A DNA stretch of 59,543 nucleotides from a virus, in the IMG/VR virus record IMGVR_UViG_3300003267_000070, positions 1 to 59,543 of that record; one strand, 5' to 3'. The notes under the pieces were generated by a model, which saw nothing but the letters and a program-made list of their open reading frames with translations, was not told the DNA's origin and searched no databases. Made by a program: the position numbers and the translations under genes. Positions 1 to 59,543 of the stretch are shown in pieces (position 1 is the stretch's first letter; every line of letters starts with the position of its first letter).

Positions 1-94
1 ACCGCAGCCGCAACCGAGCCCGCGACCGGAGCCAGGGGATGAGCCAGTACCGACCGACCCGGGCGTCCCTGAAACTCCGGGTAAAGGTAAGTAG
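1..94 (+). CDS. Pro-rich small protein, 3' part (begins at 59488)
   Basis: This is the second half of the frame entering from the right end of the window. Base 1 completes an Ala codon begun at 59542-59543, and reading continues through alternating Pro, Gln, Ser, Arg and Glu to TAG at 92-94. Unbroken frame and unchanged composition across the join are the evidence that the contig is circular or circularly permuted. Function unknown. Confidence 0.75.
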   Translation, partial: PQPQPSPRPEPGDEPVPTDPGVPETPGKGK

Positions 95-98
95 GCCA

Positions 99-542
99 GT
101 GGCCCAAGTTCGCAATCTATGGCTGGTAACACAACGAAAGTCACTTGAGTCGATTGAGCCTTGGTATTGGTTACGATGGCTGCTACGACGATACTTTAAG
201 TGGCGTGGATTTGCCTGCCGTTCCCATTCGGGAGATTGCGATAAACAGTGCTACGCATCCATTGAATACCGAGGCGTATTTGACGATGAAGCAGAGGCTC
301 GTTGGGCGGCAAGTTGTGACGGTGGTGAGTATAAGCCGATTCCATTCAATGCCGCTTTACCTGAAGAGACGGTCAGCTATTTCGCGGGTGACGTTCCTTT
401 ATCGGAAGCCTCCGCATGGTATCGACGCGGGGTAGCATTACCCTTTGAAACTATCAGCCGCGCAGACCTGAAACGTTTGGAGCGTAAGATTGAAGATGTC
501 GTTGAATGCGCTCAGGGTCAATGTACGTCCAGGGTCGTATGA
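99..542 (+). CDS. Hypothetical protein, Cys-containing
   Basis: About 147 residues, not recognised. A GTG at 99 is preferred over the ATG at 39 because the ATG lies inside the Pro-rich gene ending at 94, while GTG 99 follows GGTAAG at 86-91. The N-terminal third is rich in Trp and Arg, then come Cys residues in CRSHSGDCDKQC, and the C-terminus is helical and charged. No clear signal peptide or membrane span. It is last but one in the rightward unit, 3 bases before the next gene. Start uncertain, function unknown. Confidence 0.6.
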   Translation: MAQVRNLWLVTQRKSLESIEPWYWLRWLLRRYFKWRGFACRSHSGDCDKQCYASIEYRGVFDDEAEARWAASCDGGEYKPIPFNAALPEETVSYFAGDVPLSEASAWYRRGVALPFETISRADLKRLERKIEDVVECAQGQCTSRVV

Positions 543-545
543 AAC

Positions 546-1007
546 ATGCAGGAACACGCAACCGGCATCCCTCAATGGCTCCAACTTGCCCTCACCAGCC
601 TTGCATCGATTGTTGGAGCGCTAGGTATTGATAGACTCTACAACAATTGGCTGAACCGCAAGAAACCTGCCGCCGACATCCACGTCACCGAAGCTACCGC
701 AACTGAGATTACGGTTCGTTCTACAGCTAGCGCGGGCGATGCGGTGGTGCGATTTATGGATAGGCTGAACGTGGCGCAGGAAACGATTGACCGGCTGCGG
801 TCGGAGCGAGATGCGTGGCAGGATCAATACGACCAAGTGTTCGTGGACAGGGACCGCCTGCTGGTGGAGAACGCGAAGCTGCGAGGGGAGGTTGACCTGT
901 ACGAGAAGGAGATCAGGCGCATGGCGGCAACGTTACATCTGGAAGAAAAGAACTATGACAACACGCAGAATCAAGCGATCCAGAGAACCGATGACACCGA
1001 GTTGTGA
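546..1007 (+). CDS. Membrane-anchored coiled-coil protein
   Basis: 153 residues. Residues 10-30 form one hydrophobic segment, followed by a basic stretch, a short Thr-rich region and a long heptad-type coiled coil (about residues 75-135, rich in Leu, Arg, Glu and Asp). One N-terminal membrane anchor plus a coiled coil is compatible with a spanin- or holin-partner-like lysis protein or another envelope protein, but no family is recognised. It is the last rightward gene before the leftward operon converges. The start lacks a clear Shine-Dalgarno site. Confidence 0.65.
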   Translation: MQEHATGIPQWLQLALTSLASIVGALGIDRLYNNWLNRKKPAADIHVTEATATEITVRSTASAGDAVVRFMDRLNVAQETIDRLRSERDAWQDQYDQVFVDRDRLLVENAKLRGEVDLYEKEIRRMAATLHLEEKNYDNTQNQAIQRTDDTEL

Positions 1008-1082
1008 CCCATGCTATTATCCCTCCTAACTTTCCTCTAGTTGTGTGATTGAGCGGCAGGACGGGTCGGGGTGCTGGGTAAG

Positions 1083-1196
1083 TCACTCTGGCCGTTTTGC
1101 TTTGCGGGTCTTCCGTCCTCGTAGTAATGGTAGTAGCTTGTCGTGTTCGCTTTCTATCTTACGTGTCACTGCGGCCTTCTTAAGTCCCGCCGTCAT
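1083..1196 (-). CDS. Small basic protein (37 aa)
   Basis: ATG at 1196 reads leftward to TGA at 1083-1085. The product is Lys/Arg-rich and helical, with a C-terminal RKAKRPE tail. The frame stays open upstream with plausible sequence (about 20 further residues) but no normal start codon, so the true start may be further right. It is the last leftward gene seen before the convergent rightward gene ending at 1007. Function unknown. Confidence 0.45.
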   Translation of the reverse strand: MTAGLKKAAVTRKIESEHDKLLPLLRGRKTRKAKRPE

Positions 1197-1379
1197 TCTC
1201 TTCCGCTTAACAGGATCAGACCGGGTAGGATTGATTTCCGGTAGTGTAGTTACGGTGCATGATGATTAACCTTAACACAAAGAACGGGAGACCCGCCTGT
1301 CGCCGCCAGCCTCCCGCCCCTTGGTTCTCTCCAATTCCAGTTTACTTACATCATCCTCCTTTCGATTTGATACGTGGAG

Positions 1380-1508
1380 CTAAACTCCCAGAAATTTATC
1401 CACCTCGTACTTTACCTGCGACCAAGCAAGCTGGAGCCGGTATTCCAGCTCCATGCGCGGGTCCGTCAGGCATTGCCATATGTAGTTAAGAGTAGTGGAA
1501 GTCGTCAC
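1380..1508 (-). CDS. Small hypothetical protein (42 aa)
   Basis: GTG at 1508 with AAAGGAG about 4 bases upstream. It reads VTTSTTLNYIWQCLTD, then a helical segment rich in Leu, Glu, Gln and Trp, and stops with TAG at 1380-1382. Composition and the strong ribosome-binding site support a real gene. No domain recognised. Near the distal end of the leftward operon. Confidence 0.55.
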   Translation of the reverse strand: MTTSTTLNYIWQCLTDPRMELEYRLQLAWSQVKYEVDKFLGV

Positions 1509-1541
1509 AGTCTCCTTTCAGGCTTGTCGTAATTACCATCG

Positions 1542-1760
1542 TCAGTTATTGGAACGATCCCCGGCTTGTTTATCGTCACCGCGAGAGAACCCATCACCCC
1601 CGCACGCTCGACAGCGACGATACATGAACAGTAGTTCGTTGCCCGTGCCGCTACAGCGAGTGCAGCGCCGGTTCACCGGGATCAGGCTGCGTCCCTCATT
1701 GTCGCGGATAACCCTAGGGTCTTTAAGCGGGTCGATAATGATGATTTCCTTTATAGTCAC
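1542..1760 (-). CDS. Small zinc-motif protein (DnaJ-type CxxCxGxG pairs)
   Basis: 72 residues with CTRCSGTG and CRACGGDG, the two halves of a DnaJ-like Cys-rich zinc site, in a short protein with no J domain. It is probably a zinc-binding small protein; partner unknown. It lies two bases after the upstream gene in the leftward operon. Confidence 0.6.
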   Translation of the reverse strand: MTIKEIIIIDPLKDPRVIRDNEGRSLIPVNRRCTRCSGTGNELLFMYRRCRACGGDGFSRGDDKQAGDRSNN

Positions 1761-1761
1761 G

Positions 1762-2124
1762 TCAACCTCGTCTCCTGCGCCCGCCCCTTCCCGCGTTGAC
1801 GCAAATCGGCTTGAACCCGTTCACGGCCTCGCGTTCAAACCCGCCTAGCTCGGTGGTGTCAACCAGACAGACGCGGCGACGACGTGCGTCAACGGCGATG
1901 TCAACGGTTGAGACACCGGGCTTTAGATCCTTCAGCGCCTCGGCCCAGGGGGTGAAGGGTCGTCCACCCACGCGCAGCGTCAACTCCCTTGTTCCTGCTA
2001 CTTCAACGCACTGAAGCACATTGCCGACTTCCAGTGTACAGGATAGACGAACCGCGCTGTAGGCTGGTCCCTGAATGGTCAAAGTGTTGAGTATCAGCGT
2101 AATAGATACAATCAGCGTTAACAT
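1762..2124 (-). CDS. Exported protein with signal peptide
   Basis: 120 residues. The N-terminus is a hydrophobic stretch (MLTLIVSITLILNTLTIQG) ending near PAYSA, a plausible signal peptidase I site, followed by a soluble domain with three Cys residues and a basic Gly/Arg-rich tail. The mature part is not recognised. It overlaps the upstream gene by a few bases, so it is translationally coupled. It is one of several exported proteins encoded by this phage. Confidence 0.6.
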   Translation of the reverse strand: MLTLIVSITLILNTLTIQGPAYSAVRLSCTLEVGNVLQCVEVAGTRELTLRVGGRPFTPWAEALKDLKPGVSTVDIAVDARRRRVCLVDTTELGGFEREAVNGFKPICVNAGRGGRRRRG

Positions 2125-2309
2125 TTCACCTCCACTTCAGGCCACTTCTTACCACATTGGGTACACGCGTGGTTCTCGGCGTCGGCGCTGGTCTGAGATG
2201 CGCCACATTGTTGACAGTAACCGTAGTCCTCACAACCGGCGCAGTTCTCGTCGAATGAAACACCATGCTCACACGCGTAGTCTGGTCCATTGGATATATC
2301 TACCACCAC
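2118..2309 (-). CDS. Double zinc-ribbon small protein
   Basis: 63 residues with CEHG, CAGC, CQQC and CTQC arranged as two consecutive zinc knuckles. Start is a GTG at 2309 overlapping the end of the preceding gene. Such proteins usually bind nucleic acid or protein partners; no specific role can be given. Confidence 0.6.
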   Translation of the reverse strand: MVVDISNGPDYACEHGVSFDENCAGCEDYGYCQQCGASQTSADAENHACTQCGKKWPEVEVKC

Positions 2310-2542
2310 ACCCTCCGTTCAATCGCTCGCAGCACCCGTCGCCACAATGGTCTACGCTTGGGCCTGTCAGCAAACTGAATCCATGAAGGATTGCGCTGCA
2401 CGGGACTATAGATCTCATTGCCAATTGTCCCCTCCGCCGACTTACCCAGCAGGCGCTCGTACTCGTTGGCGTAGCGGCACATAAAGCACGGGCCACCGTT
2501 AGCGCCGCGATTACAGGTATGGGAATCGTGGATTGTGGTCAC
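2300..2542 (-). CDS. Hypothetical protein with CxxC motif
   Basis: 80 residues, GTG start at 2542. A CNRGANGGPCFMC cluster near residues 10-22 may bind zinc; the C-terminus is strongly basic and Trp-rich (RRVWW). It overlaps the upstream gene's 3' end by about 30 bases and the next gene's start by 10. Function unknown. Confidence 0.55.
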   Translation of the reverse strand: MTTIHDSHTCNRGANGGPCFMCRYANEYERLLGKSAEGTIGNEIYSPVQRNPSWIQFADRPKRRPLWRRVLRAIERRVWW

Positions 2543-2861
2543 GGGTACTTCTCGATCCGATCGGCAATGAACACAAAGGACTTCCCCCTACTCTCCGAGA
2601 CTGTGCGTGCTCAACCGGAAACACCTGCGACCTTTCGTAGTAGTACAACGTCGCCGTCTTGTAACAACTTAGATCGTCAGGCGTCTCGGTAGTAATCACC
2701 ATCCCACTGAACTCGCTGTCGGTAATCTCGTTATGGTCCATCCAGTCGGCCACGGTGCGTAGTAGCTCAGTCGTCAGGTTCCCGCGACTGTCGTTTAACC
2801 GCGTGTTAAAGTAGTGAGCCTTGACGCCGACAAGGTTGTAGTTGATTGCGTTAGTTGTCAT
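2511..2861 (-). CDS. Hypothetical protein
   Basis: 117 residues from ATG 2861. An upstream in-frame start at 2885 exists, but 2861 overlaps the stop of the preceding short zinc gene as ATGA, the usual coupling in this operon. Residues 1-85 have an ordinary globular composition; the last 30 are Arg/Ser/Pro-rich. No family recognised. Confidence 0.55.
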   Translation of the reverse strand: MTTNAINYNLVGVKAHYFNTRLNDSRGNLTTELLRTVADWMDHNEITDSEFSGMVITTETPDDLSCYKTATLYYYERSQVFPVEHAQSRRVGGSPLCSLPIGSRSTRDHNPRFPYL

Positions 2862-3016
2862 CGCTTGAACCTCAAGTGCAACCACTGCGCCGTCGTCGGC
2901 GGCTCAATCAGCCACCGGTAGCAGGTGTTACACAACCCGCTGCCGTCGTCGCGGTCCAAGGGTTCGTCACAATGGGAGCAGAGACGCCGGGATTTTTGTT
3001 GGTGGTTGGCAATAAT
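2858..3016 (-). CDS. Small zinc-ribbon protein, no canonical start codon
   Basis: An open frame ends at TGA 2858-2860, overlapping the next gene's ATG, and contains CSHC and CNTC twelve residues apart, a textbook zinc ribbon. No ATG, GTG or TTG lies between the upstream in-frame stop and the first Cys pair. ATT codons at 3016 and 3013 follow GAGAGG at a suitable distance, so initiation may be at ATT. The left edge is exact; the start is uncertain. Confidence 0.45.
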   Translation of the reverse strand: MIANHQQKSRRLCSHCDEPLDRDDGSGLCNTCYRWLIEPPTTAQWLHLRFKR

Positions 3017-3294
3017 TATACCAGCCTCTCGAATACGTGGAACACCAGTTGTTCATTTGCAAGTTGATACGTGCCGATGTACACGCGCCGGACTCCCGTT
3101 TCGCGGCTAATAGGATGACCCGTACCAAATACCTCAATAGTTCGTGGTTCCAGCTTAGCTTCCGAGTCAACTAGTATCCACAAACACGGACCGATGGCCT
3201 GCTGGACCTGAATGCACAGAATCTTGCCATCGCGGGGAACATTGATAACTTGCGTATCGGCGGTGTCTATTGAGAATTTCCAAATTGTTAGCAT
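3016..3294 (-). CDS. Small phage protein, DUF7352-like
   Basis: 92 residues, MLTIWKFSIDTADTQVI followed by a PRDGKILCIQVQ strand and a C-terminal GTGHPI motif. From memory this matches a widespread phage family (DUF7352-like) of small beta-rich proteins of unknown function. ATG at 3294; the gene ends where the zinc-ribbon frame begins. Confidence 0.65.
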   Translation of the reverse strand: MLTIWKFSIDTADTQVINVPRDGKILCIQVQQAIGPCLWILVDSEAKLEPRTIEVFGTGHPISRETGVRRVYIGTYQLANEQLVFHVFERLV

Positions 3295-3322
3295 CGTTCA
3301 CCTCCATCCATGCGGCGGTGGG

Positions 3323-3574
3323 TCACGTTATTGGCATGTACTCCGCGCACTTGTGAACAATCCCGTAATCGTCAACCAGCCGCCAGCCTCTCTCGGTCTT
3401 GCCCCAGTAGAACGGTCCACCCAAACAGCGATAACAACCAATTGGTACACATGACGACACTTCAACACGCTCACGAGACGGCGCTACGGCTGGTGCCGTT
3501 AAATGGTGTAAACAGTCGCAGTAAGCATGATCACCGCCGACCAGGGAGTTAATAACGCATCCAGTGTCACACAT
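3323..3574 (-). CDS. Cys-rich hypothetical protein
   Basis: 83 residues with nine Cys, including CDTGC, CDC and CYRC. ATG at 3574 overlaps the stop of the preceding gene (3567). Zinc binding is likely from spacing; no family recognised. Confidence 0.55.
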   Translation of the reverse strand: MCDTGCVINSLVGGDHAYCDCLHHLTAPAVAPSRERVEVSSCVPIGCYRCLGGPFYWGKTERGWRLVDDYGIVHKCAEYMPIT

Positions 3575-3782
3575 TGCCCCACCTTACATTTGCCGCGTGT
3601 CTCGCGATCTCGACCCGCCGCTTCTTACTAAGCTTCTTAGCTCGTGCGCGTCCTCCCGCCGCAGCTTCTTTCAGTAGCGCCTCAAGGCCATCAGCCACGG
3701 CGGTTAGCTCTTTGCGAAACCTTGGGTCGCTTTCAGTTCGCAGTTTGTTGATTTGCTCCAGTGTCTTCTTCCTGCTATTCAT
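3567..3782 (-). CDS. Small basic helical protein
   Basis: 71 residues from ATG 3782 (an earlier in-frame start at 3809 adds a poor N-terminus). It is helical and Lys/Arg/Ala-rich and ends in a KKRRVEIARHAANVRWG motif of the type often seen in small phage proteins that probably bind nucleic acid. Confidence 0.6.
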   Translation of the reverse strand: MNSRKKTLEQINKLRTESDPRFRKELTAVADGLEALLKEAAAGGRARAKKLSKKRRVEIARHAANVRWGNV

Positions 3783-3802
3783 ACTAAGCAAGCATAGCTT
3801 AG

Positions 3803-4012
3803 TTAGCAAGCATTGTCAACCACTAAACAACAACTAAAACACTTAATCCACCCGCCCTCGACGGTAGGCAGCCAGCCACTCTCGCACCGCATCGGACAGG
3901 GAAGCGGATTGAACAGCCGATGCTCCGGCGCTTCGTGCGGCATGGTGTCGGACCACGGGAAAGGTTCAGGATATGGGTCATGTACGGTCTCAGTCGTAAT
4001 GTTCATCGTCAC
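3803..4012 (-). CDS. Small zinc-motif protein
   Basis: 69 residues. CPMRC and CFSC form a CxxxC/CxxC pair around a Gly-Trp segment. Starts at 4012, or at the Met at 4006. Separated by 12 bases from the upstream gene. Function unknown. Confidence 0.55.
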   Translation of the reverse strand: MTMNITTETVHDPYPEPFPWSDTMPHEAPEHRLFNPLPCPMRCESGWLPTVEGGWIKCFSCCLVVDNAC

Positions 4013-4024
4013 CCTCCTTCTGTC

Positions 4025-4177
4025 CTAGCCGCAAACCCGCACTGCAACCGTCTGCCAGTACGCCAGTCGCTTGCGTAAGATTGGCGCGCAGTCAACGACC
4101 ATGCCATTCTCGACGACGAAACCAGCGCAAAGATAACTGGTAGTTACTCGATACAGTCCATCACGTATTGTCGCCAT
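4025..4177 (-). CDS. Small beta-rich phage protein (50 aa)
   Basis: Begins MATIRDGLYRVTTSYLCAG and continues with VVDCAPILRKRLAYW. This pattern is familiar from many phage accessory regions but has no assigned function. ATG 4177 is chosen over 4270 because the longer N-terminus overlaps the upstream gene out of frame. Confidence 0.65.
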   Translation of the reverse strand: MATIRDGLYRVTTSYLCAGFVVENGMVVDCAPILRKRLAYWQTVAVRVCG

Positions 4178-4181
4178 CGTC

Positions 4182-4583
4182 TCAATCTCCCACGCCTGCA
4201 CCGGAAGCCGTAGCCGTCTCAGGCGACACAAACTCGTGATACCCCGGTTCCGTGGACTTATGGTGTACATTAGCGTCCGGTCCCTGCCCGCACTCCATCA
4301 GACCGCCATTGTCATCAACCAGAGCTACGCAAGCGTCCGCTGCCGGTCGCTGGTGTCTCTCGCTTAACTGTTGGGCTATTGCCGAAGCCCGCGCCGACTT
4401 GCCGGCCTTCTTCCCCGCTCGCTTGCGTCGTTGGGGCTTGGGTTGCTGTGCGGGTTGTAACTGGGCCAGGTGCAGGAATAGTTCACGTTCGTCAGGTTCA
4501 AGTTCACCGACCTGCTTAACTAGCCCGTTCACCCTGTCCCATTGTTCCAGTATCTTACTAGTTCTAGTTGTCGCGTTGCCCAT
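4182..4583 (-). CDS. Hypothetical protein with basic linker
   Basis: 133 residues. The N-terminal helical part (about 1-45) is followed by a Lys/Arg-rich segment (PQRRKRAGKKAGKSARA, about 48-65), a helical segment and a C-terminal part with scattered Cys and His. The basic linker suggests nucleic-acid contact. It ends 5 bases before the next gene. Confidence 0.6.
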   Translation of the reverse strand: MGNATTRTSKILEQWDRVNGLVKQVGELEPDERELFLHLAQLQPAQQPKPQRRKRAGKKAGKSARASAIAQQLSERHQRPAADACVALVDDNGGLMECGQGPDANVHHKSTEPGYHEFVSPETATASGAGVGD

Positions 4584-4776
4584 CGTTATCGTCCCTTCTC
4601 ACCAGTTGCGACTGTTGTGGTTGCTGGCGTTTACTGAGCCATAGTAGGAACTTCGAGAATCGCATTGATTCTAGTAACTGCTCGTCTTTAGGTAACACTT
4701 CATCTATATAGTCGGTCATCGACTCGCGTAGTTCATCGAGATTGATTGCAATGCCGAGGCGTGGAGTGGGGGTCAT
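4564..4776 (-). CDS. Hypothetical helical protein
   Basis: 70 residues from ATG 4776 (MTPTPRLGIAINLDELRES). Acidic in the first half and Gln/Arg-rich at the end. The longer start at 4848 would run through the duplicated segment of the upstream gene and is not favoured. Overlaps the next gene by 20 bases. Confidence 0.55.
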   Translation of the reverse strand: MTPTPRLGIAINLDELRESMTDYIDEVLPKDEQLLESMRFSKFLLWLSKRQQPQQSQLVRRDDNDGQRDN

Positions 4777-4778
4777 GG

Positions 4779-4982
4779 CTAGTCGGCGTCTTCTATTAAT
4801 AAGACCATGCCACCTTTTATTAATAAGACCATGCCACAGTCCTGACACTGCTTACGGTCACAGCAACCTAGGTAGCACATTCCGTCACCGAAATCCTCCA
4901 AGTGATCGTGCGGGCAGTTAAGTTGCCTGTCTAACGCCATCTCGAAACGACTAGGTTCATTAGTTGCTGTTTTATCGGCCAT
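4779..4982 (-). CDS. Zinc-motif protein with in-frame 8-residue duplication
   Basis: 67 residues. CPHD, CYLGCC and CQDC form a Cys-rich core, followed by two tandem copies of GMVLLI with KG or ED after each. The duplication is exact at DNA level over 20 bases (4794-4813 and 4818-4837) with a 24-base period, so the frame is kept. ATG 4982 overlaps the end of the methyltransferase gene. Confidence 0.6.
   Translation of the reverse strand: MADKTATNEPSRFEMALDRQLNCPHDHLEDFGDGMCYLGCCDRKQCQDCGMVLLIKGGMVLLIEDAD
4794..4837. repeat. Tandem direct repeat, 24-base period
   Basis: Two copies of TATTAATAAGACCATGCCAC (plus strand) at 4794-4813 and 4818-4837. They lie inside the minus-strand gene at 4779-4982 and duplicate eight codons. 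Looks like a recent slippage or duplication event. Confidence 0.85.
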
Positions 4983-5481
4983 CCCGCCACCTCCAACGTT
5001 GCATCTTCTGCCTTGGCTGCGACCAGTCGTAGTGACATAGAATTAGATCCTTGGGATACGGCGTCGTAACCAGGTTGCCGTCCTTACCGAAACAGTTATC
5101 AAACACCATCCTGCCTACCGAGTAGACGTTGCTGTACGGTTCCGCATAGTCCCAGTACCAGTTTGCGCCGATACTGCCGGGAACTAAGAGCAGTCCGCGC
5201 CAGCCCGCGAGAGATTCATCAGCGCACTTATGAGCCCACGGAGCGATGTTGCCGTATTCACAGTTGAGCCACGATAACCCCAAAAACTCGTGCCACTTAA
5301 AACTGAATGAATCCTGCTCAGGTGTAATAAACTCTGAAGCCTTCGCGCCTTGCGGACCACTGGCAGCAAGATCAATAGTAAGTGGTCCAAACTTCTTCTC
5401 GACGGCGCGGATAAACTCCCACGGTGTCCAGATGTCGCCGCTGGACTTGCCGCGCCGGATCGTTGGTCCCGTTGCTACCAT
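4972..5481 (-). CDS. Phage N-6-adenine methyltransferase (Dam/DNMT1-type), altered motif IV
   Basis: 169 residues, the usual size of the phage N-6-adenine-methyltransferase family. Seen: WTPWEFIRAVEKKFGPLTIDLAAS near residue 18 (typical opening), FITPEQDSFSFKW, then WLNCEYGNIAPWA where most relatives have a W-NPPY motif. The family transfers methyl from S-adenosylmethionine to adenine N6. The catalytic Pro-Pro is replaced by Cys-Glu, so activity is uncertain. It could protect phage DNA from host nucleases or be a decayed copy; two further methyltransferases are encoded elsewhere. Confidence 0.75.
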   Translation of the reverse strand: MVATGPTIRRGKSSGDIWTPWEFIRAVEKKFGPLTIDLAASGPQGAKASEFITPEQDSFSFKWHEFLGLSWLNCEYGNIAPWAHKCADESLAGWRGLLLVPGSIGANWYWDYAEPYSNVYSVGRMVFDNCFGKDGNLVTTPYPKDLILCHYDWSQPRQKMQRWRWRDGR

Positions 5482-5497
5482 ATCGTCGCCATGTTGA

Positions 5498-5749
5498 TTA
5501 CGTTTTCCTGCTGATGTAAACAGTTAACCTTCGACGTTTAGCCCAAAAGTTTTTGTTCTTTGCATTCTGAGTTAGTCGAAAAGCGATACGCGGCGTTAGT
5601 ACGGTAACCGGGAGCCACTCTCCGGCTGGTAGCGCTCTTACTTTCTCCCATACTGCCTTATACTTACCTGTCCCGTTGCGCTCATAATCGGGAATCTGTT
5701 CACGTTTAATAGCATCCCCAATCTTAAACTCAAGCTCCTCGTCACTCAT
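5498..5749 (-). CDS. Hypothetical basic protein
   Basis: 83 residues, acidic N-terminus (MSDEELEFKIGDAIKRE) and strongly basic C-terminus (NAKNKNFWAKRRRLTVYISRK). ATG 5749 overlaps the stop of the small membrane gene upstream as ATGA. No family recognised. Confidence 0.6.
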   Translation of the reverse strand: MSDEELEFKIGDAIKREQIPDYERNGTGKYKAVWEKVRALPAGEWLPVTVLTPRIAFRLTQNAKNKNFWAKRRRLTVYISRKT

Positions 5750-5880
5750 CGCCGCTGCTCCAGTTGTTCGATCCGTTGGCGCAAGTCGCTTATAGCCCTA
5801 CCCTGCGAAACAACTGAGACACCTAAGCAGATTATCGCTAACGCTACGCAGATACGTGCTATAAATTCCAGTGTACTCAC
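5746..5880 (-). CDS. Small single-span membrane protein with coiled-coil tail (44 aa)
   Basis: GTG 5880 to TGA 5746-5748. Residues about 5-25 are hydrophobic (FIARICVALAIICLGVSVV), then a charged heptad tail (DLRQRIEQLEQRR). It overlaps the upstream gene as GTGA and the downstream gene as ATGA, a strong sign of a real gene. Possibly an envelope or lysis accessory protein. Confidence 0.6.
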   Translation of the reverse strand: MSTLEFIARICVALAIICLGVSVVSQGRAISDLRQRIEQLEQRR

Positions 5881-6011
5881 CTCATCCGCTCCTTCGTCAA
5901 ATCAGGTCCATCGCCACACGCGCACCTGGTTGCTCCGTCGTAGTAGCGATGTATCGGACTCAGCGGTCCACGGTTCACGCACGCAATCACCGCCTCCGGT
6001 ACCTCGCTCAC
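5877..6011 (-). CDS. Small Cys-containing protein (44 aa)
   Basis: GTG 6011 is chosen because it overlaps the preceding stop as GTGA, the local pattern. An ATG at 6086 in the same frame would add 25 residues and overlap the upstream gene by 79 bases. The C-terminus reads CACGDGPDLTKERMR. Function unknown. Confidence 0.5.
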   Translation of the reverse strand: MSEVPEAVIACVNRGPLSPIHRYYDGATRCACGDGPDLTKERMR

Positions 6012-6382
6012 GGCTCCATTAATATCCCACCGACCGTAAACCCCTTCATCGTCGTACGTGTGAACAATCGTTCCGGTACTTTCCATGATTCCAGGGCTGA
6101 TACCTCCAGCACCCCCGCCATCCACCTCGCCTCCTTCACTGCCACTGGGTAGGGAAAACCTTCGATCTCAGCCACCACTACCAGCCCTGCCGCCAGTGCT
6201 TTACGAATCAGCGACGGCCCAAATTTCATTCCCGCATGTTTCTCGGGCCACGACGGCTCCCCGTGCTGCGTCCCGCGTCGATAGTCGAATTCCAGTGACG
6301 GAGCGACTGCACCGGCTTCGTCCAAGTCGGTAGGAGACTGGCGCACGATGCGATAGGGCTTGTTAGTCACTGATCTCCCCAC
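6008..6382 (-). CDS. Hypothetical protein
   Basis: 124 residues with ordinary globular composition: basic N-terminus (GRSVTNKPYRIVRQ), a central KFGPSLIRKALAAGLVVVAEIEGFPYPV stretch read here as helix plus strands, and Cys-free throughout. Overlaps the upstream gene by 20 bases. No family recognised. Confidence 0.6.
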   Translation of the reverse strand: MGRSVTNKPYRIVRQSPTDLDEAGAVAPSLEFDYRRGTQHGEPSWPEKHAGMKFGPSLIRKALAAGLVVVAEIEGFPYPVAVKEARWMAGVLEVSALESWKVPERLFTRTTMKGFTVGGILMEP

Positions 6383-6698
6383 CGCAGAAACAACAAAATT
6401 TGCAGTTGTCTTCGTATGAATACACCCGCCGTCCGCAACCAGTGACGTAGCAGTTATCGCCGACCATAAACTTCCACGTACAGGATTGGCTTTGCGTGTA
6501 TTCCATCGCCGCGTCCCAGCCGTGGCGTACCGCTTCCTTTACAACGTCGGCGGGGATATAAGTGTCCACCTTCAGCCCGCAACCTTCGCTGTCGATGTCG
6601 CACTCCGCTTCGAAGCGGTCGTCATAGCGATACGTCTCCACCGCCCGTTCCCGCGCATGGGCCAGTTGCTCGTTGTCGGTTGGTTGGGCGGTGGTCAT
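6363..6698 (-). CDS. Zinc-ribbon-ended hypothetical protein
   Basis: 111 residues from ATG 6698, which overlaps the preceding stop as ATGA. A helical N-terminal part is followed by CTWKF, CYVTGCG and CKFCCFCGG, so the last 35 residues form a Cys-rich zinc site. Role unknown. Confidence 0.65.
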   Translation of the reverse strand: MTTAQPTDNEQLAHARERAVETYRYDDRFEAECDIDSEGCGLKVDTYIPADVVKEAVRHGWDAAMEYTQSQSCTWKFMVGDNCYVTGCGRRVYSYEDNCKFCCFCGGEISD

Positions 6699-6961
6699 TG
6701 TGACGTGTCCCATCCTTCCAGCCCTACGTCCATACACTGTTGAATTGACGCAAACTCACCTTCTGTTTCCACGTAGGTGAACAACGGATGCTCTACGGGG
6801 CTGTCCCATGAAGCTATTGCATCTTTAGCCTGCGAGATACTCTCAAAAGTCCACGCTGAGTCCTGTCCAGCCGGATCGAGCTTAGACCAGAAACCGAACC
6901 CCAAAGCGGACCCTAGATAGATACCCATTTGCTTATGATGTAGGATTACCCTTTGAGCCAT
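6695..6961 (-). CDS. Hypothetical protein
   Basis: 88 residues: MAQRVILHHKQMGIYLGSALGFGFWSKL then a Glu/Ser/Asp-rich half. The repeated SISQAKDAI and SIQQCMDV segments suggest two helix-strand units. It overlaps the upstream zinc gene by 29 bases. No family recognised. Confidence 0.6.
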   Translation of the reverse strand: MAQRVILHHKQMGIYLGSALGFGFWSKLDPAGQDSAWTFESISQAKDAIASWDSPVEHPLFTYVETEGEFASIQQCMDVGLEGWDTSQ

Positions 6962-7151
6962 GCCCGCCCTCCTTCCTCACCTGCGCGCATCCCTGACACT
7001 CCCCTTCACTACTAATCCACTCAACCCTGATCCACTGCGGCGTATTGATCCGCGCCTTGATCGGCTGCTTGCAAGTGACGCAAAGGAGTAGGATATCGGT
7101 CAGGTAGACGTCGTCGTCTGTCGCTCCTGTCATCATCGCCATCACCCCCAT
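6933..7151 (-). CDS. Zinc-ribbon protein, overlapping a longer upstream frame
   Basis: 72 residues from ATG 7151 (MGVMAMMTGATDDDVYL), with CVTC and CQGC 31 residues apart forming a zinc ribbon. It overlaps the upstream frame (7021-7278) by 131 bases in another frame. The upstream frame looks like real protein only up to this start, so the two may be a frameshifted pair. Confidence 0.55.
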   Translation of the reverse strand: MGVMAMMTGATDDDVYLTDILLLCVTCKQPIKARINTPQWIRVEWISSEGECQGCAQVRKEGGHGSKGNPTS

Positions 7152-7278
7152 CAAACAACCCCATCTGCGTCGTGTGCGGGCAAGTAAACCCGTAAGCATA
7201 CTTGCCAATCCTGACCACTCGCGTTCCGGTGTTAAAGCACGATGGGCAGACTGTGATAAGATCCTTAATTGAAACCAT
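7021..7278 (-). CDS. Zinc-motif protein; tail probably out of frame
   Basis: Residues 1-45 (MVSIKDLITVCPSCFNTGT through TCPHTTQMGLFDGG) look genuine, with a CxxC pair. The remaining 40 residues are Arg/Asp-rich and overlap the next gene in another frame. Either the genes truly overlap or a one-base change removed an earlier stop near 7145. ATG 7278 overlaps the upstream gene. Confidence 0.5.
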   Translation of the reverse strand: MVSIKDLITVCPSCFNTGTRVVRIGKYAYGFTCPHTTQMGLFDGGDGDDDRSDRRRRLPDRYPTPLRHLQAADQGADQYAAVDQG

Positions 7279-7498
7279 TGATAAACTCTCGCATCTCCTC
7301 TGGCGTGTTCAAGTTGCCTGATGCGCGCAGTTGAAACATGAGCGGCACCGTTTGTATAGCGTGATGGCGCGTTTCATCATGCTTTCCGAGATCTGAAGCC
7401 ATTGACGCCATTGCGTCATCAATACTGAAGTACGGGCCGGGATTCAGGTATTCAAGCGCCCGCTGTTTACACCATGATAAGTGTTCTGCTCGTGTCAT
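7265..7498 (-). CDS. Small conserved phage protein, MTRAEHL family
   Basis: 77 residues beginning MTRAEHLSWCKQRALEYL and ending TPEEMREFINGFN. This layout (helical N-terminus, ASMASDLGKHDET centre, closing PEE motif) is one I recognise from many unrelated phage genomes, without known function. Sits 5 bases after the resolvase gene. Confidence 0.7.
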   Translation of the reverse strand: MTRAEHLSWCKQRALEYLNPGPYFSIDDAMASMASDLGKHDETRHHAIQTVPLMFQLRASGNLNTPEEMREFINGFN

Positions 7499-7502
7499 TT
7501 GA

Positions 7503-8072
7503 TTATTCCTCCACGCCTATGTCAATCGTCTCGTCTAGTTCAGGTATGGGTTGGTCAGGATACTTAACCTCCCAACTCCAAACCCACGTCCGCTCCCCAA
7601 TGCCATCATCGTACCGTCGTCTCAGCCGCAAATCGGCCACCCTCGCATCGTTGGTCCACCAACAGGCAATCGTACCCGCGTCCAGTATCGCTCTGGCAAC
7701 CTTATCAATGTCTCTGCCGGCGGCGGGAACAAGGGGAGCGTTCGGTTTCAGCTCTCCGTTGGTCCGGTAGTGCGCCTGCGGACGAGGGACGTAGATTAGG
7801 ACGCTAACGGCAACGGGCGTATCCAGCGCCCTCGGCGGCTTCGTCCGCTGCATGGCATCCACGATCTCCTGTCGCCATGACTTGAGGGCACGGTCATTGC
7901 TATCGACAATCACCACCCGTTTTAAGTGCGGGTGAACATACCCGTTCTTACTTCCCTGCGTCTGCGCCTTGCCCCACACGCAGGCCGAGCCTAGCCACGG
8001 ACGCGAGGCAGGCTCAACCTCTCGCCTGTTTGGGCCGTCCCAGTCGTCAGAGGTGTCAAACAAGGTGCTCAC
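7503..8072 (-). CDS. RusA-like Holliday junction resolvase (copy 1)
   Basis: 189 residues. The core AVSVLIYVPRPQAHYRT, then GRDIDKVARAILDAGTIACWWTNDARVADL, matches the RusA family: Asp-x-Asp-Lys helix, then the late Asp before a beta strand. RusA enzymes cut four-way DNA junctions during recombination or before packaging. It lies directly downstream of an HNH gene that separates it from a second RusA-like gene at 8724. Confidence 0.75.
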   Translation of the reverse strand: MSTLFDTSDDWDGPNRREVEPASRPWLGSACVWGKAQTQGSKNGYVHPHLKRVVIVDSNDRALKSWRQEIVDAMQRTKPPRALDTPVAVSVLIYVPRPQAHYRTNGELKPNAPLVPAAGRDIDKVARAILDAGTIACWWTNDARVADLRLRRRYDDGIGERTWVWSWEVKYPDQPIPELDETIDIGVEE

Positions 8073-8784
8073 GAGTTATTCTTTTCCGCGCAGGTCGTCT
8101 ATTATTGGCTTGCTCTTTTCGCGTTGCCCATCTAAGGTTCCCAGGCTCGTAATGACCATTGTTATTAATTCGGTCGATGCTGTAGGTACTGCTTGGGCGT
8201 CGTCCTAAGACCCTTACAATATAATCTCGGAAAGCGATAAAGGATTTTCTCCAAGGGTCGTGCATTTGGATACCGCGCCCGCCGTAGTCTTTAAATGATC
8301 TATCTTTAGGATTACCTGTTCGCTGAATAATTCCCGCCCAAATATTGTATTCAGTAGTCCAGTTTCCTTTAATTGACTCGCCGTGAACGAAATGATTTCC
8401 TATGCCAAAGCAACCACAAGACCGAGTGTTACCAGACCGAAGATTACCCGTGGGTACAATCGTGACATTTCCACAGTCACAAACGCACAACCAAGTGCGT
8501 TGCATTCCATATTTTGTTTGCTGGCTACCAGCTGGTCCATATACTTTTAAGAAACCAAATTGTGTTCCTTTGACTATTTCCGTGCGACCTTTTATGCATC
8601 CACATGACTTACTAGTTCCCTTACGAAGGCAAAAATCAACAACTGGCTTTTTGGTTCCACACGCACAGCGACAGAGCCACACCCGACGTAGCTGTGTCCC
8701 GCTTCTTTGCGAGGGCAGAGCGTCTACAACTTCCCATAGTCCGTACTTGCCTCCAACGTGAACCTTTCTTGTCGGTGCTCCCAT
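8056..8784 (-). CDS. Free-standing HNH endonuclease with two N-terminal zinc modules
   Basis: 242 residues. Two tandem modules of the form WLCxCxCG then SCGC (about residues 36-65 and 97-128) precede a C-terminal HNH-like region, YSIDRINNNGHYEPGNLRW (about 205-225), followed by a basic tail. Proteins of this type are selfish phage homing endonucleases. The gene overlaps the 3' end of the upstream RusA-like gene by 61 bases and the start of the next by 17, as expected for an inserted mobile gene. Confidence 0.75.
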   Translation of the reverse strand: MGAPTRKVHVGGKYGLWEVVDALPSQRSGTQLRRVWLCRCACGTKKPVVDFCLRKGTSKSCGCIKGRTEIVKGTQFGFLKVYGPAGSQQTKYGMQRTWLCVCDCGNVTIVPTGNLRSGNTRSCGCFGIGNHFVHGESIKGNWTTEYNIWAGIIQRTGNPKDRSFKDYGGRGIQMHDPWRKSFIAFRDYIVRVLGRRPSSTYSIDRINNNGHYEPGNLRWATRKEQANNRRPARKRITREHLV

Positions 8785-9179
8785 TCGGACTTTAATACCT
8801 CTGTTAGTGTCACTTCAACCCTTGAATTGGAACTGTTAACGGAATCCATCATCCCTAGCTTAAAGAACGAATCATCAATTCCGATCTTCTTACTAATCAA
8901 GTCAAATAATAACTTATCCTTATTTGATACGTCAACCTTTTTCCAACTCCCATTCTTGCAAAACCACGGATAGTAGTAACAGCGATCCACGCGAATGATG
9001 GAATCCTTCTGTAACTTGCGCGGCAACGTCAACACATGCGGCGTCATTTGCGTAGACCAAATCAGCCATTCGTCTTTTAACCCCCACTGAGGCTGACTGG
9101 AGTACAGGGTGCGTCGTGGTCCATAGATTCGGTTCACGCTACCCGGAAGGGAAGGCAGGATAAACGAGACGTTATTCAC
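8724..9179 (-). CDS. RusA-like endonuclease (copy 2)
   Basis: 151 residues from GTG 9179, preferred over ATG 9218 because a strong purine run (GAGGGAGGGGG) lies just upstream and it avoids overlap with the preceding gene. The opening SFILPSLPGSVNRIYG and the DVSNKDKLLFDLISKKIGIDDS motif fit the RusA fold with its conserved Asp residues. A second RusA-like gene follows at 7503. The C-terminus overlaps the HNH gene and may have been altered by that insertion. Confidence 0.65.
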   Translation of the reverse strand: MNNVSFILPSLPGSVNRIYGPRRTLYSSQPQWGLKDEWLIWSTQMTPHVLTLPRKLQKDSIIRVDRCYYYPWFCKNGSWKKVDVSNKDKLLFDLISKKIGIDDSFFKLGMMDSVNSSNSRVEVTLTEVLKSEWEHRQERFTLEASTDYGKL

Positions 9180-9198
9180 CCTGCCCCCTCCCTCGATG

Positions 9199-9360
9199 TC
9201 ACCGCCCCCTGATGACATCGCTTAGCCCTGAGTACTCCTTTGCCCGATATTTAACACGCCCATGCGGGTCGGAGTTAAACCAAGACAGAGCGACTGTTGA
9301 TGGTCCGGAGTACTCAAGTTTAAGACTCCTTAACTCGCTAATCTTTCCCAAAGAACTCAT
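9199..9360 (-). CDS. Small hypothetical protein (53 aa)
   Basis: ATG 9360 to TGA 9199-9201. The sequence contains LEYSGPSTVALSWFNSDPH and a C-terminal RAKEYSGLSDVIRGR. Natural composition and overlaps with both neighbours support it. EYSG occurs twice, 31 residues apart. Function unknown. Confidence 0.6.
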   Translation of the reverse strand: MSSLGKISELRSLKLEYSGPSTVALSWFNSDPHGRVKYRAKEYSGLSDVIRGR

Positions 9361-9553
9361 CCTGACAATTTTGACAAAGACCGCTGATAGAGAATTCCTT
9401 AACTGAGATAGCGTTGCGAAACTGGCTCGCGGGCTTACCGCAGCCTATCGGCGGCGGTACGCATATGTCTTGCCGTATTAAGTCCCGACGATCACGGCCG
9501 AAGATATCCTTGATAGTAGTTTCCATTTCTTCAGATTTTACGGATGGTTTCAT
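9338..9553 (-). CDS. Small zinc-motif protein
   Basis: 71 residues from ATG 9553 (AAAGGAGG just upstream). RRDLIRQDICVPPPIGCGKP and, later, LCQNCQDEFF give two Cys pairs separated by about 30 residues, a zinc-ribbon arrangement. Of the type common in phage early operons; role unknown. Confidence 0.65.
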   Translation of the reverse strand: MKPSVKSEEMETTIKDIFGRDRRDLIRQDICVPPPIGCGKPASQFRNAISVKEFSISGLCQNCQDEFFGKD

Positions 9554-9650
9554 GTTCTCCTCCTTTAGCAACAGGAGGCCAGCCGCCGAACGGGTGCTTA
9601 TCCATCAGGAGGGCTGTTGAAACACCGTCCCTTGACTTCGCTGTAAACAA
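9531..9650 (-). CDS. Possible small protein (39 aa), start uncertain
   Basis: A frame that opens after a TGA near 9698 contains TALLMDKHPFGGWPPVAKGG and ends at TGA 9531-9533, overlapping the next gene by 23 bases. TTG 9650 follows AGGTG and is the best start; an ATG at about 9603 would leave 24 residues. A competing frame (9598-9690) runs through the same bases. Confidence 0.3.
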   Translation of the reverse strand: MFTAKSRDGVSTALLMDKHPFGGWPPVAKGGEHETIRKI

Positions 9651-9718
9651 CCACAGCGCACCTGCAACGGCTGGCCCCTTGTATCCCCATCTTCACCACC
9701 GGCGGGAATATCAATACC

Positions 9719-10408
9719 TTAACTTGCCGCCGCCTCGGCCTGTTCCACTGCCTTAGTCGCCTGTTTCTTAGCCGGTATGTACTCCAGCACGTTCTCGTAT
9801 TCGTCAACCCGCTCGTATTTCCCAGTGGCTTTATTTTTGACTCGCTTGCGATCCTTCTTGATGTTCACCCAAACAGATCGACCTACCAGTGATCGTCTAA
9901 ATGCCGCGTTGTTATTAGGTGCAGGATCAGTCTTAATACCAAGAGACTGTAAAAACGCCTTGTAGTCTCCGAAGTAGTTACCTTGCGGTTCATAATAATC
10001 GGTTTCCTCGCCCTCGGCGTTTAACGAGAAATCGTAAACCTTGCGATTCACGGCAAACCCGATTCGCGGAAAGAAGTGCTTACCTGCGTACTTACCCTTG
10101 CCGTCAATCCCTTTGGGGCCGATAACAAGCCACGGTTTCATTGATGCCGTTTTCCATGCCAGCTCCCCATTGGTATCAGGCTTTCCACCGTGCCTTTCTT
10201 CTGGAACGTACTTGTCAAGATCTAGTTTCTTGATGGTTAACTCAACATTGTTGACAGGCTCGATAACATCTGAAGGCATCATCTGTTGAGCCTTCGAGAT
10301 GTCCTCCCCCTCGGCCTCAAAGTCGTCTTCCTCGGTTCCCTCCTTTACCCAGTTCGGCGTGTCGTCAACCTCTTCCGCTATCTCGTTGTCTGTATACGTG
10401 TCACTCAT
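9719..10408 (-). CDS. Possible single-strand DNA-binding or recombination accessory protein
   Basis: 229 residues with a very acidic N-terminal 40 (many Glu and Asp), a central globular part (ASMKPWLVIGPKGIDGKGKYAG, then HFFPRIGFAVNR and YKAFLQSLGIK) and a Lys-rich stretch before an Ala/Glu C-terminus. It sits directly downstream of the Sak4-like ATPase and exonuclease genes, where phages often encode a single-strand binding protein. That role is inferred from position and size only. Confidence 0.55.
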   Translation of the reverse strand: MSDTYTDNEIAEEVDDTPNWVKEGTEEDDFEAEGEDISKAQQMMPSDVIEPVNNVELTIKKLDLDKYVPEERHGGKPDTNGELAWKTASMKPWLVIGPKGIDGKGKYAGKHFFPRIGFAVNRKVYDFSLNAEGEETDYYEPQGNYFGDYKAFLQSLGIKTDPAPNNNAAFRRSLVGRSVWVNIKKDRKRVKNKATGKYERVDEYENVLEYIPAKKQATKAVEQAEAAAS

Positions 10409-10414
10409 TGCCTC

Positions 10415-11386
10415 TTACGCTCCTTTAGTTTTAGTTTGTGTTTCAGGTTTCCCGGCACTCGGCTGGGCAACATTAGCAGCAACCGGCGTACAAATCTTTC
10501 TTAGGATTGTTTTGTACAGATTGCCGTTAGTTAGCTTAAGAGTACCTAATCCAAACCTGTTCTTGGCAAGGATTACCGTATCAAGTGACTCACTCCGTGT
10601 ACGGCGACAGTAGGCGTAGTACTGGACCACCTCCTTACCTTCACTATCCTGCTCCAGCCTGTCCTCAAGATAGATCATCGCGGACGGGAGACCGGCAACG
10701 CGCTGCCTAAACGACCCTAGCACTTGTGGGCTAAGGTCAGAGTCAAGATTTACCTGTCGCTTACTAGCGGCTTGCTGCTCCTGTGCGGTGGGAGACCGGG
10801 CGATCTGTATCCCCTTGACAGTGTTGTCCGACTCTCGCTGGAGATGACAACTCACTACTACATTCAACCTGTCCCTCGTAGCCAACGGCAGCAGGTTCTG
10901 TAAAACCAAGTGGTCCAGGTACGACCCTAGCGCATCATACCAACCCCGCTGGTCAGCCTCCTTCTTGTCCATCGCCTGCTTCTCGGTCCACACAATCCCC
11001 TTCGACTCGCATATCTGCGTCCACTTAAGGTTAGCTAGGTAGTTGAAGCCGTCAAGGAAGATGGTTTCGATCTTCTTTTCACCTAGTGGTCCAAGCTTGC
11101 GAGCGTAGGCTATCGCTCCATAAATACTTCTCTCACTCGGCTCTTCCGTAAACTGAAAGACTTCGTTCAGTGCTAGGCCATTCAAGGGAACGTGGATTAC
11201 TAAGTTGTCCAAGTACTTTTGATTCTCTGGTTGCTTAAGGGTGTCGAGGCCAGTGGGGTCGAATGTGATTGCCATGACTTTTGGAAACGTCATTCCCTGT
11301 AACGTCTTACCACTACCAGCACCACCGTTGAGCCAGACGCTGAGTCCGTTAGGTTTAAGAAAGTCTTCTTTGGTTATGAATGGCAC
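10415..11386 (-). CDS. Sak4-like RecA-fold ATPase (phage recombinase)
   Basis: 323 residues. Walker A GGAGSGKT at residues 21-28; Walker B-like IETIFLDGFNYL near 105-116; a later VVVSCHLQRE strand fits a RecA core. Phage AAA/Sak4 proteins of this size promote single-strand annealing with a partner binding protein. The context agrees: a PD-(D/E)XK nuclease is upstream and a candidate single-strand binding protein downstream. With no polymerase recognised, this module may support recombination-linked replication. Confidence 0.75.
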   Translation of the reverse strand: MPFITKEDFLKPNGLSVWLNGGAGSGKTLQGMTFPKVMAITFDPTGLDTLKQPENQKYLDNLVIHVPLNGLALNEVFQFTEEPSERSIYGAIAYARKLGPLGEKKIETIFLDGFNYLANLKWTQICESKGIVWTEKQAMDKKEADQRGWYDALGSYLDHLVLQNLLPLATRDRLNVVVSCHLQRESDNTVKGIQIARSPTAQEQQAASKRQVNLDSDLSPQVLGSFRQRVAGLPSAMIYLEDRLEQDSEGKEVVQYYAYCRRTRSESLDTVILAKNRFGLGTLKLTNGNLYKTILRKICTPVAANVAQPSAGKPETQTKTKGA

Positions 11387-11571
11387 TCGCTGTTCCCTTT
11401 CTGTTCTAGTTCTCTAATACGTTCTTCCAGTTGTTCAATCTTTGTATCACCGCGAGCGATTAACCAGCGCGCAAAGTTTCGGTAGCGAACTGCAACCGGG
11501 TGTAAGCCGACCGGATTTGGGTAAGCCAGTAAAGCCAGCATGGTCTCAAAATCTTCAGCTTCAGTCGTCAC
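11374..11571 (-). CDS. Small coiled-coil protein
   Basis: 65 residues: acidic start, a central hydrophobic helix (ALLAYPNPVGLHPVAV) and a C-terminal heptad segment (KIEQLEERIRELEQK). It overlaps both the nuclease and ATPase genes, so it is coupled to them and may be a partner or adaptor. No family recognised. Confidence 0.6.
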   Translation of the reverse strand: MTTEAEDFETMLALLAYPNPVGLHPVAVRYRNFARWLIARGDTKIEQLEERIRELEQKGNSECHS

Positions 11572-12575
11572 GCCTCTGCCTCCTCAACTTCATCCTCACT
11601 CAAGTCAACCTCGTAGTCCGGCAACACCGGTCGTGTAGGGTCACATTCCCCTTCGTGCTGCGGTTGTAACCAGCATCTTTGCCCATCCCTCACCCGCAAA
11701 CACCTCCGCGTATAATCCTGTTCAATCAACTCCGCATCCCTCGGCCACTGATACCCTTTGGAACAGATGGCGTGGAAGGGGCAAACGATTGGACCACGAA
11801 CGCATTGGTCGGTGTTGTAGGACCATTGGCCTGTCCGCTCGTCGTCCTGAATCTTCCGAGTCCAGCCAAGGAAGCTGGCATGCTCACTGGTTACGGCGTC
11901 GGCGTTAGGGTTAAACACCCAACGCTTGAAGTCATGCCAGTCACCCGCCGGGAGACTGACCCCCTTGTCCGGTCCTTTGCGGGGCGTGTAAGCCTTGGTC
12001 CGACGCCGGAAACTGGCTGCGTTTATATAGAAACCACCAACTTCACCGTAACGGGATTGCAGGTGCGAGACGTATTGGCGAATCTGACTATGCGGGTCGA
12101 ACTGGTCGGAATACTTGGCGTCAAGATACTTCCCCGTTGACTTGTGGTCCACCCCATACACCAGCCCGTCCCGCTTGTCTCTTACCACCAAGTCCAGTAC
12201 TACTACCCTACTCTCGTCCTCGATCCGGCTCTCGTTTCGGTCCTGTACCTCTAAGACTTCCCACCACCGGTCCTCCTCGGCCCACTTGACAACGTAGGCG
12301 GGGACGGCATCAAGTCCATTCTGAAAACTTTTCCCCGAAGACCAGTAAGGGAGCTGTAGTGGGTATTCATTTGCAGGATAACCATTAGCGAATGCTGCCT
12401 GTGCCATCTCTACGTTTCCACGACGATAAAAAGCATTCAGGGCCGCGTCCCACGCCTTCCCAAACCGCAGGTCATGCTCGGATTCCCGTAGGGGAGACAG
12501 TTGCGCACGATAACGCAGGAAGTACTTAGTGGGACACGCGGCGTAGGTGGAGATTTGAGAATATGAGTACGGCAA
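11568..12575 (-). CDS. PD-(D/E)XK nuclease, Cas4/AddB-type with probable Fe-S cluster
   Basis: 335 residues. The N-terminus YSQISTYAACPTKYFLRYR (Cys14) and three C-terminal cysteines in CVRGPIVCPFHAIC give the one-plus-three cysteine pattern that binds a 4Fe-4S cluster in Cas4, AddB and related nucleases. The catalytic core is VVVLDLVVRDK followed by GVDHKSTGKYLD, i.e. the D and (D/E)xK motifs. Probably resects DNA ends for the adjacent Sak4-like ATPase. First of a three-gene recombination set. Confidence 0.8.
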   Translation of the reverse strand: MPYSYSQISTYAACPTKYFLRYRAQLSPLRESEHDLRFGKAWDAALNAFYRRGNVEMAQAAFANGYPANEYPLQLPYWSSGKSFQNGLDAVPAYVVKWAEEDRWWEVLEVQDRNESRIEDESRVVVLDLVVRDKRDGLVYGVDHKSTGKYLDAKYSDQFDPHSQIRQYVSHLQSRYGEVGGFYINAASFRRRTKAYTPRKGPDKGVSLPAGDWHDFKRWVFNPNADAVTSEHASFLGWTRKIQDDERTGQWSYNTDQCVRGPIVCPFHAICSKGYQWPRDAELIEQDYTRRCLRVRDGQRCWLQPQHEGECDPTRPVLPDYEVDLSEDEVEEAEA

Positions 12576-12637
12576 TCTGAAACCTTTCCGACAGGCGGCA
12601 TCTGCGGCCCGTGTTCGCTAACGGTTTCCTGCGCGTT

Positions 12638-12751
12638 CTAAGCGGCCTTCTTTTGCCGCCACTTACGCGAGAAGCAGGCAGGGCAACGATTCGGTAAGCG
12701 CTCGGTACGCCGAAACCACTCGTGGCTGCATTGCTTGCACTTGCATTTCAT
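12638..12751 (-). CDS. Mini zinc-ribbon protein (37 aa)
   Basis: ATG 12751 to TAG 12638-12640. Reads MKCKCKQCSHEWFRRTERL, then CPAC and a basic end. CxxC-HEWF-x-R then CPxC is a compact zinc ribbon found in many phages. A close relative is encoded at 26260-26376 as first gene of the second leftward operon. Likely nucleic-acid binding, unproven. Confidence 0.65.
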   Translation of the reverse strand: MKCKCKQCSHEWFRRTERLPNRCPACFSRKWRQKKAA

Positions 12752-12796
12752 GACAACGGACTCTAACACGGCTGCATGATGCTGTCAACAGGTATT

Positions 12797-13111
12797 TTAC
12801 TTCCCTTTATCTCGCGCCTGCTCCAGTGCAGCGACAACGCCATGCAGGTATTCAGGATGCTCTTTGTCGCCCCACCGCGTTTTATCCTTCGCGATTTCGA
12901 TTGCCTTATCCCATACGTCACGCTGCGCCTGTCTTAGTTGTTTATCTCTGGAGGAGAGCGTGTCAGCGACCTTCTCTGCAAGTTGCCGTACTGTCCCGCA
13001 TTCAAGCACGGACGCAACGTTTTCAGGGAGTCCCATTGCCCACAAGCCGACAATCTCTCGTGCTTCATCTTCTACGTCTACCGGCACAGTGGGTGATGGC
13101 TTAGGGGTCAC
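12797..13111 (-). CDS. Helical hypothetical protein
   Basis: 104 residues, almost wholly helical in composition (Ala, Glu, Arg, Lys, Leu), with a Pro-rich first ten residues. The C-terminal half, WDKAIEIAKDKTRWGD then HGVVAALEQARDKG, is a type often seen in phage early regions. Function unknown. Confidence 0.6.
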   Translation of the reverse strand: MTPKPSPTVPVDVEDEAREIVGLWAMGLPENVASVLECGTVRQLAEKVADTLSSRDKQLRQAQRDVWDKAIEIAKDKTRWGDKEHPEYLHGVVAALEQARDKGK

Positions 13112-13120
13112 GGAGTCTCC

Positions 13121-13507
13121 TTAATCGCTATCCGCATAGTACCAACTCATGCGACAGCGCGGGCAAGTTTGAGTACCTTCAAACCAGTGAATCGTCGGAT
13201 CGCCGGGGACGTAGGTTGTTCCTGCGTCCTCGCACTTAAACCAGCCATCCGTATCGGCCCACTCGTGATCGTAGCCGCATGACTCGCAAACGAAGTACGC
13301 GCCGGGATTACACCATGCAATCCACCACTTGCGTGCGGGTGGGCGATTGCCGTGCGACCAGAATAGTTTCTTACCGCCGCGCTTCCACAGCCAACGTCGA
13401 ATCCTTAGCCAGTAGTAACCGAACCAACGCCAGAAAACAGGATGATTAGAATGCCACGCAAGAGAGTCATCGTTTGCTATCGGGCTGAGTGTAAGGTCGT
13501 CGCTCAT
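13121..13507 (-). CDS. Trp-rich zinc-ribbon protein
   Basis: 128 residues. The N-terminal 55 are very rich in Trp, Arg and Tyr (FWRWFGYYWLRIRRWLWKR), possibly membrane-surface binding. Then CESCGYDHEW, an isolated Cys, and CPRCRMSWYY form a split zinc ribbon. ATG 13507 overlaps the preceding stop as ATGA. Confidence 0.6.
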   Translation of the reverse strand: MSDDLTLSPIANDDSLAWHSNHPVFWRWFGYYWLRIRRWLWKRGGKKLFWSHGNRPPARKWWIAWCNPGAYFVCESCGYDHEWADTDGWFKCEDAGTTYVPGDPTIHWFEGTQTCPRCRMSWYYADSD

Positions 13508-14133
13508 TCCCCTCGCTCCACTTGCGGACCCTTGTCACGTACGTCAATCATCTTTCCGCAATAAGTACAATAAGATCCATCAAAACCATCGGTCTCGCGT
13601 CCACAAGCAGTCCCGAACCAAGGCGCGCCAGATGCGGTAACAGTGTTTGGTTCAGGTGTCCACACACACGTTTCCGCTACAGGTGGAGCAGCGGGAGTGG
13701 TAGCCTCTAACGCGTTCTTAACGAAAGCCAACAGTTCCCATAGACTGCTTTCCTGCGGCGGCAACTTGCCGTGCTTCCGCTCGTAGAATGGCTCAACCTT
13801 GACAATAAAGCGTTCAAGAAATCGCTGGATATTCGCATCCACCGCAGCCATAGCGCTTGCTGGTGGAGTGCGGGTGAGATCAGCGCGAATGTATTCGATG
13901 TCGTTATCGAAATGCTTGTGCTCGTGAATGCGCGTGTAGCGCGTGACCCCTTGAAACGAACCGTGAACCGATCCGATCCACACTCGTTCTGGCGCTTCTC
14001 CTGCTACCGGGGGATCGATTGATTGTTCGGCGGCCATATCTCCGCACTGTGGGCAGCAGCTGTATGGAGATCCGCTCCAGCGATGGCCGCAAGATAAGCC
14101 GACGCGCTCACCCTGCTCCTGTGGCTCACTCAT
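13504..14133 (-). CDS. Zinc-ribbon hypothetical protein
   Basis: 209 residues. N-terminal CGHRW and CCPQCGD, a middle part with ERVWIGSVHGSFQGVTRYTR and a helical segment (about 95-135), then C-terminal CGRE and CTYCGKM. Two zinc sites flank a mixed domain. The middle segment resembles a domain common in phage proteins of unknown role. Overlaps both neighbours by 4 bases. Confidence 0.6.
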   Translation of the reverse strand: MSEPQEQGERVGLSCGHRWSGSPYSCCPQCGDMAAEQSIDPPVAGEAPERVWIGSVHGSFQGVTRYTRIHEHKHFDNDIEYIRADLTRTPPASAMAAVDANIQRFLERFIVKVEPFYERKHGKLPPQESSLWELLAFVKNALEATTPAAPPVAETCVWTPEPNTVTASGAPWFGTACGRETDGFDGSYCTYCGKMIDVRDKGPQVERGE

Positions 14134-14327
14134 GATCTACCTTGCCTTTCTGCCTCAGTATCCGGGAGGCGCATACTCATTATCGTGCCGGGTGAGGTAC
14201 GACCATCGGAGTCAATGTCAACCGTGACTGCGCCGCAACGTGAGCACCAGCGTACGACCGTCTCTTCTATTTCAGGACCGTCACGAAACACAATCTCAAG
14301 ATCGTGCCGCCCTCTACACGTAGTCAT
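14130..14327 (-). CDS. Small zinc-motif protein
   Basis: 65 residues. Cys4, the His8 that follows, and CSRCG near residue 28 make a minimal zinc ligand set. Mostly strands, then a charged tail. ATGA overlaps at both ends place it firmly in the operon. Function unknown. Confidence 0.6.
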   Translation of the reverse strand: MTTCRGRHDLEIVFRDGPEIEETVVRWCSRCGAVTVDIDSDGRTSPGTIMSMRLPDTEAERQGRS

Positions 14328-14620
14328 TCCTTGACCTCAACCTTAAGCTCCGCCAGTTTGGCACGTTGTGCGCGTTCAATTCGTCGCTTCATGCTCAGCG
14401 CTGCGGGTTGTGAGTCGAGTATTTCATCAAACACCTTCAGCAGTTCGGCTGCGAGAGCGGACGGGTCTACAAACCAACTGACCGCTACCTGTGCGTCTGC
14501 TTGCTCGGGGCTGTACTTACTACCAGCGAACGTTCGTGCTTCCGTCTCGCTGGTAAACGCTCTCTCACTCCACGGTTCAGAACCGTAACGACGATAACGG
14601 ACAATCCAGCGTTGGTTCAT
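14324..14620 (-). CDS. Hypothetical protein, AP2/integrase-arm-like start
   Basis: 98 residues from ATG 14620, which overlaps the preceding stop as ATGA. The opening MNQRWIVRYRRYGSEPWSER followed by AFTSETEARTFAGS has a strand-strand-helix layout like small arm-type DNA-binding domains. The rest is helical and basic. Identity uncertain. Confidence 0.5.
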   Translation of the reverse strand: MNQRWIVRYRRYGSEPWSERAFTSETEARTFAGSKYSPEQADAQVAVSWFVDPSALAAELLKVFDEILDSQPAALSMKRRIERAQRAKLAELKVEVKE

Positions 14621-15114
14621 TTTCCTTCTACTCCTAACGGGAAATTTAATCGGGCGTGGTTGGGCCATAGCTCAGTAGCGCGTTTGTCCCAGGCCCTAGC
14701 CGCCTCTTCGGGTGTATGGTACGCACCCAGATACTGGGTATATCCGTTGTGTGAAATGACAGCGATCCACTTTCGCTTACCCCGATTGTCGAACTTAACG
14801 CCCCTGAAATGAGACTTCGCGTGTTTATGCTTTTGGCGATTTCTTTGATTCTCCGCGTTCGTTACCATTCTTAGATTAGAGCGAATGTTCCTTAGCCCGT
14901 CACCATCAACGTGATCCACGTCCTTTCCCCTTGGAGCGTTTGTAATAACCCGGTGCATCAGTATCGTTTTGGTTTTTCCTTCTGGATGCTCATGGCGACA
15001 TGCGTAATAGGTGCGATAGCCCTTCATCGCAATCCACCTATAAGCAGCGAGCAGTTCATAGTCTTCGTCATCCACGATCGCCACCTTCCCTTGAGTTAAT
15101 GGTATCTCTTTCAT
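14617..15114 (-). CDS. HNH homing endonuclease with AP2 DNA-binding domain
   Basis: 165 residues from ATG 15114. The HNH part shows LMHRVITNAPRGKDVDHVDG and the N-rich NIRSNLRMVTNAENQ; the C-terminal 60 residues (FRGVKFDNRGKRKWIAVIS, then YLGAYHTPEEAARAWD) are an AP2/ERF domain. This pairing is typical of selfish phage endonucleases. It sits between unrelated small genes and is a second, distinct HNH insertion in this operon. Confidence 0.85.
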   Translation of the reverse strand: MKEIPLTQGKVAIVDDEDYELLAAYRWIAMKGYRTYYACRHEHPEGKTKTILMHRVITNAPRGKDVDHVDGDGLRNIRSNLRMVTNAENQRNRQKHKHAKSHFRGVKFDNRGKRKWIAVISHNGYTQYLGAYHTPEEAARAWDKRATELWPNHARLNFPLGVEGK

Positions 15115-15118
15115 TTTG

Positions 15119-15487
15119 TTACCTTGAGGGGAGAGCACGAATGTGCGCCGCTATCTCAGCCCTTAGTATTGAATCAACATCAAACACTCGGTCTGCGTAA
15201 ATCGTTTCAGCAATCTTTGCTGCTTCTTCTCTGCTTACCAGTACCTCTCCACTCGACTGCTGAGCCAACGCTGCCTGTACAAACTTCCGGAGGTTGTCAA
15301 CCCTACCGCTCCCGAGTTCACCGCCAATAGAGTCTGCGATGTCCTCATAACGAGTGAGAAACGTCATTGCCGATTCTTTCCACTGCTGGAGTTCACGGAC
15401 GGCGGCGATAAGCCGCGAAACGTGAGCAAGGACAAACCCTGCGTCACGACTTGCTTCAACCTCGGCCAACTCAGCTTCTGGAATCAC
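15119..15487 (-). CDS. Helical hypothetical protein
   Basis: 122 residues, GTG start at 15487 one base after the preceding stop. Helical throughout, with two Trp and no Cys; contains AAVRELQQWKESAMTFL and a C-terminal IRALPSR. Typical of phage early proteins without known function. Confidence 0.6.
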   Translation of the reverse strand: MIPEAELAEVEASRDAGFVLAHVSRLIAAVRELQQWKESAMTFLTRYEDIADSIGGELGSGRVDNLRKFVQAALAQQSSGEVLVSREEAAKIAETIYADRVFDVDSILRAEIAAHIRALPSR

Positions 15488-15488
15488 A

Positions 15489-15599
15489 TCACCCTCCTAG
15501 TCTCCTAATCCACTCCATCACACTTGGCAACAGGAAGACCGTCGCCGCCGTGATGATCAGCATTAAGATCGCAAAGCCGATGTCCGTAAGCCGTTTCAC
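15489..15599 (-). CDS. Small membrane protein (36 aa)
   Basis: GTG 15599 to TGA 15489-15491. One hydrophobic span (IGFAILMLIITAATVFLLP) flanked by Lys/Arg at the N-terminus and a basic C-terminal helix. The GTG overlaps the upstream stop as GTGA. Follows another single-span protein, so the two may act together in the envelope. Confidence 0.6.
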   Translation of the reverse strand: MKRLTDIGFAILMLIITAATVFLLPSVMEWIRRLGG

Positions 15600-15853
15600 C
15601 GCTTCACCCATCCATCAGACCTGCAAACGTACTCAACCTGGCTGTAGATGATCTGCTCTTCAATGTCTCTTCCACTCGTATGCGACACGGTTAAGACGTC
15701 GCCGTCCTTGCAGGTGGAGGGGACTTGGACTGAAGACTTCTCTTCACTGACAATCCGCTTCCTGACCGTTATGCCGATGAGCATGTTAGTGACCAGCGCC
15801 AAAAAGAACCCTAACGCCAGCATAGCTAAAACGTATTTCAATGATTGTTTCAT
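15596..15853 (-). CDS. Single-span membrane protein with extracytoplasmic domain
   Basis: 85 residues. Residues 8-30 are hydrophobic after a short basic start (MKQSLKYVLAMLALGFF), giving a signal anchor; about 50 residues follow with two Cys. The soluble part probably faces outside the membrane. ATG 15853 overlaps the previous stop as ATGA. Function unknown. Confidence 0.6.
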   Translation of the reverse strand: MKQSLKYVLAMLALGFFLALVTNMLIGITVRKRIVSEEKSSVQVPSTCKDGDVLTVSHTSGRDIEEQIIYSQVEYVCRSDGWVKR

Positions 15854-16335
15854 TTCCCACCTCCAGACCGAGCGCCGCAGTGGCGGGAGATAATTCCCGC
15901 GACACGCTTGCGTTCCGCTTTTGAATCATCACAGCCCCGGCACTCGTCGTAAGAACAATCTTTAATGAAGCAGATGCGCGAGAGACAATCGGGGACGATC
16001 TCTTCCGCGGCTCGTCTAATGGAATCGCTGGACGGGGCGGTGATACAGGTTTCCACTGGTTCGCCTGCGGCAGCAACCAGCTTGCGGAACACTTCAGCGA
16101 TCAACGGCACGAACCCCGGCACCGCTGATGATGCGCCGCCGCTTGTACAAAGTCTGACTGCGCTAATACCGCGCTCGCCTTCAGGGACGGTGATAACGTA
16201 CCAGTCGCCGTTGTTGCCCCATCCGATGCACAATTCAAGCCTGCGCCCGTCGCGGGCGTCCCTGTCGTCGGTGAGATAGCGAGCCTCGCGAACGTTGCCA
16301 TCGGCATCTTTGTTAACCGTAATTCCCTTAGCCAT
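15850..16335 (-). CDS. Hypothetical Cys-rich protein
   Basis: 161 residues from ATG 16335 (MAKGITVNKDADGNVREAR). The longer frame to 16503 is rejected because its N-terminus is out of frame with the upstream gene. The C-terminus has CLSRICFIKDCSYDECRGC, a dense Cys cluster followed by a basic tail. Zinc binding likely; role unknown. Confidence 0.6.
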   Translation of the reverse strand: MAKGITVNKDADGNVREARYLTDDRDARDGRRLELCIGWGNNGDWYVITVPEGERGISAVRLCTSGGASSAVPGFVPLIAEVFRKLVAAAGEPVETCITAPSSDSIRRAAEEIVPDCLSRICFIKDCSYDECRGCDDSKAERKRVAGIISRHCGARSGGGK

Positions 16336-16582
16336 TGCGTTCACCTTTCTCGGCTGGCCTGTAAAACGGACACATACCTTCATCGGCAATAAATTCAGAT
16401 AGGTGCTGTTGCGCCGCCAGTAGCATGCTCTTATTCTTCCGGAAATCATCGCCATGCTGAAAGTGCGTCCACATGGACACCTGGCCATCCGCAAACACGT
16501 CAAACTCCAGCCTCAGCATCGGTTCCCCGCGTTCCTTAACAAGCGCACTCCTTTGCGTCTCAGCTAGCGCCATTAGTTTCAC
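16328..16582 (-). CDS. Hypothetical protein
   Basis: 84 residues (or 81 from the Met at 16573). Alternating strands and helix: LRLEFDVFADGQVSMWTHF and MLLAAQQHLSEFIAD, ending with a single Cys and a basic end. No family recognised. Confidence 0.6.
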   Translation of the reverse strand: MKLMALAETQRSALVKERGEPMLRLEFDVFADGQVSMWTHFQHGDDFRKNKSMLLAAQQHLSEFIADEGMCPFYRPAEKGERNG

Positions 16583-16594
16583 CTTTCCACGGCT

Positions 16595-16948
16595 TCAACC
16601 CCTGCGTATCACGTCTGTAGATCCACAGCTAGCACAAGAGTTGCTTGTAAACTGTAAGGCTCCGCACTGACCGCAGATGTAGTCTAGCGGTGCAGCCATC
16701 ACCACCGGCTTCAACCCCTGACTTATATAACCCCGCCAGTGTTCTTCTGCCAGTTCCTTGCCGGATTCGGGAGAGGCGCAGGGGTTGGGCGAGTGCTCAA
16801 AACCCCAGAACCATCTCTCGTTGATTTCCCAAATTAAGTAGTCACGCGTTATTCGGGTTCGTGCCCTCCATTTGTAGAAGGAGTCGTTAAGACGCTCCCA
16901 CTGGAGCGGCGCTATAGTGAATAACTGATCAGTCATGGTTGTTGTCAC
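16595..16948 (-). CDS. Zinc-ribbon-ended hypothetical protein
   Basis: 117 residues (a second possible start at 16936). The Trp-rich N-terminal half (LQWERLNDSFYKWRAR) precedes a C-terminal zinc ribbon, CGQCGALQF then CASCGSTD. ATG 16948 overlaps the methyltransferase stop as ATGA. Confidence 0.6.
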   Translation of the reverse strand: MTTTMTDQLFTIAPLQWERLNDSFYKWRARTRITRDYLIWEINERWFWGFEHSPNPCASPESGKELAEEHWRGYISQGLKPVVMAAPLDYICGQCGALQFTSNSCASCGSTDVIRRG

Positions 16949-17745
16949 CGTCGGTTCAAAGAATATAGTCGCTCGGTTGTCAGACCGCGCCCGCTTCCGT
17001 TTGGGATATTTTTATGACTCTCGTAATCGCCCAGTACGGTCCACGGACCTTCGTCATATAAGGGATGGGGATAATGCGTTACCAAGATCCGTGCATAGCG
17101 CGTCGCTTGTGCGGCGGCAATAAACGATACATGGTCAAAGTTATCGTGACTGTACGCTGATGATGCCCCAAGTGACCGAGGGCGACTCTCATCGAGGTAT
17201 GGCGGATCTACGAAGTGTAAGATCCCATGGGCGTCAAGTCGTCGTAGTAGTTCTTCAATCGGCCAATTCGTTACCTGAACGCGGTCGAACCTCGCAGCCG
17301 TTCTTTTCAGATGTTCGGGCATCGTGGCCCACCGTCCCGGCTTGTTTGCCTTACGAGCCGCCGCACCGCCGACGCTGTAGGACCATCCAGTTCGTCCCGG
17401 CACTACCGCCATTTGCATCCGCACGAAGAAACCCCATGCCCGACTGACGCTATCCTCAAAGGGGCCAGCAGCCGCAAGAAACTCTGCGTGCGCGTAAGGA
17501 GTAAAGGCGGTTTTATCAATCAGTTCGGCGCAGAGCACTGGATCGCGTAACACGCGGAAGAAGTTAACTACCTCTCCGTAAACATCGTTAACTGTTTCGT
17601 AGACGCTCGGAGGCTTAGCGGCCAAGACCGCCGCCGAACCAGCGCAGCTCTCGACAAAGTGTTCATGAGCGGGTAAATGCTCAATAATCCACGGAGCCAT
17701 TCGCACTTTTGCTCCCCAGTAGCGAAACGGGGCCATGATCCTCAT
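16945..17745 (-). CDS. D12-class adenine-specific DNA methyltransferase
   Basis: 266 residues, the family's usual length. Motif X/I region APFRYWGAKVRMAPWI then FVESCAGSAAVL; catalytic HFVDPPYLDESR near residues 175-187; a C-terminal NIPNGSGRGLTTERLY end. It methylates adenine N6 in a short target using S-adenosylmethionine, most likely to shield phage DNA from restriction. ATG 17745 overlaps the previous stop; 17736 is also possible. Confidence 0.85.
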   Translation of the reverse strand: MRIMAPFRYWGAKVRMAPWIIEHLPAHEHFVESCAGSAAVLAAKPPSVYETVNDVYGEVVNFFRVLRDPVLCAELIDKTAFTPYAHAEFLAAAGPFEDSVSRAWGFFVRMQMAVVPGRTGWSYSVGGAAARKANKPGRWATMPEHLKRTAARFDRVQVTNWPIEELLRRLDAHGILHFVDPPYLDESRPRSLGASSAYSHDNFDHVSFIAAAQATRYARILVTHYPHPLYDEGPWTVLGDYESHKNIPNGSGRGLTTERLYSLNRR

Positions 17746-18311
17746 TTGCTCTCTTGGCTTTCTACCGGAACTTCCTTTGCTACTTCAACGGACTCCAGTT
17801 CGGTGACGGCCGAACGTGCGAAGTTCTGCCACGGATACGCCTCGTTCATATTGTCACTTGCCCATTCTTGCTGGAGACTTTTTAGGCGATCAATCAGTGC
17901 TCGTTTTACCGCTGCGGCATCCGAAAGACGCGAACCGGCGCACTCGTTGCACCATTTACCGTTGACCCGAACTTCCATATTGCGACCGCAGCACGCACAT
18001 TCGAATCCTCCCGTCGCTGCGGCATCGGTGGTAACACTTGCGGCGGGGAACTCGCATTTACAACCGCAGAACTTTGGGCCGGGCTCAGACGCTTGTCTGC
18101 TTAGACAAAACACGCAGAACCCTTGAATACTAAGAGTCTCACGTCCGTGCCCGCACTTCACGCACCTGTCTCCCCCTTCACCATCCAGTAAGGAGAGTAA
18201 GTAGTCGGCTATCCGGTCGCGCAGTCCTTCAAATTCAGCGCGGGTCATTTCAATATCGCCGCCGATAAGAGAAGCTGCGCAGTTTTGACATTGAGCACGC
18301 TTGCTATTCAT
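17742..18311 (-). CDS. Multi-zinc-ribbon hypothetical protein
   Basis: 189 residues from ATG 18311. Four Cys clusters: CQNC near the start, CVKCGHG and CVFC in the middle, CGCKC, then CACCG and CNECAG. A helical C-terminus follows. Several zinc knuckles in one chain suggest a scaffold or nucleic-acid-binding protein. Not recognised. Confidence 0.6.
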   Translation of the reverse strand: MNSKRAQCQNCAASLIGGDIEMTRAEFEGLRDRIADYLLSLLDGEGGDRCVKCGHGRETLSIQGFCVFCLSRQASEPGPKFCGCKCEFPAASVTTDAAATGGFECACCGRNMEVRVNGKWCNECAGSRLSDAAAVKRALIDRLKSLQQEWASDNMNEAYPWQNFARSAVTELESVEVAKEVPVESQESK

Positions 18312-18520
18312 TATTGTTCCTCTTTCCAAGCGCGAACCTGAGCCATGCAGTCGGAGAGGCTATCCGATGCTTCAGTTTGCTTCGGGCAGCCATGCACACG
18401 GACAAAGAAGTACCGCCCCATGATCGGCTTATCGACAACTTCAATCGAAAACCACTTATCGGGAAACGCCTCTCGAAGTTGGGCCAGTGCCTCTTCTACT
18501 GTTATCTCGTCTGCTGTCAT
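18311..18520 (-). CDS. Small hypothetical protein
   Basis: 69 residues; acidic helix (TVEEALAQLREAFPDKW), strands with VVDKPIMGRYFFVRVHG, then an acidic helical end. Its stop overlaps the next start as TAATG. No family recognised. Confidence 0.6.
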   Translation of the reverse strand: MTADEITVEEALAQLREAFPDKWFSIEVVDKPIMGRYFFVRVHGCPKQTEASDSLSDCMAQVRAWKEEQ

Positions 18521-18557
18521 AACTAAATCCTCGACTGGTTCACCTCAATCCCTTCCC

Positions 18558-18854
18558 CTAAATTCCCCTGATTCTCCGAATGTCCGCGATTAATGACCGA
18601 GCAGCCTTCCGCGCCGCTTCCCCTGAGCAACCGCCCCGCTGGTTACGATCCGTCCAGTACTCAATTGCATCATCCGGGCGGCATACTGGACACGGAATGT
18701 TCTCAATGGGCTCATACAGCCGATGCTGATCATCGCAATCGTCAGCATCAAATAATCGACCGTCTAAGCAAACGGAGTCAGGGTAGGAACCCGCGCCAAA
18801 CTCATAGCCCTGATAGCCGCAGCCGCCGACTTCATCTATTTCTTCTTTGCTCAC
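18558..18854 (-). CDS. Cys-containing hypothetical protein
   Basis: 98 residues. GGCGYQGYEFG, CLDGRLFDADDCDD and CPVC mark zinc or disulfide sites; the C-terminus is a basic helix. ATG 18854 overlaps the preceding stop. Function unknown. Confidence 0.6.
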   Translation of the reverse strand: MSKEEIDEVGGCGYQGYEFGAGSYPDSVCLDGRLFDADDCDDQHRLYEPIENIPCPVCRPDDAIEYWTDRNQRGGCSGEAARKAARSLIADIRRIRGI

Positions 18855-19075
18855 GCGGCCTCACTTTCTTCACTCGCCTCAGCAAGTGATCTCAACTGCG
18901 GATGCTCTAACTTCAATTTCATTTCTTCAACGTGACGCCAACACGGACAAGCACATCTTCGATCATCACACTGCCCATGCTCGCCAACTACGCATTCATC
19001 GCTGACGTGATGATTAGCGTGGAGTGACGGATCGGTGTTGGCCCATCGTCTCTCGTCTGTGTAGGTGCGAGTCAT
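18851..19075 (-). CDS. Small Cys/His-rich protein
   Basis: 74 residues with a run of His and Cys (LHANHHVSDECVVGEHGQCD, CACPC) in the first 45, then an acidic helical tail. Spacing suggests one zinc site. GTG/ATG overlap with the upstream gene at 19072. Confidence 0.6.
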   Translation of the reverse strand: MTRTYTDERRWANTDPSLHANHHVSDECVVGEHGQCDDRRCACPCWRHVEEMKLKLEHPQLRSLAEASEESEAA

Positions 19076-19476
19076 TGGCTTGCTCCCTCGGCGGCGTTGA
19101 TGATTTGCTGAATGGCGGCGACGGCTTGTTGGGGAGTCTTGAGTCCGAGACGCATAAAGAGACCGTAACTACTTCGAGCTTGTTCGTAACTCATACCAAG
19201 TACCCGTTGCGCTTCGTCCATTGCGGCAAATAGATCACCAACCCTTCTTCCGCTCGGTTTGTACCAAACGGCATCTAGGGCATGGTCGCCACCGTCTTGC
19301 CAGCGAATCCTGTAACCGCAAAGATCCAAGACATGGCCCGCAATACACATAGCCGTACCGCGCTCGGTTTTCATTGCCACCTCTCGCATATTGAAATGCT
19401 CCGGATGCTTCATCCGCAGAAACCGCGTCTGCAGGCGCTTCAGCAATTCAATGTTCAGCTTTGATTTCTTACTCAT
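19072..19476 (-). CDS. Hypothetical protein
   Basis: 134 residues from ATG 19476 (MSKKSKLNIELLKRLQ); the upstream start at 19503 is less likely. Mixed composition with AMCIAGHVLDLCGY and a helical C-terminus (TPQQAVAAIQQIIN). The LKRLQTRFLRMKHPEHFNM region resembles small proteins found in other phage early operons, function unknown. Confidence 0.6.
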   Translation of the reverse strand: MSKKSKLNIELLKRLQTRFLRMKHPEHFNMREVAMKTERGTAMCIAGHVLDLCGYRIRWQDGGDHALDAVWYKPSGRRVGDLFAAMDEAQRVLGMSYEQARSSYGLFMRLGLKTPQQAVAAIQQIINAAEGASQ

Positions 19477-19545
19477 TTGATTTACCTCCCCGTGCCGGCC
19501 CAACGATCAAGTCTTTGTGGTTCGGTGCGGATCATTTACCCAAGC

Positions 19546-19767
19546 TCAGTTCATACTTCCCATAATATGGTCCAATTCGTCTCCGCTGATAACCTCGCGC
19601 CGGGTCAGGTACGTCAGCAACCGCCACACAATCCATCGCTGCTCCCTGAGCGCCCTCTTGGTCATCTTCTTCTCAAGCGCCCATTCGTTGAGCTGCCACT
19701 GGCGAAGCAACCGACCCGCCTCTTCCAGCGTCAACGGCTTTAGATCGGCACGTAGTTGGGTTTTCAT
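19546..19767 (-). CDS. Small basic helical protein
   Basis: 73 residues, basic and helical (LTLEEAGRLLRQWQLNEWALEKKMTKRALR), with a short acidic end. No Cys. 25 bases after the upstream gene. Probably nucleic-acid binding by charge only. Confidence 0.55.
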   Translation of the reverse strand: MKTQLRADLKPLTLEEAGRLLRQWQLNEWALEKKMTKRALREQRWIVWRLLTYLTRREVISGDELDHIMGSMN

Positions 19768-19792
19768 CCTGCTCTTTGCGGTTCTCGGTAGG

Positions 19793-20002
19793 TCATTGCG
19801 GTTCGCCTTTCAGCCCCTCGAACGCATTGCGTAGCCTGGCGATACGCCTGTCGATTACGCGCCACCCTGACCCTTCCGGGTAGAAGTGTTTTTTAACAAG
19901 TGTGACATGGCCGGCGTTGATGACCTTGTTCGCCAGTCGGGCAAAATCCTTCTTAGCCTCGGCCGTCTGTAGTGCATGATGAATTTTTAATAAGCCTCTC
20001 AT
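19793..20002 (-). CDS. Small hypothetical protein
   Basis: 69 residues, basic, with two helices around VTLVKKHFYPEGSGWRVI. ATG 20002 overlaps the stop of the next upstream gene as ATGA. Not recognised. Confidence 0.55.
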   Translation of the reverse strand: MRGLLKIHHALQTAEAKKDFARLANKVINAGHVTLVKKHFYPEGSGWRVIDRRIARLRNAFEGLKGEPQ

Positions 20003-20178
20003 ACGCCCTCCCGCACTGGCACGATACCCTTGACCCGCACGGCATTCCTAGGTCGCCATTTCATCTCTATACCTGACGACTCCCGCCGTAGGGCTAGCTG
20101 TCGGGCCTCTTTCTGCGAAGCGGCCTCAACCTCGACTTCTGCCGTTTCCGTGCGACTCAAAAGCACTTTGTATTTCAT
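19999..20178 (-). CDS. Small beta-alpha-beta protein (59 aa)
   Basis: From ATG 20178, MKYKVLLSRTETAEVEVEAASQKEARQLALRR. A strand, a VEVEAAS strand and a helix repeat the layout of the 56-residue protein at 20231, so these may be related. The longer frame to 20298 is rejected because it runs through that neighbour out of frame. Confidence 0.6.
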   Translation of the reverse strand: MKYKVLLSRTETAEVEVEAASQKEARQLALRRESSGIEMKWRPRNAVRVKGIVPVREGV

Positions 20179-20234
20179 AGCTCGGCTTCCCGGTTTGTCT
20201 CTTCTCTCTGTTCCGTGGTGAACATTGTCGTCAT
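20175..20234 (-). CDS. Possible mini-ORF (19 aa)
   Basis: ATG 20234 overlaps the upstream stop as ATGA and its TGA overlaps the next ATG at 20178. The product is hydrophilic (Glu, Thr, Arg). It exactly fills the gap between two coupled genes, so it may serve to carry ribosomes across, but coding status is unproven. Confidence 0.3.
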   Translation of the reverse strand: MTTMFTTEQREETNREAEL

Positions 20235-20401
20235 CCGATTTGCGCCACCGCTTCCACTGCTCCATCCTCTTCAAGTGCCCTTGCTTTTGCCAGTTCAATC
20301 GCTTTATTCATGCTGAATGCTTCCACCTCGAAGTTACGGATCTCTTCTTCACCGGAGTCGAGGGTTACGAGGACGGGGATCTTATAGGTATCGGTTTGCA
20401 T
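20231..20401 (-). CDS. Small beta-alpha protein (56 aa)
   Basis: ATG 20401, directly overlapping the upstream stop (TAATG), to TGA 20231-20233. Pattern: TDTYKIPVLVTLDSGEEEIR strand pair, NFEVEAFSMNKAIELAKARA strand-helix. Similar arrangement to the product of 19999-20178. Function unknown. Confidence 0.6.
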   Translation of the reverse strand: MQTDTYKIPVLVTLDSGEEEIRNFEVEAFSMNKAIELAKARALEEDGAVEAVAQIG

Positions 20402-20736
20402 TACGCCTCCAGATTCTCAATGATGTCTTTTGAGCGATAAAGAGCACGGCGAATCTTTGTGAGTCGCCCCACAAGCGCGTGACGCTCTGCCTGTTCGGCG
20501 CGTTCCTTTTGGTTGCGCGGGCCGTCCGTGACTTGATTCGTTTCAATCATTAGTTCGACATCAAAGATGGCCTTGCAGAGATCCTCGACAATCTCAGCGT
20601 CCGGGTTGACAGGCGCATGGACCATAGCGTCCTCCGGTTGCCCGCAGTAGCCATGCTCCGTGCGCGAGTCAATGACCACACAGAAAGTTGTCGGGGCATC
20701 AGCGTGGCCAATGAACTTATGCTTCTCTGTCTGCAT
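20401..20736 (-). CDS. Hypothetical protein
   Basis: 111 residues from ATG 20736 (MQTEKHKFIGHADAPTTFC); AGGAGAGA precedes it. The first half contains a Cys-His segment and CGQPEDAMVH; the second half is a long charged helix with GRLTKIRRALYRS. No family recognised. Confidence 0.6.
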   Translation of the reverse strand: MQTEKHKFIGHADAPTTFCVVIDSRTEHGYCGQPEDAMVHAPVNPDAEIVEDLCKAIFDVELMIETNQVTDGPRNQKERAEQAERHALVGRLTKIRRALYRSKDIIENLEA

Positions 20737-20755
20737 CGTCTCTCTCCTTAGTAGC

Positions 20756-20983
20756 TCAGAAGATTTCAATAATTCGCCCGTCTCTAACACCGAGGTAGGC
20801 CACAAACCCTTCCGCACAAAACGCCTGCTGAATTCCGTCGCGATCACGAACTACGTAATAGCGGACGGTGGCTATACCGTTCTTGATTCTTTCGATTACG
20901 CCGTTGAGCGGCGCATCCCCAGACCGCGAAGATCTAAAACCCACGGAACGTCCGATGTGGGCCCTTTTGATTTGACTAGTCAT
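20756..20983 (-). CDS. Small beta-rich protein
   Basis: 75 residues. IGRSVGFRSSRSGDAPLNGVI then IATVRYYVVRDRDGI looks like an SH3- or KOW-like strand barrel of the kind used for nucleic-acid or protein contact; this is a pattern judgement. ATG 20983, 2 bases from the preceding stop. Confidence 0.55.
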   Translation of the reverse strand: MTSQIKRAHIGRSVGFRSSRSGDAPLNGVIERIKNGIATVRYYVVRDRDGIQQAFCAEGFVAYLGVRDGRIIEIF

Positions 20984-20985
20984 GA

Positions 20986-21165
20986 TTACTTGCTCTCCAG
21001 TCTGCGGACGATCTCTTCCGCTACTTGAATCGCTCTGTCTTCACCAAAGCGGCCATAGTCATTGCGGATATGCGTCGGGAATACCCACCCGAATCCCGCA
21101 ACCGGCATGGCTCCAATGTTCTGTTCAGCCATGAGTTTCAGCGCCTGTCTTTGAATCTGTGTCAT
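20986..21165 (-). CDS. First gene of the long leftward operon (59 aa)
   Basis: ATG 21165, with AAGGAGG eleven bases upstream, to TAA 20986-20988. Product MTQIQRQALKLMAEQNIGAM, then VAGFGWVFPTHIRND and a helical end. Not recognised. As the promoter-proximal gene it should be among the earliest expressed. Confidence 0.6.
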   Translation of the reverse strand: MTQIQRQALKLMAEQNIGAMPVAGFGWVFPTHIRNDYGRFGEDRAIQVAEEIVRRLESK

Positions 21166-21194
21166 CTACCCTCTTCCTCCTTAGTACCTAACAA

Positions 21195-21222
21195 GGTATC
21201 CCCGCTCTCAACGATGGATACC
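21195..21222. promoter_or_regulatory. Candidate operator: 7-bp inverted repeat
   Basis: GGTATCC at 21195-21201 and GGATACC at 21216-21222 are perfect inverted arms with a 14-base gap (centre to centre 21 bases, two helical turns). The right arm overlaps the -10 of the leftward early promoter and the left arm lies in the leader. Position suggests repressor binding, possibly by the HTH protein at 21298. Confidence 0.55.
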
Positions 21223-21249
21223 CTAGCACTACTACTTGAATCTTGTCAA
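21220..21249 (-). promoter_or_regulatory. Leftward early promoter
   Basis: Reading leftward: TTGACA at 21249-21244, an 18-base spacer, TAGGGT at 21225-21220. It lies about 55 bases before the first gene of the long operon, whose leader carries a Shine-Dalgarno site. The -35 is perfect; the -10 is weak. Confidence 0.55.
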
Positions 21250-21260
21250 GCTAATTTTTC

Positions 21261-21289
21261 TTGACTTGAAAATAAATAAGTCTTAGTAT
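21261..21289 (+). promoter_or_regulatory. Rightward promoter for HTH gene (leaderless)
   Basis: TTGACT at 21261-21266, a 17-base spacer and TAGTAT at 21284-21289. The HTH start codon follows 8 bases after the -10, so transcription should begin at or next to the ATG. No Shine-Dalgarno site is present. Confidence 0.65.
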
Positions 21290-21297
21290 TGCGGTCC

Positions 21298-21495
21298 ATG
21301 GATGACGTGGTAACTATCAAGTACGCAGCCAAGGCACTCGGTATCACGAAGGCGGCGCTCTACCTTGCCATTAAAGAGGATCGCGTTCAGTCTAAAACCG
21401 TACTCGATAAGATCACTATTCCTCGCTGGGAGTTTGACAGACTCAAACGAGAGCGAGCGAACAGAGCAAAATCCAACGGAAACGGTCACAAATAG
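21298..21495 (+). CDS. Helix-turn-helix DNA-binding protein
   Basis: 65 residues from ATG 21298. VVTIKYAAKALGITKAALYL is an excisionase/MerR-type winged helix start (helix, turn, recognition helix), followed by TIPRWEFDRLKR and a basic tail. A TTG nine bases upstream is possible but lies inside the -10 region. Divergent from the long early operon and next to an inverted repeat, it is a good candidate for the switch protein; it also precedes the helicase gene by 6 bases. Confidence 0.7.
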   Translation: MDDVVTIKYAAKALGITKAALYLAIKEDRVQSKTVLDKITIPRWEFDRLKRERANRAKSNGNGHK

Positions 21496-21501
21496 CAACC
21501 A

Positions 21502-22761
21502 ATGCCATCCCCCCATCTGGAGGTGAGGAATCGCTTCATCGCCAAGCGTAACGGGGATACCTGTTACGGCTTGGGGGAATGGCGTCGATACTCGGCGGGA
21601 GCATGGGAATCCATACCGGAGCTGAAAATCCGTCATGAGATTCAGTTACTTGCAGCGAAGATACCCAAACTCCAGGTGACAAATGGTGTTGTGACTTCCG
21701 TAACTGAACTGGTACGGCAGTGTTTAGGAGTGTCGGATCTGTTATTCGACGCTAATCCGAACGTTATCGTCTTCGCCGACTGCGTGTTGGACTTACAAAC
21801 GTGGACAACCGTACCGCATTCACCGCTTCATTACGCGACCTCCAAGCTAGCCTTCAAATACGATCCCGCCGCAAGGCTGGATGAGTGGAACAGGTTCTTA
21901 CTTACTCTCCCCTACGCTGACTTTATGCGCCGGTTTGCCGGTTACTGCATGACCTCGGAGACGCGGTTTGAAACAGCCCTGTGGCTCTGGGGGCCACCAG
22001 GGGGCGGTAAGTCAACGTACATCGAGGCGTTGTGCGCCATGCTGGGAGCGAAGGCGTGCGTATTGGGACTGAGCGAAATCGAGCGGTCGCAATTCGCTCT
22101 CGCGCAGCTTCCCGGACGCACCCTGGCAGTCTCAACCGAACTACCAGGCCGACTGGTGCGAGCGACGCATATCATCAACGCGGTAATTTCAGGTGAGCTA
22201 ATTCCCGTCGAGCGCAAGTATCTTGACCCTTACGTCATCCGACCGCACGCTAAGATCATCTGGGGCATGAACGTCCTGCCGTCAATCGGCATGGAGGGCA
22301 TCGGTATGTTCCGGCGCATCCTACCCATCCACTTCCCCGCCATTCCCGAATCGGACCGTGACCCGGCGCTCAAGGAGGCCATCTTACATTCCCCGATGGC
22401 GGTGGCGAATTGGGCGCTGGAGGGATTAAAAGAGATCCAGCAAACAGGGCTATTAGGTATTCCATCCGATCTTATCGAAGCCCGCGAAACCTACCGCCAG
22501 AACAATGATCTAACCCTCAATTTTATTAACGAATCCTGCGAGAGAGACGAAAACCGGCGTACCAAAAACAGTCACCTATACCACGAATACAAGACCTGGA
22601 CGGTGAAAAATGGCCATCGTGCCGTTTCTATCCAAAATTTCAAATCCGACATGGATCGTCTCGGTTTCCAGTCTGTTCGCACCCATAACATACTGTACTG
22701 GATAGGGTTAGCCCCCGTCGATGACTCCACTCTCGACTCCGAGATAATAGTTGAAGAATAA
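21502..22761 (+). CDS. D5/SF3-type replicative helicase-like ATPase
   Basis: 419 residues. A D5_N-type segment (about 60-160) precedes Walker A GPPGGGKST at about 164-172, a Walker B-like TLAVSTELPG, and the SF3 sensor IIWGMNVLPSI near 255. These enzymes, as in P4 and D5-family primases, unwind DNA at the origin. The primase half usually found at the N-terminus is absent, so host primase or another gene must supply it. No Shine-Dalgarno site before ATG 21502. A repeat-rich intergenic region follows. Confidence 0.8.
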   Translation: MPSPHLEVRNRFIAKRNGDTCYGLGEWRRYSAGAWESIPELKIRHEIQLLAAKIPKLQVTNGVVTSVTELVRQCLGVSDLLFDANPNVIVFADCVLDLQTWTTVPHSPLHYATSKLAFKYDPAARLDEWNRFLLTLPYADFMRRFAGYCMTSETRFETALWLWGPPGGGKSTYIEALCAMLGAKACVLGLSEIERSQFALAQLPGRTLAVSTELPGRLVRATHIINAVISGELIPVERKYLDPYVIRPHAKIIWGMNVLPSIGMEGIGMFRRILPIHFPAIPESDRDPALKEAILHSPMAVANWALEGLKEIQQTGLLGIPSDLIEARETYRQNNDLTLNFINESCERDENRRTKNSHLYHEYKTWTVKNGHRAVSIQNFKSDMDRLGFQSVRTHNILYWIGLAPVDDSTLDSEIIVEE

Positions 22762-22766
22762 CTTGA

Positions 22767-22865
22767 GGGTAGGGTAGGGTAGGGTTAATTTCCTATGTAG
22801 CTGTATTACTACGCGACGAATTAGTAGAGGCTACAATGGGTTTTCAGGTTACCCTACCCTACCCC
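22767..22865. repeat. G-tract repeat with distant inverted copy (possible origin or two-way terminator)
   Basis: GGGTAGGGTAGGGTAGGG at 22767-22784 has four G-triplets two bases apart, able to fold as a G-quadruplex. Its reverse complement, ACCCTACCCTACCC, lies at 22851-22864, giving a 14-bp perfect stem. Between them are nested short arms, GTAGC/GCTAC and ACTAC/GTAGT. The element sits between convergent genes and directly after the helicase. Confidence 0.7.
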
Positions 22866-22875
22866 AAAACAATGT

Positions 22876-23196
22876 TTAATCGTCATCCGATCGCGCCTGT
22901 CGAAACGCCTTCATGCACACCGGGCCGATACCTTTAGCCATCGTCTCGGCGCTCTTGATTACATGGCCGCAGTTGAGGCAGCGACGGTAGCGGCGCATGA
23001 AAGCGATAGCGCGAGTAGTTGACATCCGATCTTCGGGATACAAGCGATACACTGCCCCGGTGTCGTACTCGAAGCGGTAGCGAGCGGCGTCTACTAGGCG
23101 CTTGGCGTAAAGTCGCGTGCTGTCACGGTTCATCTTGACGGCGTAGATTTCACCGTTGCGTTCGTAGATGCCGGGTACGAGACCGTTAATGGACAT
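22876..23196 (-). CDS. DUF6011-like zinc-knuckle protein
   Basis: 106 residues. N-terminal half PGIYERNGEIYAVKMNRDST followed by strands, then CLNCGHVIKSAETMAKGIGP and CM near the end, which is the DUF6011 pattern (a CxxCG knuckle then GIGPVC) seen in many phage and bacterial proteins. Function unknown. Last gene of the second leftward operon. Confidence 0.75.
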   Translation of the reverse strand: MSINGLVPGIYERNGEIYAVKMNRDSTRLYAKRLVDAARYRFEYDTGAVYRLYPEDRMSTTRAIAFMRRYRRCLNCGHVIKSAETMAKGIGPVCMKAFRQARSDDD

Positions 23197-23746
23197 TTCG
23201 GGACTCCTTCCGATGTCGATACGCCTCCCCCGCCTGCGACTTCCTCTCCACGGTCACAATCGTGTCGTTGTGCGCGCCGCCGTGAGTGACCAGCAGGATC
23301 TCCAGCATCTCGTAGTTACGCTTCAGGCCGAAGCCCAGGGAGTTCCAGCCGCAACAGATGGCGATACCCCCGGGCTTGAGAACGCGATCAAGTCCATTTT
23401 TGACTAACCGATACAGTCGTGCGCTCTGCGTATCCGACATCGCCGCCCTGCGTCCAATCCCCTGATAGCACTCGGCAATCTGACGGGGTGAGTAGGGTGG
23501 GTCGAACAGGACCGCATCAGCCTGTGTGCCGTTGAGTGACAGCACGAATTCCTCAGCGGGGAGGTGGTACAGAGCACCGGTCGTCGGATTCAGGTCGTTG
23601 GTTACGGTTCCGCGTGTCGAATTACGAGCAAAAGGATCGACGATCACTGTAGCACCCACCAGCCAGCGATCCAGTAGTCGCGCCACCGGAGGCAACGAGA
23701 ACGTCTCGTGATTAGGCATAGCAAACTCACGGCTGAAAGTAATCAT
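23186..23746 (-). CDS. DNA methyltransferase with DPPY motif
   Basis: 186 residues from ATG 23746, overlapping the preceding stop as ATGA. Seen: ATVIVDPFARNSTRGTVTND (cofactor-binding and first acidic strand), AVLFDPPYSPRQIAECYQG (catalytic DPPY), VLKPGGIAICCGWNS (late strand). It is a Rossmann-fold amino-methyltransferase, probably acting on adenine N6. Third methyltransferase in this genome and smaller than the D12 enzyme. Confidence 0.75.
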   Translation of the reverse strand: MITFSREFAMPNHETFSLPPVARLLDRWLVGATVIVDPFARNSTRGTVTNDLNPTTGALYHLPAEEFVLSLNGTQADAVLFDPPYSPRQIAECYQGIGRRAAMSDTQSARLYRLVKNGLDRVLKPGGIAICCGWNSLGFGLKRNYEMLEILLVTHGGAHNDTIVTVERKSQAGEAYRHRKESRNVH

Positions 23747-23880
23747 CCCCGTCCCTTTCTGGCCGCCTCCCCCGCCAGCGCCCCGACCGCCCAGAGGCAC
23801 AGGGCGAGGGTGGTGGTGACGGCGAGGGTGATGATGACGAGGATCAGGAGCGCGAGGGTCAGGAGGGTGGTGGCGATCAT
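23743..23880 (-). CDS. Small membrane protein (45 aa)
   Basis: ATG 23880 to TGA 23743-23745. Nearly the whole chain is hydrophobic (TLLTLALLILVIITLAVTTT through WAVGALAG) with a basic end. It overlaps both neighbours as ATGA. One long or two short spans; holin-like by size and composition only. Confidence 0.55.
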   Translation of the reverse strand: MIATTLLTLALLILVIITLAVTTTLALCLWAVGALAGEAARKGRG

Positions 23881-24113
23881 TGGTGCACCTCCACTCCCCG
23901 ACAGGTAGCAAGTACTCGATCTATCATTTCGTCAAGAGGTTCTACCTCCCGTCCGGCTAGGCAATCATCGAGACGCTGACTCATTGCTGCAAATATGCAC
24001 ATTCGCTCGGTGTCGCTTAATTTGTTACCCTTTTGTCGCTGCCGCCACCGTCGAATAAGAACCGCCATGCTGATAACGGTGACCACAAATATCGCTAAAG
24101 TTACTACTATCAT
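23877..24113 (-). CDS. Single-span membrane protein
   Basis: 78 residues from ATG 24113, which has GGAGGTGA seven bases upstream; an ATG at 24149 overlaps the previous stop and cannot be excluded. Residues 2-20 are hydrophobic, followed by a basic RRWRQRQK stretch and a soluble helical tail with two Cys. Function unknown. Confidence 0.6.
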   Translation of the reverse strand: MIVVTLAIFVVTVISMAVLIRRWRQRQKGNKLSDTERMCIFAAMSQRLDDCLAGREVEPLDEMIDRVLATCRGVEVHQ

Positions 24114-24145
24114 CCCCTCACCTCCGTCTGATTTCCTGCGTCGCG

Positions 24146-24421
24146 TCACGCAGTCTTACGTCGCCGTCGTTTCGGCTTTCGCTCCGCTTCAATTTGCTGT
24201 CTAAGTAGTTCCAGTCCCTTCGCTCTCTGCTCGTTAAGAAACTCTTGTTCCTCCGGTCGCGATTTCAGCGTCACCATCGGCACGCCGAAGTGACCGCCGC
24301 CGTCGCAGACGAATTGCAGCCCGTTGCAGTAAGTGATCGCCGGAGCGCCGCAGAAACACCAGACCGACAGCGCTGAGTCATCACTAATAATTTGTCGATA
24401 CATCCATTGTGGTAAGTTCAT
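24146..24421 (-). CDS. Hypothetical Cys-containing protein
   Basis: 91 residues. CFCGAPAITYCNG and CDGGGHFG form a possible zinc site; the C-terminal third is a Glu/Arg/Lys-rich helix ending in a basic run. First gene after a 218-base gap holding inverted repeats. Confidence 0.6.
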   Translation of the reverse strand: MNLPQWMYRQIISDDSALSVWCFCGAPAITYCNGLQFVCDGGGHFGVPMVTLKSRPEEQEFLNEQRAKGLELLRQQIEAERKPKRRRRKTA

Positions 24422-24455
24422 CTGCCTGATCTCCTCTCAGGTTATAGCTTCTTTT

Positions 24456-24576
24456 GCGTCCTACGCCGTGTAGGAGCGATTTCTACCCCCGACCCCTACC
24501 CGTACAGCCTATCGCCACTCTTGACGCCTCCTATCCCTCTAATATGTCCTTTCTGAGCCATTAGAGCGCGTAGGAC
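24456..24576. repeat. Cluster of inverted repeats in intergenic gap
   Basis: Within the 24422-24638 gap: TCCTAC/GTAGGA (24459-24464 and 24470-24475, loop 5), CTCTAAT/ATTAGAG (24537-24543 and 24560-24566), and GTCCTACGC/GCGTAGGAC (24458-24466 and 24568-24576), the last pairing across 101 bases. No gene is convincing here. Likely a regulatory leader, attenuator or terminator inside the operon. Confidence 0.55.
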
Positions 24577-24638
24577 TGGCGATTACCCGTCGGCAATCAA
24601 ATCCAGCTTTGCGTTTAATTCGACGCGTCTCGCGGCCT

Positions 24639-25400
24639 CTATTGCGCAGATTTGGGTTTTAGTTCTTCCCCCGTCAGCCTAAGCGCTTCTTTCGCCTGTT
24701 CTATCAACCCCGATCTGCGCATAGTTTCCAAATCGTAGTTACAGTTATCCATTGCAAGGAACAGCTTGAGTGCCTCTACCAGCGCCGGATAGCTATTCGC
24801 CGCCTTGACGAGATAGATAGCATTTGCCCGTGCGTAGTCTCCACCTTCAAACTCGCGGTGATCACCGACGACTGCAACTTGCTCGCCATTCTTCCCGGAT
24901 ATGTTTGTCAGAAACGGGCCGCCTAGTCTCCATGGCAGCGGTGAGTGCGGTTGATTATCATCTATTGTATTCACCGTTTTTTCAACTCTTTCAATATCGA
25001 TTACGATCGCCTTCAAGTCCGCGCCGGTAAAGTCGCCATCAAGCGAAACAATACCGTTGTGGAATTTGACGTAGTTCGCAGCGTTAGAATGCTTCTGAGA
25101 CAACACTGCCTCATTTACGTCTCCTCGCTCGGGCGTTGCATCCGCGCGCTGCACCTTCTCCGTGCGGGCGTTGGCGCGACATATTTCCCTGTCGTTGTGT
25201 GGGTTCAGGCGCTTCTGAGTACCGTAAACAGCAGCAATCGGACAGCCTGTTTCGCTTAGTATCTCGTCACCATCAACGTCGTCACTCTGAATGCGCCACG
25301 GCAACGGTGAACGCTTCGGCTCCGTAGTGGTGGTCGCAGTCACAGGCAGTCTCCGGCATCCATCCCGCTCGCACGTATCCTCTTCAATCGTTATCCACAT
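24639..25400 (-). CDS. Hypothetical protein with duplicated SPLPWR module
   Basis: 253 residues. A module starting SPLPWR and continuing with an Ile-Ala/Val-Val strand pair and an Arg-Ala-Asn-Ala helix occurs twice, near residues 31-80 and 152-220. The second ends in LVKAANSYPALVEALK, the familiar ending of a small phage domain of unknown function. A linker of about 70 residues separates them. Internal duplication of this domain is unusual. AGGAG precedes ATG 25400. Confidence 0.65.
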   Translation of the reverse strand: MWITIEEDTCERDGCRRLPVTATTTTEPKRSPLPWRIQSDDVDGDEILSETGCPIAAVYGTQKRLNPHNDREICRANARTEKVQRADATPERGDVNEAVLSQKHSNAANYVKFHNGIVSLDGDFTGADLKAIVIDIERVEKTVNTIDDNQPHSPLPWRLGGPFLTNISGKNGEQVAVVGDHREFEGGDYARANAIYLVKAANSYPALVEALKLFLAMDNCNYDLETMRRSGLIEQAKEALRLTGEELKPKSAQ

Positions 25401-25422
25401 GATCGTTCGCTCCTCTCGTTGG

Positions 25423-25725
25423 TTAGTGCTGGTCGGTTAGTTCACTAAACTGCAAATCCTCCAGCGCTTCACTGGCAGTTTCCTGCGTGACCGCATCGAT
25501 CTGCCGTACGGTGACGACCCATTTGAACCGCCAAACTCCAGAAGCGTTTTCCCTGTCTGCGACGGCTTGCGCCTGCCGTCTGGTAAGGTAACGTTTGGCA
25601 CCCTTGCGAAATCCCGTGGCAAGTCCGTCTGGTGTCAACCAAAAGCGAGTATTGCGCTGCTTGCCGGTTACAACGTAATGGTTTACAATCATCGTCCCTC
25701 GCTTCTTTGCCGGTGTTGTACTCAC
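25423..25725 (-). CDS. Hypothetical basic protein
   Basis: 100 residues. GTG 25725 overlaps an upstream stop as GTGA; a Met at 25692 (MIVNHYVVTGKQRNTRF) is an alternative. Basic first half with RYLTRRQAQAVADREN, strands with WRFKWVVTVRQ, then an acidic end. Not recognised. Confidence 0.55.
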   Translation of the reverse strand: MSTTPAKKRGTMIVNHYVVTGKQRNTRFWLTPDGLATGFRKGAKRYLTRRQAQAVADRENASGVWRFKWVVTVRQIDAVTQETASEALEDLQFSELTDQH

Positions 25726-25823
25726 CTGAGTTTATCAAACGCACTACTTCCCCTCGTCCGCACCATGAACACGATAAAGAACGGAACGGTCAGGAATACC
25801 GGCTTATTTACGGCTCCCTCCAT
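25722..25823 (-). CDS. Possible small membrane protein (33 aa)
   Basis: ATG 25823 to TGA 25722-25724. Contains the hydrophobic run VFLTVPFFIVFMV between charged ends. Starts within the upstream gene and overlaps the downstream GTG, filling an otherwise empty 83-base gap. Coding status moderate to low. Confidence 0.35.
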   Translation of the reverse strand: MEGAVNKPVFLTVPFFIVFMVRTRGSSAFDKLR

Positions 25824-26008
25824 TCCGCGTAGTCAAACAGTAGTACGTCCTCGGGTTCGGTTTCCGAGTACATTGGCGGCAGGTAGCCCCAATCACCGCC
25901 GAAAGCAACTACTCCAGTTATCGGATTCCAATCAGCCCGGCAAGCAACCGGGAAGTGTCCCGGACTGGTATAGCCATTAAAATCAATGATACAAACCGAA
26001 TCGCTCAT
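25808..26008 (-). CDS. Hypothetical protein
   Basis: 66 residues with GGAG seven bases before ATG 26008. IDFNGYTSPGHFPVACRADW then GDWGYLPPMYSETEPE: aromatic, Pro-rich, acidic. No family recognised. Confidence 0.6.
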   Translation of the reverse strand: MSDSVCIIDFNGYTSPGHFPVACRADWNPITGVVAFGGDWGYLPPMYSETEPEDVLLFDYAEWREP

Positions 26009-26057
26009 AATTTTCTCCGATAAAGAACAGGATGCCGAGTAGTAACGGGTCGTTCAT
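25983..26057 (-). CDS. Possible tiny membrane peptide (24 aa)
   Basis: ATG 26057 overlaps the upstream stop as ATGA and reads MNDPLLLGILFFIGENYERF before stopping at 25983-25985 inside the next gene. One short hydrophobic stretch. Could be a genuine micro-protein or just the overlap used to pass ribosomes on. Confidence 0.3.
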   Translation of the reverse strand: MNDPLLLGILFFIGENYERFGLYH

Positions 26058-26263
26058 CCTTCGCCCCTCACTCGCCGCTGCGCCGGCCACAGCTCGGTAG
26101 TCTTCCCCCGTGCCGCCAACCGCCCGTCACTATACGTCTCATAAGTCCTGGTGCTGAACTTCAACCCCGCGCGATCCAGTACCGCGCACAGGTCGTCATA
26201 CGCCGTCGCCGCATCTCTTGCACTAACCGTGATACTCACACCCTCAAAAATTACTTCGATCAT
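26054..26263 (-). CDS. Small alpha-beta protein
   Basis: 69 residues: IEVIFEGVSITVSARDAATAY (strand, strand, helix), LDRAGLKFSTRTYETY and a basic end. ATG 26263 overlaps the zinc-ribbon stop as ATGA. Not recognised. Confidence 0.6.
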   Translation of the reverse strand: MIEVIFEGVSITVSARDAATAYDDLCAVLDRAGLKFSTRTYETYSDGRLAARGKTTELWPAQRRVRGEG

Positions 26264-26376
26264 TTTCCCTCCTTCGGCTTGCGCCAGTCGTAACTCTTAC
26301 ACCTTGGACATTGCGCCGGTTCCACCGTTCGCTTGAACCACTCATGCCCGCAGCGTTTGCATTTCAGTTTATCCAT
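26260..26376 (-). CDS. Mini zinc-ribbon protein (38 aa), leaderless start
   Basis: ATG 26376 to TGA 26260-26262. MDKLKCKRCGHEWFKRT, then CPRCKSYDWRKPK: a compact zinc ribbon closely related to the 37-residue protein at 12638. First gene of the second leftward operon; its ATG lies 7 bases after a perfect TATAAT with no Shine-Dalgarno site. Confidence 0.7.
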   Translation of the reverse strand: MDKLKCKRCGHEWFKRTVEPAQCPRCKSYDWRKPKEGK

Positions 26377-26383
26377 GCCGAGT

Positions 26384-26411
26384 ATTATACATATGATAAT
26401 AAGTAATACAA
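26384..26411 (-). promoter_or_regulatory. Leftward promoter of second early operon (leaderless)
   Basis: Reading leftward: TTGTAT at 26411-26406, a 16-base spacer and TATAAT at 26389-26384, then 7 bases to the ATG at 26376. The -10 is consensus, the -35 weak, and the surroundings are AT-rich. Confidence 0.6.
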
Positions 26412-26554
26412 TGGCAGAATTACGCCAAGTTAATAAATTATTTTTCTCCGGTGATCGATTCGGGTATTGACGCTTAACCGGACTGTCCGCGCCGGTCAGG
26501 CTTGCGCCGCAGTTCCCACAGGGAGCCGAGGAAGGGGCTACCGATGCGTCTTAC

Positions 26555-26583
26555 TTGGCTTTGCCTCAAAAACCTGCTATGAT
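26555..26583 (+). promoter_or_regulatory. Rightward promoter in intergenic region
   Basis: TTGGCT at 26555-26560, a 17-base spacer and TATGAT at 26578-26583. With the terminator at 27068-27109 it would bound a transcript of about 520 bases. Confidence 0.5.
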
Positions 26584-26667
26584 CCAAAAAATCAGATTGA
26601 CCGATGGGTGGATTAGGTTCTTTGAAAGGGGTAAACCGGAGAGCGTCTTAGGTGTTGGACAGCGAAC

Positions 26668-26976
26668 TTGCGTCCACTCCCCTTCAGGAAAGAGTTTGAG
26701 AATTTATCGGATATTCCTAGTACCGATTGCGACAGAAAAGCCTTGGTCGAGTTTCAAACTCCAAGTTACGACGCCCGTCGCTATGGTGGCTGCTACCCAC
26801 TCAAACTCTGCGTCAACGCAACGGCGATTGTAACGCCGATATATGAAGTTGAACAAGGTCGTATTAAAGAATGGGGCTGGATTACTCCGAGCCCCGTTAT
26901 TCACTCGTTTGAGTTACGGTTCTTTGAATCAGGTTTTAGGGGCTCGCGCCCTAACACGGTAAGACCACAATCGTGA
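26668..26976 (+). CDS. Possible protein-coding frame in short transcription unit
   Basis: 102 residues from a TTG at 26668; no better start is visible and no clear ribosome-binding site. The centre (EFQTPSYDARRYGGCYPLKL, then IYEVEQGRIKEWGW) looks protein-like; the C-terminal 20 residues less so. The surrounding 26412-27180 region otherwise holds no gene I can support. The unit may instead make a non-coding RNA. Confidence 0.3.
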   Translation: MRPLPFRKEFENLSDIPSTDCDRKALVEFQTPSYDARRYGGCYPLKLCVNATAIVTPIYEVEQGRIKEWGWITPSPVIHSFELRFFESGFRGSRPNTVRPQS

Positions 26977-27067
26977 TTCCCTCTTTCGAGAGTTTTACGA
27001 TAACCCACAAGCGACGGGGAATTCTCAGTGAAAAGGATATTCCACGTTGCTCCTTTCTTTTTCAAAT

Positions 27068-27109
27068 TCGGCTCACGGTGTTAGTAGCATCGTGGGCCGA
27101 TTAGCTTTT
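27068..27109 (+). terminator. Rho-independent terminator
   Basis: TCGGCTCACGGTG at 27068-27080 pairs with CATCGTGGGCCGA at 27088-27100 (13 pairs including G-U, 7-base loop), followed after TTAGC by a short T run. Strong stem, modest T tract. Ends the unit begun at about 26590. Confidence 0.65.
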
Positions 27110-27181
27110 CAGCCAACGGAACGGGACAAAGCCGTCTTACTTGCCGCCGTGGTTTATCCCCTTAGGGGTATTGACTTATGA

Positions 27182-27190
27182 TGGTACACT
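27182..27190 (+). promoter_or_regulatory. Candidate extended -10 (TG-G-TACACT) of fibre-module promoter
   Basis: TGGTACACT lies 14 bases before ATG 27205. The same TG-N-TACACT motif precedes the portal, beta-helix and Tat-type genes. No good -35 hexamer is seen, as expected for extended -10 promoters. Confidence 0.5.
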
Positions 27191-27204
27191 AAGCGCGGCG
27201 CGCA

Positions 27205-27594
27205 ATGGCTGATGAACAATGCCGGCTTCCGATGGTTCCCTGCCCCTTCTACATTCACGAAGGGGATGATTTTTCGCGGACGCTGACCTGGCGGCAAAGG
27301 ACGCATGGGTTGCCGGTTGATCTGACCGATTATCTTGCCGAGCTTTGGGTCAAGCCGACCGATCCTGACGGTGAAGAGTTTCTAGTCAGTTCCAACGGAA
27401 CATCGACGGCGGGAACGTCGATAGCGATTGACGGTCTCAACGGTATCGTAACCATCCTGATTACACGGGCGGTGATTCCCGGTCTAAGTCTTACGTCGGG
27501 GGCGCTTGGAAGGTTCGATCTGACCGACACGGCAAATATCAAGCGGGCGCAATTTCGAGTTCAGTTTATTTACAAGGGGAAATACGAGATCTAG
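27205..27594 (+). CDS. Baseplate/adhesin upper-protein-like structural protein
   Basis: 129 residues: CPFYIHEGDDFSRTLTWRQR, then VDLTDYLAELWVKPTD and a C-terminal strand set. The EGDDF-x-R-TLTW opening followed by V-DLTDY is the pattern of BppU-type N-terminal domains that link fibres to tail tips. First gene of the fibre module. Confidence 0.55.
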   Translation: MADEQCRLPMVPCPFYIHEGDDFSRTLTWRQRTHGLPVDLTDYLAELWVKPTDPDGEEFLVSSNGTSTAGTSIAIDGLNGIVTILITRAVIPGLSLTSGALGRFDLTDTANIKRAQFRVQFIYKGKYEI

Positions 27595-27609
27595 GACGTT
27601 AACGAGCCA

Positions 27610-28086
27610 TTGACCCAGGTTATTGACCAGCCCAACACCGTGACGGTACTGATTGACGCGCCTCCGTACCTGGAGTTGCAGCAGGAGGTAATTACCGTCA
27701 ATCTCATCGAGGGGTTGACGGTTATCGACGGTGCCGCACAGGGGCAGCGAGGCCCGGCGGGTACGCCTCGAATCGAAGTCCCCTTCTCGTTCGGTGACGC
27801 GACGCCGTTAACCTTGTTTACGGCACGCGCGGACAAGTTAATCCAGCAAATTTCGGTGTTTATCAATGAGCCCTTTGACGGGCTTGGGCCAATGCTGACG
27901 ATCGGGGATACCGACAACCCATCGTCGCTGATGACCGCTGTTGAAAATAATCCGGCGGAGGAAGCGGTGTATCGGGTGACGCCGAACCTGTCCTACGAAG
28001 CCGACACGCAGGTGCTGTTATTTATCACTCCCGGCCCCGGGGCGTCTCAGGGCTCGGGGTTAGTTGTTGTAGAAACGCAAAACTGA
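27610..28086 (+). CDS. Fibre-associated structural protein
   Basis: 158 residues from TTG 27610. Beta-rich with a short collagen-like GQRGPAG link near residue 50. The second half (FTARADKLIQQISVFINEPF, GLGPMLTIGDTDNP) resembles a beta-sandwich repeated in the next gene (IEKIQVIIDTAFDGTPSASV). Probably part of a fibre or adhesin. Confidence 0.5.
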   Translation: MTQVIDQPNTVTVLIDAPPYLELQQEVITVNLIEGLTVIDGAAQGQRGPAGTPRIEVPFSFGDATPLTLFTARADKLIQQISVFINEPFDGLGPMLTIGDTDNPSSLMTAVENNPAEEAVYRVTPNLSYEADTQVLLFITPGPGASQGSGLVVVETQN

Positions 28087-28098
28087 AGGAGAGTCGAC

Positions 28099-28788
28099 AT
28101 GGCCTCAATCTGGCAAGACCTGCTTGGTACGACCAAAACATTCCTGAGAATCGGTTTCTCCGGTCCGCGGCTGAAGGACGTGTCGGGCAACCTGGCCATC
28201 CGCAACCCCGGCGACTCCGCCGACGCCGAGTTGACGACGGCTAAGCTCAACGTCAGTGGTAATGCCGTTGATCTCAACTCCGATGCGGCGGGTGCGGGTG
28301 TCGACTGGAAGTACACTCTGCAACGCCCCTCAAGCGGTATGGGCGCGGCGGTCACGCTTACCCTGCCGCCGGATGACGGCTCCCCTGATCAGGTGCTCAA
28401 GACGGACGGCAGCGGCGTGCTTAGCTGGACGAGCGCGGCGTCCACCGAGGCCAGTGATAAGATTGACACTACTACGCTGGCGTTTGATGCTACGTCGCCG
28501 GTAGCAATGTTTACCCTGCCGGCCAATGCCGTAATCGAAAAGATTCAGGTGATCATCGATACGGCGTTCGACGGCACGCCTTCTGCTTCAGTAGGTATCG
28601 CAGGCACGGTATCGAAGTACCTTGCGGCCACGGAGATCGACCTGACCATGCCCGCAACCACGGTGTTTGAGATCCATCCCGGCGTAGTCGCTCCGGGAGG
28701 AACGGAGGCATTGATTATCACTTACGCGCAAGGTGGAGCGACCGCGGGATCGGCAAGGTTCCTGGTGTTCTACGCAATACCCAGCTAG
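28099..28788 (+). CDS. Fibre protein with N-terminal virion adaptor
   Basis: 229 residues. The N-terminus, MASIWQDLLGTTKTFLRIGF, matches the next gene's and probably docks both to the same virion site. It continues with TLPPDDGSPDQVLKTDGSG, a common fibre motif, and a C-terminal beta domain shared with the preceding gene. AAGGAGAG precedes the ATG. Confidence 0.65.
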   Translation: MASIWQDLLGTTKTFLRIGFSGPRLKDVSGNLAIRNPGDSADAELTTAKLNVSGNAVDLNSDAAGAGVDWKYTLQRPSSGMGAAVTLTLPPDDGSPDQVLKTDGSGVLSWTSAASTEASDKIDTTTLAFDATSPVAMFTLPANAVIEKIQVIIDTAFDGTPSASVGIAGTVSKYLAATEIDLTMPATTVFEIHPGVVAPGGTEALIITYAQGGATAGSARFLVFYAIPS

Positions 28789-28805
28789 GTGGTTAATAGC
28801 GTCTA

Positions 28806-29324
28806 ATGGCTGACGTTTGGTCGGATCTAGTCGGCACCATCAAGTCCGTCTTTCGCGTCGGCTTCGGCAGGGCGGTAATTGACGCCGGTTCCCTCTCTAC
28901 GGAGCGTACATTCACCCTGCCGAATAAAGCCGGTACGGTTGCACTCCTTGACGACGTGGAAGCCAACCCGCCCATTACGCTTGACGCCGCCGAGGATCTG
29001 ACTGCCGGCGACTTGGTAAACATCTTCGACGACTTAGGTACGACGAAAGTCCAGTTAGCCGATGCAAGTGCGAATAAGCAAGCTGACGGGTTTGTAGCCG
29101 AGGATGTTACAAACGGCGATCCCGCGGAGGTATTCAACAGTGGGGTGAATACCGGAGTCTCAGGCTTAACTGGAGGCTTGGAGTACTATCTATCGGCTTC
29201 CACGCCGGGAGGTATTACGGCAACCGCGCCCACCGGCTCAGGCAATCTCGTACAGCGTATAGGCAAGGCGGTGAGTACGACTTCACTACAGTTCAGTAAG
29301 GGAACCGTGTTTAAGCGAGGATAG
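28806..29324 (+). CDS. Fibre/decoration protein sharing N-terminal adaptor
   Basis: 172 residues. N-terminus MADVWSDLVGTIKSVFRVGF parallels that of 28099. Then STERTFTLPNKAGTVAL, the strand motif found before variable tips in many fibres, and a domain with DLTAGDLVNIFDD and FVAEDVTNGDPAEVF of the DUF2190-like decoration type. Likely a virion surface protein. Confidence 0.6.
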   Translation: MADVWSDLVGTIKSVFRVGFGRAVIDAGSLSTERTFTLPNKAGTVALLDDVEANPPITLDAAEDLTAGDLVNIFDDLGTTKVQLADASANKQADGFVAEDVTNGDPAEVFNSGVNTGVSGLTGGLEYYLSASTPGGITATAPTGSGNLVQRIGKAVSTTSLQFSKGTVFKRG

Positions 29325-29333
29325 GAGGTTAGA

Positions 29334-29558
29334 GTGATCGTCCTTAGAGAACTACCCATTGAGAGTCTACCCGAGTACACATACGGGCACGGCAGTATTG
29401 ACGTCGTTAATGATTACTCGAAGTATCCGCGTGAAACGCAACCTCCAATCATCGTGGATGGGAATAACGACGTTGTTGACGGTCAGCGCCGGCTAGGAGC
29501 AAGCCGCAAGCGTGGAGATGTAACAATTACGGCGTGGATAGAGGTTTCTGTTACCTGA
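29334..29558 (+). CDS. ParB/Srx-fold small protein
   Basis: 74 residues from GTG 29334, with GGAGGT just upstream. PPIIVDGNNDVVDGQRRLGA followed by a closing strand matches the ParB-like nuclease/sulfiredoxin core (strand, DG-x-R-x-x-A helix). No HTH follows, so it is not a partition protein. It may bind or hydrolyse nucleotides; why it lies among fibre genes is unclear. Confidence 0.65.
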   Translation: MIVLRELPIESLPEYTYGHGSIDVVNDYSKYPRETQPPIIVDGNNDVVDGQRRLGASRKRGDVTITAWIEVSVT

Positions 29559-29567
29559 AGCGATCTA

Positions 29568-30071
29568 ATGGCTCAACGTAACTACCTCGTCTCCACTACC
29601 GGCCTCTCGCTAACCGCCAGTGGTACGACAATCGGTTCCGGCAACGTCTCGGCGGCGGGCTTTGTAGTCGCACGTACGCTGGTCCGCACGGGCCTGACGG
29701 CAGGTGAGCTTGACGGCGCATCTCAGATCTGGACCATCCACTATGTCGTCTCAGCCATGACCACGCCCTATAATATGCGGCTGAAGCTGCAACGGCGTAA
29801 CTCCGGCGGTACGGTACAAAGTGAGTCGTCCTACGGTACGACGAGATCGGCGACAGGTACCTATGACGACAACATTACCTGGGCCTCGGGAGCGTGGGCT
29901 GCGAACGATCAACTAGCCCTCGTCTGGGAACACGAACGGCCTTCGGGATCAGGGAACAAGAACGGAACAATAGACGCCAATGGGGCGAGTTACGTGGACG
30001 CGCCAACGCCGGGATTACCTTTCTTCATTCAACAGGCTAACCTGAGAGGCGGCTTTGATCAAAAAGGCTAA
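29568..30071 (+). CDS. Beta-rich structural protein
   Basis: 167 residues rich in Thr, Ser, Gly and Asn with no Cys. IWTIHYVVSAMTTPYNMRLK and GAWAANDQLALVWEHE look like jelly-roll strands. Position between fibre genes suggests a virion surface or fibre domain. Family not recognised; no Shine-Dalgarno site. Confidence 0.5.
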   Translation: MAQRNYLVSTTGLSLTASGTTIGSGNVSAAGFVVARTLVRTGLTAGELDGASQIWTIHYVVSAMTTPYNMRLKLQRRNSGGTVQSESSYGTTRSATGTYDDNITWASGAWAANDQLALVWEHERPSGSGNKNGTIDANGASYVDAPTPGLPFFIQQANLRGGFDQKG

Positions 30072-30075
30072 CTAG

Positions 30076-32559
30076 ATGAGACTTGTTAAAAAAGGAGCCG
30101 CTTCACAGACTATTTACCTTGAGGTACTGGACTCCACCTCCATTACCGGCGCTAGAAAGACAGGTCTGGTTTTCAACACCTCCGGCCTCACTGCTTACTA
30201 TGTGCGCAATGGCGGCTCAGCCGCCCAGATCACCCTAGCCGCACTTGCCGCCGCGAACTCCGCATGGTCCAGTGGCGGGTTTAAGGAGGTCGATGCGACG
30301 AACATGCCCGGCGTGTATCGCCTTGACGTTCCCGATGCCGCTTTTGCCGGTGGCGCGGAGAGTGTCGTGGTTACGCTACGAGGCGCAACGGGAATGGTCC
30401 AAGTGTCCGAAGAGGTCCAACTGGTCGCCGTCGATCTTCAAGATGGAGTTCGCCTGGGGCTAACCGCCCTTCCTAACGCCGCGGCCGAAGCCGCCGGTGG
30501 GCTTTACACCCGCGGCTCAGGGGCCGGGCAGATCAATCAGCCCGCCAACGGCATAGTTGACGCAAACGTGGTCCGCAATGCAGGGACGGCCATCACCGCA
30601 GCCTCGGGGGTTCAGGAAGTGAAGGTGCAGAGTATAGCCAACGATGCGCTGACAGCCGCCGCAATCGCCGCCGACGCCATTGGAAGTTCGGAACTGGCCG
30701 CAACGGCTGCATCGGAAATAGCCGGCGCGGTGCGTACCGAACTGACCACGGAACTTGGGCGCGTCGATGTCGCAGTCTCCTCTCGCAGCAGTCACTCGGT
30801 TGCCGACATCTGGAACGCGTTGGTTTCAGGTATCACTACGGCGAACTCCATCGGCAAACGCATCATCGACTTCCTGACGGGAGACGTGTTTGCTCGCCTT
30901 GGCGCGCCTGCCGGAGCGTCGGTAAGCGCGGACGTCGCCTCGTTGCAGAGCGATACCACCAACATCAAAAATCGCCTCCCTGCGGAACTTACGGTAAACG
31001 GCAACATTAAGTCCTCCCTAAGGGAGATCGTCTCAGGCGCTCTGGTGGACCCCGGCGGCGAGATAGCGGAAGCGTTTGAGCATTTCTTCCAGGTGGCGAG
31101 CCCTACGGGCACGGTAAACTCACTACCGGACGCGGCACCGGGAGCGGCTGGAGGGTTGCTCGTGGACGATGTATGGACGGATGAGAGGGCGGCGAAGCTG
31201 GACAACCTCGACACGGCCGTATCGTCACGCGGTACGGGTACGGCTCTTGACGCCGCCGGTGTACGTACCGCTGTCGGGCTGGCTGCCGCCGACCTTGACG
31301 ATCAACTGGAAGCCGTCGTCAACGCGTCGGGCGGCGCTCCTACAATCGGAGAAATTTCATCAACAGTCAGGGCGACTCTCTTCACCGATCGGTTCGGCGG
31401 TACGCCCGCCGCGTCCAACATCGTATTCGCCGATGCGGGCGGCGCGTCCATCGAGGGCTTGGGTCTTTACAAGTCGGTAAGCGGCGGCGCGCCTACGATA
31501 GATACCGCCGTCAAGCCGTCAGGCGCGTACTCCTCCATCAAGTGCGACATTGCCCAATGGGTCAGGGCCGCTTGCCTGGGCAGTGGGAAGATCAGCGTCT
31601 ACTTCTTTACCGAATCTCTGCCTACGGCTAATGAGACATTCCTGTTGCCGGAAGACGATTCAGGTTCTCCCGATCCGGTGATGGACATCCGTATCGGGCC
31701 GGACGGCCTGGTCTACCTGCATCCGGTTGACGCTTCCCCGGAGATTGCAGGCACGCATCCCATCAGTGCGGGCTGGAACCGTATCTCCGTTTGCTTTAAC
31801 AACCACAACACCATCAACAATCTTGACGCCAGGGTCTACGTCAACGGGATGCTGGACATCGCCGTTGACGGACAGGGAACCAATGACATAACCGCGGGAC
31901 AGGTTCGACTACCCGGCCCAACAATTGACGGCGGCCCGTTTTACTTCGCCCATGTCGTCGTGGAAGACGGCGCGGACTTACTCGATCCCGGCAACAGATT
32001 ATGCACGGCCAAGTTCCCCGCCACCGTCAATGAAGACGAGTTCGACACCACGGGCGGCACCGGGGCGGTGAACGAACGCCCGCCGGATGACGCGAACTAC
32101 CGTCAACAGGCAGCCTCCACCCTCGCCCGGCAGAACTACACCTTGCAAGCCGCTGGCGAGGGGGACGTTGACATTACCGGGATGGACGTTGTCGGTTTCA
32201 TGGGCTGGATACGAGGCGGTAAGTCAACCCCGTTCGGCGGCGGCGCTCCCAAAATTACAGTTGACGGCGTGGATTACAACCTGACGCTTACAACCACGGC
32301 CTCGTACGTCACTAAGCCGGTTACACGGTCAGGCTATCCCTCCAATCCCGCCGGTATCGGCATGGTCAGTACGGGTTCCAGTGTTGACGTAACCCTCTTT
32401 GAATGCGGTGTAGTAGTGGTCTATACTCCGCCATTCGTTCCCACGAAGGAAGCGATCGCGGACACCGTGTGGGACGAGAACGTCGGCACCGAACACCAGA
32501 CGGCGGGATCGGCGGGGAACAAGCTGAATCAGGCGCTGGTGCTTTACGAGGGGGATTGA
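30076..32559 (+). CDS. Large tail fibre with LamG-like domain
   Basis: 827 residues. The N-terminal 110 begin MRLVKKGAASQTIYLEVLDS, a recurrent phage fibre start. An Ala-rich repeated region (about 130-460) contains DAAGVRTAVGLA- and DAVSSR-type repeats usual in trimeric fibre shafts. Residues about 470-660 resemble a concanavalin/LamG sandwich (GWNRISVCFNN, ARVYVNGMLD). A beta C-terminus with a final VWDE repeat follows. Likely receptor binding. Confidence 0.65.
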   Translation: MRLVKKGAASQTIYLEVLDSTSITGARKTGLVFNTSGLTAYYVRNGGSAAQITLAALAAANSAWSSGGFKEVDATNMPGVYRLDVPDAAFAGGAESVVVTLRGATGMVQVSEEVQLVAVDLQDGVRLGLTALPNAAAEAAGGLYTRGSGAGQINQPANGIVDANVVRNAGTAITAASGVQEVKVQSIANDALTAAAIAADAIGSSELAATAASEIAGAVRTELTTELGRVDVAVSSRSSHSVADIWNALVSGITTANSIGKRIIDFLTGDVFARLGAPAGASVSADVASLQSDTTNIKNRLPAELTVNGNIKSSLREIVSGALVDPGGEIAEAFEHFFQVASPTGTVNSLPDAAPGAAGGLLVDDVWTDERAAKLDNLDTAVSSRGTGTALDAAGVRTAVGLAAADLDDQLEAVVNASGGAPTIGEISSTVRATLFTDRFGGTPAASNIVFADAGGASIEGLGLYKSVSGGAPTIDTAVKPSGAYSSIKCDIAQWVRAACLGSGKISVYFFTESLPTANETFLLPEDDSGSPDPVMDIRIGPDGLVYLHPVDASPEIAGTHPISAGWNRISVCFNNHNTINNLDARVYVNGMLDIAVDGQGTNDITAGQVRLPGPTIDGGPFYFAHVVVEDGADLLDPGNRLCTAKFPATVNEDEFDTTGGTGAVNERPPDDANYRQQAASTLARQNYTLQAAGEGDVDITGMDVVGFMGWIRGGKSTPFGGGAPKITVDGVDYNLTLTTTASYVTKPVTRSGYPSNPAGIGMVSTGSSVDVTLFECGVVVVYTPPFVPTKEAIADTVWDENVGTEHQTAGSAGNKLNQALVLYEGD

Positions 32560-32589
32560 GATTTGTAACTAAGGTGGTTACGGACGGCT

Positions 32590-32601
32590 AGTTTTAAAAC
32601 T
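32590..32601. promoter_or_regulatory. 12-bp perfect palindrome before terminase genes
   Basis: AGTTTTAAAACT lies 14-25 bases before the small terminase start. It could be a protein-binding site (repressor, or terminase recognition), but an AT-rich palindrome this short can arise by chance. Confidence 0.35.
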
Positions 32602-32614
32602 GTAAAAAACTGAG

Positions 32615-32944
32615 ATGGCGGGTGGTGTTAAAGGAAATCGCGGGGGGCAAAAGGGCCGCAGTGGTCGCAAGTCGCGGGCTGAGGAACTAGGACTGCAATC
32701 CCTGCTTGACTCTGCGTTCACTCAACAAGATCGGCGAAAGGTAATTGAAAGCTTGATTGCGATTGCGAAGGGAAACGACTTCAAGGCCGCCGTCTCCGCT
32801 GCAACGCTGCTTCTTGGTTACACCTACGGCAAACCGACGGAGCGATACGAACTTGGCGGTCCCAACGGTGGTCCAATTCCCCACTCCGTCACCTTCGAGG
32901 TAGTTGATGGTCGTAACTCGACGACAGGTCAGGATTCGGACTAG
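32615..32944 (+). CDS. Small terminase-like protein
   Basis: 109 residues. Basic, Gly-rich start (MAGGVKGNRGGQKGRSGRKS), a helical middle (EELGLQSLLDSAF, RKVIESLIAIAKGND) and a KPTERYELGGP end, the pattern of DUF5681-like small terminases that bind the packaging site. It overlaps the large terminase gene by 38 bases. Confidence 0.7.
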   Translation: MAGGVKGNRGGQKGRSGRKSRAEELGLQSLLDSAFTQQDRRKVIESLIAIAKGNDFKAAVSAATLLLGYTYGKPTERYELGGPNGGPIPHSVTFEVVDGRNSTTGQDSD

Positions 32945-34115
32945 TCGCGTCTTTGACTTCCTGCGACACTCACCCGCCCGCATTTCTTCCCTTCGCGGCG
33001 GCACTCGTTCCGGTAAGACCTACAACGCGCTTTGCTATTGGGTGTGGCGGCTTGGCAACGAGCAAGGCAAGACCCTGACTATCACCCGCCAGACCATGCC
33101 CGCCCTGCGCGCCTCAGCCATGCGGGACTTCTTTGAGATCCTGGACCGTGCGGAGGTGTATGACGTTAACCTGCACAATAAGACTTCCAACGAGTACCAC
33201 CTGAACGGCAACCTCGTTGAGTTCATCGGGCTTAACGAGTCGATGCGCGTGCGAGGCCGTAAGCGTGACTATCTGTTCTTGAACGAGGCAAACGAATGCG
33301 ACATCGAAGCTTTTCGTCAGCTCGCCTTTCGCACCGCAGACAAGATCATCCTTGACTACAATCCCTCCGAGGCGTTCTCCTGGATCTACGACGACGTAGA
33401 AACTCGCGATGACTGCGATCTACTCGTCACCAACTACCTCGATAACCCGTTTCTTGAGGACAGCCTGATTAACGAGATTGAGCGGTTACAGGATGCCGAC
33501 GAGGAATACTGGAAGGTTTATGGTCTTGGTGAAATCGCTCGCGGCAACACGCGAGTATTTACACACTGGCGGTCTATCTCCGACTCCGAGTACCCTTACA
33601 ACAAGGGTGAAGCGGTCTACGGTCTCGACTTTGGCTATAACAACCCTACCGCACTGGTTGAGACTCGTCTGTATGACAATGCACTATACTGGCGAGAGAT
33701 GCTGTATCAGACAAAACTAACGACGGCTGATTTGGTAGAGAAGTTAAAATTATTTCCCGAACTAAAAGCTCGCAAGATCATCGCCGACTCGGCAGAGCCG
33801 AAGACCATCAAGGAGATCGCGCTTGCCGGGTTTCGCATTGAAGGGGCGGAGAAGGGACCGGACTCCATTATTACCACCATCAACTTTGTCAAGTCCAAGC
33901 CGCTATACATCCTGGACTCGGGCGTGAACATCATACGAGAGATCAAGCGTTACAGTTTCAAGACCGATAAGCAAGGGAAGGTGACGGACGAGGTGGTTCC
34001 ATTCGAGAACCATGCGATGGACGCAGGGAGGTACGGTAGTCGTAGCTTCGCTATTCCACCCTGTGACCGCTATTCCGAGTCCGACAGCCAGACTTGGGGC
34101 GGGAAGAGTTACTGA
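32907..34115 (+). CDS. terL: Terminase large subunit (packaging ATPase-nuclease)
   Basis: 402 residues from ATG 32907. Walker A GGTRSGKT near residue 31, coupling and Walker B motifs in DYLFLNEANECDIEAF, and nuclease-domain acidic motifs YGLDFGYNNPTAL, KIIADSAEPKTI and HAMDAGRYG. This is the PBSX-type large terminase that pumps DNA into proheads and cuts it. The start overlaps the small terminase in another frame. Confidence 0.9.
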   Translation: MVVTRRQVRIRTSRVFDFLRHSPARISSLRGGTRSGKTYNALCYWVWRLGNEQGKTLTITRQTMPALRASAMRDFFEILDRAEVYDVNLHNKTSNEYHLNGNLVEFIGLNESMRVRGRKRDYLFLNEANECDIEAFRQLAFRTADKIILDYNPSEAFSWIYDDVETRDDCDLLVTNYLDNPFLEDSLINEIERLQDADEEYWKVYGLGEIARGNTRVFTHWRSISDSEYPYNKGEAVYGLDFGYNNPTALVETRLYDNALYWREMLYQTKLTTADLVEKLKLFPELKARKIIADSAEPKTIKEIALAGFRIEGAEKGPDSIITTINFVKSKPLYILDSGVNIIREIKRYSFKTDKQGKVTDEVVPFENHAMDAGRYGSRSFAIPPCDRYSESDSQTWGGKSY

Positions 34116-34300
34116 GAAGGTGTATCAGCATCAAGTGATCTTAAGTATTCCCGCACGCGTTGTGCGGCAAGTCTTAATGTCTCGGTTGCGCTCTCTTCCC
34201 ATAGAGAGTCTTCACCGTCGAAGACGTAATCGCCTTCCGGTTCTGTCTCGTTGATAATTCGATCCACTATGTCAAGTTGTTCATCGGTTAAGACTCGCAT
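34109..34300 (-). CDS. Small acidic protein on opposite strand
   Basis: 63 residues from ATG 34300. Acidic helical: DEQLDIVDRIINETEPEGDY, ETLRLAAQRVREYLRSL. Overlaps the terminase 3' end by 7 bases and the upstream basic micro-gene by 13. With 34288 it forms a leftward pair inside the rightward late region. Confidence 0.55.
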   Translation of the reverse strand: MRVLTDEQLDIVDRIINETEPEGDYVFDGEDSLWEESATETLRLAAQRVREYLRSLDADTPSQ

Positions 34301-34380
34301 CGCAACACCCTCCCCAGCTCCCTCAACTCCCTTGCTAGTCGGCGGCGAATGCGATAGCGGGTGATTAGTTTGGTGATCAT
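34288..34380 (-). CDS. Small basic peptide (30 aa)
   Basis: From ATG 34380, MITKLITRYRIRRRLARELR then a short Leu/Arg/Cys end. GGAG precedes the ATG by 7 bases. Strongly amphipathic and basic. Transcribed from the TTGACG-17-TATAGT promoter at 34466-34494. Confidence 0.45.
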   Translation of the reverse strand: MITKLITRYRIRRRLARELRELGRVLRCES

Positions 34381-34465
34381 GGTCAGTCTCCATTGTTGTC
34401 GTTGTCGTGCGCCCCGACTCGCCTTGCCCCAGACTACGAACCGAGGCGCACCCCCATGCCGGGGG

Positions 34466-34494
34466 ACTATAACACCTCGCTGTTGACACGTCAA
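34466..34494 (-). promoter_or_regulatory. Leftward promoter of accessory island
   Basis: Reading leftward: TTGACG at 34494-34489, a 17-base spacer, TATAGT at 34471-34466. Just downstream is a CCCCC/GGGGG hairpin (34451-34465) at the expected 5' end of the RNA. The -35 overlaps the rightward promoter. Confidence 0.6.
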
Positions 34495-34511
34495 TCCTAT
34501 CGTGCTACATT
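34483..34511 (+). promoter_or_regulatory. Rightward promoter of accessory island (leaderless)
   Basis: TTGACA at 34483-34488, a 17-base spacer and TACATT at 34506-34511, then 8 bases to ATG 34520. The 12-bp palindrome TTGACACGTCAA (34483-34494) contains both opposing -35 hexamers, so one bound protein could block both promoters. Confidence 0.65.
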
Positions 34512-34519
34512 CTTGTCCT

Positions 34520-34687
34520 ATGAAGCCACGCGTCAAGGATACGCACATCTATTTTCCCGTCAAAGTGCTGGAGCAGTTAAAGAAACTGGCCGCGGTAAAC
34601 CGGCGCACGGTCAGCGCGGAGATTGTGATTGCGGTTGAGAAGCATGTTGAAACAGAGTCACCGAACGGAAAGCGGGTGAGGAAGTGA
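34520..34687 (+). CDS. Ribbon-helix-helix (Arc/CopG-like) protein
   Basis: 55 residues from ATG 34520. HIYFPVKVLEQLKKLAAVNR then TVSAEIVIAVEKHVE is the classic RHH layout: strand, helix, turn, helix. Such dimers repress by binding palindromes. It is the first gene right of the divergent promoters, so autoregulation at TTGACACGTCAA is a reasonable inference. Leaderless start. Confidence 0.75.
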   Translation: MKPRVKDTHIYFPVKVLEQLKKLAAVNRRTVSAEIVIAVEKHVETESPNGKRVRK

Positions 34688-34869
34688 GTGAGAGTAAGGA
34701 AGTAAGTAATAACAACCCTGTCAGCGGTTGCGCGATGATACTCCTACTTGCGATTGTCGTGGCTATGATTGCGGTTGTCGTATCCGAGGAACTCCGGAAG
34801 CGCGATTACTGGATTCAGGATCTCCAGAAGCGGATTGCGGTACTGGAACAGCGGCAGGGAGGTAGATGA
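34684..34869 (+). CDS. Single-span membrane protein with coiled-coil tail
   Basis: 61 residues, GTG 34684 overlapping the RHH stop as GTGA. Hydrophobic CAMILLLAIVVAMIAVVV (about 16-33), then charged heptads (IQDLQKRIAVLEQRQ). Same design as the 44-residue protein at 5746. Confidence 0.6.
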   Translation: MSESKEVSNNNPVSGCAMILLLAIVVAMIAVVVSEELRKRDYWIQDLQKRIAVLEQRQGGR

Positions 34870-34873
34870 AGAA

Positions 34874-35113
34874 ATGAGCGCTGAAGTTGTTGGATTACGT
34901 ATTAAATGTGACACCTTAGAACGCGCCATTACGATTCCCCGTGTCGATTACGCTATCGGTCCAATAGACGTTACTGACTCAAGGGGTAAACCCAAGTATG
35001 TCATTCGTTGCGAGTGTGGAGAGGTACACCAAGTGGCAATGAAAAGAGCCGCAAAACCAACGCGAACTAAGCTATCGACATCGCGCGGGAAGCAGGCGAG
35101 GAAGACGGGATGA
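34874..35113 (+). CDS. Zinc-motif basic protein
   Basis: 79 residues from ATG 34874. Mostly strands, with CECGEVHQV as a small knuckle and a Lys/Arg-rich tail. Other starts in the frame overlap the membrane gene and are rejected. Function unknown. Confidence 0.55.
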   Translation: MSAEVVGLRIKCDTLERAITIPRVDYAIGPIDVTDSRGKPKYVIRCECGEVHQVAMKRAAKPTRTKLSTSRGKQARKTG

Positions 35114-35277
35114 ATGAGAGGTACGTAACGGTGATTGTAGTTATGTCGGCTCTTGCTGGTCTAGTGATTGGCGTAGGTTCTTGGAACGCCCACTACGGAC
35201 TAGGTGTAGTCCTGGCGTTGGTAACTATCACGATCATCGGCGACGCCGTCTGTGAATCGAATAAGGAGCGCAAGTGA
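35110..35277 (+). CDS. Two-span membrane protein (55 aa)
   Basis: ATG 35110 overlaps the previous stop (ATGA); stop TGA 35275-35277 overlaps the next GTG. Two hydrophobic stretches, VTVIVVMSALAGLVIGVGSW and GLGVVLALVTITIIGDAV, separated by a short polar turn. Holin-like in size and topology. Confidence 0.6.
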   Translation: MNERYVTVIVVMSALAGLVIGVGSWNAHYGLGVVLALVTITIIGDAVCESNKERK

Positions 35278-35663
35278 AACTTGAACCCGCTATACAAGAG
35301 GTTGTGGACAATATCCTACTGGAGATTGAAACAGCAAAGATTCGTATTCCCGACAGCGAAGCCGGCGAGTATATTGATCCATGTCACTGGAGCCGTACCG
35401 GCTGGGCCGTACGGAAAGCTAATGGGAGTTGTACCTGTCGGCCTTGTGAACCGAGTGAATCCGGTAAGGAGCGAGGGTTTACCTCTCTTGGTAGTAGTAA
35501 GTCGCGAGATCGTCATGCTCAATATATTCAAGAGCACCCTAAACAACGATGCCTCAAGTGCGGATTGAAACTGGAGCAGCACACGGTTAAAGAATTTCAG
35601 TACTGCGAGTTTGTGTTAGCGGGATCAGGCAGCGAGACCCTGGTAATGAACCGTCCCGACTGA
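35274..35663 (+). CDS. Cys-rich hypothetical protein
   Basis: 129 residues from GTG 35274. CHW, CTCRPC and CLKCG with a final Cys make one or two zinc sites; the middle is Ser/Lys/Arg-rich. Last gene of the island before the portal promoter. Confidence 0.6.
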   Translation: MKLEPAIQEVVDNILLEIETAKIRIPDSEAGEYIDPCHWSRTGWAVRKANGSCTCRPCEPSESGKERGFTSLGSSKSRDRHAQYIQEHPKQRCLKCGLKLEQHTVKEFQYCEFVLAGSGSETLVMNRPD

Positions 35664-35695
35664 GCGAAATCCCTTGCATCCCACTTCACCCGTCA

Positions 35696-35704
35696 TGTTA
35701 CACT
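35696..35704 (+). promoter_or_regulatory. Portal-operon promoter, TGTTACACT (leaderless GTG)
   Basis: TG-T-TACACT at 35696-35704 is followed 7 bases later by the portal GTG at 35712, with no Shine-Dalgarno site. A possible TTGCAT -35 lies 19 bases upstream. Confidence 0.6.
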
Positions 35705-35711
35705 CCCCCGC

Positions 35712-37325
35712 GTGGCCGACCCAGTCCTCCTATCTCGCATCACCTCCACCGAAAAGGCGGGTCAACTCCTGCTCAATCGCCGCCCATCAGCCTCCATCTC
35801 CGCTGACAGGTTCTACCACGGCGATCACTTTCAGAACTTTGAGGGCTGGATTGGGGAGCAGCCGCAGCCCGGTACTCCTGAGTATAACGAGGGACGCAGC
35901 AACATCGAGCGCGGCTTCGTTTCCGAGAACGTGATTAAGGAGGTAGTGGATCGGCATCGTTCCGGCTTACTGGGCCGTGAGCCGCTGTGGGGGTTTCTGC
36001 CGTCTGAAGTAACCTCACCTGCAACAGAGAGACGCCGCAAGTTGTTTAGCAAGCTATTCAAACTCGTCAACACAGTCAAGACTACGGTCCAAAGCGTCAC
36101 TCGCACAGGTCAGTTCAAGTTTGCCGACGAGGCCGACGACGCTCTGACCCTCTGGTGGAACAACCGTAATCCGCGTGAGGTGTTGAAGCAGGCGCTAACA
36201 AAAGTCCTGCTTGAGGATCGCGCAGTGCTCCACTTTCACTTCCCGCTGAACCTGCGAGATGTTAACGGTGAGATTGCCCCACAAGCCGACTTAACCTCTG
36301 CGGCCAATATCCCGCGTGTGCAGGTTCTTAGTTCAGACAAAGCGGGCGTGTTCATCGATGTAGACTCGTTGCAGGAGTTCGGCGTCTACTCCTATCAGCG
36401 AACGACAGACGACAAGCGGGTAGTTGAGTTGACATTTGTGCAGGATGGTTTAACTATCTTGCGTGTGTTAGTTGATGGGCAGGATCCACAGGACTTTACC
36501 TTTGAACTTGGCGGTCGTCTTCTCATGCACGAGCTTACCCGCCCCGCACTCATCACCCCACAGGTGATCTCGAACCAGAAGTCTCTCAACCTCGCCCTGA
36601 CTATGATGATGCGGAACGTGAATCTGGCTGGATCGCTGGAGCGGATCATTCTGAACGCTCAGCAGCCTACGCAAATTAAGCGCATTAAGGATTCCAGTGC
36701 GCCGGGTGGTTACCGCGAAGAGGAGGTTAAAGGAAACTTTTGGGTCGGGCCGGGGGCCACTACCGCGCTTAATGGTGTTCTAATCAAAGACAAAAATGGC
36801 GAGATCGTCGGTCGCGCCAACCCCAACATCTCCTACCGTGATCCCGTCAGTGTCGAAACCTTCACCGAAACCCGCGACCAGTTCTACGCCTCCATCCTGG
36901 GCCAGTGTCAGCAACGGCATGCGCTGATCTCGGGTGACGCTGTAGCTTCCGGTCGTAGCCGCAGCGAGGCCCGTGGTGAGTACCGTACCTCCCTTGCCGA
37001 CTCCAAAGACCCGGTTGATGACGCCGGCCGCTGGATACTGGAAACTGAACTACGTCTAGCGGCACAATTCTGCAACCGTACTGGTGACTTCCTTGCCCTT
37101 CGTGCAGACTTTAACTCCATCATTGAGGATGGACCAGTGACGGTTGAAGAGAGGGAGGCGAACCGGGCGGATGTGCAGGCTGGACTACTTAGTAAGGAAA
37201 CAGCTATGAGCCGTAACGGCGTGGAGGATACGCAGGCTGAACTTGAGCGGATTGCGCAGGAACCCAGGCCGGTGATTGATTTAACGAAGCAGGAGCAGGG
37301 GCAGGGAGGCAGACTGGCGGCATGA
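35712..37325 (+). CDS. Portal protein
   Basis: 537 residues, GTG start. Its size and its place after the terminase genes and before scaffold and capsid fit a portal. Seen: N-terminal helices with RFYHGDHFQNFEGW, a wing region, a long NLALTMMMRNVNLAGSLERI helix, a QCQQRHALISGDAVASG helix and an acidic C-terminus. The portal forms the dodecameric DNA entry ring. No motif is diagnostic, so the call rests on size, helix pattern and synteny. Confidence 0.8.
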   Translation: MADPVLLSRITSTEKAGQLLLNRRPSASISADRFYHGDHFQNFEGWIGEQPQPGTPEYNEGRSNIERGFVSENVIKEVVDRHRSGLLGREPLWGFLPSEVTSPATERRRKLFSKLFKLVNTVKTTVQSVTRTGQFKFADEADDALTLWWNNRNPREVLKQALTKVLLEDRAVLHFHFPLNLRDVNGEIAPQADLTSAANIPRVQVLSSDKAGVFIDVDSLQEFGVYSYQRTTDDKRVVELTFVQDGLTILRVLVDGQDPQDFTFELGGRLLMHELTRPALITPQVISNQKSLNLALTMMMRNVNLAGSLERIILNAQQPTQIKRIKDSSAPGGYREEEVKGNFWVGPGATTALNGVLIKDKNGEIVGRANPNISYRDPVSVETFTETRDQFYASILGQCQQRHALISGDAVASGRSRSEARGEYRTSLADSKDPVDDAGRWILETELRLAAQFCNRTGDFLALRADFNSIIEDGPVTVEEREANRADVQAGLLSKETAMSRNGVEDTQAELERIAQEPRPVIDLTKQEQGQGGRLAA

Positions 37326-37954
37326 CCATCATCGCCGCAGCCCTGGACCACACCGGCACTATCTACATGGGTGCCGATTCCGTCTCACTACAGGGAGACT
37401 CGTGCGTACGGCTTAACGACCGTGCAAAGGTTTACCACAAGGGTGAGTTCTTGATTGGCGGCTCCGGAACACTACGCGTCAATCAACTTATGGAGTGCGT
37501 GTTTGAGCCACCGCTGGTCAACGACGATCCCTACGCCTACATGGTCCAACACTTTGCTCCGGCATGGCGGGCGCTGGTGAAGGAACAGGGTTGTGAACTA
37601 ACTACGCAATCAGGCTCAATCGAAGCTGACGGACGATACCTCGTGGCCTTACGCGGCTGTCTGTTTGAGCTTGACTGCGGCTACGGCGTATTCAGTCCGC
37701 GTTCAGGCTTTCACGCAATCGGCTGCGCGGCGCAGGAGGCGATGGCGGGGATGTTTACCGCGCGGCAACTTGGATTCTCCGCTGAAGCGACGGTCAAGTG
37801 CGGACTGGAGGCGGCAGCGGAGTTTGATGCGAGTATTAGGCCGCCGTTTACGATCCTAAGTCTTGCAAGCCAAAGTAGGCGTAGTAATGTGGAGCGCAGC
37901 GGTGGTATAGCTACGCATCTAAAATACGTCGGCGCAGTGCCGGATCTTCACTAA
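37322..37954 (+). CDS. Ntn hydrolase with proteasome/HslV fold
   Basis: 210 residues. MTIIAAALDHTGTIYMGADS places Thr2 at the mature N-terminus once Met is removed, with the family's Asp19 (in GADS) and Lys36 (in RAKVYHKGEF) in register: the Thr-Asp-Lys triad of proteasome beta subunits and HslV. GEFLIGGSGTLRVNQL follows as in HslV. It overlaps the portal stop (ATGA) and precedes the scaffold, the normal slot of a head maturation protease. A protease role in the prohead is inferred, not shown. Confidence 0.75.
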   Translation: MTIIAAALDHTGTIYMGADSVSLQGDSCVRLNDRAKVYHKGEFLIGGSGTLRVNQLMECVFEPPLVNDDPYAYMVQHFAPAWRALVKEQGCELTTQSGSIEADGRYLVALRGCLFELDCGYGVFSPRSGFHAIGCAAQEAMAGMFTARQLGFSAEATVKCGLEAAAEFDASIRPPFTILSLASQSRRSNVERSGGIATHLKYVGAVPDLH

Positions 37955-37955
37955 A

Positions 37956-38138
37956 GTGAGCCAGCCTCAGCAAAAAATAGTTGTGCTTCCCCGCGACTCT
38001 GTTGTACTCTCTCGCGCAGAAATCCGTGAGCGTGATTTCTGGTTATCCAAGCGGCAGGCTTTACTAATCGAGCTTGCCGCGGTTGAAAAGTTGTTAGGCA
38101 TCACCCGGCGCTGCAAAGACTGTCGCGCCGCTCAGTAG
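37956..38138 (+). CDS. Small helical protein
   Basis: 60 residues from GTG 37956. Basic helix with RDFWLSKRQALLIELAAVEK and a closing CKDC. Lies between the Ntn hydrolase and a terminator. Function unknown; no Shine-Dalgarno site. Confidence 0.55.
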   Translation: MSQPQQKIVVLPRDSVVLSRAEIRERDFWLSKRQALLIELAAVEKLLGITRRCKDCRAAQ

Positions 38139-38161
38139 GCAAGGCTCCTTATTTCGGACTT

Positions 38162-38217
38162 AAGCCCGCTGCTCGAAACTACCGTAATAGTGGTTTCCGG
38201 CGGCGGGCTTTCCTTTT
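38162..38217 (+). terminator. Rho-independent terminator after head-entry genes
   Basis: AAGCCCGC (38162-38169) pairs with GCGGGCTT (38203-38210), with a second inner stem (GAAAC/GTTTC) between, followed by TCCTTTT. It would end or reduce transcription between portal genes and scaffold/capsid genes. Confidence 0.7.
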
Positions 38218-38234
38218 GTAACCGAGGATTGTTA

Positions 38235-38528
38235 ATGCGAGCAGTAAGTCCAGTCATTCCACAAGCGGACGAGGACGAGAAAGTCTACGCGGAAAATCAT
38301 CCAGTCTACGTACCTTTGCCTACGATTAAGCGCGATGATGGCGTTGTATTAACTCGGTGGTTACTTTCAGAAGAGGAAAAACAACTAGTTGCTCGTCGGG
38401 GCTACTTCTATCTGGCCGTAATTACGAACAACAAGCCATTACAGCCATTGAAATTAACAGCAGACGTGCCACCTGAGTTTCAGTATCAACCACTAGACCA
38501 AGAGTGGCCTACTGAAATTGACGGCTAA
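38235..38528 (+). CDS. Hypothetical protein, head region
   Basis: 97 residues from ATG 38235, GAGG seven bases upstream. VYVPLPTIKRDDGVVLTRWL, EEEKQLVARRGYFYLAVITN and an acidic Pro-rich end; this short beta-rich type is common near scaffold genes. Role unknown. Confidence 0.55.
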   Translation: MRAVSPVIPQADEDEKVYAENHPVYVPLPTIKRDDGVVLTRWLLSEEEKQLVARRGYFYLAVITNNKPLQPLKLTADVPPEFQYQPLDQEWPTEIDG

Positions 38529-38572
38529 CCAACCCCGCAAGACAGCGGGAAACAGTGAGGCAAGACAGCCAA

Positions 38573-39319
38573 ATGCTGAAAATTTACGATAAGTTGGACG
38601 ACGTTCCTGAACCCCTTCGCGAGCACTACAAGCTCATTGACGGCAAGTATGTGCCGGAAGTGTCGGACGATCATCCGGTAAAACTCAACAACGTCAAGCT
38701 ACTGAACGAGAAGACCACTGCCGAGACAAAGGCGAGTGGGCTGGAAACCCAAGTGACGACGTTGAAAGTGGACCTTGACAGCGCGAAGTCGCATAGTCTG
38801 CCACGAGGCCACAAGGCTGTTTCAACCGCCGAAGTGGAAGCAATGGAGCAGCTCAAGACCCACGGTACAGCCACCGAGATCGTCGCCAAGCTCACCGAGC
38901 ACAAGACGCTGAAAGAGGAATCCGAAACTCGCAAGCAACAGGACCATCTCCGCACGGTAGCCAAGACGCTGGAGTACGACGAGGATGCGTTCCTGCTGCT
39001 CCCGAAGCTTGTAACCAACTTCCCTGACCTTGAAGTCCGCGACGCCGACGGCAAGAAGACGGTGGTTGCCAAGGTCAAGGACGCCGCGGGGACGATTACC
39101 GAGAAGCCCGCCGCGGACTTTATCGCCGCTACGCCTGAATTCGGCAAGGTGGCGCTGAAGGCTTCCAGCACGGGTGTCCGCGTACCGGAGCAACGGCCTG
39201 ACTCGGGCAAGCCTTCCACGGATGACCCGATCACCAAACGCAACCAAGCCCGTGAAGCGGCGCGCGCGGCAAACCCAAACCCGCTGATGCCGCAAGTAGC
39301 AGCGGCGACGGCGAAGTAG
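38573..39319 (+). CDS. Scaffold protein
   Basis: 248 residues from ATG 38573 (a GTG at 38555 is possible). It starts with LKIYDKLDDVPEPLREHYKL and DGKYVPEV, the typical phage scaffold opening, then long charged helices (about 45-150) and a disordered Pro/Ala C-terminus. Immediately upstream of decoration and capsid genes. Guides shell assembly and is then removed, possibly by the Ntn hydrolase. Confidence 0.75.
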   Translation: MLKIYDKLDDVPEPLREHYKLIDGKYVPEVSDDHPVKLNNVKLLNEKTTAETKASGLETQVTTLKVDLDSAKSHSLPRGHKAVSTAEVEAMEQLKTHGTATEIVAKLTEHKTLKEESETRKQQDHLRTVAKTLEYDEDAFLLLPKLVTNFPDLEVRDADGKKTVVAKVKDAAGTITEKPAADFIAATPEFGKVALKASSTGVRVPEQRPDSGKPSTDDPITKRNQAREAARAANPNPLMPQVAAATAK

Positions 39320-39329
39320 AAGGAGACTT

Positions 39330-39782
39330 ATGGGACGCACAAGTATCACAGGTTCGTCACCGGGATTTGTAGTCGACTACAACGCCACGGCGCGGACAAC
39401 CGGTTTCCAGATCGACTGGACCAACGTATCCGACGACTACATCTCCGACGGACTGACTAAGAAAGTCATTCCCGCCGGCACCATCATGGCGAAGAACGCC
39501 GCCGGTAAAGTCATCCCGCGTAAGGACGTGGCGGCGGCTTTTGCGGCTAACCCGGCTGACTGGGCGGGTACGGAAACAGGCACGGGCTTCCTTGTCTCAA
39601 ACGCACAGGAGGACTCCATGAGCGCGGCGGCGACGGGATACGGGGTCTTTGGCGGCGGGGTGTTCTACCGTGAACTGCTGCCCGATCGTGAGGATGCCGC
39701 CTTCGACGATTGGGTCGGCGAAGTCGCCGACAAGGGTTACTCCGTTCGTCTGGAAACCTACTCTGACAGCCGCGCTGCGTAA
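39330..39782 (+). CDS. Head decoration/stabiliser protein
   Basis: 150 residues: MGRTSITGSSPGFVVDYNAT, VIPAGTIMAKNAAGKVIPRK, then a Gly/Ala-rich strand region with GVFYRELLPDRE. Position and the GT-x-MAK / GK-V-x-R pattern match lambda D-like head decoration proteins that cap the shell. AAGGAGA precedes the ATG. Confidence 0.65.
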   Translation: MGRTSITGSSPGFVVDYNATARTTGFQIDWTNVSDDYISDGLTKKVIPAGTIMAKNAAGKVIPRKDVAAAFAANPADWAGTETGTGFLVSNAQEDSMSAAATGYGVFGGGVFYRELLPDREDAAFDDWVGEVADKGYSVRLETYSDSRAA

Positions 39783-39789
39783 AGGAGAC

Positions 39790-40026
39790 ATGCCTGTTAG
39801 TGGAAGCGAGGTGAGACGGCCTGTGTTACTGAGCGATGCGTACAAAGCAACAACTGTAAGGACGGCGCGATGTCCGCGTTGTGACACTACTTACGTTGAC
39901 GACATTCCGTTAATCGGAAGTCTTACGTCTCCGTGTTGTAGTGATTGGGCGCTAGAACGTGGGCCGATTATCGAAAGCGACGAATATCCTTACGTTCACA
40001 GCCTTCAGGATACTTTAGGAGAATAA
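39790..40026 (+). CDS. Small zinc-ribbon protein between head genes
   Basis: 78 residues from ATG 39790 with AAAGGAG just upstream. CPRCDTTYVDD and CCSDW give a zinc ribbon; the end is acidic (IIESDEYPYVHS). It sits in the 240-base gap between decoration and capsid genes, an unusual site for such a protein. Confidence 0.6.
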   Translation: MPVSGSEVRRPVLLSDAYKATTVRTARCPRCDTTYVDDIPLIGSLTSPCCSDWALERGPIIESDEYPYVHSLQDTLGE

Positions 40027-40029
40027 CCG

Positions 40030-41157
40030 ATGGACTTCAGTTTTAGCGAAGCACTTGAGAGCCTCGGGCGTAACGCCGGGTTCCGGATAATGAACGAGGC
40101 GCGGCCCGAGTCGGCGTACTTGCTGGAAACCCTCTTGCCGGAAGTGCCTAAGCCCGACTACTTTGTCGAGTCCGCCTACATGACCATCCGTACCATCATG
40201 GCTGGTCTTGTCGGTATGTCGGCTCCCTACCCTCCGGGCGCAGTGGTCGAGGCCAGTAAGTTTCTGGAAAAGACCGCCAAGATCGCCAACCAAGTCTCGC
40301 TTGAGGAAGAGCCCCTGCGACAGATTCAGGAGATGCTCAAGAATCTTGGCTTGACCGGCGACGCCCGCAAGGAGTTCCTGGCCAATGAAGCCCTGAACTT
40401 CATGGAAAAGGTAGTACGCCAGGGTCACTGGGATACCTTCGAGTGGCTGCGGTCGCAATGCCTGTTCACCGGCAAGATTGACTGGACCTTTAACGAGAAG
40501 CATCTTGATATCGACTACGGCGTCCCGGCGACGTTCTTCGGTACACATCGCACCGGCAACGACCGCTACAACGCGGACCACGCCGACAACAAGTTCTGGG
40601 TGGACCACTACACCGCCCTGAAAGCCCTCTACTACAATGTTCGCGCCATCATCGCCCACACGGATACGATCCAGAACATCGTCAACAACGACCGGTTGAA
40701 ACTGGACGTGTCGCAAAACGGGAACGTCTTCACTCTCCGGCGCTACCGCACTCGCGGCAACGGGGAAGTCCTATCCAGCGACTCCCGTGACTCCCTGACC
40801 ATCATCGCCTACGACCTGGAGGGCGAGGTGCTTGACCCGGCCAACACGGCACTCACCAAGCGCATTCAGTTCGCCCCAACCGGCAAGATCCTCTATGTCG
40901 CCAACAACCGGCGCACCGGCTATCGCGTGGGTGAAGGCTCAACACCCGATCCGATCCGTGATCAAGCCCTTGGCTACACGCATATCGCGCCAACGGTGGA
41001 GGGTAATGGTGCGATGGGCCGTTGGGGGAGACTGTACGTACCGGAGGACGCGCAGTGGTCCATCCGCGCGGAGGGAGTGACAAACGGCCTGCCTGTACGT
41101 GAAGACGTGACGGCCACACAGGCTAAGACTTACGTGAACAGTACGGCGCTAAGCTAA
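40030..41157 (+). CDS. Major capsid protein, lambda gpE family
   Basis: 375 residues. ETLLPEVPKPDYFVESAYMT, PGAVVEASKFLEKTAKIANQ and NFMEKVVRQGHWDTFEWLRS, then GKIDWTFNEKHLDIDYGVP, are the characteristic blocks of the E-type capsid family. HK97-fold shell subunit. AGGAG precedes the ATG, and the gene directly follows scaffold and decoration genes. Confidence 0.85.
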   Translation: MDFSFSEALESLGRNAGFRIMNEARPESAYLLETLLPEVPKPDYFVESAYMTIRTIMAGLVGMSAPYPPGAVVEASKFLEKTAKIANQVSLEEEPLRQIQEMLKNLGLTGDARKEFLANEALNFMEKVVRQGHWDTFEWLRSQCLFTGKIDWTFNEKHLDIDYGVPATFFGTHRTGNDRYNADHADNKFWVDHYTALKALYYNVRAIIAHTDTIQNIVNNDRLKLDVSQNGNVFTLRRYRTRGNGEVLSSDSRDSLTIIAYDLEGEVLDPANTALTKRIQFAPTGKILYVANNRRTGYRVGEGSTPDPIRDQALGYTHIAPTVEGNGAMGRWGRLYVPEDAQWSIRAEGVTNGLPVREDVTATQAKTYVNSTALS

Positions 41158-41175
41158 GACAGGAGTAATAGACGG

Positions 41176-41643
41176 ATGAAACCAAAGACTCGACTGGTAT
41201 TAATCGCAGCCTTAGTAATCGCCTTACTCCTGCCAATCGTCGCCTACGCACAGGGCTATCGTCTCCGCTACGGCGGCGGGGTTATCGACATCAGCAGCAC
41301 TGGCGCGGTCAGACTTACTCCCAAGAGCGGGCAGGGGGTGGTTGTAGGCGGCGGCGCGGCGCTGAAAAAGGTGTTGTCGGCTACGGCGTCGGTAGACTTC
41401 ACCGCGCTGGCTGCGGGTACCTGTGAGACGTTTGACGTTACCGTGACCGGCGCAGCGGACGGCGATTCGGTGTCGCTGGGCGTTCCCGCCGCCGCATGGG
41501 CCACGACTGAGTACGCAACGATTCAAGGGTTTGTGTCGGCAACGAATACGGTAACGGTCAAGCGATGTAACCTGACCAACGCCACTACGCCGTTGAGTAA
41601 TCCGGCGGCAGTCACCGTGAGAGCAACAGTGTTCCAGTTCTAG
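41176..41643 (+). CDS. Signal-peptide protein beside capsid gene
   Basis: 155 residues. TRLVLIAALVIALLLPIVAY then AQ is a clear signal peptide; the mature part begins GYRLRYGGGVIDISSTGAV and ends with a beta domain containing a CETFDV...KRCNLTN pair of Cys. A similar Thr/Val/Ala-rich ending occurs at fibre tips. Export of a product encoded between the capsid and connector genes is unexpected. Confidence 0.7.
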   Translation: MKPKTRLVLIAALVIALLLPIVAYAQGYRLRYGGGVIDISSTGAVRLTPKSGQGVVVGGGAALKKVLSATASVDFTALAAGTCETFDVTVTGAADGDSVSLGVPAAAWATTEYATIQGFVSATNTVTVKRCNLTNATTPLSNPAAVTVRATVFQF

Positions 41644-41646
41644 TAA

Positions 41647-41976
41647 ATGCCGACCCCAACCGACGCACAGATTGACAAGGTTCGCGAGGTCACAGGCGAG
41701 AATGATTACGATCTGATTGCCGCACTAATCGAGACTCGTACCGACGCTCAATGGGAGCGGGCACTGGAGTTGATGGACGCGTGGGACGCAGAGTATCCGG
41801 CAGGTGAATCAATTGGTATTCGAGGGCAAGGGGTTGAGTTTAACCCGCATATTGACGCCGGACTTGATATCCGTAATCGCATGCGGCTGCTGTTTGGGCT
41901 ACCCGAGGTGAGGAGTGCAGCTATCACCGGGGAGTCGGCAGGCTCGGTGGTCTTGCTCAACAGGTTCGTATTCTAA
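41647..41976 (+). CDS. Head-tail connector (adaptor) candidate
   Basis: 109 residues: helical N-terminus (TDAQIDKVREVTGENDYDL, ERALELMDAWDAEYP) and a C-terminal strand. Size and its place after the capsid match gp6-type head completion adaptors. Called by synteny. Confidence 0.5.
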   Translation: MPTPTDAQIDKVREVTGENDYDLIAALIETRTDAQWERALELMDAWDAEYPAGESIGIRGQGVEFNPHIDAGLDIRNRMRLLFGLPEVRSAAITGESAGSVVLLNRFVF

Positions 41977-41980
41977 GCCT

Positions 41981-42331
41981 ATGCGATCACGAGTGGGTAG
42001 GGCTTATGACCGAGCGCGAGTCAAGATTGCAAGGAAGGCCGACAGGGTTCTTGCCGACAAGGGCCGTCTCATTATCGATGGAGTCGAGCACGATGACACT
42101 CCTTGCGAGATTAACGGAGGCTCAGGTGACGTTAACGGCGCAACTTATCGCGTCAAGTTCGCATGGGACGCTCCGGCCGCAATCGGGGCAACACTGGTAG
42201 TCGAGGCAATTGAAGGACGAGGAGAGTTAACATTGCAGTTAACTGAGCCGATTGATTCATCGACAGCCATCTGGCAGGAGTGGCGGGCAATGTCAGCGCC
42301 GAATTACGGCAGGGCGAACGTGGGATTATGA
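41981..42331 (+). CDS. Head closure/connector candidate
   Basis: 116 residues from ATG 41981. Basic start (MRSRVGRAYDRARVKIARKA), then beta strands (RLIIDGVEHDDTPCEING, TLVVEAIEG). Precedes the tail completion gene with an ATGA overlap, so it is probably part of the head-tail joining set. Confidence 0.5.
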   Translation: MRSRVGRAYDRARVKIARKADRVLADKGRLIIDGVEHDDTPCEINGGSGDVNGATYRVKFAWDAPAAIGATLVVEAIEGRGELTLQLTEPIDSSTAIWQEWRAMSAPNYGRANVGL

Positions 42332-42804
42332 TTAAGGTCAACGTTAAAGGTGAACGGCGGCTATACGCAGCGATTGACACGCTCGTCCGTGACGTCTCCG
42401 ACTTTCGCCGTCACTGGCGGCGTCACATTGACATTCGCCATCGTTACCAGAAGCAGTGGCTTGATTCACGCGGCGGCGGTACCTGGCCCAAGCTGACGGA
42501 CCTGTACCTTGAACGCAAGCGGCACGATCCACGCGCCGTGTTCCTTGAGATTCTCCAGCTTACCGGGCACCTGTATCGCTCCCTGATTGGGCGGGGATCG
42601 GATGCCGTAGTCGAGGAAGGCCCAACAAGCCTGACTATCGGCTCAAGCGACCCAAAGGCCCGTTGGCACCACGAGGGACGAGGCCGGCTACCTGTTCGTC
42701 GCGTGATCAGCATCAGCGACGAGGAGCAACGGGAGCACCAGGCGGCGATGTTTGAAAGCTTGGCGGACATTGCTCGCAGGGCTGAGTTCAAGGTTGTCGC
42801 CTGA
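42328..42804 (+). CDS. Tail completion protein, gpS-type (virion morphogenesis)
   Basis: 158 residues from ATG 42328. KVNVKGERRLYAAIDTLVRD, WPKLTDLYLERKRHDPRAVF, LQLTGHLYRSLIGRGSD and HHEGRGRLPVRRVISIS match the phage virion morphogenesis (Tail_S, PF05069-like) family, which caps and joins the tail. Coupled to both neighbours by overlaps. Confidence 0.75.
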   Translation: MIKVNVKGERRLYAAIDTLVRDVSDFRRHWRRHIDIRHRYQKQWLDSRGGGTWPKLTDLYLERKRHDPRAVFLEILQLTGHLYRSLIGRGSDAVVEEGPTSLTIGSSDPKARWHHEGRGRLPVRRVISISDEEQREHQAAMFESLADIARRAEFKVVA

Positions 42805-43325
42805 TGCCGTTTACGCCGCGTGTCTACTCGAGGTCGCGCCGGGTGATAGTTGATAACTACCTGAGTCTGGTTAAGGAGCGTAATACCGATGCGCTGGCTC
42901 TAATAGACGGCTCTTTGACTCCGTTTGCCGCCGAGAACGTACGGCGTTCAGCAGGCGGGCTGCTCACTCAGGAATTCCCCATGTTTCTCATTACCCGTGT
43001 GCGGACGGAGATTGAGGAAGTCAACGGCGGGATGCTGTTGAAAGTGGCTCACTTCATCGAGGTAATGCTCAAGCTAACCGGGCCGGGGGTAACAGTGGAA
43101 GCTGCCGAGACGCTTGAAACCAACGCTGACAAGTACTTGGAGGCAATGGATGCCCTAACGCGAGCGGTGACGCCAAACGAGTGGCGCAACGGGCTGGCCA
43201 AATGCAGCGCCCCTTATTGCGACGTGACGGACCACGACAATGACACCACGCGACGCGGCAGCGTAACCAGTTTTGTGCAGTTACCAACATTTAACGTAGA
43301 GATCCATCTCGAGGAAGGTAAGTAG
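42804..43325 (+). CDS. Tail terminator-type minor protein candidate
   Basis: 173 residues. Basic start, then alpha-beta pattern with FLITRVRTEIEEVNGGMLLK and a C-terminal FNVEIHLEEGK strand. Its place between tail completion and tail tube genes fits a tail terminator. No diagnostic motif. Confidence 0.5.
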   Translation: MPFTPRVYSRSRRVIVDNYLSLVKERNTDALALIDGSLTPFAAENVRRSAGGLLTQEFPMFLITRVRTEIEEVNGGMLLKVAHFIEVMLKLTGPGVTVEAAETLETNADKYLEAMDALTRAVTPNEWRNGLAKCSAPYCDVTDHDNDTTRRGSVTSFVQLPTFNVEIHLEEGK

Positions 43326-43330
43326 GAAAT

Positions 43331-43750
43331 ATGGGTACAGAGGAAGCAAAACTTACTACCGCTAAAACTGACGTAGCGGCGGGAATTGCCAGAGTAAAGC
43401 GCTTCGGAATTGATCCCGCAAAAATGACCGAAGCGGACGCGCTGAAACTACAACATCGTGGTATTGATCCGGATACGTTTGAGCGTAAGGCGGTCACCTA
43501 TGATGGTCTTATTGAGGAGTTCGGCCGTCCTCTAGGGCCGCAAATTTATAACGCCATCGCAAGAGCGGGATGGCGAGCGGTTCCAGCTAATCGCGGCGAT
43601 CTGTCCATTGAGACACTGAAAGATCAGTGGATGGCTCCACGGCAAGCAAAAGAGTCTGAGGATGAATTTAAAAAGCGCCTGGAAAAGCATCGTCAGACCC
43701 GTGAGCAGGTTTATAAGATACTGGCTGAGGCTGAAGGGGGTATTAAATAA
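43331..43750 (+). CDS. Helical tail-region protein
   Basis: 139 residues, charged and helical, with KRFGIDPAKMTEADALKLQH, a GLIEEFGRPLGPQIYNAIAR segment and a Lys/Glu-rich end. Overlaps the tail tube start (TAATG). Function unknown; likely structural or assembly. Confidence 0.5.
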   Translation: MGTEEAKLTTAKTDVAAGIARVKRFGIDPAKMTEADALKLQHRGIDPDTFERKAVTYDGLIEEFGRPLGPQIYNAIARAGWRAVPANRGDLSIETLKDQWMAPRQAKESEDEFKKRLEKHRQTREQVYKILAEAEGGIK

Positions 43751-44373
43751 TGGCGGGCCTACCTCATGGATGGAACGTTAATGAATTGCATCGGGGATTC
43801 GGGGAACTTTTCGTCGGGTTGGCGCTACCAGCCGACGGGGCCGTAATGGCGATTGATTTTGCTACTGGAACTCCCGATGCGACTGCGAATCCTAACGGCT
43901 TTTCCGTTGGCTACACAGCGGAAGGATGGGATTTCACCATCGAGTACACCTCCGAGCAACGCAAGGTTGACGAAGAGGAGACGGCTGTCGCTGACTTCAT
44001 CACGGAGACCACGGCGACGATAGCCGGGCAGATGGCCCAAGTGAGAAACCTTGAAAAACTATCCTTCATGCTGCCCGGATCGGTATACACCGCTCCCGCT
44101 GGTACCCCAACTCAAGTAGAGAAAATCACTGGCGGTGGCGGCACTACCTTTGATTATTTTACAGCCGCTTTGATTTGGCCCGACGATGATGACGATGCTG
44201 TGTTTTGGTGGATCATGCTTTATCGCTGCCTAAACACTGGCGGTCTAACCATCGGCATCGGTCGCACAAAGGATGCCTTAGCTCCTGTTACGCTTTCAGG
44301 ACGTGCTGTCAGCAGTCGCACGGCTGGAGATCGCGTCTACGCAAAAGTGCGCGCTGAGGACGTAACTCCGTAG
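43750..44373 (+). CDS. Major tail protein candidate
   Basis: 207 residues. Beta-rich: VGYTAEGWDFTIEYTSEQRK, QVRNLEKLSFMLPGSVY, AALIWPDDDDDAVFWWIMLY, then VTLSGRAVSSRTAGDRV. Size, strand content, its place before the chaperone, and a following terminator-like hairpin fit the tube protein of a siphovirus. Confidence 0.65.
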   Translation: MAGLPHGWNVNELHRGFGELFVGLALPADGAVMAIDFATGTPDATANPNGFSVGYTAEGWDFTIEYTSEQRKVDEEETAVADFITETTATIAGQMAQVRNLEKLSFMLPGSVYTAPAGTPTQVEKITGGGGTTFDYFTAALIWPDDDDDAVFWWIMLYRCLNTGGLTIGIGRTKDALAPVTLSGRAVSSRTAGDRVYAKVRAEDVTP

Positions 44374-44401
44374 TAGCCCGCTTAACTAGTTTTTACAACC
44401 A

Positions 44402-44449
44402 GTGCCGTCGGCGTCGTGAGAACGATTAGCTTGGCGGCACGAACTTTTT
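44402..44449 (+). terminator. Partial terminator/attenuator after tail tube gene
   Basis: GTGCCG (44402-44407) pairs with CGGCAC (44435-44440), then a TTTTT run at 44445-44449. The stem is short with a 27-base loop; it probably reduces rather than stops readthrough from the abundant tube gene. The 12-mer TTACAACCAGTG overlapping its left arm also occurs at 57342. Confidence 0.45.
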
Positions 44450-44459
44450 AGAAGGAGAA

Positions 44460-45023
44460 ATGATGACAGAAGAATTGAAAGTAATCAGTCCGGAAGAGTA
44501 CGCAAAACTCGTCAAGCCAATTGTCGAAGCTGAGCAATCAGATCCCGGTGAGCTCGTGACGCTACCCAAGACGGGCGCGGTTGTTCGCTTACGACGCGCA
44601 GACCTTGAAGGCGAGGCGCTGACGGGCGGCTTGCCTATGAGTCTTGTCCTTGCCTCACGGGGCGTAGCGGACGAAGAAGAGGGAGGCCGCGAATTAAAGG
44701 AGACCACGCCCGAAGAGAACGCGGAAAATGCAAAAGCTCTCATCTTCATGCGTCAGACCGTTGTTGAGAACTGTCTTGAACCGAAGATCGGACAGGACGT
44801 TGCCGGCCGCGTTTGTTTCATGGTTGACGATCGCGCAATTGCCCGTGTCCACAAGGATGACTTCATGTACATGTTCTCCTGGATCTCCGGGCAGGAAGGG
44901 AATGACGGCATAAAGAAATTTCGTAACCGAAAGGAAAGACGAGCATCTGCTGCTCAGTCTCGCGGCAAGACACTTCGGACTGGACCCGTGGGAGCTACTG
45001 AGAGGGAACCCGCGACGGCTTAA
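44460..45023 (+). CDS. Tail assembly chaperone, short form (gpG-like)
   Basis: 187 residues from ATG 44460 (44463 also possible); AAGGAG precedes. ELKVISPEEYAKLVKPIVEA, LPKTGAVVRLRRADLEGEAL, then KDDFMYMFSWISGQEGNDGI. The place just before the tape measure, and an open second frame without a start, match the gpG/gpGT system. The last 25 residues (Arg/Ala/Gly/Thr) look non-conserved, as for a frame left behind. Confidence 0.75.
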   Translation: MMTEELKVISPEEYAKLVKPIVEAEQSDPGELVTLPKTGAVVRLRRADLEGEALTGGLPMSLVLASRGVADEEEGGRELKETTPEENAENAKALIFMRQTVVENCLEPKIGQDVAGRVCFMVDDRAIARVHKDDFMYMFSWISGQEGNDGIKKFRNRKERRASAAQSRGKTLRTGPVGATEREPATA

Positions 45024-45216
45024 CTTCACTCTCGCCTGTGCAGCGGTCTTGCAACGTTACGACCTGGAACGCGATGAGGCGCTTCGTAAATGGAATGCCG
45101 CGTGTTGGGGCGCTGAGATCAAAAACGAGCCGGTAAAGCCGAGTAATGGACGCCCGGCAAAGCAGACAATGACTGCGTGGGACATTATGCGCAACCATAA
45201 AAAGGCAAATGGCTGA
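44914..45216 (+). CDS. Frameshift extension of tail assembly chaperone (T part)
   Basis: A frame at +1 (or -2) to the short form stays open from 44914 to TGA 45214-45216. It has no ATG, GTG or TTG until well inside. Protein-like sequence begins near EHLLLSLAARHFGLDPWELL and continues LNFTLACAAVLQRYDLERDE, so it should be made by ribosomal frameshifting, giving a G-T fusion. Possible slip sites: TTT-C at 44919-44922 and CCC-G near 44988. The stop overlaps the tape measure ATG at 45209. Confidence 0.7.
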   Translation, partial: RNFVTERKDEHLLLSLAARHFGLDPWELLRGNPRRLNFTLACAAVLQRYDLERDEALRKWNAACWGAEIKNEPVKPSNGRPAKQTMTAWDIMRNHKKANG

Positions 45217-48200
45217 TTCTCTTCGTCTTCTATTTGAACTAGATGTTGACCCTCGCGCCGGGGTCGCAGGACTTCAGCGTTTTCGGAAAGACATCGCCGC
45301 GACCATTGCCGCAACACGGAAAGCCCTCACCCAATCATTCACCCTCCCGCCTATTAAGCTTCCAACCGTCACCGCTGCCACCGGCGGCCGCGGACAGGCT
45401 GATGCGCATGTTAGAGAATTCCGACGCCTGGAAGCTGAAGCAAAGAGATCAGCTAAAGCCCAAGAGACAGAACAGAAGAGACTTAACAGCGCGGTTCAGT
45501 CCTTACAGCGACAACGCTCCGCCGCGATCATTGCCGGTTGGAAAGCGGAAGAGCGGGCCGCAGCCGCTTCATTAAGAGCGCAGGAGCGAGCGGCACAACA
45601 AGCCAGTCGCGCAATCGTTAAATCGTTTCGTGATATTGGGCGTGGTATCGGGCCGGGACTACAATCAATTGGGCGAACACTCTCGATAGGCGTCACCGCA
45701 CCGCTTCTTGCCCTCGGTGCGGCTTCACTAAAGAGCGCTAAAGACATTGACGCCAACGTGAACACGCTGAAAGCGTTCACCGGCAGTGCTGAAGCGGCGG
45801 AACGTCGGTTAGCGGAACTGATTAAGACTGCTCGGGGTACGCCCGGACTCACAACGAACCTGGCGTTAACACTCGACGCCCAGCTTCGAACCGCTCAGGT
45901 GACGGAAGAAACGATTAACCGCGTACTGCCTGCTATCGGGCGACTAAATGCCGTTTCAAGACTTCCTGATGTCGGCCGCTTTACGCAAAACCTCTTGCAG
46001 CTCGTTACGCAGAACTTCGAGCGGCAGGACCTAAAAGAGCTTGTCGGGCAAAGTCCTATTGCCGGCCAGTTGATCAGAGAGCTATTTAACGTTGATTCGC
46101 CCACAAACACAAAAGCCATCAGGGAGCAGGCGCAGAAACTTGGTCTAACGACTGTCGATTCATTCTTTGCGGCGCTTGCGGAAGCCGCGCAGCGCAACCA
46201 GGGACTCGCGAATGTTACGGAGTCTATCGGCACACGCTTCGAAAAGGCGGTGGACCGGGTAACGGTAGCTCTGAGACCTCTGGGCCTCGCGATCATTAAC
46301 GCGATCGAGCCGTTTATCGAACCCGTAGCTAAACTGATTGAGCGTATCGGTGACGCTTTTAATTCCCTCTCCGCGCCTGTCAAGACAGCCATTATTGTGA
46401 TCGCCGGGATCGCCGCGGCGGTTGGGCCTGTGCTGTTCGTACTGGGGTCGCTTGCCTCTGCGGTTGAAAACGTCATAGCGGCTGTGAGTGTAGTAGGGGC
46501 AGCGATAGCTCTAGTTGGTTTTCCTGAACTGATCTTAGTTATTGGCGGTCTTGTTATTGTGATAGGTGAATGGGTCGCGATCCTTGGGGCGTTAGGACTT
46601 GCGTGGAAGACTAACTTCCTCAACATCCGCGATCTGACCGCGGACGCCGCCAGCGCCGTCCTTCAGGCGTTTAGTCGTATCAAGGCCGTTTTTGATGAAG
46701 CCACACAGCGCATTCTGCCGACTCTTCAGTCGATCACAACTAAGGTGCTTGGGGTAATAACACTCGCATGGGACAAGTACGGCAAGGACATTGTTCGGGT
46801 TGTTGGCGCGTCGTTCAGGTTTATCTCCGGCGTTCTGGAGGTCTTTCTTACTCAGTTCACGAACTTTGTTGACTTACTCCTGAAGCTGATTGACGGAGAT
46901 TTCCGTGGCGCATGGGCGGCGTTCGCTCGCATTCACATCACCGCTTTAGAAGCGTTTCAAAAGTTCCTTGACCAGCTTGGACCGTTGATGATTCGAGCGT
47001 TTGGGCGCTTACACGTCATTATTCTTGCGGAATCCATTCGGCTGGCCCAACTCGGAACGGTTTTAGGCGTCGAGATAGCGGCCGCTATAGCTAAATCGCT
47101 GGTCGCCGCCCACGGAACAGTCCGTGATGCGTTGATCGAGATGCTGGTTCTGGCGGTTGCGGGAATTGACCCAACTACGATTGCCTCAGTGTTTGTAGCG
47201 AAGTTTATTGCCGCGTTAAAAAAGGCGGCGGGTGCGGGCGTAACGATTCCGGTGACCGTGACCCCGGGTCCTACTGTCGGCGCAGACGTCGGGGCCGGCG
47301 CTGGATTATTCAGGCCCAAGAAGCCACCGCCACCGGGTGACAAGGACAAGGGGGCCGATGCGGAAACCCGACGCCGTATCAGACTGCTCGAGTTGGAAGC
47401 GGAACGAGCCGAGGCTATTGCACGCCAACGAATTAGTGCCGAAAACATCTTCTTTGAGCAACGTAAAACCTCACTGAAAGACTTCACGGATTTTCAGATC
47501 AAAGAAGAAGAGATCGTTCTCGAAAAGAAGAAAGCGGTCTTTGCCGCTGAACGAGCCGAAGCGGAGAAACTCACGAAGGGACGTGATCTGGCATTAGGTG
47601 AGATTCGACTAAAAGAACTGAAGGCCGAGCTTGATTTCCAGGATCGGCGCAATCAACTCCTTGCAAATCAGCAACGGGAGGAATTGGAAGCTACTAAAGC
47701 CCATCGACAGGCCGTGCTCGATATCCAAGATGAGGGTGATCGCAAGCGCCTAGAACTTATTGATTCCTACGTCGAGCGTTACCTTATAAGTTACGAAGAG
47801 GCTGAGAAGCGACGGCTGAAGATTGAACAGGATGCGCGTGATCGTCGCCGCGTAGAACTCGAATCCCAACTTAGTGAAGCAGGTCGGAATGTCGAAGAGC
47901 AGCAACGGATAAAAGATGCGATTGCTAAACTTGACGCTGAATCCGCAACCGCCAAGGAAGAAGCGGAGAATCGAAAACGCCGCGCGCTAAGGGCCACTTT
48001 AGAAGCCGAGCGGGACTATTACGATACTCTGCATCGAATCACGCTCAGGGCCGCACAGCTTGCTCGCGAAGCGGCCGGTATCCAGCTTCAACGCCTCATA
48101 GATCGTCTTGGTGATCGTCGCCGCTTTCGCCTGCGAGCCTTGGAACTGGAACGCCGGGCAAATGAAGAGGATCATCGGGAGCGTCTGCGACAAATTGAAC

Positions 48201-49141
48201 AAGAAAAACAGGACGCGGAAAAACGTCTTGAGGGAGTAAGGGACGCTGAAGAGAAGTTGCTTAAGCTCCGAGAGTACTATCGCAAGCTGGAAAAGGCTGA
48301 ACGGAAGCGCCGTGCTGAGGAACAAAAGAAAGAAGATCAAGACGAGAGAAAAGAGCGTGACCCGTTTGATCCGCTCAAAAAGGCATTTGATCGGTTCCGT
48401 GACGCCGTTAAGCATTCCGGGGATTCGATTAAAGAGTCTATTGGATCTATCGTGGCAAGAGTTGGCGAGGCTGCTCAATCGATGGTTGACGCGCTTCGCC
48501 AGGGTATTGTGGCGTGGATTCTTTATAGCGAGTCGCTCGGTAAGGCGCTCAAGGCGGCTTTGGCTCAGCAACTTGCCGTACTGGCCGCCGAGTTCGCCAT
48601 TCAGGCACTCAAACACGGCGCTTACGCTTTAGGTTCACTTGCTTTTGGAAACTTTATCGGAGCGGCGAAGCACGCTGCCGCCGCCGCTGCATTCCTCGCC
48701 GCCGCCGCCGCTACCGGAGTTGCCGCACGGTCTCTTGCCCGAAGCGCGGGCCTGCATAATCGCGGTGGCTCAGCTTCTACCGCATCTGCGGCTGTTGCCG
48801 GCGGTGCGCCGCAAAACCGAGAATTCAACTACGGCGGGCAAGCGGTTGAACCATCATCAGCCGCTGCGCGTGAAGGGTCAGCAGGTGCCGGAGGGCGAAC
48901 GCCGGGGATCTTCGGTGTCGTTGCCGATCTGGCAAGGGAGGTTAAGCAGGCGAGGCTGGATAATGCGGCGTTGACCGCAAAGCTTGACGGCACGCTTTCG
49001 CGGATCGGGTCACTACCGCCGGGAGATGTGGTTACTATCGGAGCGGAGTCAGCGTCAGCAGCTATCGGGGCTGCGACTATTCAACACGGTAAAGAGAATA
49101 ATGATTATTATCGTGAGTTAGCAACTAACATGGGATTTTAA
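45209..49141 (+). CDS. Tail tape measure protein
   Basis: 1310 residues. Helical N-terminus; hydrophobic region about 389-475 (VKTAIIVIAGIAAAVGPVLF and ELILVIGGLVIVIGEWVAIL); long coiled coil about 715-1090 rich in Arg and Glu; Ala-rich segment near 1145-1195; Gly/Ser-rich then helical C-terminus. This is the longest gene, as usual for siphoviruses. At about 1.5 angstroms per residue the length implies a tail near 195 nm. Confidence 0.9.
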   Translation: MADSLRLLFELDVDPRAGVAGLQRFRKDIAATIAATRKALTQSFTLPPIKLPTVTAATGGRGQADAHVREFRRLEAEAKRSAKAQETEQKRLNSAVQSLQRQRSAAIIAGWKAEERAAAASLRAQERAAQQASRAIVKSFRDIGRGIGPGLQSIGRTLSIGVTAPLLALGAASLKSAKDIDANVNTLKAFTGSAEAAERRLAELIKTARGTPGLTTNLALTLDAQLRTAQVTEETINRVLPAIGRLNAVSRLPDVGRFTQNLLQLVTQNFERQDLKELVGQSPIAGQLIRELFNVDSPTNTKAIREQAQKLGLTTVDSFFAALAEAAQRNQGLANVTESIGTRFEKAVDRVTVALRPLGLAIINAIEPFIEPVAKLIERIGDAFNSLSAPVKTAIIVIAGIAAAVGPVLFVLGSLASAVENVIAAVSVVGAAIALVGFPELILVIGGLVIVIGEWVAILGALGLAWKTNFLNIRDLTADAASAVLQAFSRIKAVFDEATQRILPTLQSITTKVLGVITLAWDKYGKDIVRVVGASFRFISGVLEVFLTQFTNFVDLLLKLIDGDFRGAWAAFARIHITALEAFQKFLDQLGPLMIRAFGRLHVIILAESIRLAQLGTVLGVEIAAAIAKSLVAAHGTVRDALIEMLVLAVAGIDPTTIASVFVAKFIAALKKAAGAGVTIPVTVTPGPTVGADVGAGAGLFRPKKPPPPGDKDKGADAETRRRIRLLELEAERAEAIARQRISAENIFFEQRKTSLKDFTDFQIKEEEIVLEKKKAVFAAERAEAEKLTKGRDLALGEIRLKELKAELDFQDRRNQLLANQQREELEATKAHRQAVLDIQDEGDRKRLELIDSYVERYLISYEEAEKRRLKIEQDARDRRRVELESQLSEAGRNVEEQQRIKDAIAKLDAESATAKEEAENRKRRALRATLEAERDYYDTLHRITLRAAQLAREAAGIQLQRLIDRLGDRRRFRLRALELERRANEEDHRERLRQIEQEKQDAEKRLEGVRDAEEKLLKLREYYRKLEKAERKRRAEEQKKEDQDERKERDPFDPLKKAFDRFRDAVKHSGDSIKESIGSIVARVGEAAQSMVDALRQGIVAWILYSESLGKALKAALAQQLAVLAAEFAIQALKHGAYALGSLAFGNFIGAAKHAAAAAAFLAAAAATGVAARSLARSAGLHNRGGSASTASAAVAGGAPQNREFNYGGQAVEPSSAAAREGSAGAGGRTPGIFGVVADLAREVKQARLDNAALTAKLDGTLSRIGSLPPGDVVTIGAESASAAIGAATIQHGKENNDYYRELATNMGF

Positions 49142-49142
49142 G

Positions 49143-49592
49143 ATGCCATTGCCAGCAGGATTCGAGACACTAATCTATCGAGGCCACTTTGAATGCGAGG
49201 TGGGCTTTGATCACGGTGACTCGCTACTCACTGCTCAACTTGGCGGTGGGCTTGAGGAATCTGAGGTCTTGTTTCCCAAACTGCGCTATGCGTCACTCTC
49301 TTATCCTACGCTGCACCGAGATGCGATGGTCCAAGTTGAGTCTGATCCTGACGTATTCGTAGATCGTCTAACCTACATTACCAGCTTCTACAACGAGCGT
49401 ATGGAAGCAGGCAACGAACCGTTTCTAATGAAGTTCCCGCTGGATAGTAAGTGGTATTTGTGGCGGTTTACAGAAACAAGTCTGACCGTGAATTTGATCG
49501 ATCTATTTATGGGAAGCAGTGGGTTGAGGTTGAAGGAATGCAGGGTTAGAGGGGTTGTTCCTGATGCTGATGGGAGCTTTGATGAAGGGTAG
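49143..49592 (+). CDS. Distal tail-type minor protein
   Basis: 149 residues: FETLIYRGHFECEVGFDHGD, RYASLSYPTLHRDAMVQVES, then FNERME-like and FPLDSKWYLWRF segments. Follows the tape measure by one base, the normal place for a distal tail protein. Family not certain. Confidence 0.55.
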   Translation: MPLPAGFETLIYRGHFECEVGFDHGDSLLTAQLGGGLEESEVLFPKLRYASLSYPTLHRDAMVQVESDPDVFVDRLTYITSFYNERMEAGNEPFLMKFPLDSKWYLWRFTETSLTVNLIDLFMGSSGLRLKECRVRGVVPDADGSFDEG

Positions 49593-49595
49593 TCA

Positions 49596-49811
49596 TCAGT
49601 TCACGGTCGCCGTTGCATGGATAATTTCGTCTTCGTCTGCGTCTGTTCGGTTTCGGATGATCAGATCTTTAGAGCACGACGAACAAACGGAAGGCGATTC
49701 ACTAAATAAACGAAAATAGGCAAACCAACCACAGGCACAACGGGCAACTACAACCGCTAGGGGCTTGTCTTGTTCGTCGCACCAAAGTTCAAGATCGTCG
49801 GAATTAGCCAT
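49596..49811 (-). CDS. Zinc-ribbon protein on opposite strand (moron)
   Basis: 71 residues. ARCACGWFAYF and CSSCSKDLI form a zinc ribbon; both ends are acidic. It has its own leaderless promoter (TATAAT 6 bases before the ATG) and lies between two tail genes facing the other way, so it is an independently expressed addition. Confidence 0.65.
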   Translation of the reverse strand: MANSDDLELWCDEQDKPLAVVVARCACGWFAYFRLFSESPSVCSSCSKDLIIRNRTDADEDEIIHATATVN

Positions 49812-49817
49812 AACGCG

Positions 49818-49848
49818 ATTATAGATTAGATGCCTGAGTACGATCCAA
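49818..49848 (-). promoter_or_regulatory. Leaderless promoter of tail-region moron
   Basis: Reading leftward, TATAAT at 49823-49818 is 6 bases before ATG 49811. A possible TTGGAT -35 lies 19 bases upstream, within the next gene's start. Only the -10 is convincing. Confidence 0.5.
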
Positions 49849-52800
49849 CAATTCTAGCCAAGCTGGCAATCATTGAAAGCCTTCCACCTTCACGCCGAAA
49901 GATGGCTGAGGTCGTAGCGATTTATTGGCCTAGCCCCACAGGCACCATCGTTTACGCCTCCGCTGCTTACGATGAACTACCTAACCGTACGGGGCTAATT
50001 ACCGCGCTCGATGTCGAGCTTGGCTACACCGATCCAATCCTTATCAAGCTAAAACCCTCAAATCGCGCTCCACTGCTTTCCTTACCCCGAACTGCCAGTA
50101 TTGGTGATGACAAGATCGAGCTGACGTTTTCCGATCTTGATGGTGAATTTTCCGAGTTGCTAATGACGTATGGTGAGGGAATACGAATTCAAGTTTTCAA
50201 CTTCTGGAATGCGCAACCTGAAGGTGACGACCCCTTCGACTTACTTTTGAGCGCATGGCGGGGCAGTCTGCACGCCCCTAACGAATATAATCGTCCCGAG
50301 GTCAAGATATCGGCGGCAGTCGGGTTCCGAAGCGCGCAACTACAAATCCCACGACAGCCAAACGCGGTCTCGTGTCCGTTCATCTTCGGAGCGCATCTCA
50401 ATAGTCAGACAGAAATTGACTACCATCAGGGATGTCCCTACAACCGACATATTGGCGGCAGTATCGGCGTGCCGGGATTTACCGACTGCCCGCGCACAAC
50501 TCTTGCCGTCTGCGTGGAACGCCTCGCAACCGAAAACTACTGGCCCGGCATCAACATTCGCCCCGATCCAATCCCGAACAATCAAACAGTTGGTCCAAAC
50601 TTGCTTGCCTACGCCCTCGGTAATCAGTCCGCGCTAGGGCAACCAATTCGCGTTATCATCGGCTATCGCCACGCCAAGGCGCTGTTACTTCTCGCCTTCC
50701 GTCCAGAGTACAACAACAACCATCCCGATGACGCATTTGCCGCGGCGTTGTTTGAAGCGTGTAAAGGGCCGATTCAAGGCTTTGCCGGATTTCGCATCAA
50801 CGATGAGCTGGTAGGAGCGGAACACTTGCAACAACGCCTCGGTACGCTGCCTCAAACTCCTACCGACTGGAGTCCTGATGTTGAGGCGTTTGCCGGCACC
50901 GCGATCACCTGGGGCAGGATTCAAACGAACGTGCTCGACATGCGGGTTGAAGATGTGACCGGCTCAGTCTATGTCACCGGCCTAAACAACATCCGCATTT
51001 ACACCAACGAGGACTCGTTTACGCAAGGCTATACCACAAACCGCATGTGGGGCCTGCTTGAGATGTACTGCAATCCTCAGTGGGGTTATGGAGTCGATTA
51101 CTCGCGCGTGCTGATTGAGTCCGTGATCGAGGTAGCGGACTGGTGCGATGAAGTGGTCGCCATGAACGACCCAAACGGCAACACGTTCGGCGGCGTACGG
51201 TCCACGCTCAACGTTGAACTGACCGCACGCCCAACTCAACAGCAAATCAAAGACGTATGCACAGCGGGCAGGATCGGCCTTCCGTTTGAATGGAATAGTA
51301 AGGATGTCTTCGTGCCCCTGCGGACTGAATCACTGGTTGGCGTACCCGAATTCACCGACGAAGGCGCGAATCGGAACATTGTCTACGACGGTGTGAATTC
51401 AACCCTTGAATGGTCGCAGGTCAGTGACGCGGAACTTACTAACCAGTGGACGGTGAACTTCGATGACGAAGCAGGCGGGCAGTTCATCGACACGCAACTT
51501 ATCTTCGGTGACCAGTTACAACAACTACGAGCCGGCAGAGCGTGGGGCGATCGGAGTAGGCGCGTTATCAACAAAGGTCAGGCCGCATTCGGCATCACCA
51601 ACTTTCTCGAGGCGGCACGGCTCGGCAACACGCTCCTATACCTTGGCCCACTCGACACAGGCGGTATTGCGAACAACTGCAAGGTGAAGTTCACCACTTG
51701 GTACTCGAAGTGCTTCAACGTTCAGCCTTACAAGTTGATCCGTGTTCTTAATACAAAACTACAGGAGCATTTAACCCTCTACTCCGATGCGCGATTCGGC
51801 TCACGCCCCGACATCTACCCTTGGTACACGAGTACGCCCTACTCCTACTTCCGGGTGATGAAGATTGAGCGCAAGGGGGATTTGAAGGTTGAGATTGAGG
51901 CGCAACTTTACCCGGAGGACTACTACGTAAGTTTGGACGGATCAGCGGGTGAGTGTAGTACGTCATTTGCTGATGATAGCGCCCACTTCGGAGTTAACTT
52001 CGAGTTTGACGTCAGTGCGGAGTTACCGTTAACTGAAGGTAATGTAATCCTTGCGTTTCTCGTTGGCAGTATCGTAGACACCCCTGGCCCGCCTGCCAGA
52101 TGGACAGAAATCGACCTGTCACCTGTGGACGCAGTCGAGTTCACCTTCTTCACCGCCATGTGGGGCTACTGGCATGTTGTAACGGCTGACGATCCCGGTG
52201 TCTATGACTTTACGAATGAAGACGAACCGGAATCATCAGGGTGGTCAGCGAACTTTGTTGAGTATGCCAACGTGCATCCTACGGCACCCATTGCGGATGT
52301 CAGTAAGAACTCCAACGGCAACGCAACGCCGGTGCTAACTCTGCCCTCGGTTGATGTCGCCCAAACAGGCTATCGCTTGTTGGTAGCGACAGCGAACCAA
52401 ATCGTAACCGCGCCTACTGTGGACACATTTACGCAGCGCACTGATGGACCGATGTACGTGTTTGACAAGTCAGCCGTGACTGGCGTAACTGGTGAAGTTG
52501 ACGTTGAGTCGGCTAACGAATTCGGCACGGGATGGGACCTAGGCTTCTTAATTGCACTGCGATGCTCAGGAGGGCTAACTCCACCGCCTGCACCCGACAC
52601 GGAACCGGGCGATCCCGAGCTTGAACTAGGACAAGAGACGGTTGCGGGAACACTAGGACCGGAAGTACGCATACACGGCACGGTTACTTTCCCGGCCTTC
52701 CACTTGCCCCTGCGCGCGGACATCTTTGTCACCCCGCCCGGTGGCGTGGAAACGCTGATTGAAGACAACCTTGCACCGCTGGTCGGTTCCGTGACCGCGC

Positions 52801-52991
52801 AGTTTGACTATACGCCAACGGCGGGCTCAGGCGAGTACTGCTTCAGGGTGACGGTGGAAACAGCGGAAGAAGCACCGACAGCCGGCGGTGAAGTAACGGA
52901 GTGCGTAACGATTACGGAAGTCATGGAAGTGTTCGACGTTGATTTCAGTCCTGTTTTAGACTTGGATCTGAGTGCGGTGTTTGACGTATAA
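49830..52991 (+). CDS. Tail tip / central fibre protein (J-like)
   Basis: 1053 residues. Position after tape measure and distal tail genes, and size, fit the tail tip attachment protein. N-terminal beta domain; Cys-containing middle (CPFIFGAHLN, DYHQGCPYN, DCPRTTLAVCVE); helical insert with NPQWGYGVDYSRV, a segment reminiscent of J-type proteins; jelly-roll and Ig-like C-terminal domains; final VFDVDFSPVLDLDLSAVFDV. Probably contacts the host receptor. No Shine-Dalgarno site. Confidence 0.7.
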   Translation: MPEYDPTILAKLAIIESLPPSRRKMAEVVAIYWPSPTGTIVYASAAYDELPNRTGLITALDVELGYTDPILIKLKPSNRAPLLSLPRTASIGDDKIELTFSDLDGEFSELLMTYGEGIRIQVFNFWNAQPEGDDPFDLLLSAWRGSLHAPNEYNRPEVKISAAVGFRSAQLQIPRQPNAVSCPFIFGAHLNSQTEIDYHQGCPYNRHIGGSIGVPGFTDCPRTTLAVCVERLATENYWPGINIRPDPIPNNQTVGPNLLAYALGNQSALGQPIRVIIGYRHAKALLLLAFRPEYNNNHPDDAFAAALFEACKGPIQGFAGFRINDELVGAEHLQQRLGTLPQTPTDWSPDVEAFAGTAITWGRIQTNVLDMRVEDVTGSVYVTGLNNIRIYTNEDSFTQGYTTNRMWGLLEMYCNPQWGYGVDYSRVLIESVIEVADWCDEVVAMNDPNGNTFGGVRSTLNVELTARPTQQQIKDVCTAGRIGLPFEWNSKDVFVPLRTESLVGVPEFTDEGANRNIVYDGVNSTLEWSQVSDAELTNQWTVNFDDEAGGQFIDTQLIFGDQLQQLRAGRAWGDRSRRVINKGQAAFGITNFLEAARLGNTLLYLGPLDTGGIANNCKVKFTTWYSKCFNVQPYKLIRVLNTKLQEHLTLYSDARFGSRPDIYPWYTSTPYSYFRVMKIERKGDLKVEIEAQLYPEDYYVSLDGSAGECSTSFADDSAHFGVNFEFDVSAELPLTEGNVILAFLVGSIVDTPGPPARWTEIDLSPVDAVEFTFFTAMWGYWHVVTADDPGVYDFTNEDEPESSGWSANFVEYANVHPTAPIADVSKNSNGNATPVLTLPSVDVAQTGYRLLVATANQIVTAPTVDTFTQRTDGPMYVFDKSAVTGVTGEVDVESANEFGTGWDLGFLIALRCSGGLTPPPAPDTEPGDPELELGQETVAGTLGPEVRIHGTVTFPAFHLPLRADIFVTPPGGVETLIEDNLAPLVGSVTAQFDYTPTAGSGEYCFRVTVETAEEAPTAGGEVTECVTITEVMEVFDVDFSPVLDLDLSAVFDV

Positions 52992-53000
52992 AGGAGCGAT

Positions 53001-53837
53001 ATGGCAGGCACACTTGTAGTTGATCTGATCGGCGTACCGCGCGCCTTCTACTTTCAGTCGGCAGATCCGGCGATTGCCAACCCAACGCATCTGCGAACGG
53101 GTATCCACTGGATTGACACCGCCTCTGGTCCGTACGTATGGAAGCGACGCAATGCGGCTAACGACGGCTGGGATACGTTGGGGAAGATACGTACCGACGT
53201 ACAGTTTAACGCCGACGTTGATGCGCGTATTGCGGCAACAAAGCTGGACGATCTAGCGACTCCTGACGACAACGCGGACCTGAACGCTTCGACGACATGT
53301 CATGGCTTGCTGCCCAAACTCAACAATAGCGCTACGTCATTCCTAAACGGACAAGGCGCATGGGCGACACCCGCAGGTGCGGGCGACGTAGTTGGACCAT
53401 CGAGTTCCGTTGATTCCGAGATTGCTCTCTTCAACGGTACGACGGGGAAGTTAATCAAACGCGCAACCACCACAGGTCTGCTAAAGGCAACCTCCGGGGT
53501 TATAGCGGCGGCGGTAGCGGGAACCGACTACGCCGAACCAACAGCCTCCATCAATGCTCAAACCGGCACGACCTACACATTGCAAGCAGGCGACAATGGC
53601 AAGATTGTGACATGTTCAAACGCTTCACCGATCACTGTTACCATCCCCTCCGGTTTAGGGGCGGGGTTTAATTGTCTGGTAATCCAACTCGGCGCAGGAC
53701 AGGTAGCGTTCTCACCGTCATCGACAACGATTAATAATCGACAGTCCCATACAAAGATCGCAGGACAGTATGGCGTTGCAACACTCGCAGCCTACGTAGC
53801 GAACACGTTTGTACTTGGAGGGGACACGGCGGCATGA
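53001..53837 (+). CDS. Tail fibre protein
   Basis: 278 residues; AAAGGAG precedes the ATG. LRTGIHWIDTASGPYVWKRR, the shaft motif FLNGQGAWATPAGAGDVVGP, and a C-terminal INAQTGTTYTLQAGDNGKIV knob found at many fibre and pyocin tips. Contacts the host surface or carries the next protein, whose gene overlaps by 4 bases. Confidence 0.75.
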   Translation: MAGTLVVDLIGVPRAFYFQSADPAIANPTHLRTGIHWIDTASGPYVWKRRNAANDGWDTLGKIRTDVQFNADVDARIAATKLDDLATPDDNADLNASTTCHGLLPKLNNSATSFLNGQGAWATPAGAGDVVGPSSSVDSEIALFNGTTGKLIKRATTTGLLKATSGVIAAAVAGTDYAEPTASINAQTGTTYTLQAGDNGKIVTCSNASPITVTIPSGLGAGFNCLVIQLGAGQVAFSPSSTTINNRQSHTKIAGQYGVATLAAYVANTFVLGGDTAA

Positions 53838-54604
53838 GTATCGTACTGCCGGCTTATCAGGGATGCTTTAAGCCGGTGGCGGCAGTTGGCGGCAGCGGTC
53901 CCGGCGGTGTCACCGGCCTTGAGTTCTGGCTCGACGCGTCACAGGAGACAGGATTCAGTAACGGTGACGAAGTGAGTACGGCGCAGGACTGGTCGGGGAA
54001 TAACCGGGATGCGACAGGCGTTGTCAGTGCGGTGCTCAAACCAACCTACCGCGCCACTGACGGGCCAAGCGGCTTACCGGCGTTCAGAATGCAAAGTAAC
54101 GCAACCGAGCAGGGCGGGTACTTCACTCTGCCTGATTTCCTTAACGGGTTTACCGCAGGACACCACTTCACGGTAGTTAAACTGGACATAGAACCGGATA
54201 GTAACTCCCGCGCGGGCCCACCGCTGGGGGATTGGGGCACGTCCACCCTGCCTGAATTCTACACCCTACCCTCCGGTGGAAAGATCTGGTCTGAATGGGG
54301 TTCAACCGTACGACATGAGACGGTGAACCCGACAGCGGATCTAACCCTCTGGCATGTGTACGAAGAGCGCTCGGCATCCGGTGTGTGGTCCAACTGGATT
54401 GACGGAGCGATGCAGTTCAGTACGGGAACCAATACCGTAAGCTGGGGTACGGCTCCCAAAATTGGCCGTCACGGCATCGGGGGTATAACAACGCTGTTTG
54501 GAATGATTGCCGAGGTGCTCTTTTACGATCGCGTTCTCGACTCTAGTGAGATTCAAGCGATCTATGACTACTTGGAGACAAAGTACGCGATTACGCTACC
54601 GTAA
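53834..54604 (+). CDS. LamG/concanavalin-like receptor-binding protein
   Basis: 256 residues. GLEFWLDASQETGFSNGDEV, DWSGNNRDATG, PAFRMQSN, HFTVVKLD and AEVLFYDRVLDSSEIQAI make up a concanavalin-like lectin sandwich, ending in the usual YLETKYAITLP helix. Probably binds cell-surface sugar. Coupled to the fibre gene (ATGA). Confidence 0.75.
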   Translation: MSIVLPAYQGCFKPVAAVGGSGPGGVTGLEFWLDASQETGFSNGDEVSTAQDWSGNNRDATGVVSAVLKPTYRATDGPSGLPAFRMQSNATEQGGYFTLPDFLNGFTAGHHFTVVKLDIEPDSNSRAGPPLGDWGTSTLPEFYTLPSGGKIWSEWGSTVRHETVNPTADLTLWHVYEERSASGVWSNWIDGAMQFSTGTNTVSWGTAPKIGRHGIGGITTLFGMIAEVLFYDRVLDSSEIQAIYDYLETKYAITLP

Positions 54605-54653
54605 GTCGTAGCCGGTCAACTGCAAACGTTTAGCAACGTTTCCGACATACTCG

Positions 54654-54662
54654 TGTTACACT
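54654..54662 (+). promoter_or_regulatory. Candidate promoter TGTTACACT before beta-helix gene
   Basis: TG-T-TACACT at 54654-54662. Upstream, AACGTT palindromes at 54625-54630 and 54635-54640 lie ten bases apart, covering the -35 area. The gene starts 20 bases later and has its own Shine-Dalgarno site, so this one is not leaderless. Confidence 0.55.
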
Positions 54663-54682
54663 GGCCCATGGAGGTGCGTCGG

Positions 54683-57334
54683 ATGCGTCTATTATTCTCA
54701 CTGTTGCTGGTGTTATTCGTCTCTGTTATCACCCAAGCCCAGGGGGCCATTGCCGTACCTGCCGGCGGCAACCTTCAGGCAGCAATCAATAACGCGAAGC
54801 GTGGCGACAAAATTGTTCTTGAGGCAGGCGCAACCTACGTAGGCAACTTTAACCTGATCAATAAAGGTCCATGTACGGGAGCCGAATCAGAATTCATCAC
54901 GATCACCACGAGCGATCCGTCCGGTACGCCTCAAGCACTCTTTGGTTATCCGCAGCACGACATACGAATTACCGCGCAGATGGCGGCACGGATGCCGAAG
55001 GTGCTAACACCAAATTCCTCCCCGGCGTTCTGGGTTAATGCGGGCGCTGGTTGTTATCGCCTCAAGGGGCTGGACATCAGCAATACTGATACCAGCGGCA
55101 CGGTGATTCGCTTAATCGGCTTTGGAGAACAGATCCCGCCGGACCGCAACTTGTACCCTTCGCATATTGTCATTGAGCAGAACCTGATTCGTCCCCGTGA
55201 GGAAGATGGCTCGCCCTACAGCACGCAAACACTGCGGCGCTCGGCAGAGAACGGCATCTACGCGGAGGGGACCAATTGGACCATCCAGCAGAACGCGATT
55301 CAGGGATTTGTAAGCGATACCGCCAAGGGTACGGCGTTCGCCGGTATTCTTATCACCACTTGGGCCGACAATTTTAAAATCAGGAACAATCTAGTTGAAG
55401 CGTGGACTTACGCGTGGTTAATCGGTGGAGGCGGCGGGCTGTTCCCGGACCCGTTTCAGACTGCAACCGTATCTCAGTGCACCGCGACGTCCTGCGTCTT
55501 CTCCCATACGAACGGTATCACGGTGGGGATGCCCGTGGCGGTCTTTGTTTACGAGGCCGTGGATAACATTGGTGTTAATCGAAAGTGGTGGGGCAATGCG
55601 TATGTTGCGTCAACTGACGGCCGGATAGTCAACTTCGCTAAGCCGTTATGTACGGCAGGCAATGACCCGCTCGAGAACACTTGCCTTCCTTTTGATCCTT
55701 CCAAGAACCTACGAACTATTCCACTAGACGGCTCGCAGGTGCGATGGGGAGGATTCCAGCCGCAGAACATCACGATTCAACGTAACCTGTTACCCCATCG
55801 ACCCGAGTGGACCAATCTTCTTGGTCAATGTGGGGGTAAGGGTTACTTCGAACTTAAGACCGGGCTGAACATCTTAATTGAGGGTAATCGGTTCAAGGGG
55901 TGTGATGGGTTTACGATCACTGCGCGGAACCAAACAGGCTCAGACCCTTTCAGCGCACTGCACGGCCTCACCGTCAGGAGCAACTATTTAGAGAACGGCA
56001 ACAATAACCTCAACGCCTTCCTGCAAGACAACAGGTTTCTAACAGCACGGAGCCGTAATGTCACCTTCGACAATAATCTCGTCGTGGGCCAGTTCACCAA
56101 CCCCGGACGCACGGACGCCTATATCTCCGTAAACTTCTCCGGTGGTGAGAATACGAGAGTGACACGTAACACGATCTTAGTAGGTAATCAAATCAGCTTC
56201 CAGTCATTTGCTCCGAACACGATGATCGGGCTGGTGATGCAGGACAATATCTTTCGCGCAGCCATCAACGCGTGCTGGGACTACTCAAGCGGGCGTGAGG
56301 TAGGAGCGGCGCTCCCGGTGTGCTGGCCCGGCGCACAGGTAAATGGAAACGTGCTGGTGTCGATTGACCGCTGGAGGCCGGACGAGATCGCACACTGGTG
56401 GACAAACCATCACCCGAACAACACGGTACTGAGTTCAATTAGCGCGGTAGGGTTTATGGCACCGGATGCGGGACTGACAGCAGCGGGGAACTATCGACTG
56501 TTGCCGACCAGTCCATTCGTCGGCAAAGGAGTTAACGACCCTGAGCTAATCGCGGCCCTTGGATACGATCCCAATAGTGGTCAGCCTGCTCCGTCGCCGC
56601 TACCAACGCCCAGTTCCACACCGACACCAACACCTGCACCACTTCCAACACCCGTTCCCAGCCCTTCACCTGCGCCAACGCCCACAGTAACCCCGACACC
56701 GGTGCCTACTCCTACTCCGCAGCCAACCCCGCCGCCATCAGGTCAGGTCGCACTTGAGGGTGTCGTATTCTCGGTACTGGACGGCTCTCGGTTCTCGTTT
56801 ACAAAGGTGGTGCTGACTAAACCGGACGGGACACGACTTGGCGAATTTCCCACAGAGGACGGATCTTACGGGTTTATCGTTCCGGTAGGAAGTTATCAGG
56901 TATTCGTAGAACAGGACGGATACAACACCTCGCCAAGTAGGATTAGCGTGAACGCAACTGAAACCACCGGCGGGCTCAGTATCCTGAACTTCACCATTGG
57001 TCCTGGTTCCTGGTTTAAGCCAGGACCGGAAATGTGCGTACCCGGTCCATGTGCACAACCGAGTTCAAGTCCGACCCCGACACCAACACCGCAGCCTTCG
57101 CCGCAGCCGACACCAGTGCCAAGTCCTAGTCCCGGTCCTACGCCCATGCCGACGCCGACCCCAACTCCGGTGCCGACGCCTTTACCAACGCCGACGCCAA
57201 CGCCGACACCCTCACCACTGCCTAGCCCTACACCTACCCCCTTGCGCTGGTGCGTCAGCGGTGAACGTCCGGGGAATCCACCCGTCTGTCGTTGTCGTAA
57301 CGGCATGCTGGGCAACAGCGGCAAGTGTCGCTGA
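54683..57334 (+). CDS. Secreted right-handed beta-helix protein with Pro-Thr linkers
   Basis: 883 residues from ATG 54683 (GGAGGTG upstream; the ATG at 54668 is too close to the -10). Signal peptide 1-19 (LLFSLLLVLFVSVITQA). A VPAGGNLQAAINNAKRGDKI opening and many NITIQRN / LLIEGNRF-type rungs make a pectate-lyase-like beta-helix to about 620. Then a PTP-rich linker (631-686), a Cna-B-like domain (688-785), a second PTP linker (792-852) and a Cys-rich end. It looks like a bacterial exported protein, not a virion part; it may act on host polysaccharide or surface. Confidence 0.75.
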   Translation: MRLLFSLLLVLFVSVITQAQGAIAVPAGGNLQAAINNAKRGDKIVLEAGATYVGNFNLINKGPCTGAESEFITITTSDPSGTPQALFGYPQHDIRITAQMAARMPKVLTPNSSPAFWVNAGAGCYRLKGLDISNTDTSGTVIRLIGFGEQIPPDRNLYPSHIVIEQNLIRPREEDGSPYSTQTLRRSAENGIYAEGTNWTIQQNAIQGFVSDTAKGTAFAGILITTWADNFKIRNNLVEAWTYAWLIGGGGGLFPDPFQTATVSQCTATSCVFSHTNGITVGMPVAVFVYEAVDNIGVNRKWWGNAYVASTDGRIVNFAKPLCTAGNDPLENTCLPFDPSKNLRTIPLDGSQVRWGGFQPQNITIQRNLLPHRPEWTNLLGQCGGKGYFELKTGLNILIEGNRFKGCDGFTITARNQTGSDPFSALHGLTVRSNYLENGNNNLNAFLQDNRFLTARSRNVTFDNNLVVGQFTNPGRTDAYISVNFSGGENTRVTRNTILVGNQISFQSFAPNTMIGLVMQDNIFRAAINACWDYSSGREVGAALPVCWPGAQVNGNVLVSIDRWRPDEIAHWWTNHHPNNTVLSSISAVGFMAPDAGLTAAGNYRLLPTSPFVGKGVNDPELIAALGYDPNSGQPAPSPLPTPSSTPTPTPAPLPTPVPSPSPAPTPTVTPTPVPTPTPQPTPPPSGQVALEGVVFSVLDGSRFSFTKVVLTKPDGTRLGEFPTEDGSYGFIVPVGSYQVFVEQDGYNTSPSRISVNATETTGGLSILNFTIGPGSWFKPGPEMCVPGPCAQPSSSPTPTPTPQPSPQPTPVPSPSPGPTPMPTPTPTPVPTPLPTPTPTPTPSPLPSPTPTPLRWCVSGERPGNPPVCRCRNGMLGNSGKCR
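56577..56740 (+). repeat. Pro-Thr linker 1 (low-complexity repeat)
   Basis: Degenerate repeat of 6-base units coding for Pro-Thr and Pro-Ser pairs, between the beta-helix and the Cna-B-like domain. Such linkers are flexible spacers in secreted proteins and are prone to length change. Confidence 0.8.
57058..57240 (+). repeat. Pro-Thr linker 2 (low-complexity repeat)
   Basis: A second run of Pro-Thr/Pro-Ser codon pairs between the Cna-B-like domain and the Cys-rich end. On the opposite strand it produces a spurious Gly-Val open frame. Confidence 0.8.
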
Positions 57335-57341
57335 TTATTGG

Positions 57342-57370
57342 TTACAACCAGTGTTTATGCGTGTTACACT
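57342..57370 (+). promoter_or_regulatory. Promoter before Tat-type gene
   Basis: TTACAA at 57342-57347, a 17-base spacer and TACACT at 57365-57370 preceded by TG-T (TGTTACACT from 57362). The 12-bp palindrome TGGTTACAACCA (57340-57351) covers the -35. The gene starts 26 bases downstream. Confidence 0.6.
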
Positions 57371-57396
57371 GCAAGGAATTGAAAGGACGGCCCAAT

Positions 57397-57900
57397 ATGG
57401 ATCGACGGCAGTTTGCAAAGCGAGGGGTGCTGACGATAGTTGGTCTTGGTTTGACTTCGACCGCCTTCAAGTGCGGTAGTAAGTCGGTTACCTTCTACGT
57501 CTCCACTATCTCGTCGTTCCTTAACGAGCTGGGGACATTGATCCCGGCGCAGGCCGGTTTCATTGGTAAGATCGTCAAAGTAGCAGCGGATTTCGATGCG
57601 GCATATCAGCGTGGCGACTTTGCTAACGCTTCCACCTTCTTCAATACGATGGTCGAGAACATTACGACGCTGACGAACGATCTGGGTGTGACCCTGAGTG
57701 ACCGAGGGAAGATGCTGCTGTCGGTGGTGAGTGTCACGGTGCGGACGATTGCGGTTTTACTAAGAGATGAAGGCGCGACGCAACCGGCGGCGATCAGTTC
57801 GGCCCGCGCTACTTCCCCCGCCGCATCCAAGGCGATTGGTGCGATCCGAACACTGGCGGCGGGAGCGGGTGAGACGTTCGCGGCAACCAAACTCAACTAA
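57397..57900 (+). CDS. Tat-signal exported protein
   Basis: 167 residues from ATG 57397. MDRRQFAKRGVLTIVGLGL matches a twin-arginine signal (RR-x-F-x-K, then a mild hydrophobic region). Cys26 follows, but the residue before it is Lys, so the lipobox is poor and lipidation is uncertain. The mature part is helical with strands (FVSTISSFLNELG-like, then AADFDAAYQRGDF) and an Ala-rich end. Tat use means export of a folded protein. Role unknown; immunity or envelope change are possible. Confidence 0.65.
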   Translation: MDRRQFAKRGVLTIVGLGLTSTAFKCGSKSVTFYVSTISSFLNELGTLIPAQAGFIGKIVKVAADFDAAYQRGDFANASTFFNTMVENITTLTNDLGVTLSDRGKMLLSVVSVTVRTIAVLLRDEGATQPAAISSARATSPAASKAIGAIRTLAAGAGETFAATKLN

Positions 57901-57947
57901 GCCCCATGTGCTGGTCTACTCTCCGGCGCTGGTTACGAGGTAAGCAA

Positions 57948-58214
57948 ATGGCGCGTTTTACAATGGACCCCGATCAATTCGTCCGGCTGGAGCAAAGACT
58001 GGCCGAGTCTCAGGTGGCGGTGGATCGGCTAACCGAGACGGTAATGAAGTCGTCTCAGGACACGAGTAAGTGGCTGGCCCTGCTGGTCCAGTCGTTAAGT
58101 GACGACGCGGACAATCCAACACAGGAACAGATTGATGAACTAGCAGCGCAAATTAACGCTTCGTCCGATACGACGGAGCAGGCGGTTAACGAGCAAAACG
58201 AAGGAGGTCAATAA
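57948..58214 (+). CDS. Helical soluble protein
   Basis: 88 residues from ATG 57948, GAGGTAA five bases upstream. Heptad-like helix (DQFVRLEQRLAESQVAVDRL) then a Gln/Asp/Glu-rich second half. This pattern is common in small phage proteins next to the lysis or tail end. Coupled to the next gene by TAATG. Confidence 0.6.
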   Translation: MARFTMDPDQFVRLEQRLAESQVAVDRLTETVMKSSQDTSKWLALLVQSLSDDADNPTQEQIDELAAQINASSDTTEQAVNEQNEGGQ

Positions 58215-58474
58215 TGGCAGTTGATTTAACGGGACTTAGAGATGCGGTGGCGCGTAATAATACGGTTGATGCTTCCGCGGTGGAGTTGATTCGAGGTATT
58301 GCAAGGAGAATCGAGGAAGCGATTGCAGCGGATGACATTGGCGATGCAGCGAATATCAATGCGCTGGTGACGGAATTAAACTCCTCCACTGATAGCCTTG
58401 CGGGAGCGGTTACAGAGGGTACGCCAACCTCAGGCGGTGGCGAAGGCGGCGGCACCGCGGAACCAACGGCTTAA
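58214..58474 (+). CDS. Helical protein with Gly-rich tail
   Basis: 86 residues. Acidic, Ala-rich helices (GIARRIEEAIAADDIGDAAN) and a Gly/Glu/Thr tail. Its organisation resembles the preceding gene, so the two may be distant copies. The 3' end contributes the first arm of the 58446-58555 RNA structure. Confidence 0.6.
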   Translation: MAVDLTGLRDAVARNNTVDASAVELIRGIARRIEEAIAADDIGDAANINALVTELNSSTDSLAGAVTEGTPTSGGGEGGGTAEPTA

Positions 58475-58555
58475 CTCGATACCTCGCGGTGCCGCCGCAG
58501 TAGCCCGGGTTGACGCTGGGGAGACACGTCGATCCGGCAGGCGGGGCGGCACCGC
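58446..58555 (+). promoter_or_regulatory. Three-arm alternative RNA hairpin before PAS gene
   Basis: Arm A 58446-58459 (GCGGCGGCACCGCG) is perfectly complementary to arm B 58485-58498 (14 pairs, 25-base loop). Arm C 58545-58555 (GGCGGCACCGC) is complementary to 11 bases of B. A and C therefore compete for B, as in attenuators and some riboswitches. No T run follows, so control would be on translation or RNA stability. Confidence 0.55.
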
Positions 58556-58581
58556 AGGTCAATCAGCAACCCTACCTCTAA

Positions 58582-59100
58582 ATGTCTGATTATCCTTACG
58601 ATTTATTCAACCTGATTGCCAATATCGCCACTGTCGCGGGCGTGGTAGTAGCACTCTATATCCTTGTAAGTAATCGCCGGATTACGATCAACGTTCGTCG
58701 TATTGCTGAACAGTTGGCCCAAGTCATCGCCCCGAAGACGGGGATTGAATCCTACCTGAACCTGTGCGCGCAGGTAGTGGACAGTGACCCGGACGGAACC
58801 TGCGTTGTCACCGACCAGGGGAAGATCGTGCTGGTCAACAGGAAGATGGAGGACATCTCCGGCTATCACCGCAGTGAGTTGATGGGCCAGCCGGTGGAGA
58901 TTCTCGTGCCGCTGGAATCGCGCAGGGCGCATACGACCGATCGAGAGAACTATATAGACCAGCCCTCCCTGCGACCAATGCGCGGGTTGCAACTGCGGCA
59001 CAAGCGTGGGCGCATTGTCCCCGTGGAGATCTGGCTGAATAACTTTAAGGATTCGTCGGGTGGGTTTACTATAGCCAAGGTTCGCGTACCGGAACGCTAG
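58582..59100 (+). CDS. Membrane-anchored PAS-domain protein
   Basis: 172 residues. Residues about 8-30 are one hydrophobic span (LIANIATVAGVVVALYILVS), followed by a basic segment and a PAS domain (about 60-165): DPDGTCVVTDQGKIVLVNRK, EDISGYHRSELMGQPVEIL, GRIVPVEIWLNNF. PAS domains bind small ligands or haem and sense redox, light or energy state. No kinase, cyclase or HTH is attached, so its output must go through a partner. Sits among envelope-type genes and may sense the host membrane state. Confidence 0.8.
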   Translation: MSDYPYDLFNLIANIATVAGVVVALYILVSNRRITINVRRIAEQLAQVIAPKTGIESYLNLCAQVVDSDPDGTCVVTDQGKIVLVNRKMEDISGYHRSELMGQPVEILVPLESRRAHTTDRENYIDQPSLRPMRGLQLRHKRGRIVPVEIWLNNFKDSSGGFTIAKVRVPER

Positions 59101-59463
59101 ATGAATCGCGAGCAAATTTTCCAGGCGCTCCTGATTGCCGCCATCATAGCGCTGGTTAAATTCATCCGCGATGTCATCGTGCTACAAACACAGGTCAAGC
59201 CCTTACTGGAGTGGTGGGCAAAGACTTCGATGGACGCGCTGAAGATAGCGACGAACCCGACCAGTGAGCGACTCGCTGAGTTGGCCGATAAGTATATTGC
59301 GCAGGTGACGGGGAAGAGTAAGGAGCGGATGTCGGCGACGGAGAAGCAGGAATTAATCGACGGGTTGCGACGGATACTACATGACGGGGAAGTGAGCGCG
59401 GCCAAGCGCCAGTCGGCGTCGATGTCGCTCAGGTTTATACAGTCGTGTGAGAGATCGCAGTAG
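59101..59463 (+). CDS. Single-span membrane protein, holin-like candidate
   Basis: 120 residues, starting directly after the PAS stop. FQALLIAAIIALVKFIRDVI (about 7-26) is one span, then an amphipathic region, a KIATNPTSERLAELADKYIA helix and a helical C-terminus. It may be a holin-type or PAS-partner protein; neither is shown by the sequence. Confidence 0.55.
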   Translation: MNREQIFQALLIAAIIALVKFIRDVIVLQTQVKPLLEWWAKTSMDALKIATNPTSERLAELADKYIAQVTGKSKERMSATEKQELIDGLRRILHDGEVSAAKRQSASMSLRFIQSCERSQ

Positions 59464-59487
59464 AACAGAAAGGACGTAAACCTCCCA

Positions 59488-59543
59488 ATGGCAAGACAAG
59501 ATGAACCACGGAACCCGCAACAGCCGACTAAGCCGAGCCCGGC
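59488..59543 (+). CDS. Pro-rich small protein, 5' part (continues at base 1)
   Basis: Starts ATG at 59488 and has no stop before the window ends after 18 codons plus two bases. Joined to base 1 the frame stays open and ends at TAG 92-94, giving 49 residues rich in Pro, Glu and Asp (repeated PQP, PSP, PEP). There is no hydrophobic segment, so it is probably a disordered soluble protein of unknown role. The upstream bases AGAAAGGACG at 59467-59476 provide a ribosome-binding site. It follows the membrane protein at 59101 in the same rightward unit. Confidence 0.75.
   Translation, partial: MARQDEPRNPQQPTKPSP

What the first reader, a model, noticed from the sequence alone, without database searches (positions are those of the whole stretch)
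21261..21300. Leaderless transcription start design shared by five genes
At five genes a good -10 hexamer ends 6-8 bases before the start codon and no Shine-Dalgarno site is present: HTH (TAGTAT, 8 bases, ATG 21298), zinc ribbon (TATAAT, 7, ATG 26376), RHH (TACATT, 8, ATG 34520), portal (TACACT, 7, GTG 35712) and moron (TATAAT, 6, ATG 49811). Transcription would start at or next to the start codon. All five head their transcription units, while genes inside operons rely on overlaps or Shine-Dalgarno sites. This would be a consistent leaderless layer of phage gene control.
Basis: partly seen in the sequence, partly recalled or inferred. Interest (0 to 1): 0.75.

Follow-up and report, generated by a model that had tools for sequence, protein, structure and literature searches.

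The report
Leaderless regulator genes in soil phages
In this uncultured bacterial virus and its relatives, many switch-type genes have their promoter placed so that the RNA should begin right at the start codon with no ribosome-binding leader, a design known from a few other phages that here is common and concentrated on small DNA-binding proteins.

Summary
All five sites are present as described: -10 hexamer, 6-8 bases, start codon, no Shine-Dalgarno (SD) motif. The window is an IMG/VR phage record with no close named relative. I fetched 16 related records and ran a scan that does not depend on start-codon calling. The share of promoter-like sites with a start codon 6-9 nt after the -10 rises from 2.7% (weak sites) to 38% (strongest). 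Lambda and HK97 show none. Of fifty such starts, 45 have a pyrimidine at -1, the initiator pattern expected if transcription starts on the start codon; one has an SD-like 4-mer. HTH, zinc-ribbon and RHH homologues keep the geometry although their upstream DNA has diverged to 31-47% identity. Portal is weaker; the moron is unsupported by relatives. Two further window genes share the layout: ATG 12751 (a zinc-ribbon paralogue) and ATG 3782. The leaderless set is rich in HTH/RHH regulators (17/49), against 0/47 for genes behind leadered promoters and 0/60 for other SD-led genes. Leaderless phage mRNAs are known (lambda cI, PY54 cI/cro, Thermus phage phiYS40), so this is a new member of a known kind. 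Host and actual 5' ends remain unknown.

The parts
21261..21289 (+). HTH promoter: -35 TTGACT (21261-21266), 17-nt spacer, -10 TAGTAT (21284-21289); 8 nt to ATG
   Evidence: same geometry next to the primase-helicase in L012 and L013, extended -10 TAACCT at 8 nt in L011
21298..21495 (+). HTH_17-like small DNA-binding protein (65 aa), predicted leaderless; followed by the D5/P4-type primase-helicase gene (21502-22761)
   Evidence: Pfam HTH_17 E=0.0018, below the curated cut-off
26384..26411 (-). Zinc-ribbon promoter: TTGTAT-16-TATAAT; 7 nt to ATG 26376
26260..26376 (-). Zinc-ribbon microprotein (38 aa), predicted leaderless
   Evidence: translation; homologues in G004, G007 (two), G010, G011, all with a -10-like hexamer 7-8 nt before ATG
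34483..34511 (+). RHH promoter: TTGACA-17-TACATT with TGn extended -10; 8 nt to ATG. The palindrome TTGACACGTCAA at the -35 is a possible operator
34520..34687 (+). Ribbon-helix-helix (Arc/CopG-like) protein (55 aa), predicted leaderless
   Evidence: Pfam RHH_5 and Arc; homologues G009:315 and G007:56366 leaderless with TTGACA-17 promoters
35674..35704 (+). Portal promoter: TTGCAT-19-TACACT, TGn extended -10; 7 nt to GTG
   Evidence: score 8.8; homologues CACACT-7-GTG, TAGTCT-7-GTG, TTGACG-18-TACTAT-10-ATG
35712..37325 (+).
   Evidence: no Pfam or PHROG match, so the name portal is not verified; relatives 39-69% identical
49818..49848 (-). Moron promoter: TTGGAT-19-TATAAT; 6 nt to ATG; its -35 lies inside the gene starting at 49830
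49596..49811 (-). Moron (71 aa), leaderless by its own sequence only
   Evidence: homologue in G014 aligns from residue 17-18; no good -10 at its own start
12760..12788 (-).
   Evidence: second-strongest promoter-like site of the window
12638..12751 (-). Second zinc-ribbon microprotein (37 aa), paralogue of the 26376 gene, predicted leaderless
   Evidence: 53% identity to the 26376 protein, E=1e-6
3791..3819 (-).
3567..3782 (-). Small orphan protein (71 aa), predicted leaderless
   Evidence: no homologue in the fetched relatives

Best explanation
These are leaderless transcription units. A host sigma-70-type RNA polymerase recognises -35/-10 elements placed so that the +1 base falls on, or within about two bases of, the first base of the start codon. 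The mRNA then begins 5'-AUG or 5'-GUG and is presumably loaded by ribosomes through the 5'-terminal start codon rather than an SD helix. In this phage group the arrangement is used mainly for small DNA-binding regulators (HTH_17/excisionase-like, Cro/CI-like, RHH/Arc-like), zinc-ribbon microproteins and a few module-heading genes, while most other genes use SD sites or translational coupling. Shown by sequence: promoter geometry, its conservation, the -1 pyrimidine, the lack of SD, the functional bias. Inferred: the actual 5' ends, translation by 5'-terminal start-codon recognition, and any regulatory benefit.
For: Start-independent promoter scan with a sharp peak at 6-9 nt and a dose-response with promoter strength (51/282 against a 2.7% baseline, binomial p about 1e-26). 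The peak survives without gene masking (55/504; background about 8.5 per 4 offsets). It is absent in lambda and HK97 (0/48, p=0.0095) and in distant Bacteroidota-type contigs (12/398, p=5e-6). Pyrimidine at -1 in 45/50, against 175/374 for weak-site controls and 91/244 for SD-led genes (p about 2e-9 and 3e-12). SD-like 4-mer in 1/50, against 42% of 856 called genes and 7% of random positions. Geometry kept in homologues chosen by protein only, with 31-47% upstream DNA identity (by a strict definition 8 of 13 outside the window against 3.4%, p=2e-9). 17 of 49 leaderless proteins carry HTH/RHH Pfam domains, against 0/47 behind leadered promoters and 0/60 SD-led (p=3e-6, 2e-7).
Against: No RNA data. 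Discriminators of 8-9 nt allow a 1-3 nt leader, which is nearly but not strictly leaderless. Portal and moron have poor -35 elements; the portal's closest relative has spacing 10 and ends in A, and the moron homologue shows no such promoter. The baseline predicts about 8 of the 51 peak cases are chance. The 50 genes fall in 37 protein families, so they are not fully independent. The 17/49 count was tallied by hand from partial listings and is approximate.
Confidence: 0.84

Rival explanations
1. The layout merely mirrors the host: the phage lineage infects bacteria in which many promoters are leaderless, so nothing phage-specific is being controlled.
For: Leaderless genes are common in several phyla, e.g. 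about 19% in Actinobacteria, 39% in Deinococcus-Thermus, 13% in Acidobacteria (PMC3160421). GUG starts (9/50) fit hosts that accept leaderless GUG, such as Mycobacterium or Streptomyces (PMC9031893).
Against: It does not by itself explain why leaderless genes are regulators while equally promoter-headed leadered genes are not (17/49 against 0/47). No host could be assigned, so the host's own fraction is unmeasured.
Confidence: 0.5
2. Near-leaderless, SD-independent initiation: short leaders of 1-10 nt, with ribosomes landing on an unstructured start region rather than on a 5'-terminal start codon.
For: Spacings of 8-10 nt would leave 1-4 nt; the portal relative in L005 has 10.
Against: Peak at 6-8 nt with few cases at 10 or more and 90% pyrimidine at -1 point to +1 at the start codon in most genes.
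Confidence: 0.12
3. Chance or compositional coincidence: AT-rich intergenic DNA supplies TANNNT hexamers near ATG, and the real promoters lie upstream.
For: Any single TANNNT near a start is unremarkable: 3-7% of starts have one at 6-9 nt. This could hold for the moron and perhaps the portal.
Against: Dose-response, conservation, -1 pyrimidine and control phages exclude it for the class.
Confidence: 0.04

Closest known systems
Lambda cI from PRM and PY54 cI/cro (leaderless repressor mRNAs)
   Same: Small phage DNA-binding regulators translated from mRNAs that begin at the AUG; PY54 5' ends shown by RACE (PMC4488713).
   Different: One or two genes per phage in enterobacterial hosts; here seven candidates in one genome and 50 across the group, including zinc-ribbon microproteins and a GUG-start virion gene.
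Thermus phage phiYS40 middle/late leaderless mRNAs
   Same: A whole class of phage transcripts without leaders (PMC3594737).
   Different: In phiYS40 the class is temporal (middle/late) and host IF2/IF3 levels shift; here it tracks regulator identity and timing is unknown.
Bacterial leaderless genes with a TA-like signal about 10 bp upstream of the start codon
   Same: Same sequence signature, a Pribnow box about 10 bp before the start (PMC3160421).
   Different: Cellular genes; here a phage lineage with full TTGACA/TATAAT promoters and about 42% of called genes keeping SD-like motifs.

Membership tests
Leaderless transcription unit | Promoter -10 element ending about 6-8 nt before the start codon | tested here: met
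   51/282 promoter-like sites across 17 genomes
Leaderless transcription unit | No SD motif upstream of the start | tested here: met
   none at the five sites; 1/50 across the group
Leaderless transcription unit | Initiator context (pyrimidine -1, purine +1) at the start codon | tested here: met
   45/50 pyrimidine at -1; all five sites C or T
Leaderless transcription unit | mRNA 5' end at the start codon | not testable with these tools
   needs dRNA-seq or 5' RACE
Leaderless transcription unit | Spacing conserved in homologues | tested here: met
   HTH, zinc ribbon, RHH met; portal partly; moron not met
Lambda cI/PY54-like autoregulated leaderless repressor | Encodes a DNA-binding regulator | tested here: met
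   HTH and RHH by Pfam at weak E-values, below curated cut-offs
Lambda cI/PY54-like autoregulated leaderless repressor | Operator overlapping its own promoter | tested here: inconclusive
   RHH has TTGACACGTCAA over the -35, not conserved in its homologues by eye
phiYS40-type temporal leaderless class | Middle/late timing and shifted IF2/IF3 | not testable with these tools
   needs an infection time course

The most novel reading that the evidence does not exclude
In this phage lineage, leaderlessness is a selected functional class: switch-type regulators and zinc-ribbon microproteins are made from leaderless mRNAs while facing or neighbouring operons are leadered, so phage decisions would depend on the cell's capacity for leaderless initiation (initiator tRNA, IF2:IF3, 70S availability).
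Probability: 0.25. Interest if true: 0.62.

Novelty: new member of a known kind. Interest (0 to 1): 0.45.

Why it matters
A phage group in which regulators are leaderless and other genes are SD-led offers a clean test of whether leaderless translation is used to couple viral decisions to host physiology.

Tried and rejected
Host assignment: a TerL profile scan of 84,980 bacterial and archaeal genomes gave only 28-42% matches, mostly Bacteroidota MAG contigs; a Bacteroidota host is unlikely by general knowledge because that phylum lacks SD use and TTGACA/TATAAT promoters. Portal and tail proteins had no phage-collection match; the portal hit only a Scytonema plasmid at 27%. A first start-anchored test on called genes was weak because small genes were missed, so I replaced it by the start-independent promoter scan. 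The divergent -10 facing the RHH gene (34466, minus) also has an ATG 8 nt on, but that frame has 7 codons only and was not counted. Moron homologue: its start shows no matching promoter.

Full report
The window is a 59,543-base IMG/VR virus record, 54-55% G+C, with a TerL (Terminase_3), a D5/P4-type primase-helicase and long structural genes. It has no nucleotide or portal-protein match among 50,697 named phages. Sixteen related virus records were fetched in full or nearly so.

Check of the observation. All five promoters are present with the stated hexamers and spacings. Scored with an E. coli-like sigma-70 matrix (matrix values approximate, from general knowledge), they are HTH 11.7, zinc ribbon 12.0, RHH 15.1, portal 8.8 and moron 9.4. 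None has an SD-like 4-mer at -16..-4 and all have C or T at -1. RHH is the strongest promoter-like site in the window. The former opens a 37-residue paralogue of the 26376 zinc-ribbon protein.

Is it chance? A test on called starts was noisy because my simple gene caller misses small genes. I therefore scored promoter-like sites and asked how far downstream the first ATG/GTG with an open frame of at least 40 codons lies. Distances peak sharply at 6-9 nt. The share of sites in the peak is 2.7% for scores 2-4 and 4-6, 5.8% for 8-9.5, 8.8% for 9.5-11, 29% for 11-13 and 38% for 13 or more. Without masking genes the peak remains (55/504), while lambda plus HK97 give 0/48 and TerL-distant contigs 12/398, which is their background level. 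Thermus phage P23-45 and three actinophages yield too few matrix hits to judge.

Where does transcription start? Bacterial RNA polymerase prefers a pyrimidine at -1 and a purine at +1, about 7 nt after the -10 (general knowledge). Of 50 unique leaderless candidates, 45 have C or T immediately before the start codon, against 47% in weak-site controls and 37% in SD-led genes. This is independent of how the set was chosen and places +1 on the start codon.

Conservation. Homologues were chosen by protein or by gene neighbourhood. Beside the primase-helicase, L012 has TTGACT-17-TAGTAT-8-ATG and L013 TTGACA-17-TAGACT-7-ATG, while L011 has a weaker extended -10 at 8 nt. Zinc-ribbon homologues in G004, G007 (two), G010 and G011 have TTGAC-type -35 elements and -10-like hexamers 7-8 nt before ATG. 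RHH homologues have TTGACA-17-TAATAT-6-ATG and TTGACA-17-TATTCT-7-GTG. Portal homologues have CACACT-7-GTG, TAGTCT-7-GTG and TACTAT-10-ATG. Upstream identity to the window copy is only 31-47%, so geometry is retained while sequence drifts. By a strict hexamer rule, 8 of 13 non-window homologues comply against a 3.4% baseline (p=2e-9); none of the three portal homologues passes the strict rule.

Function of the class. Of 49 leaderless proteins about 17 match HTH or RHH Pfam families, and PHROG names are excisionase, transcriptional regulator or repressor and, in two, terminase small subunit. Genes behind equally scored promoters with an SD-led start 18 or more nt away gave 0/47, and other SD-led genes of roughly similar size 0/60 (Fisher p=3e-6 and 2e-7). 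In the window, the leaderless HTH and RHH promoters face divergent promoters (minus strand, 21225 and 34471) whose genes lie 54 and 72 nt downstream; the first of these has an AAGGAGG motif. The regulator side is leaderless and the operon side leadered.

Mechanism. The best reading is leaderless mRNA made by host sigma-70-type polymerase and translated from its 5'-terminal AUG/GUG. GUG starts (9/50) suggest a host that tolerates leaderless GUG, as reported for Mycobacterium and Streptomyces but poorly for E. coli (PMC9031893). Whether the class is a phage strategy or a host habit is open because no host could be assigned.

Comparison. The sequence signature is that described for bacterial leaderless genes (PMC3160421). 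Phage precedents are lambda cI, PY54 cI and cro (PMC4488713) and phiYS40 middle/late transcripts (PMC3594737). This is a new member of a known kind; the unusual points are breadth within one phage lineage and the bias to regulators and zinc-ribbon microproteins.

Noticed in passing
window 12638-12751 (-) and 26260-26376 (-): Two paralogous 37-38 aa zinc-ribbon microproteins, each leaderless, with homologues in four related phages (two copies in G007). A widespread unstudied small protein family.
   Followed up: partly
window 34466-34511: Back-to-back promoters share the palindrome TTGACACGTCAA, which forms both -35 elements: a possible RHH operator controlling both directions.
   Followed up: partly
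window 3567-3782 (-): Leaderless 71-aa orphan gene; an inverted repeat ACTAAGCAAGCATAGCTTAGT spans its -10 and discriminator region.
   Followed up: no
window 58582-59100 (+): Phage protein with a clear PAS domain (PF00989, E=1e-11), unusual near structural genes.
   Followed up: no
window 35712-37325 (+): Putative portal has no Pfam/PHROG match but resembles a hypothetical protein on a Scytonema plasmid (AP018265, 27%).
   Followed up: no
window 49818-49848 (-): The moron's -35 lies inside the first codons of the opposite-strand 1053-aa gene (ATG 49830).
   Followed up: partly
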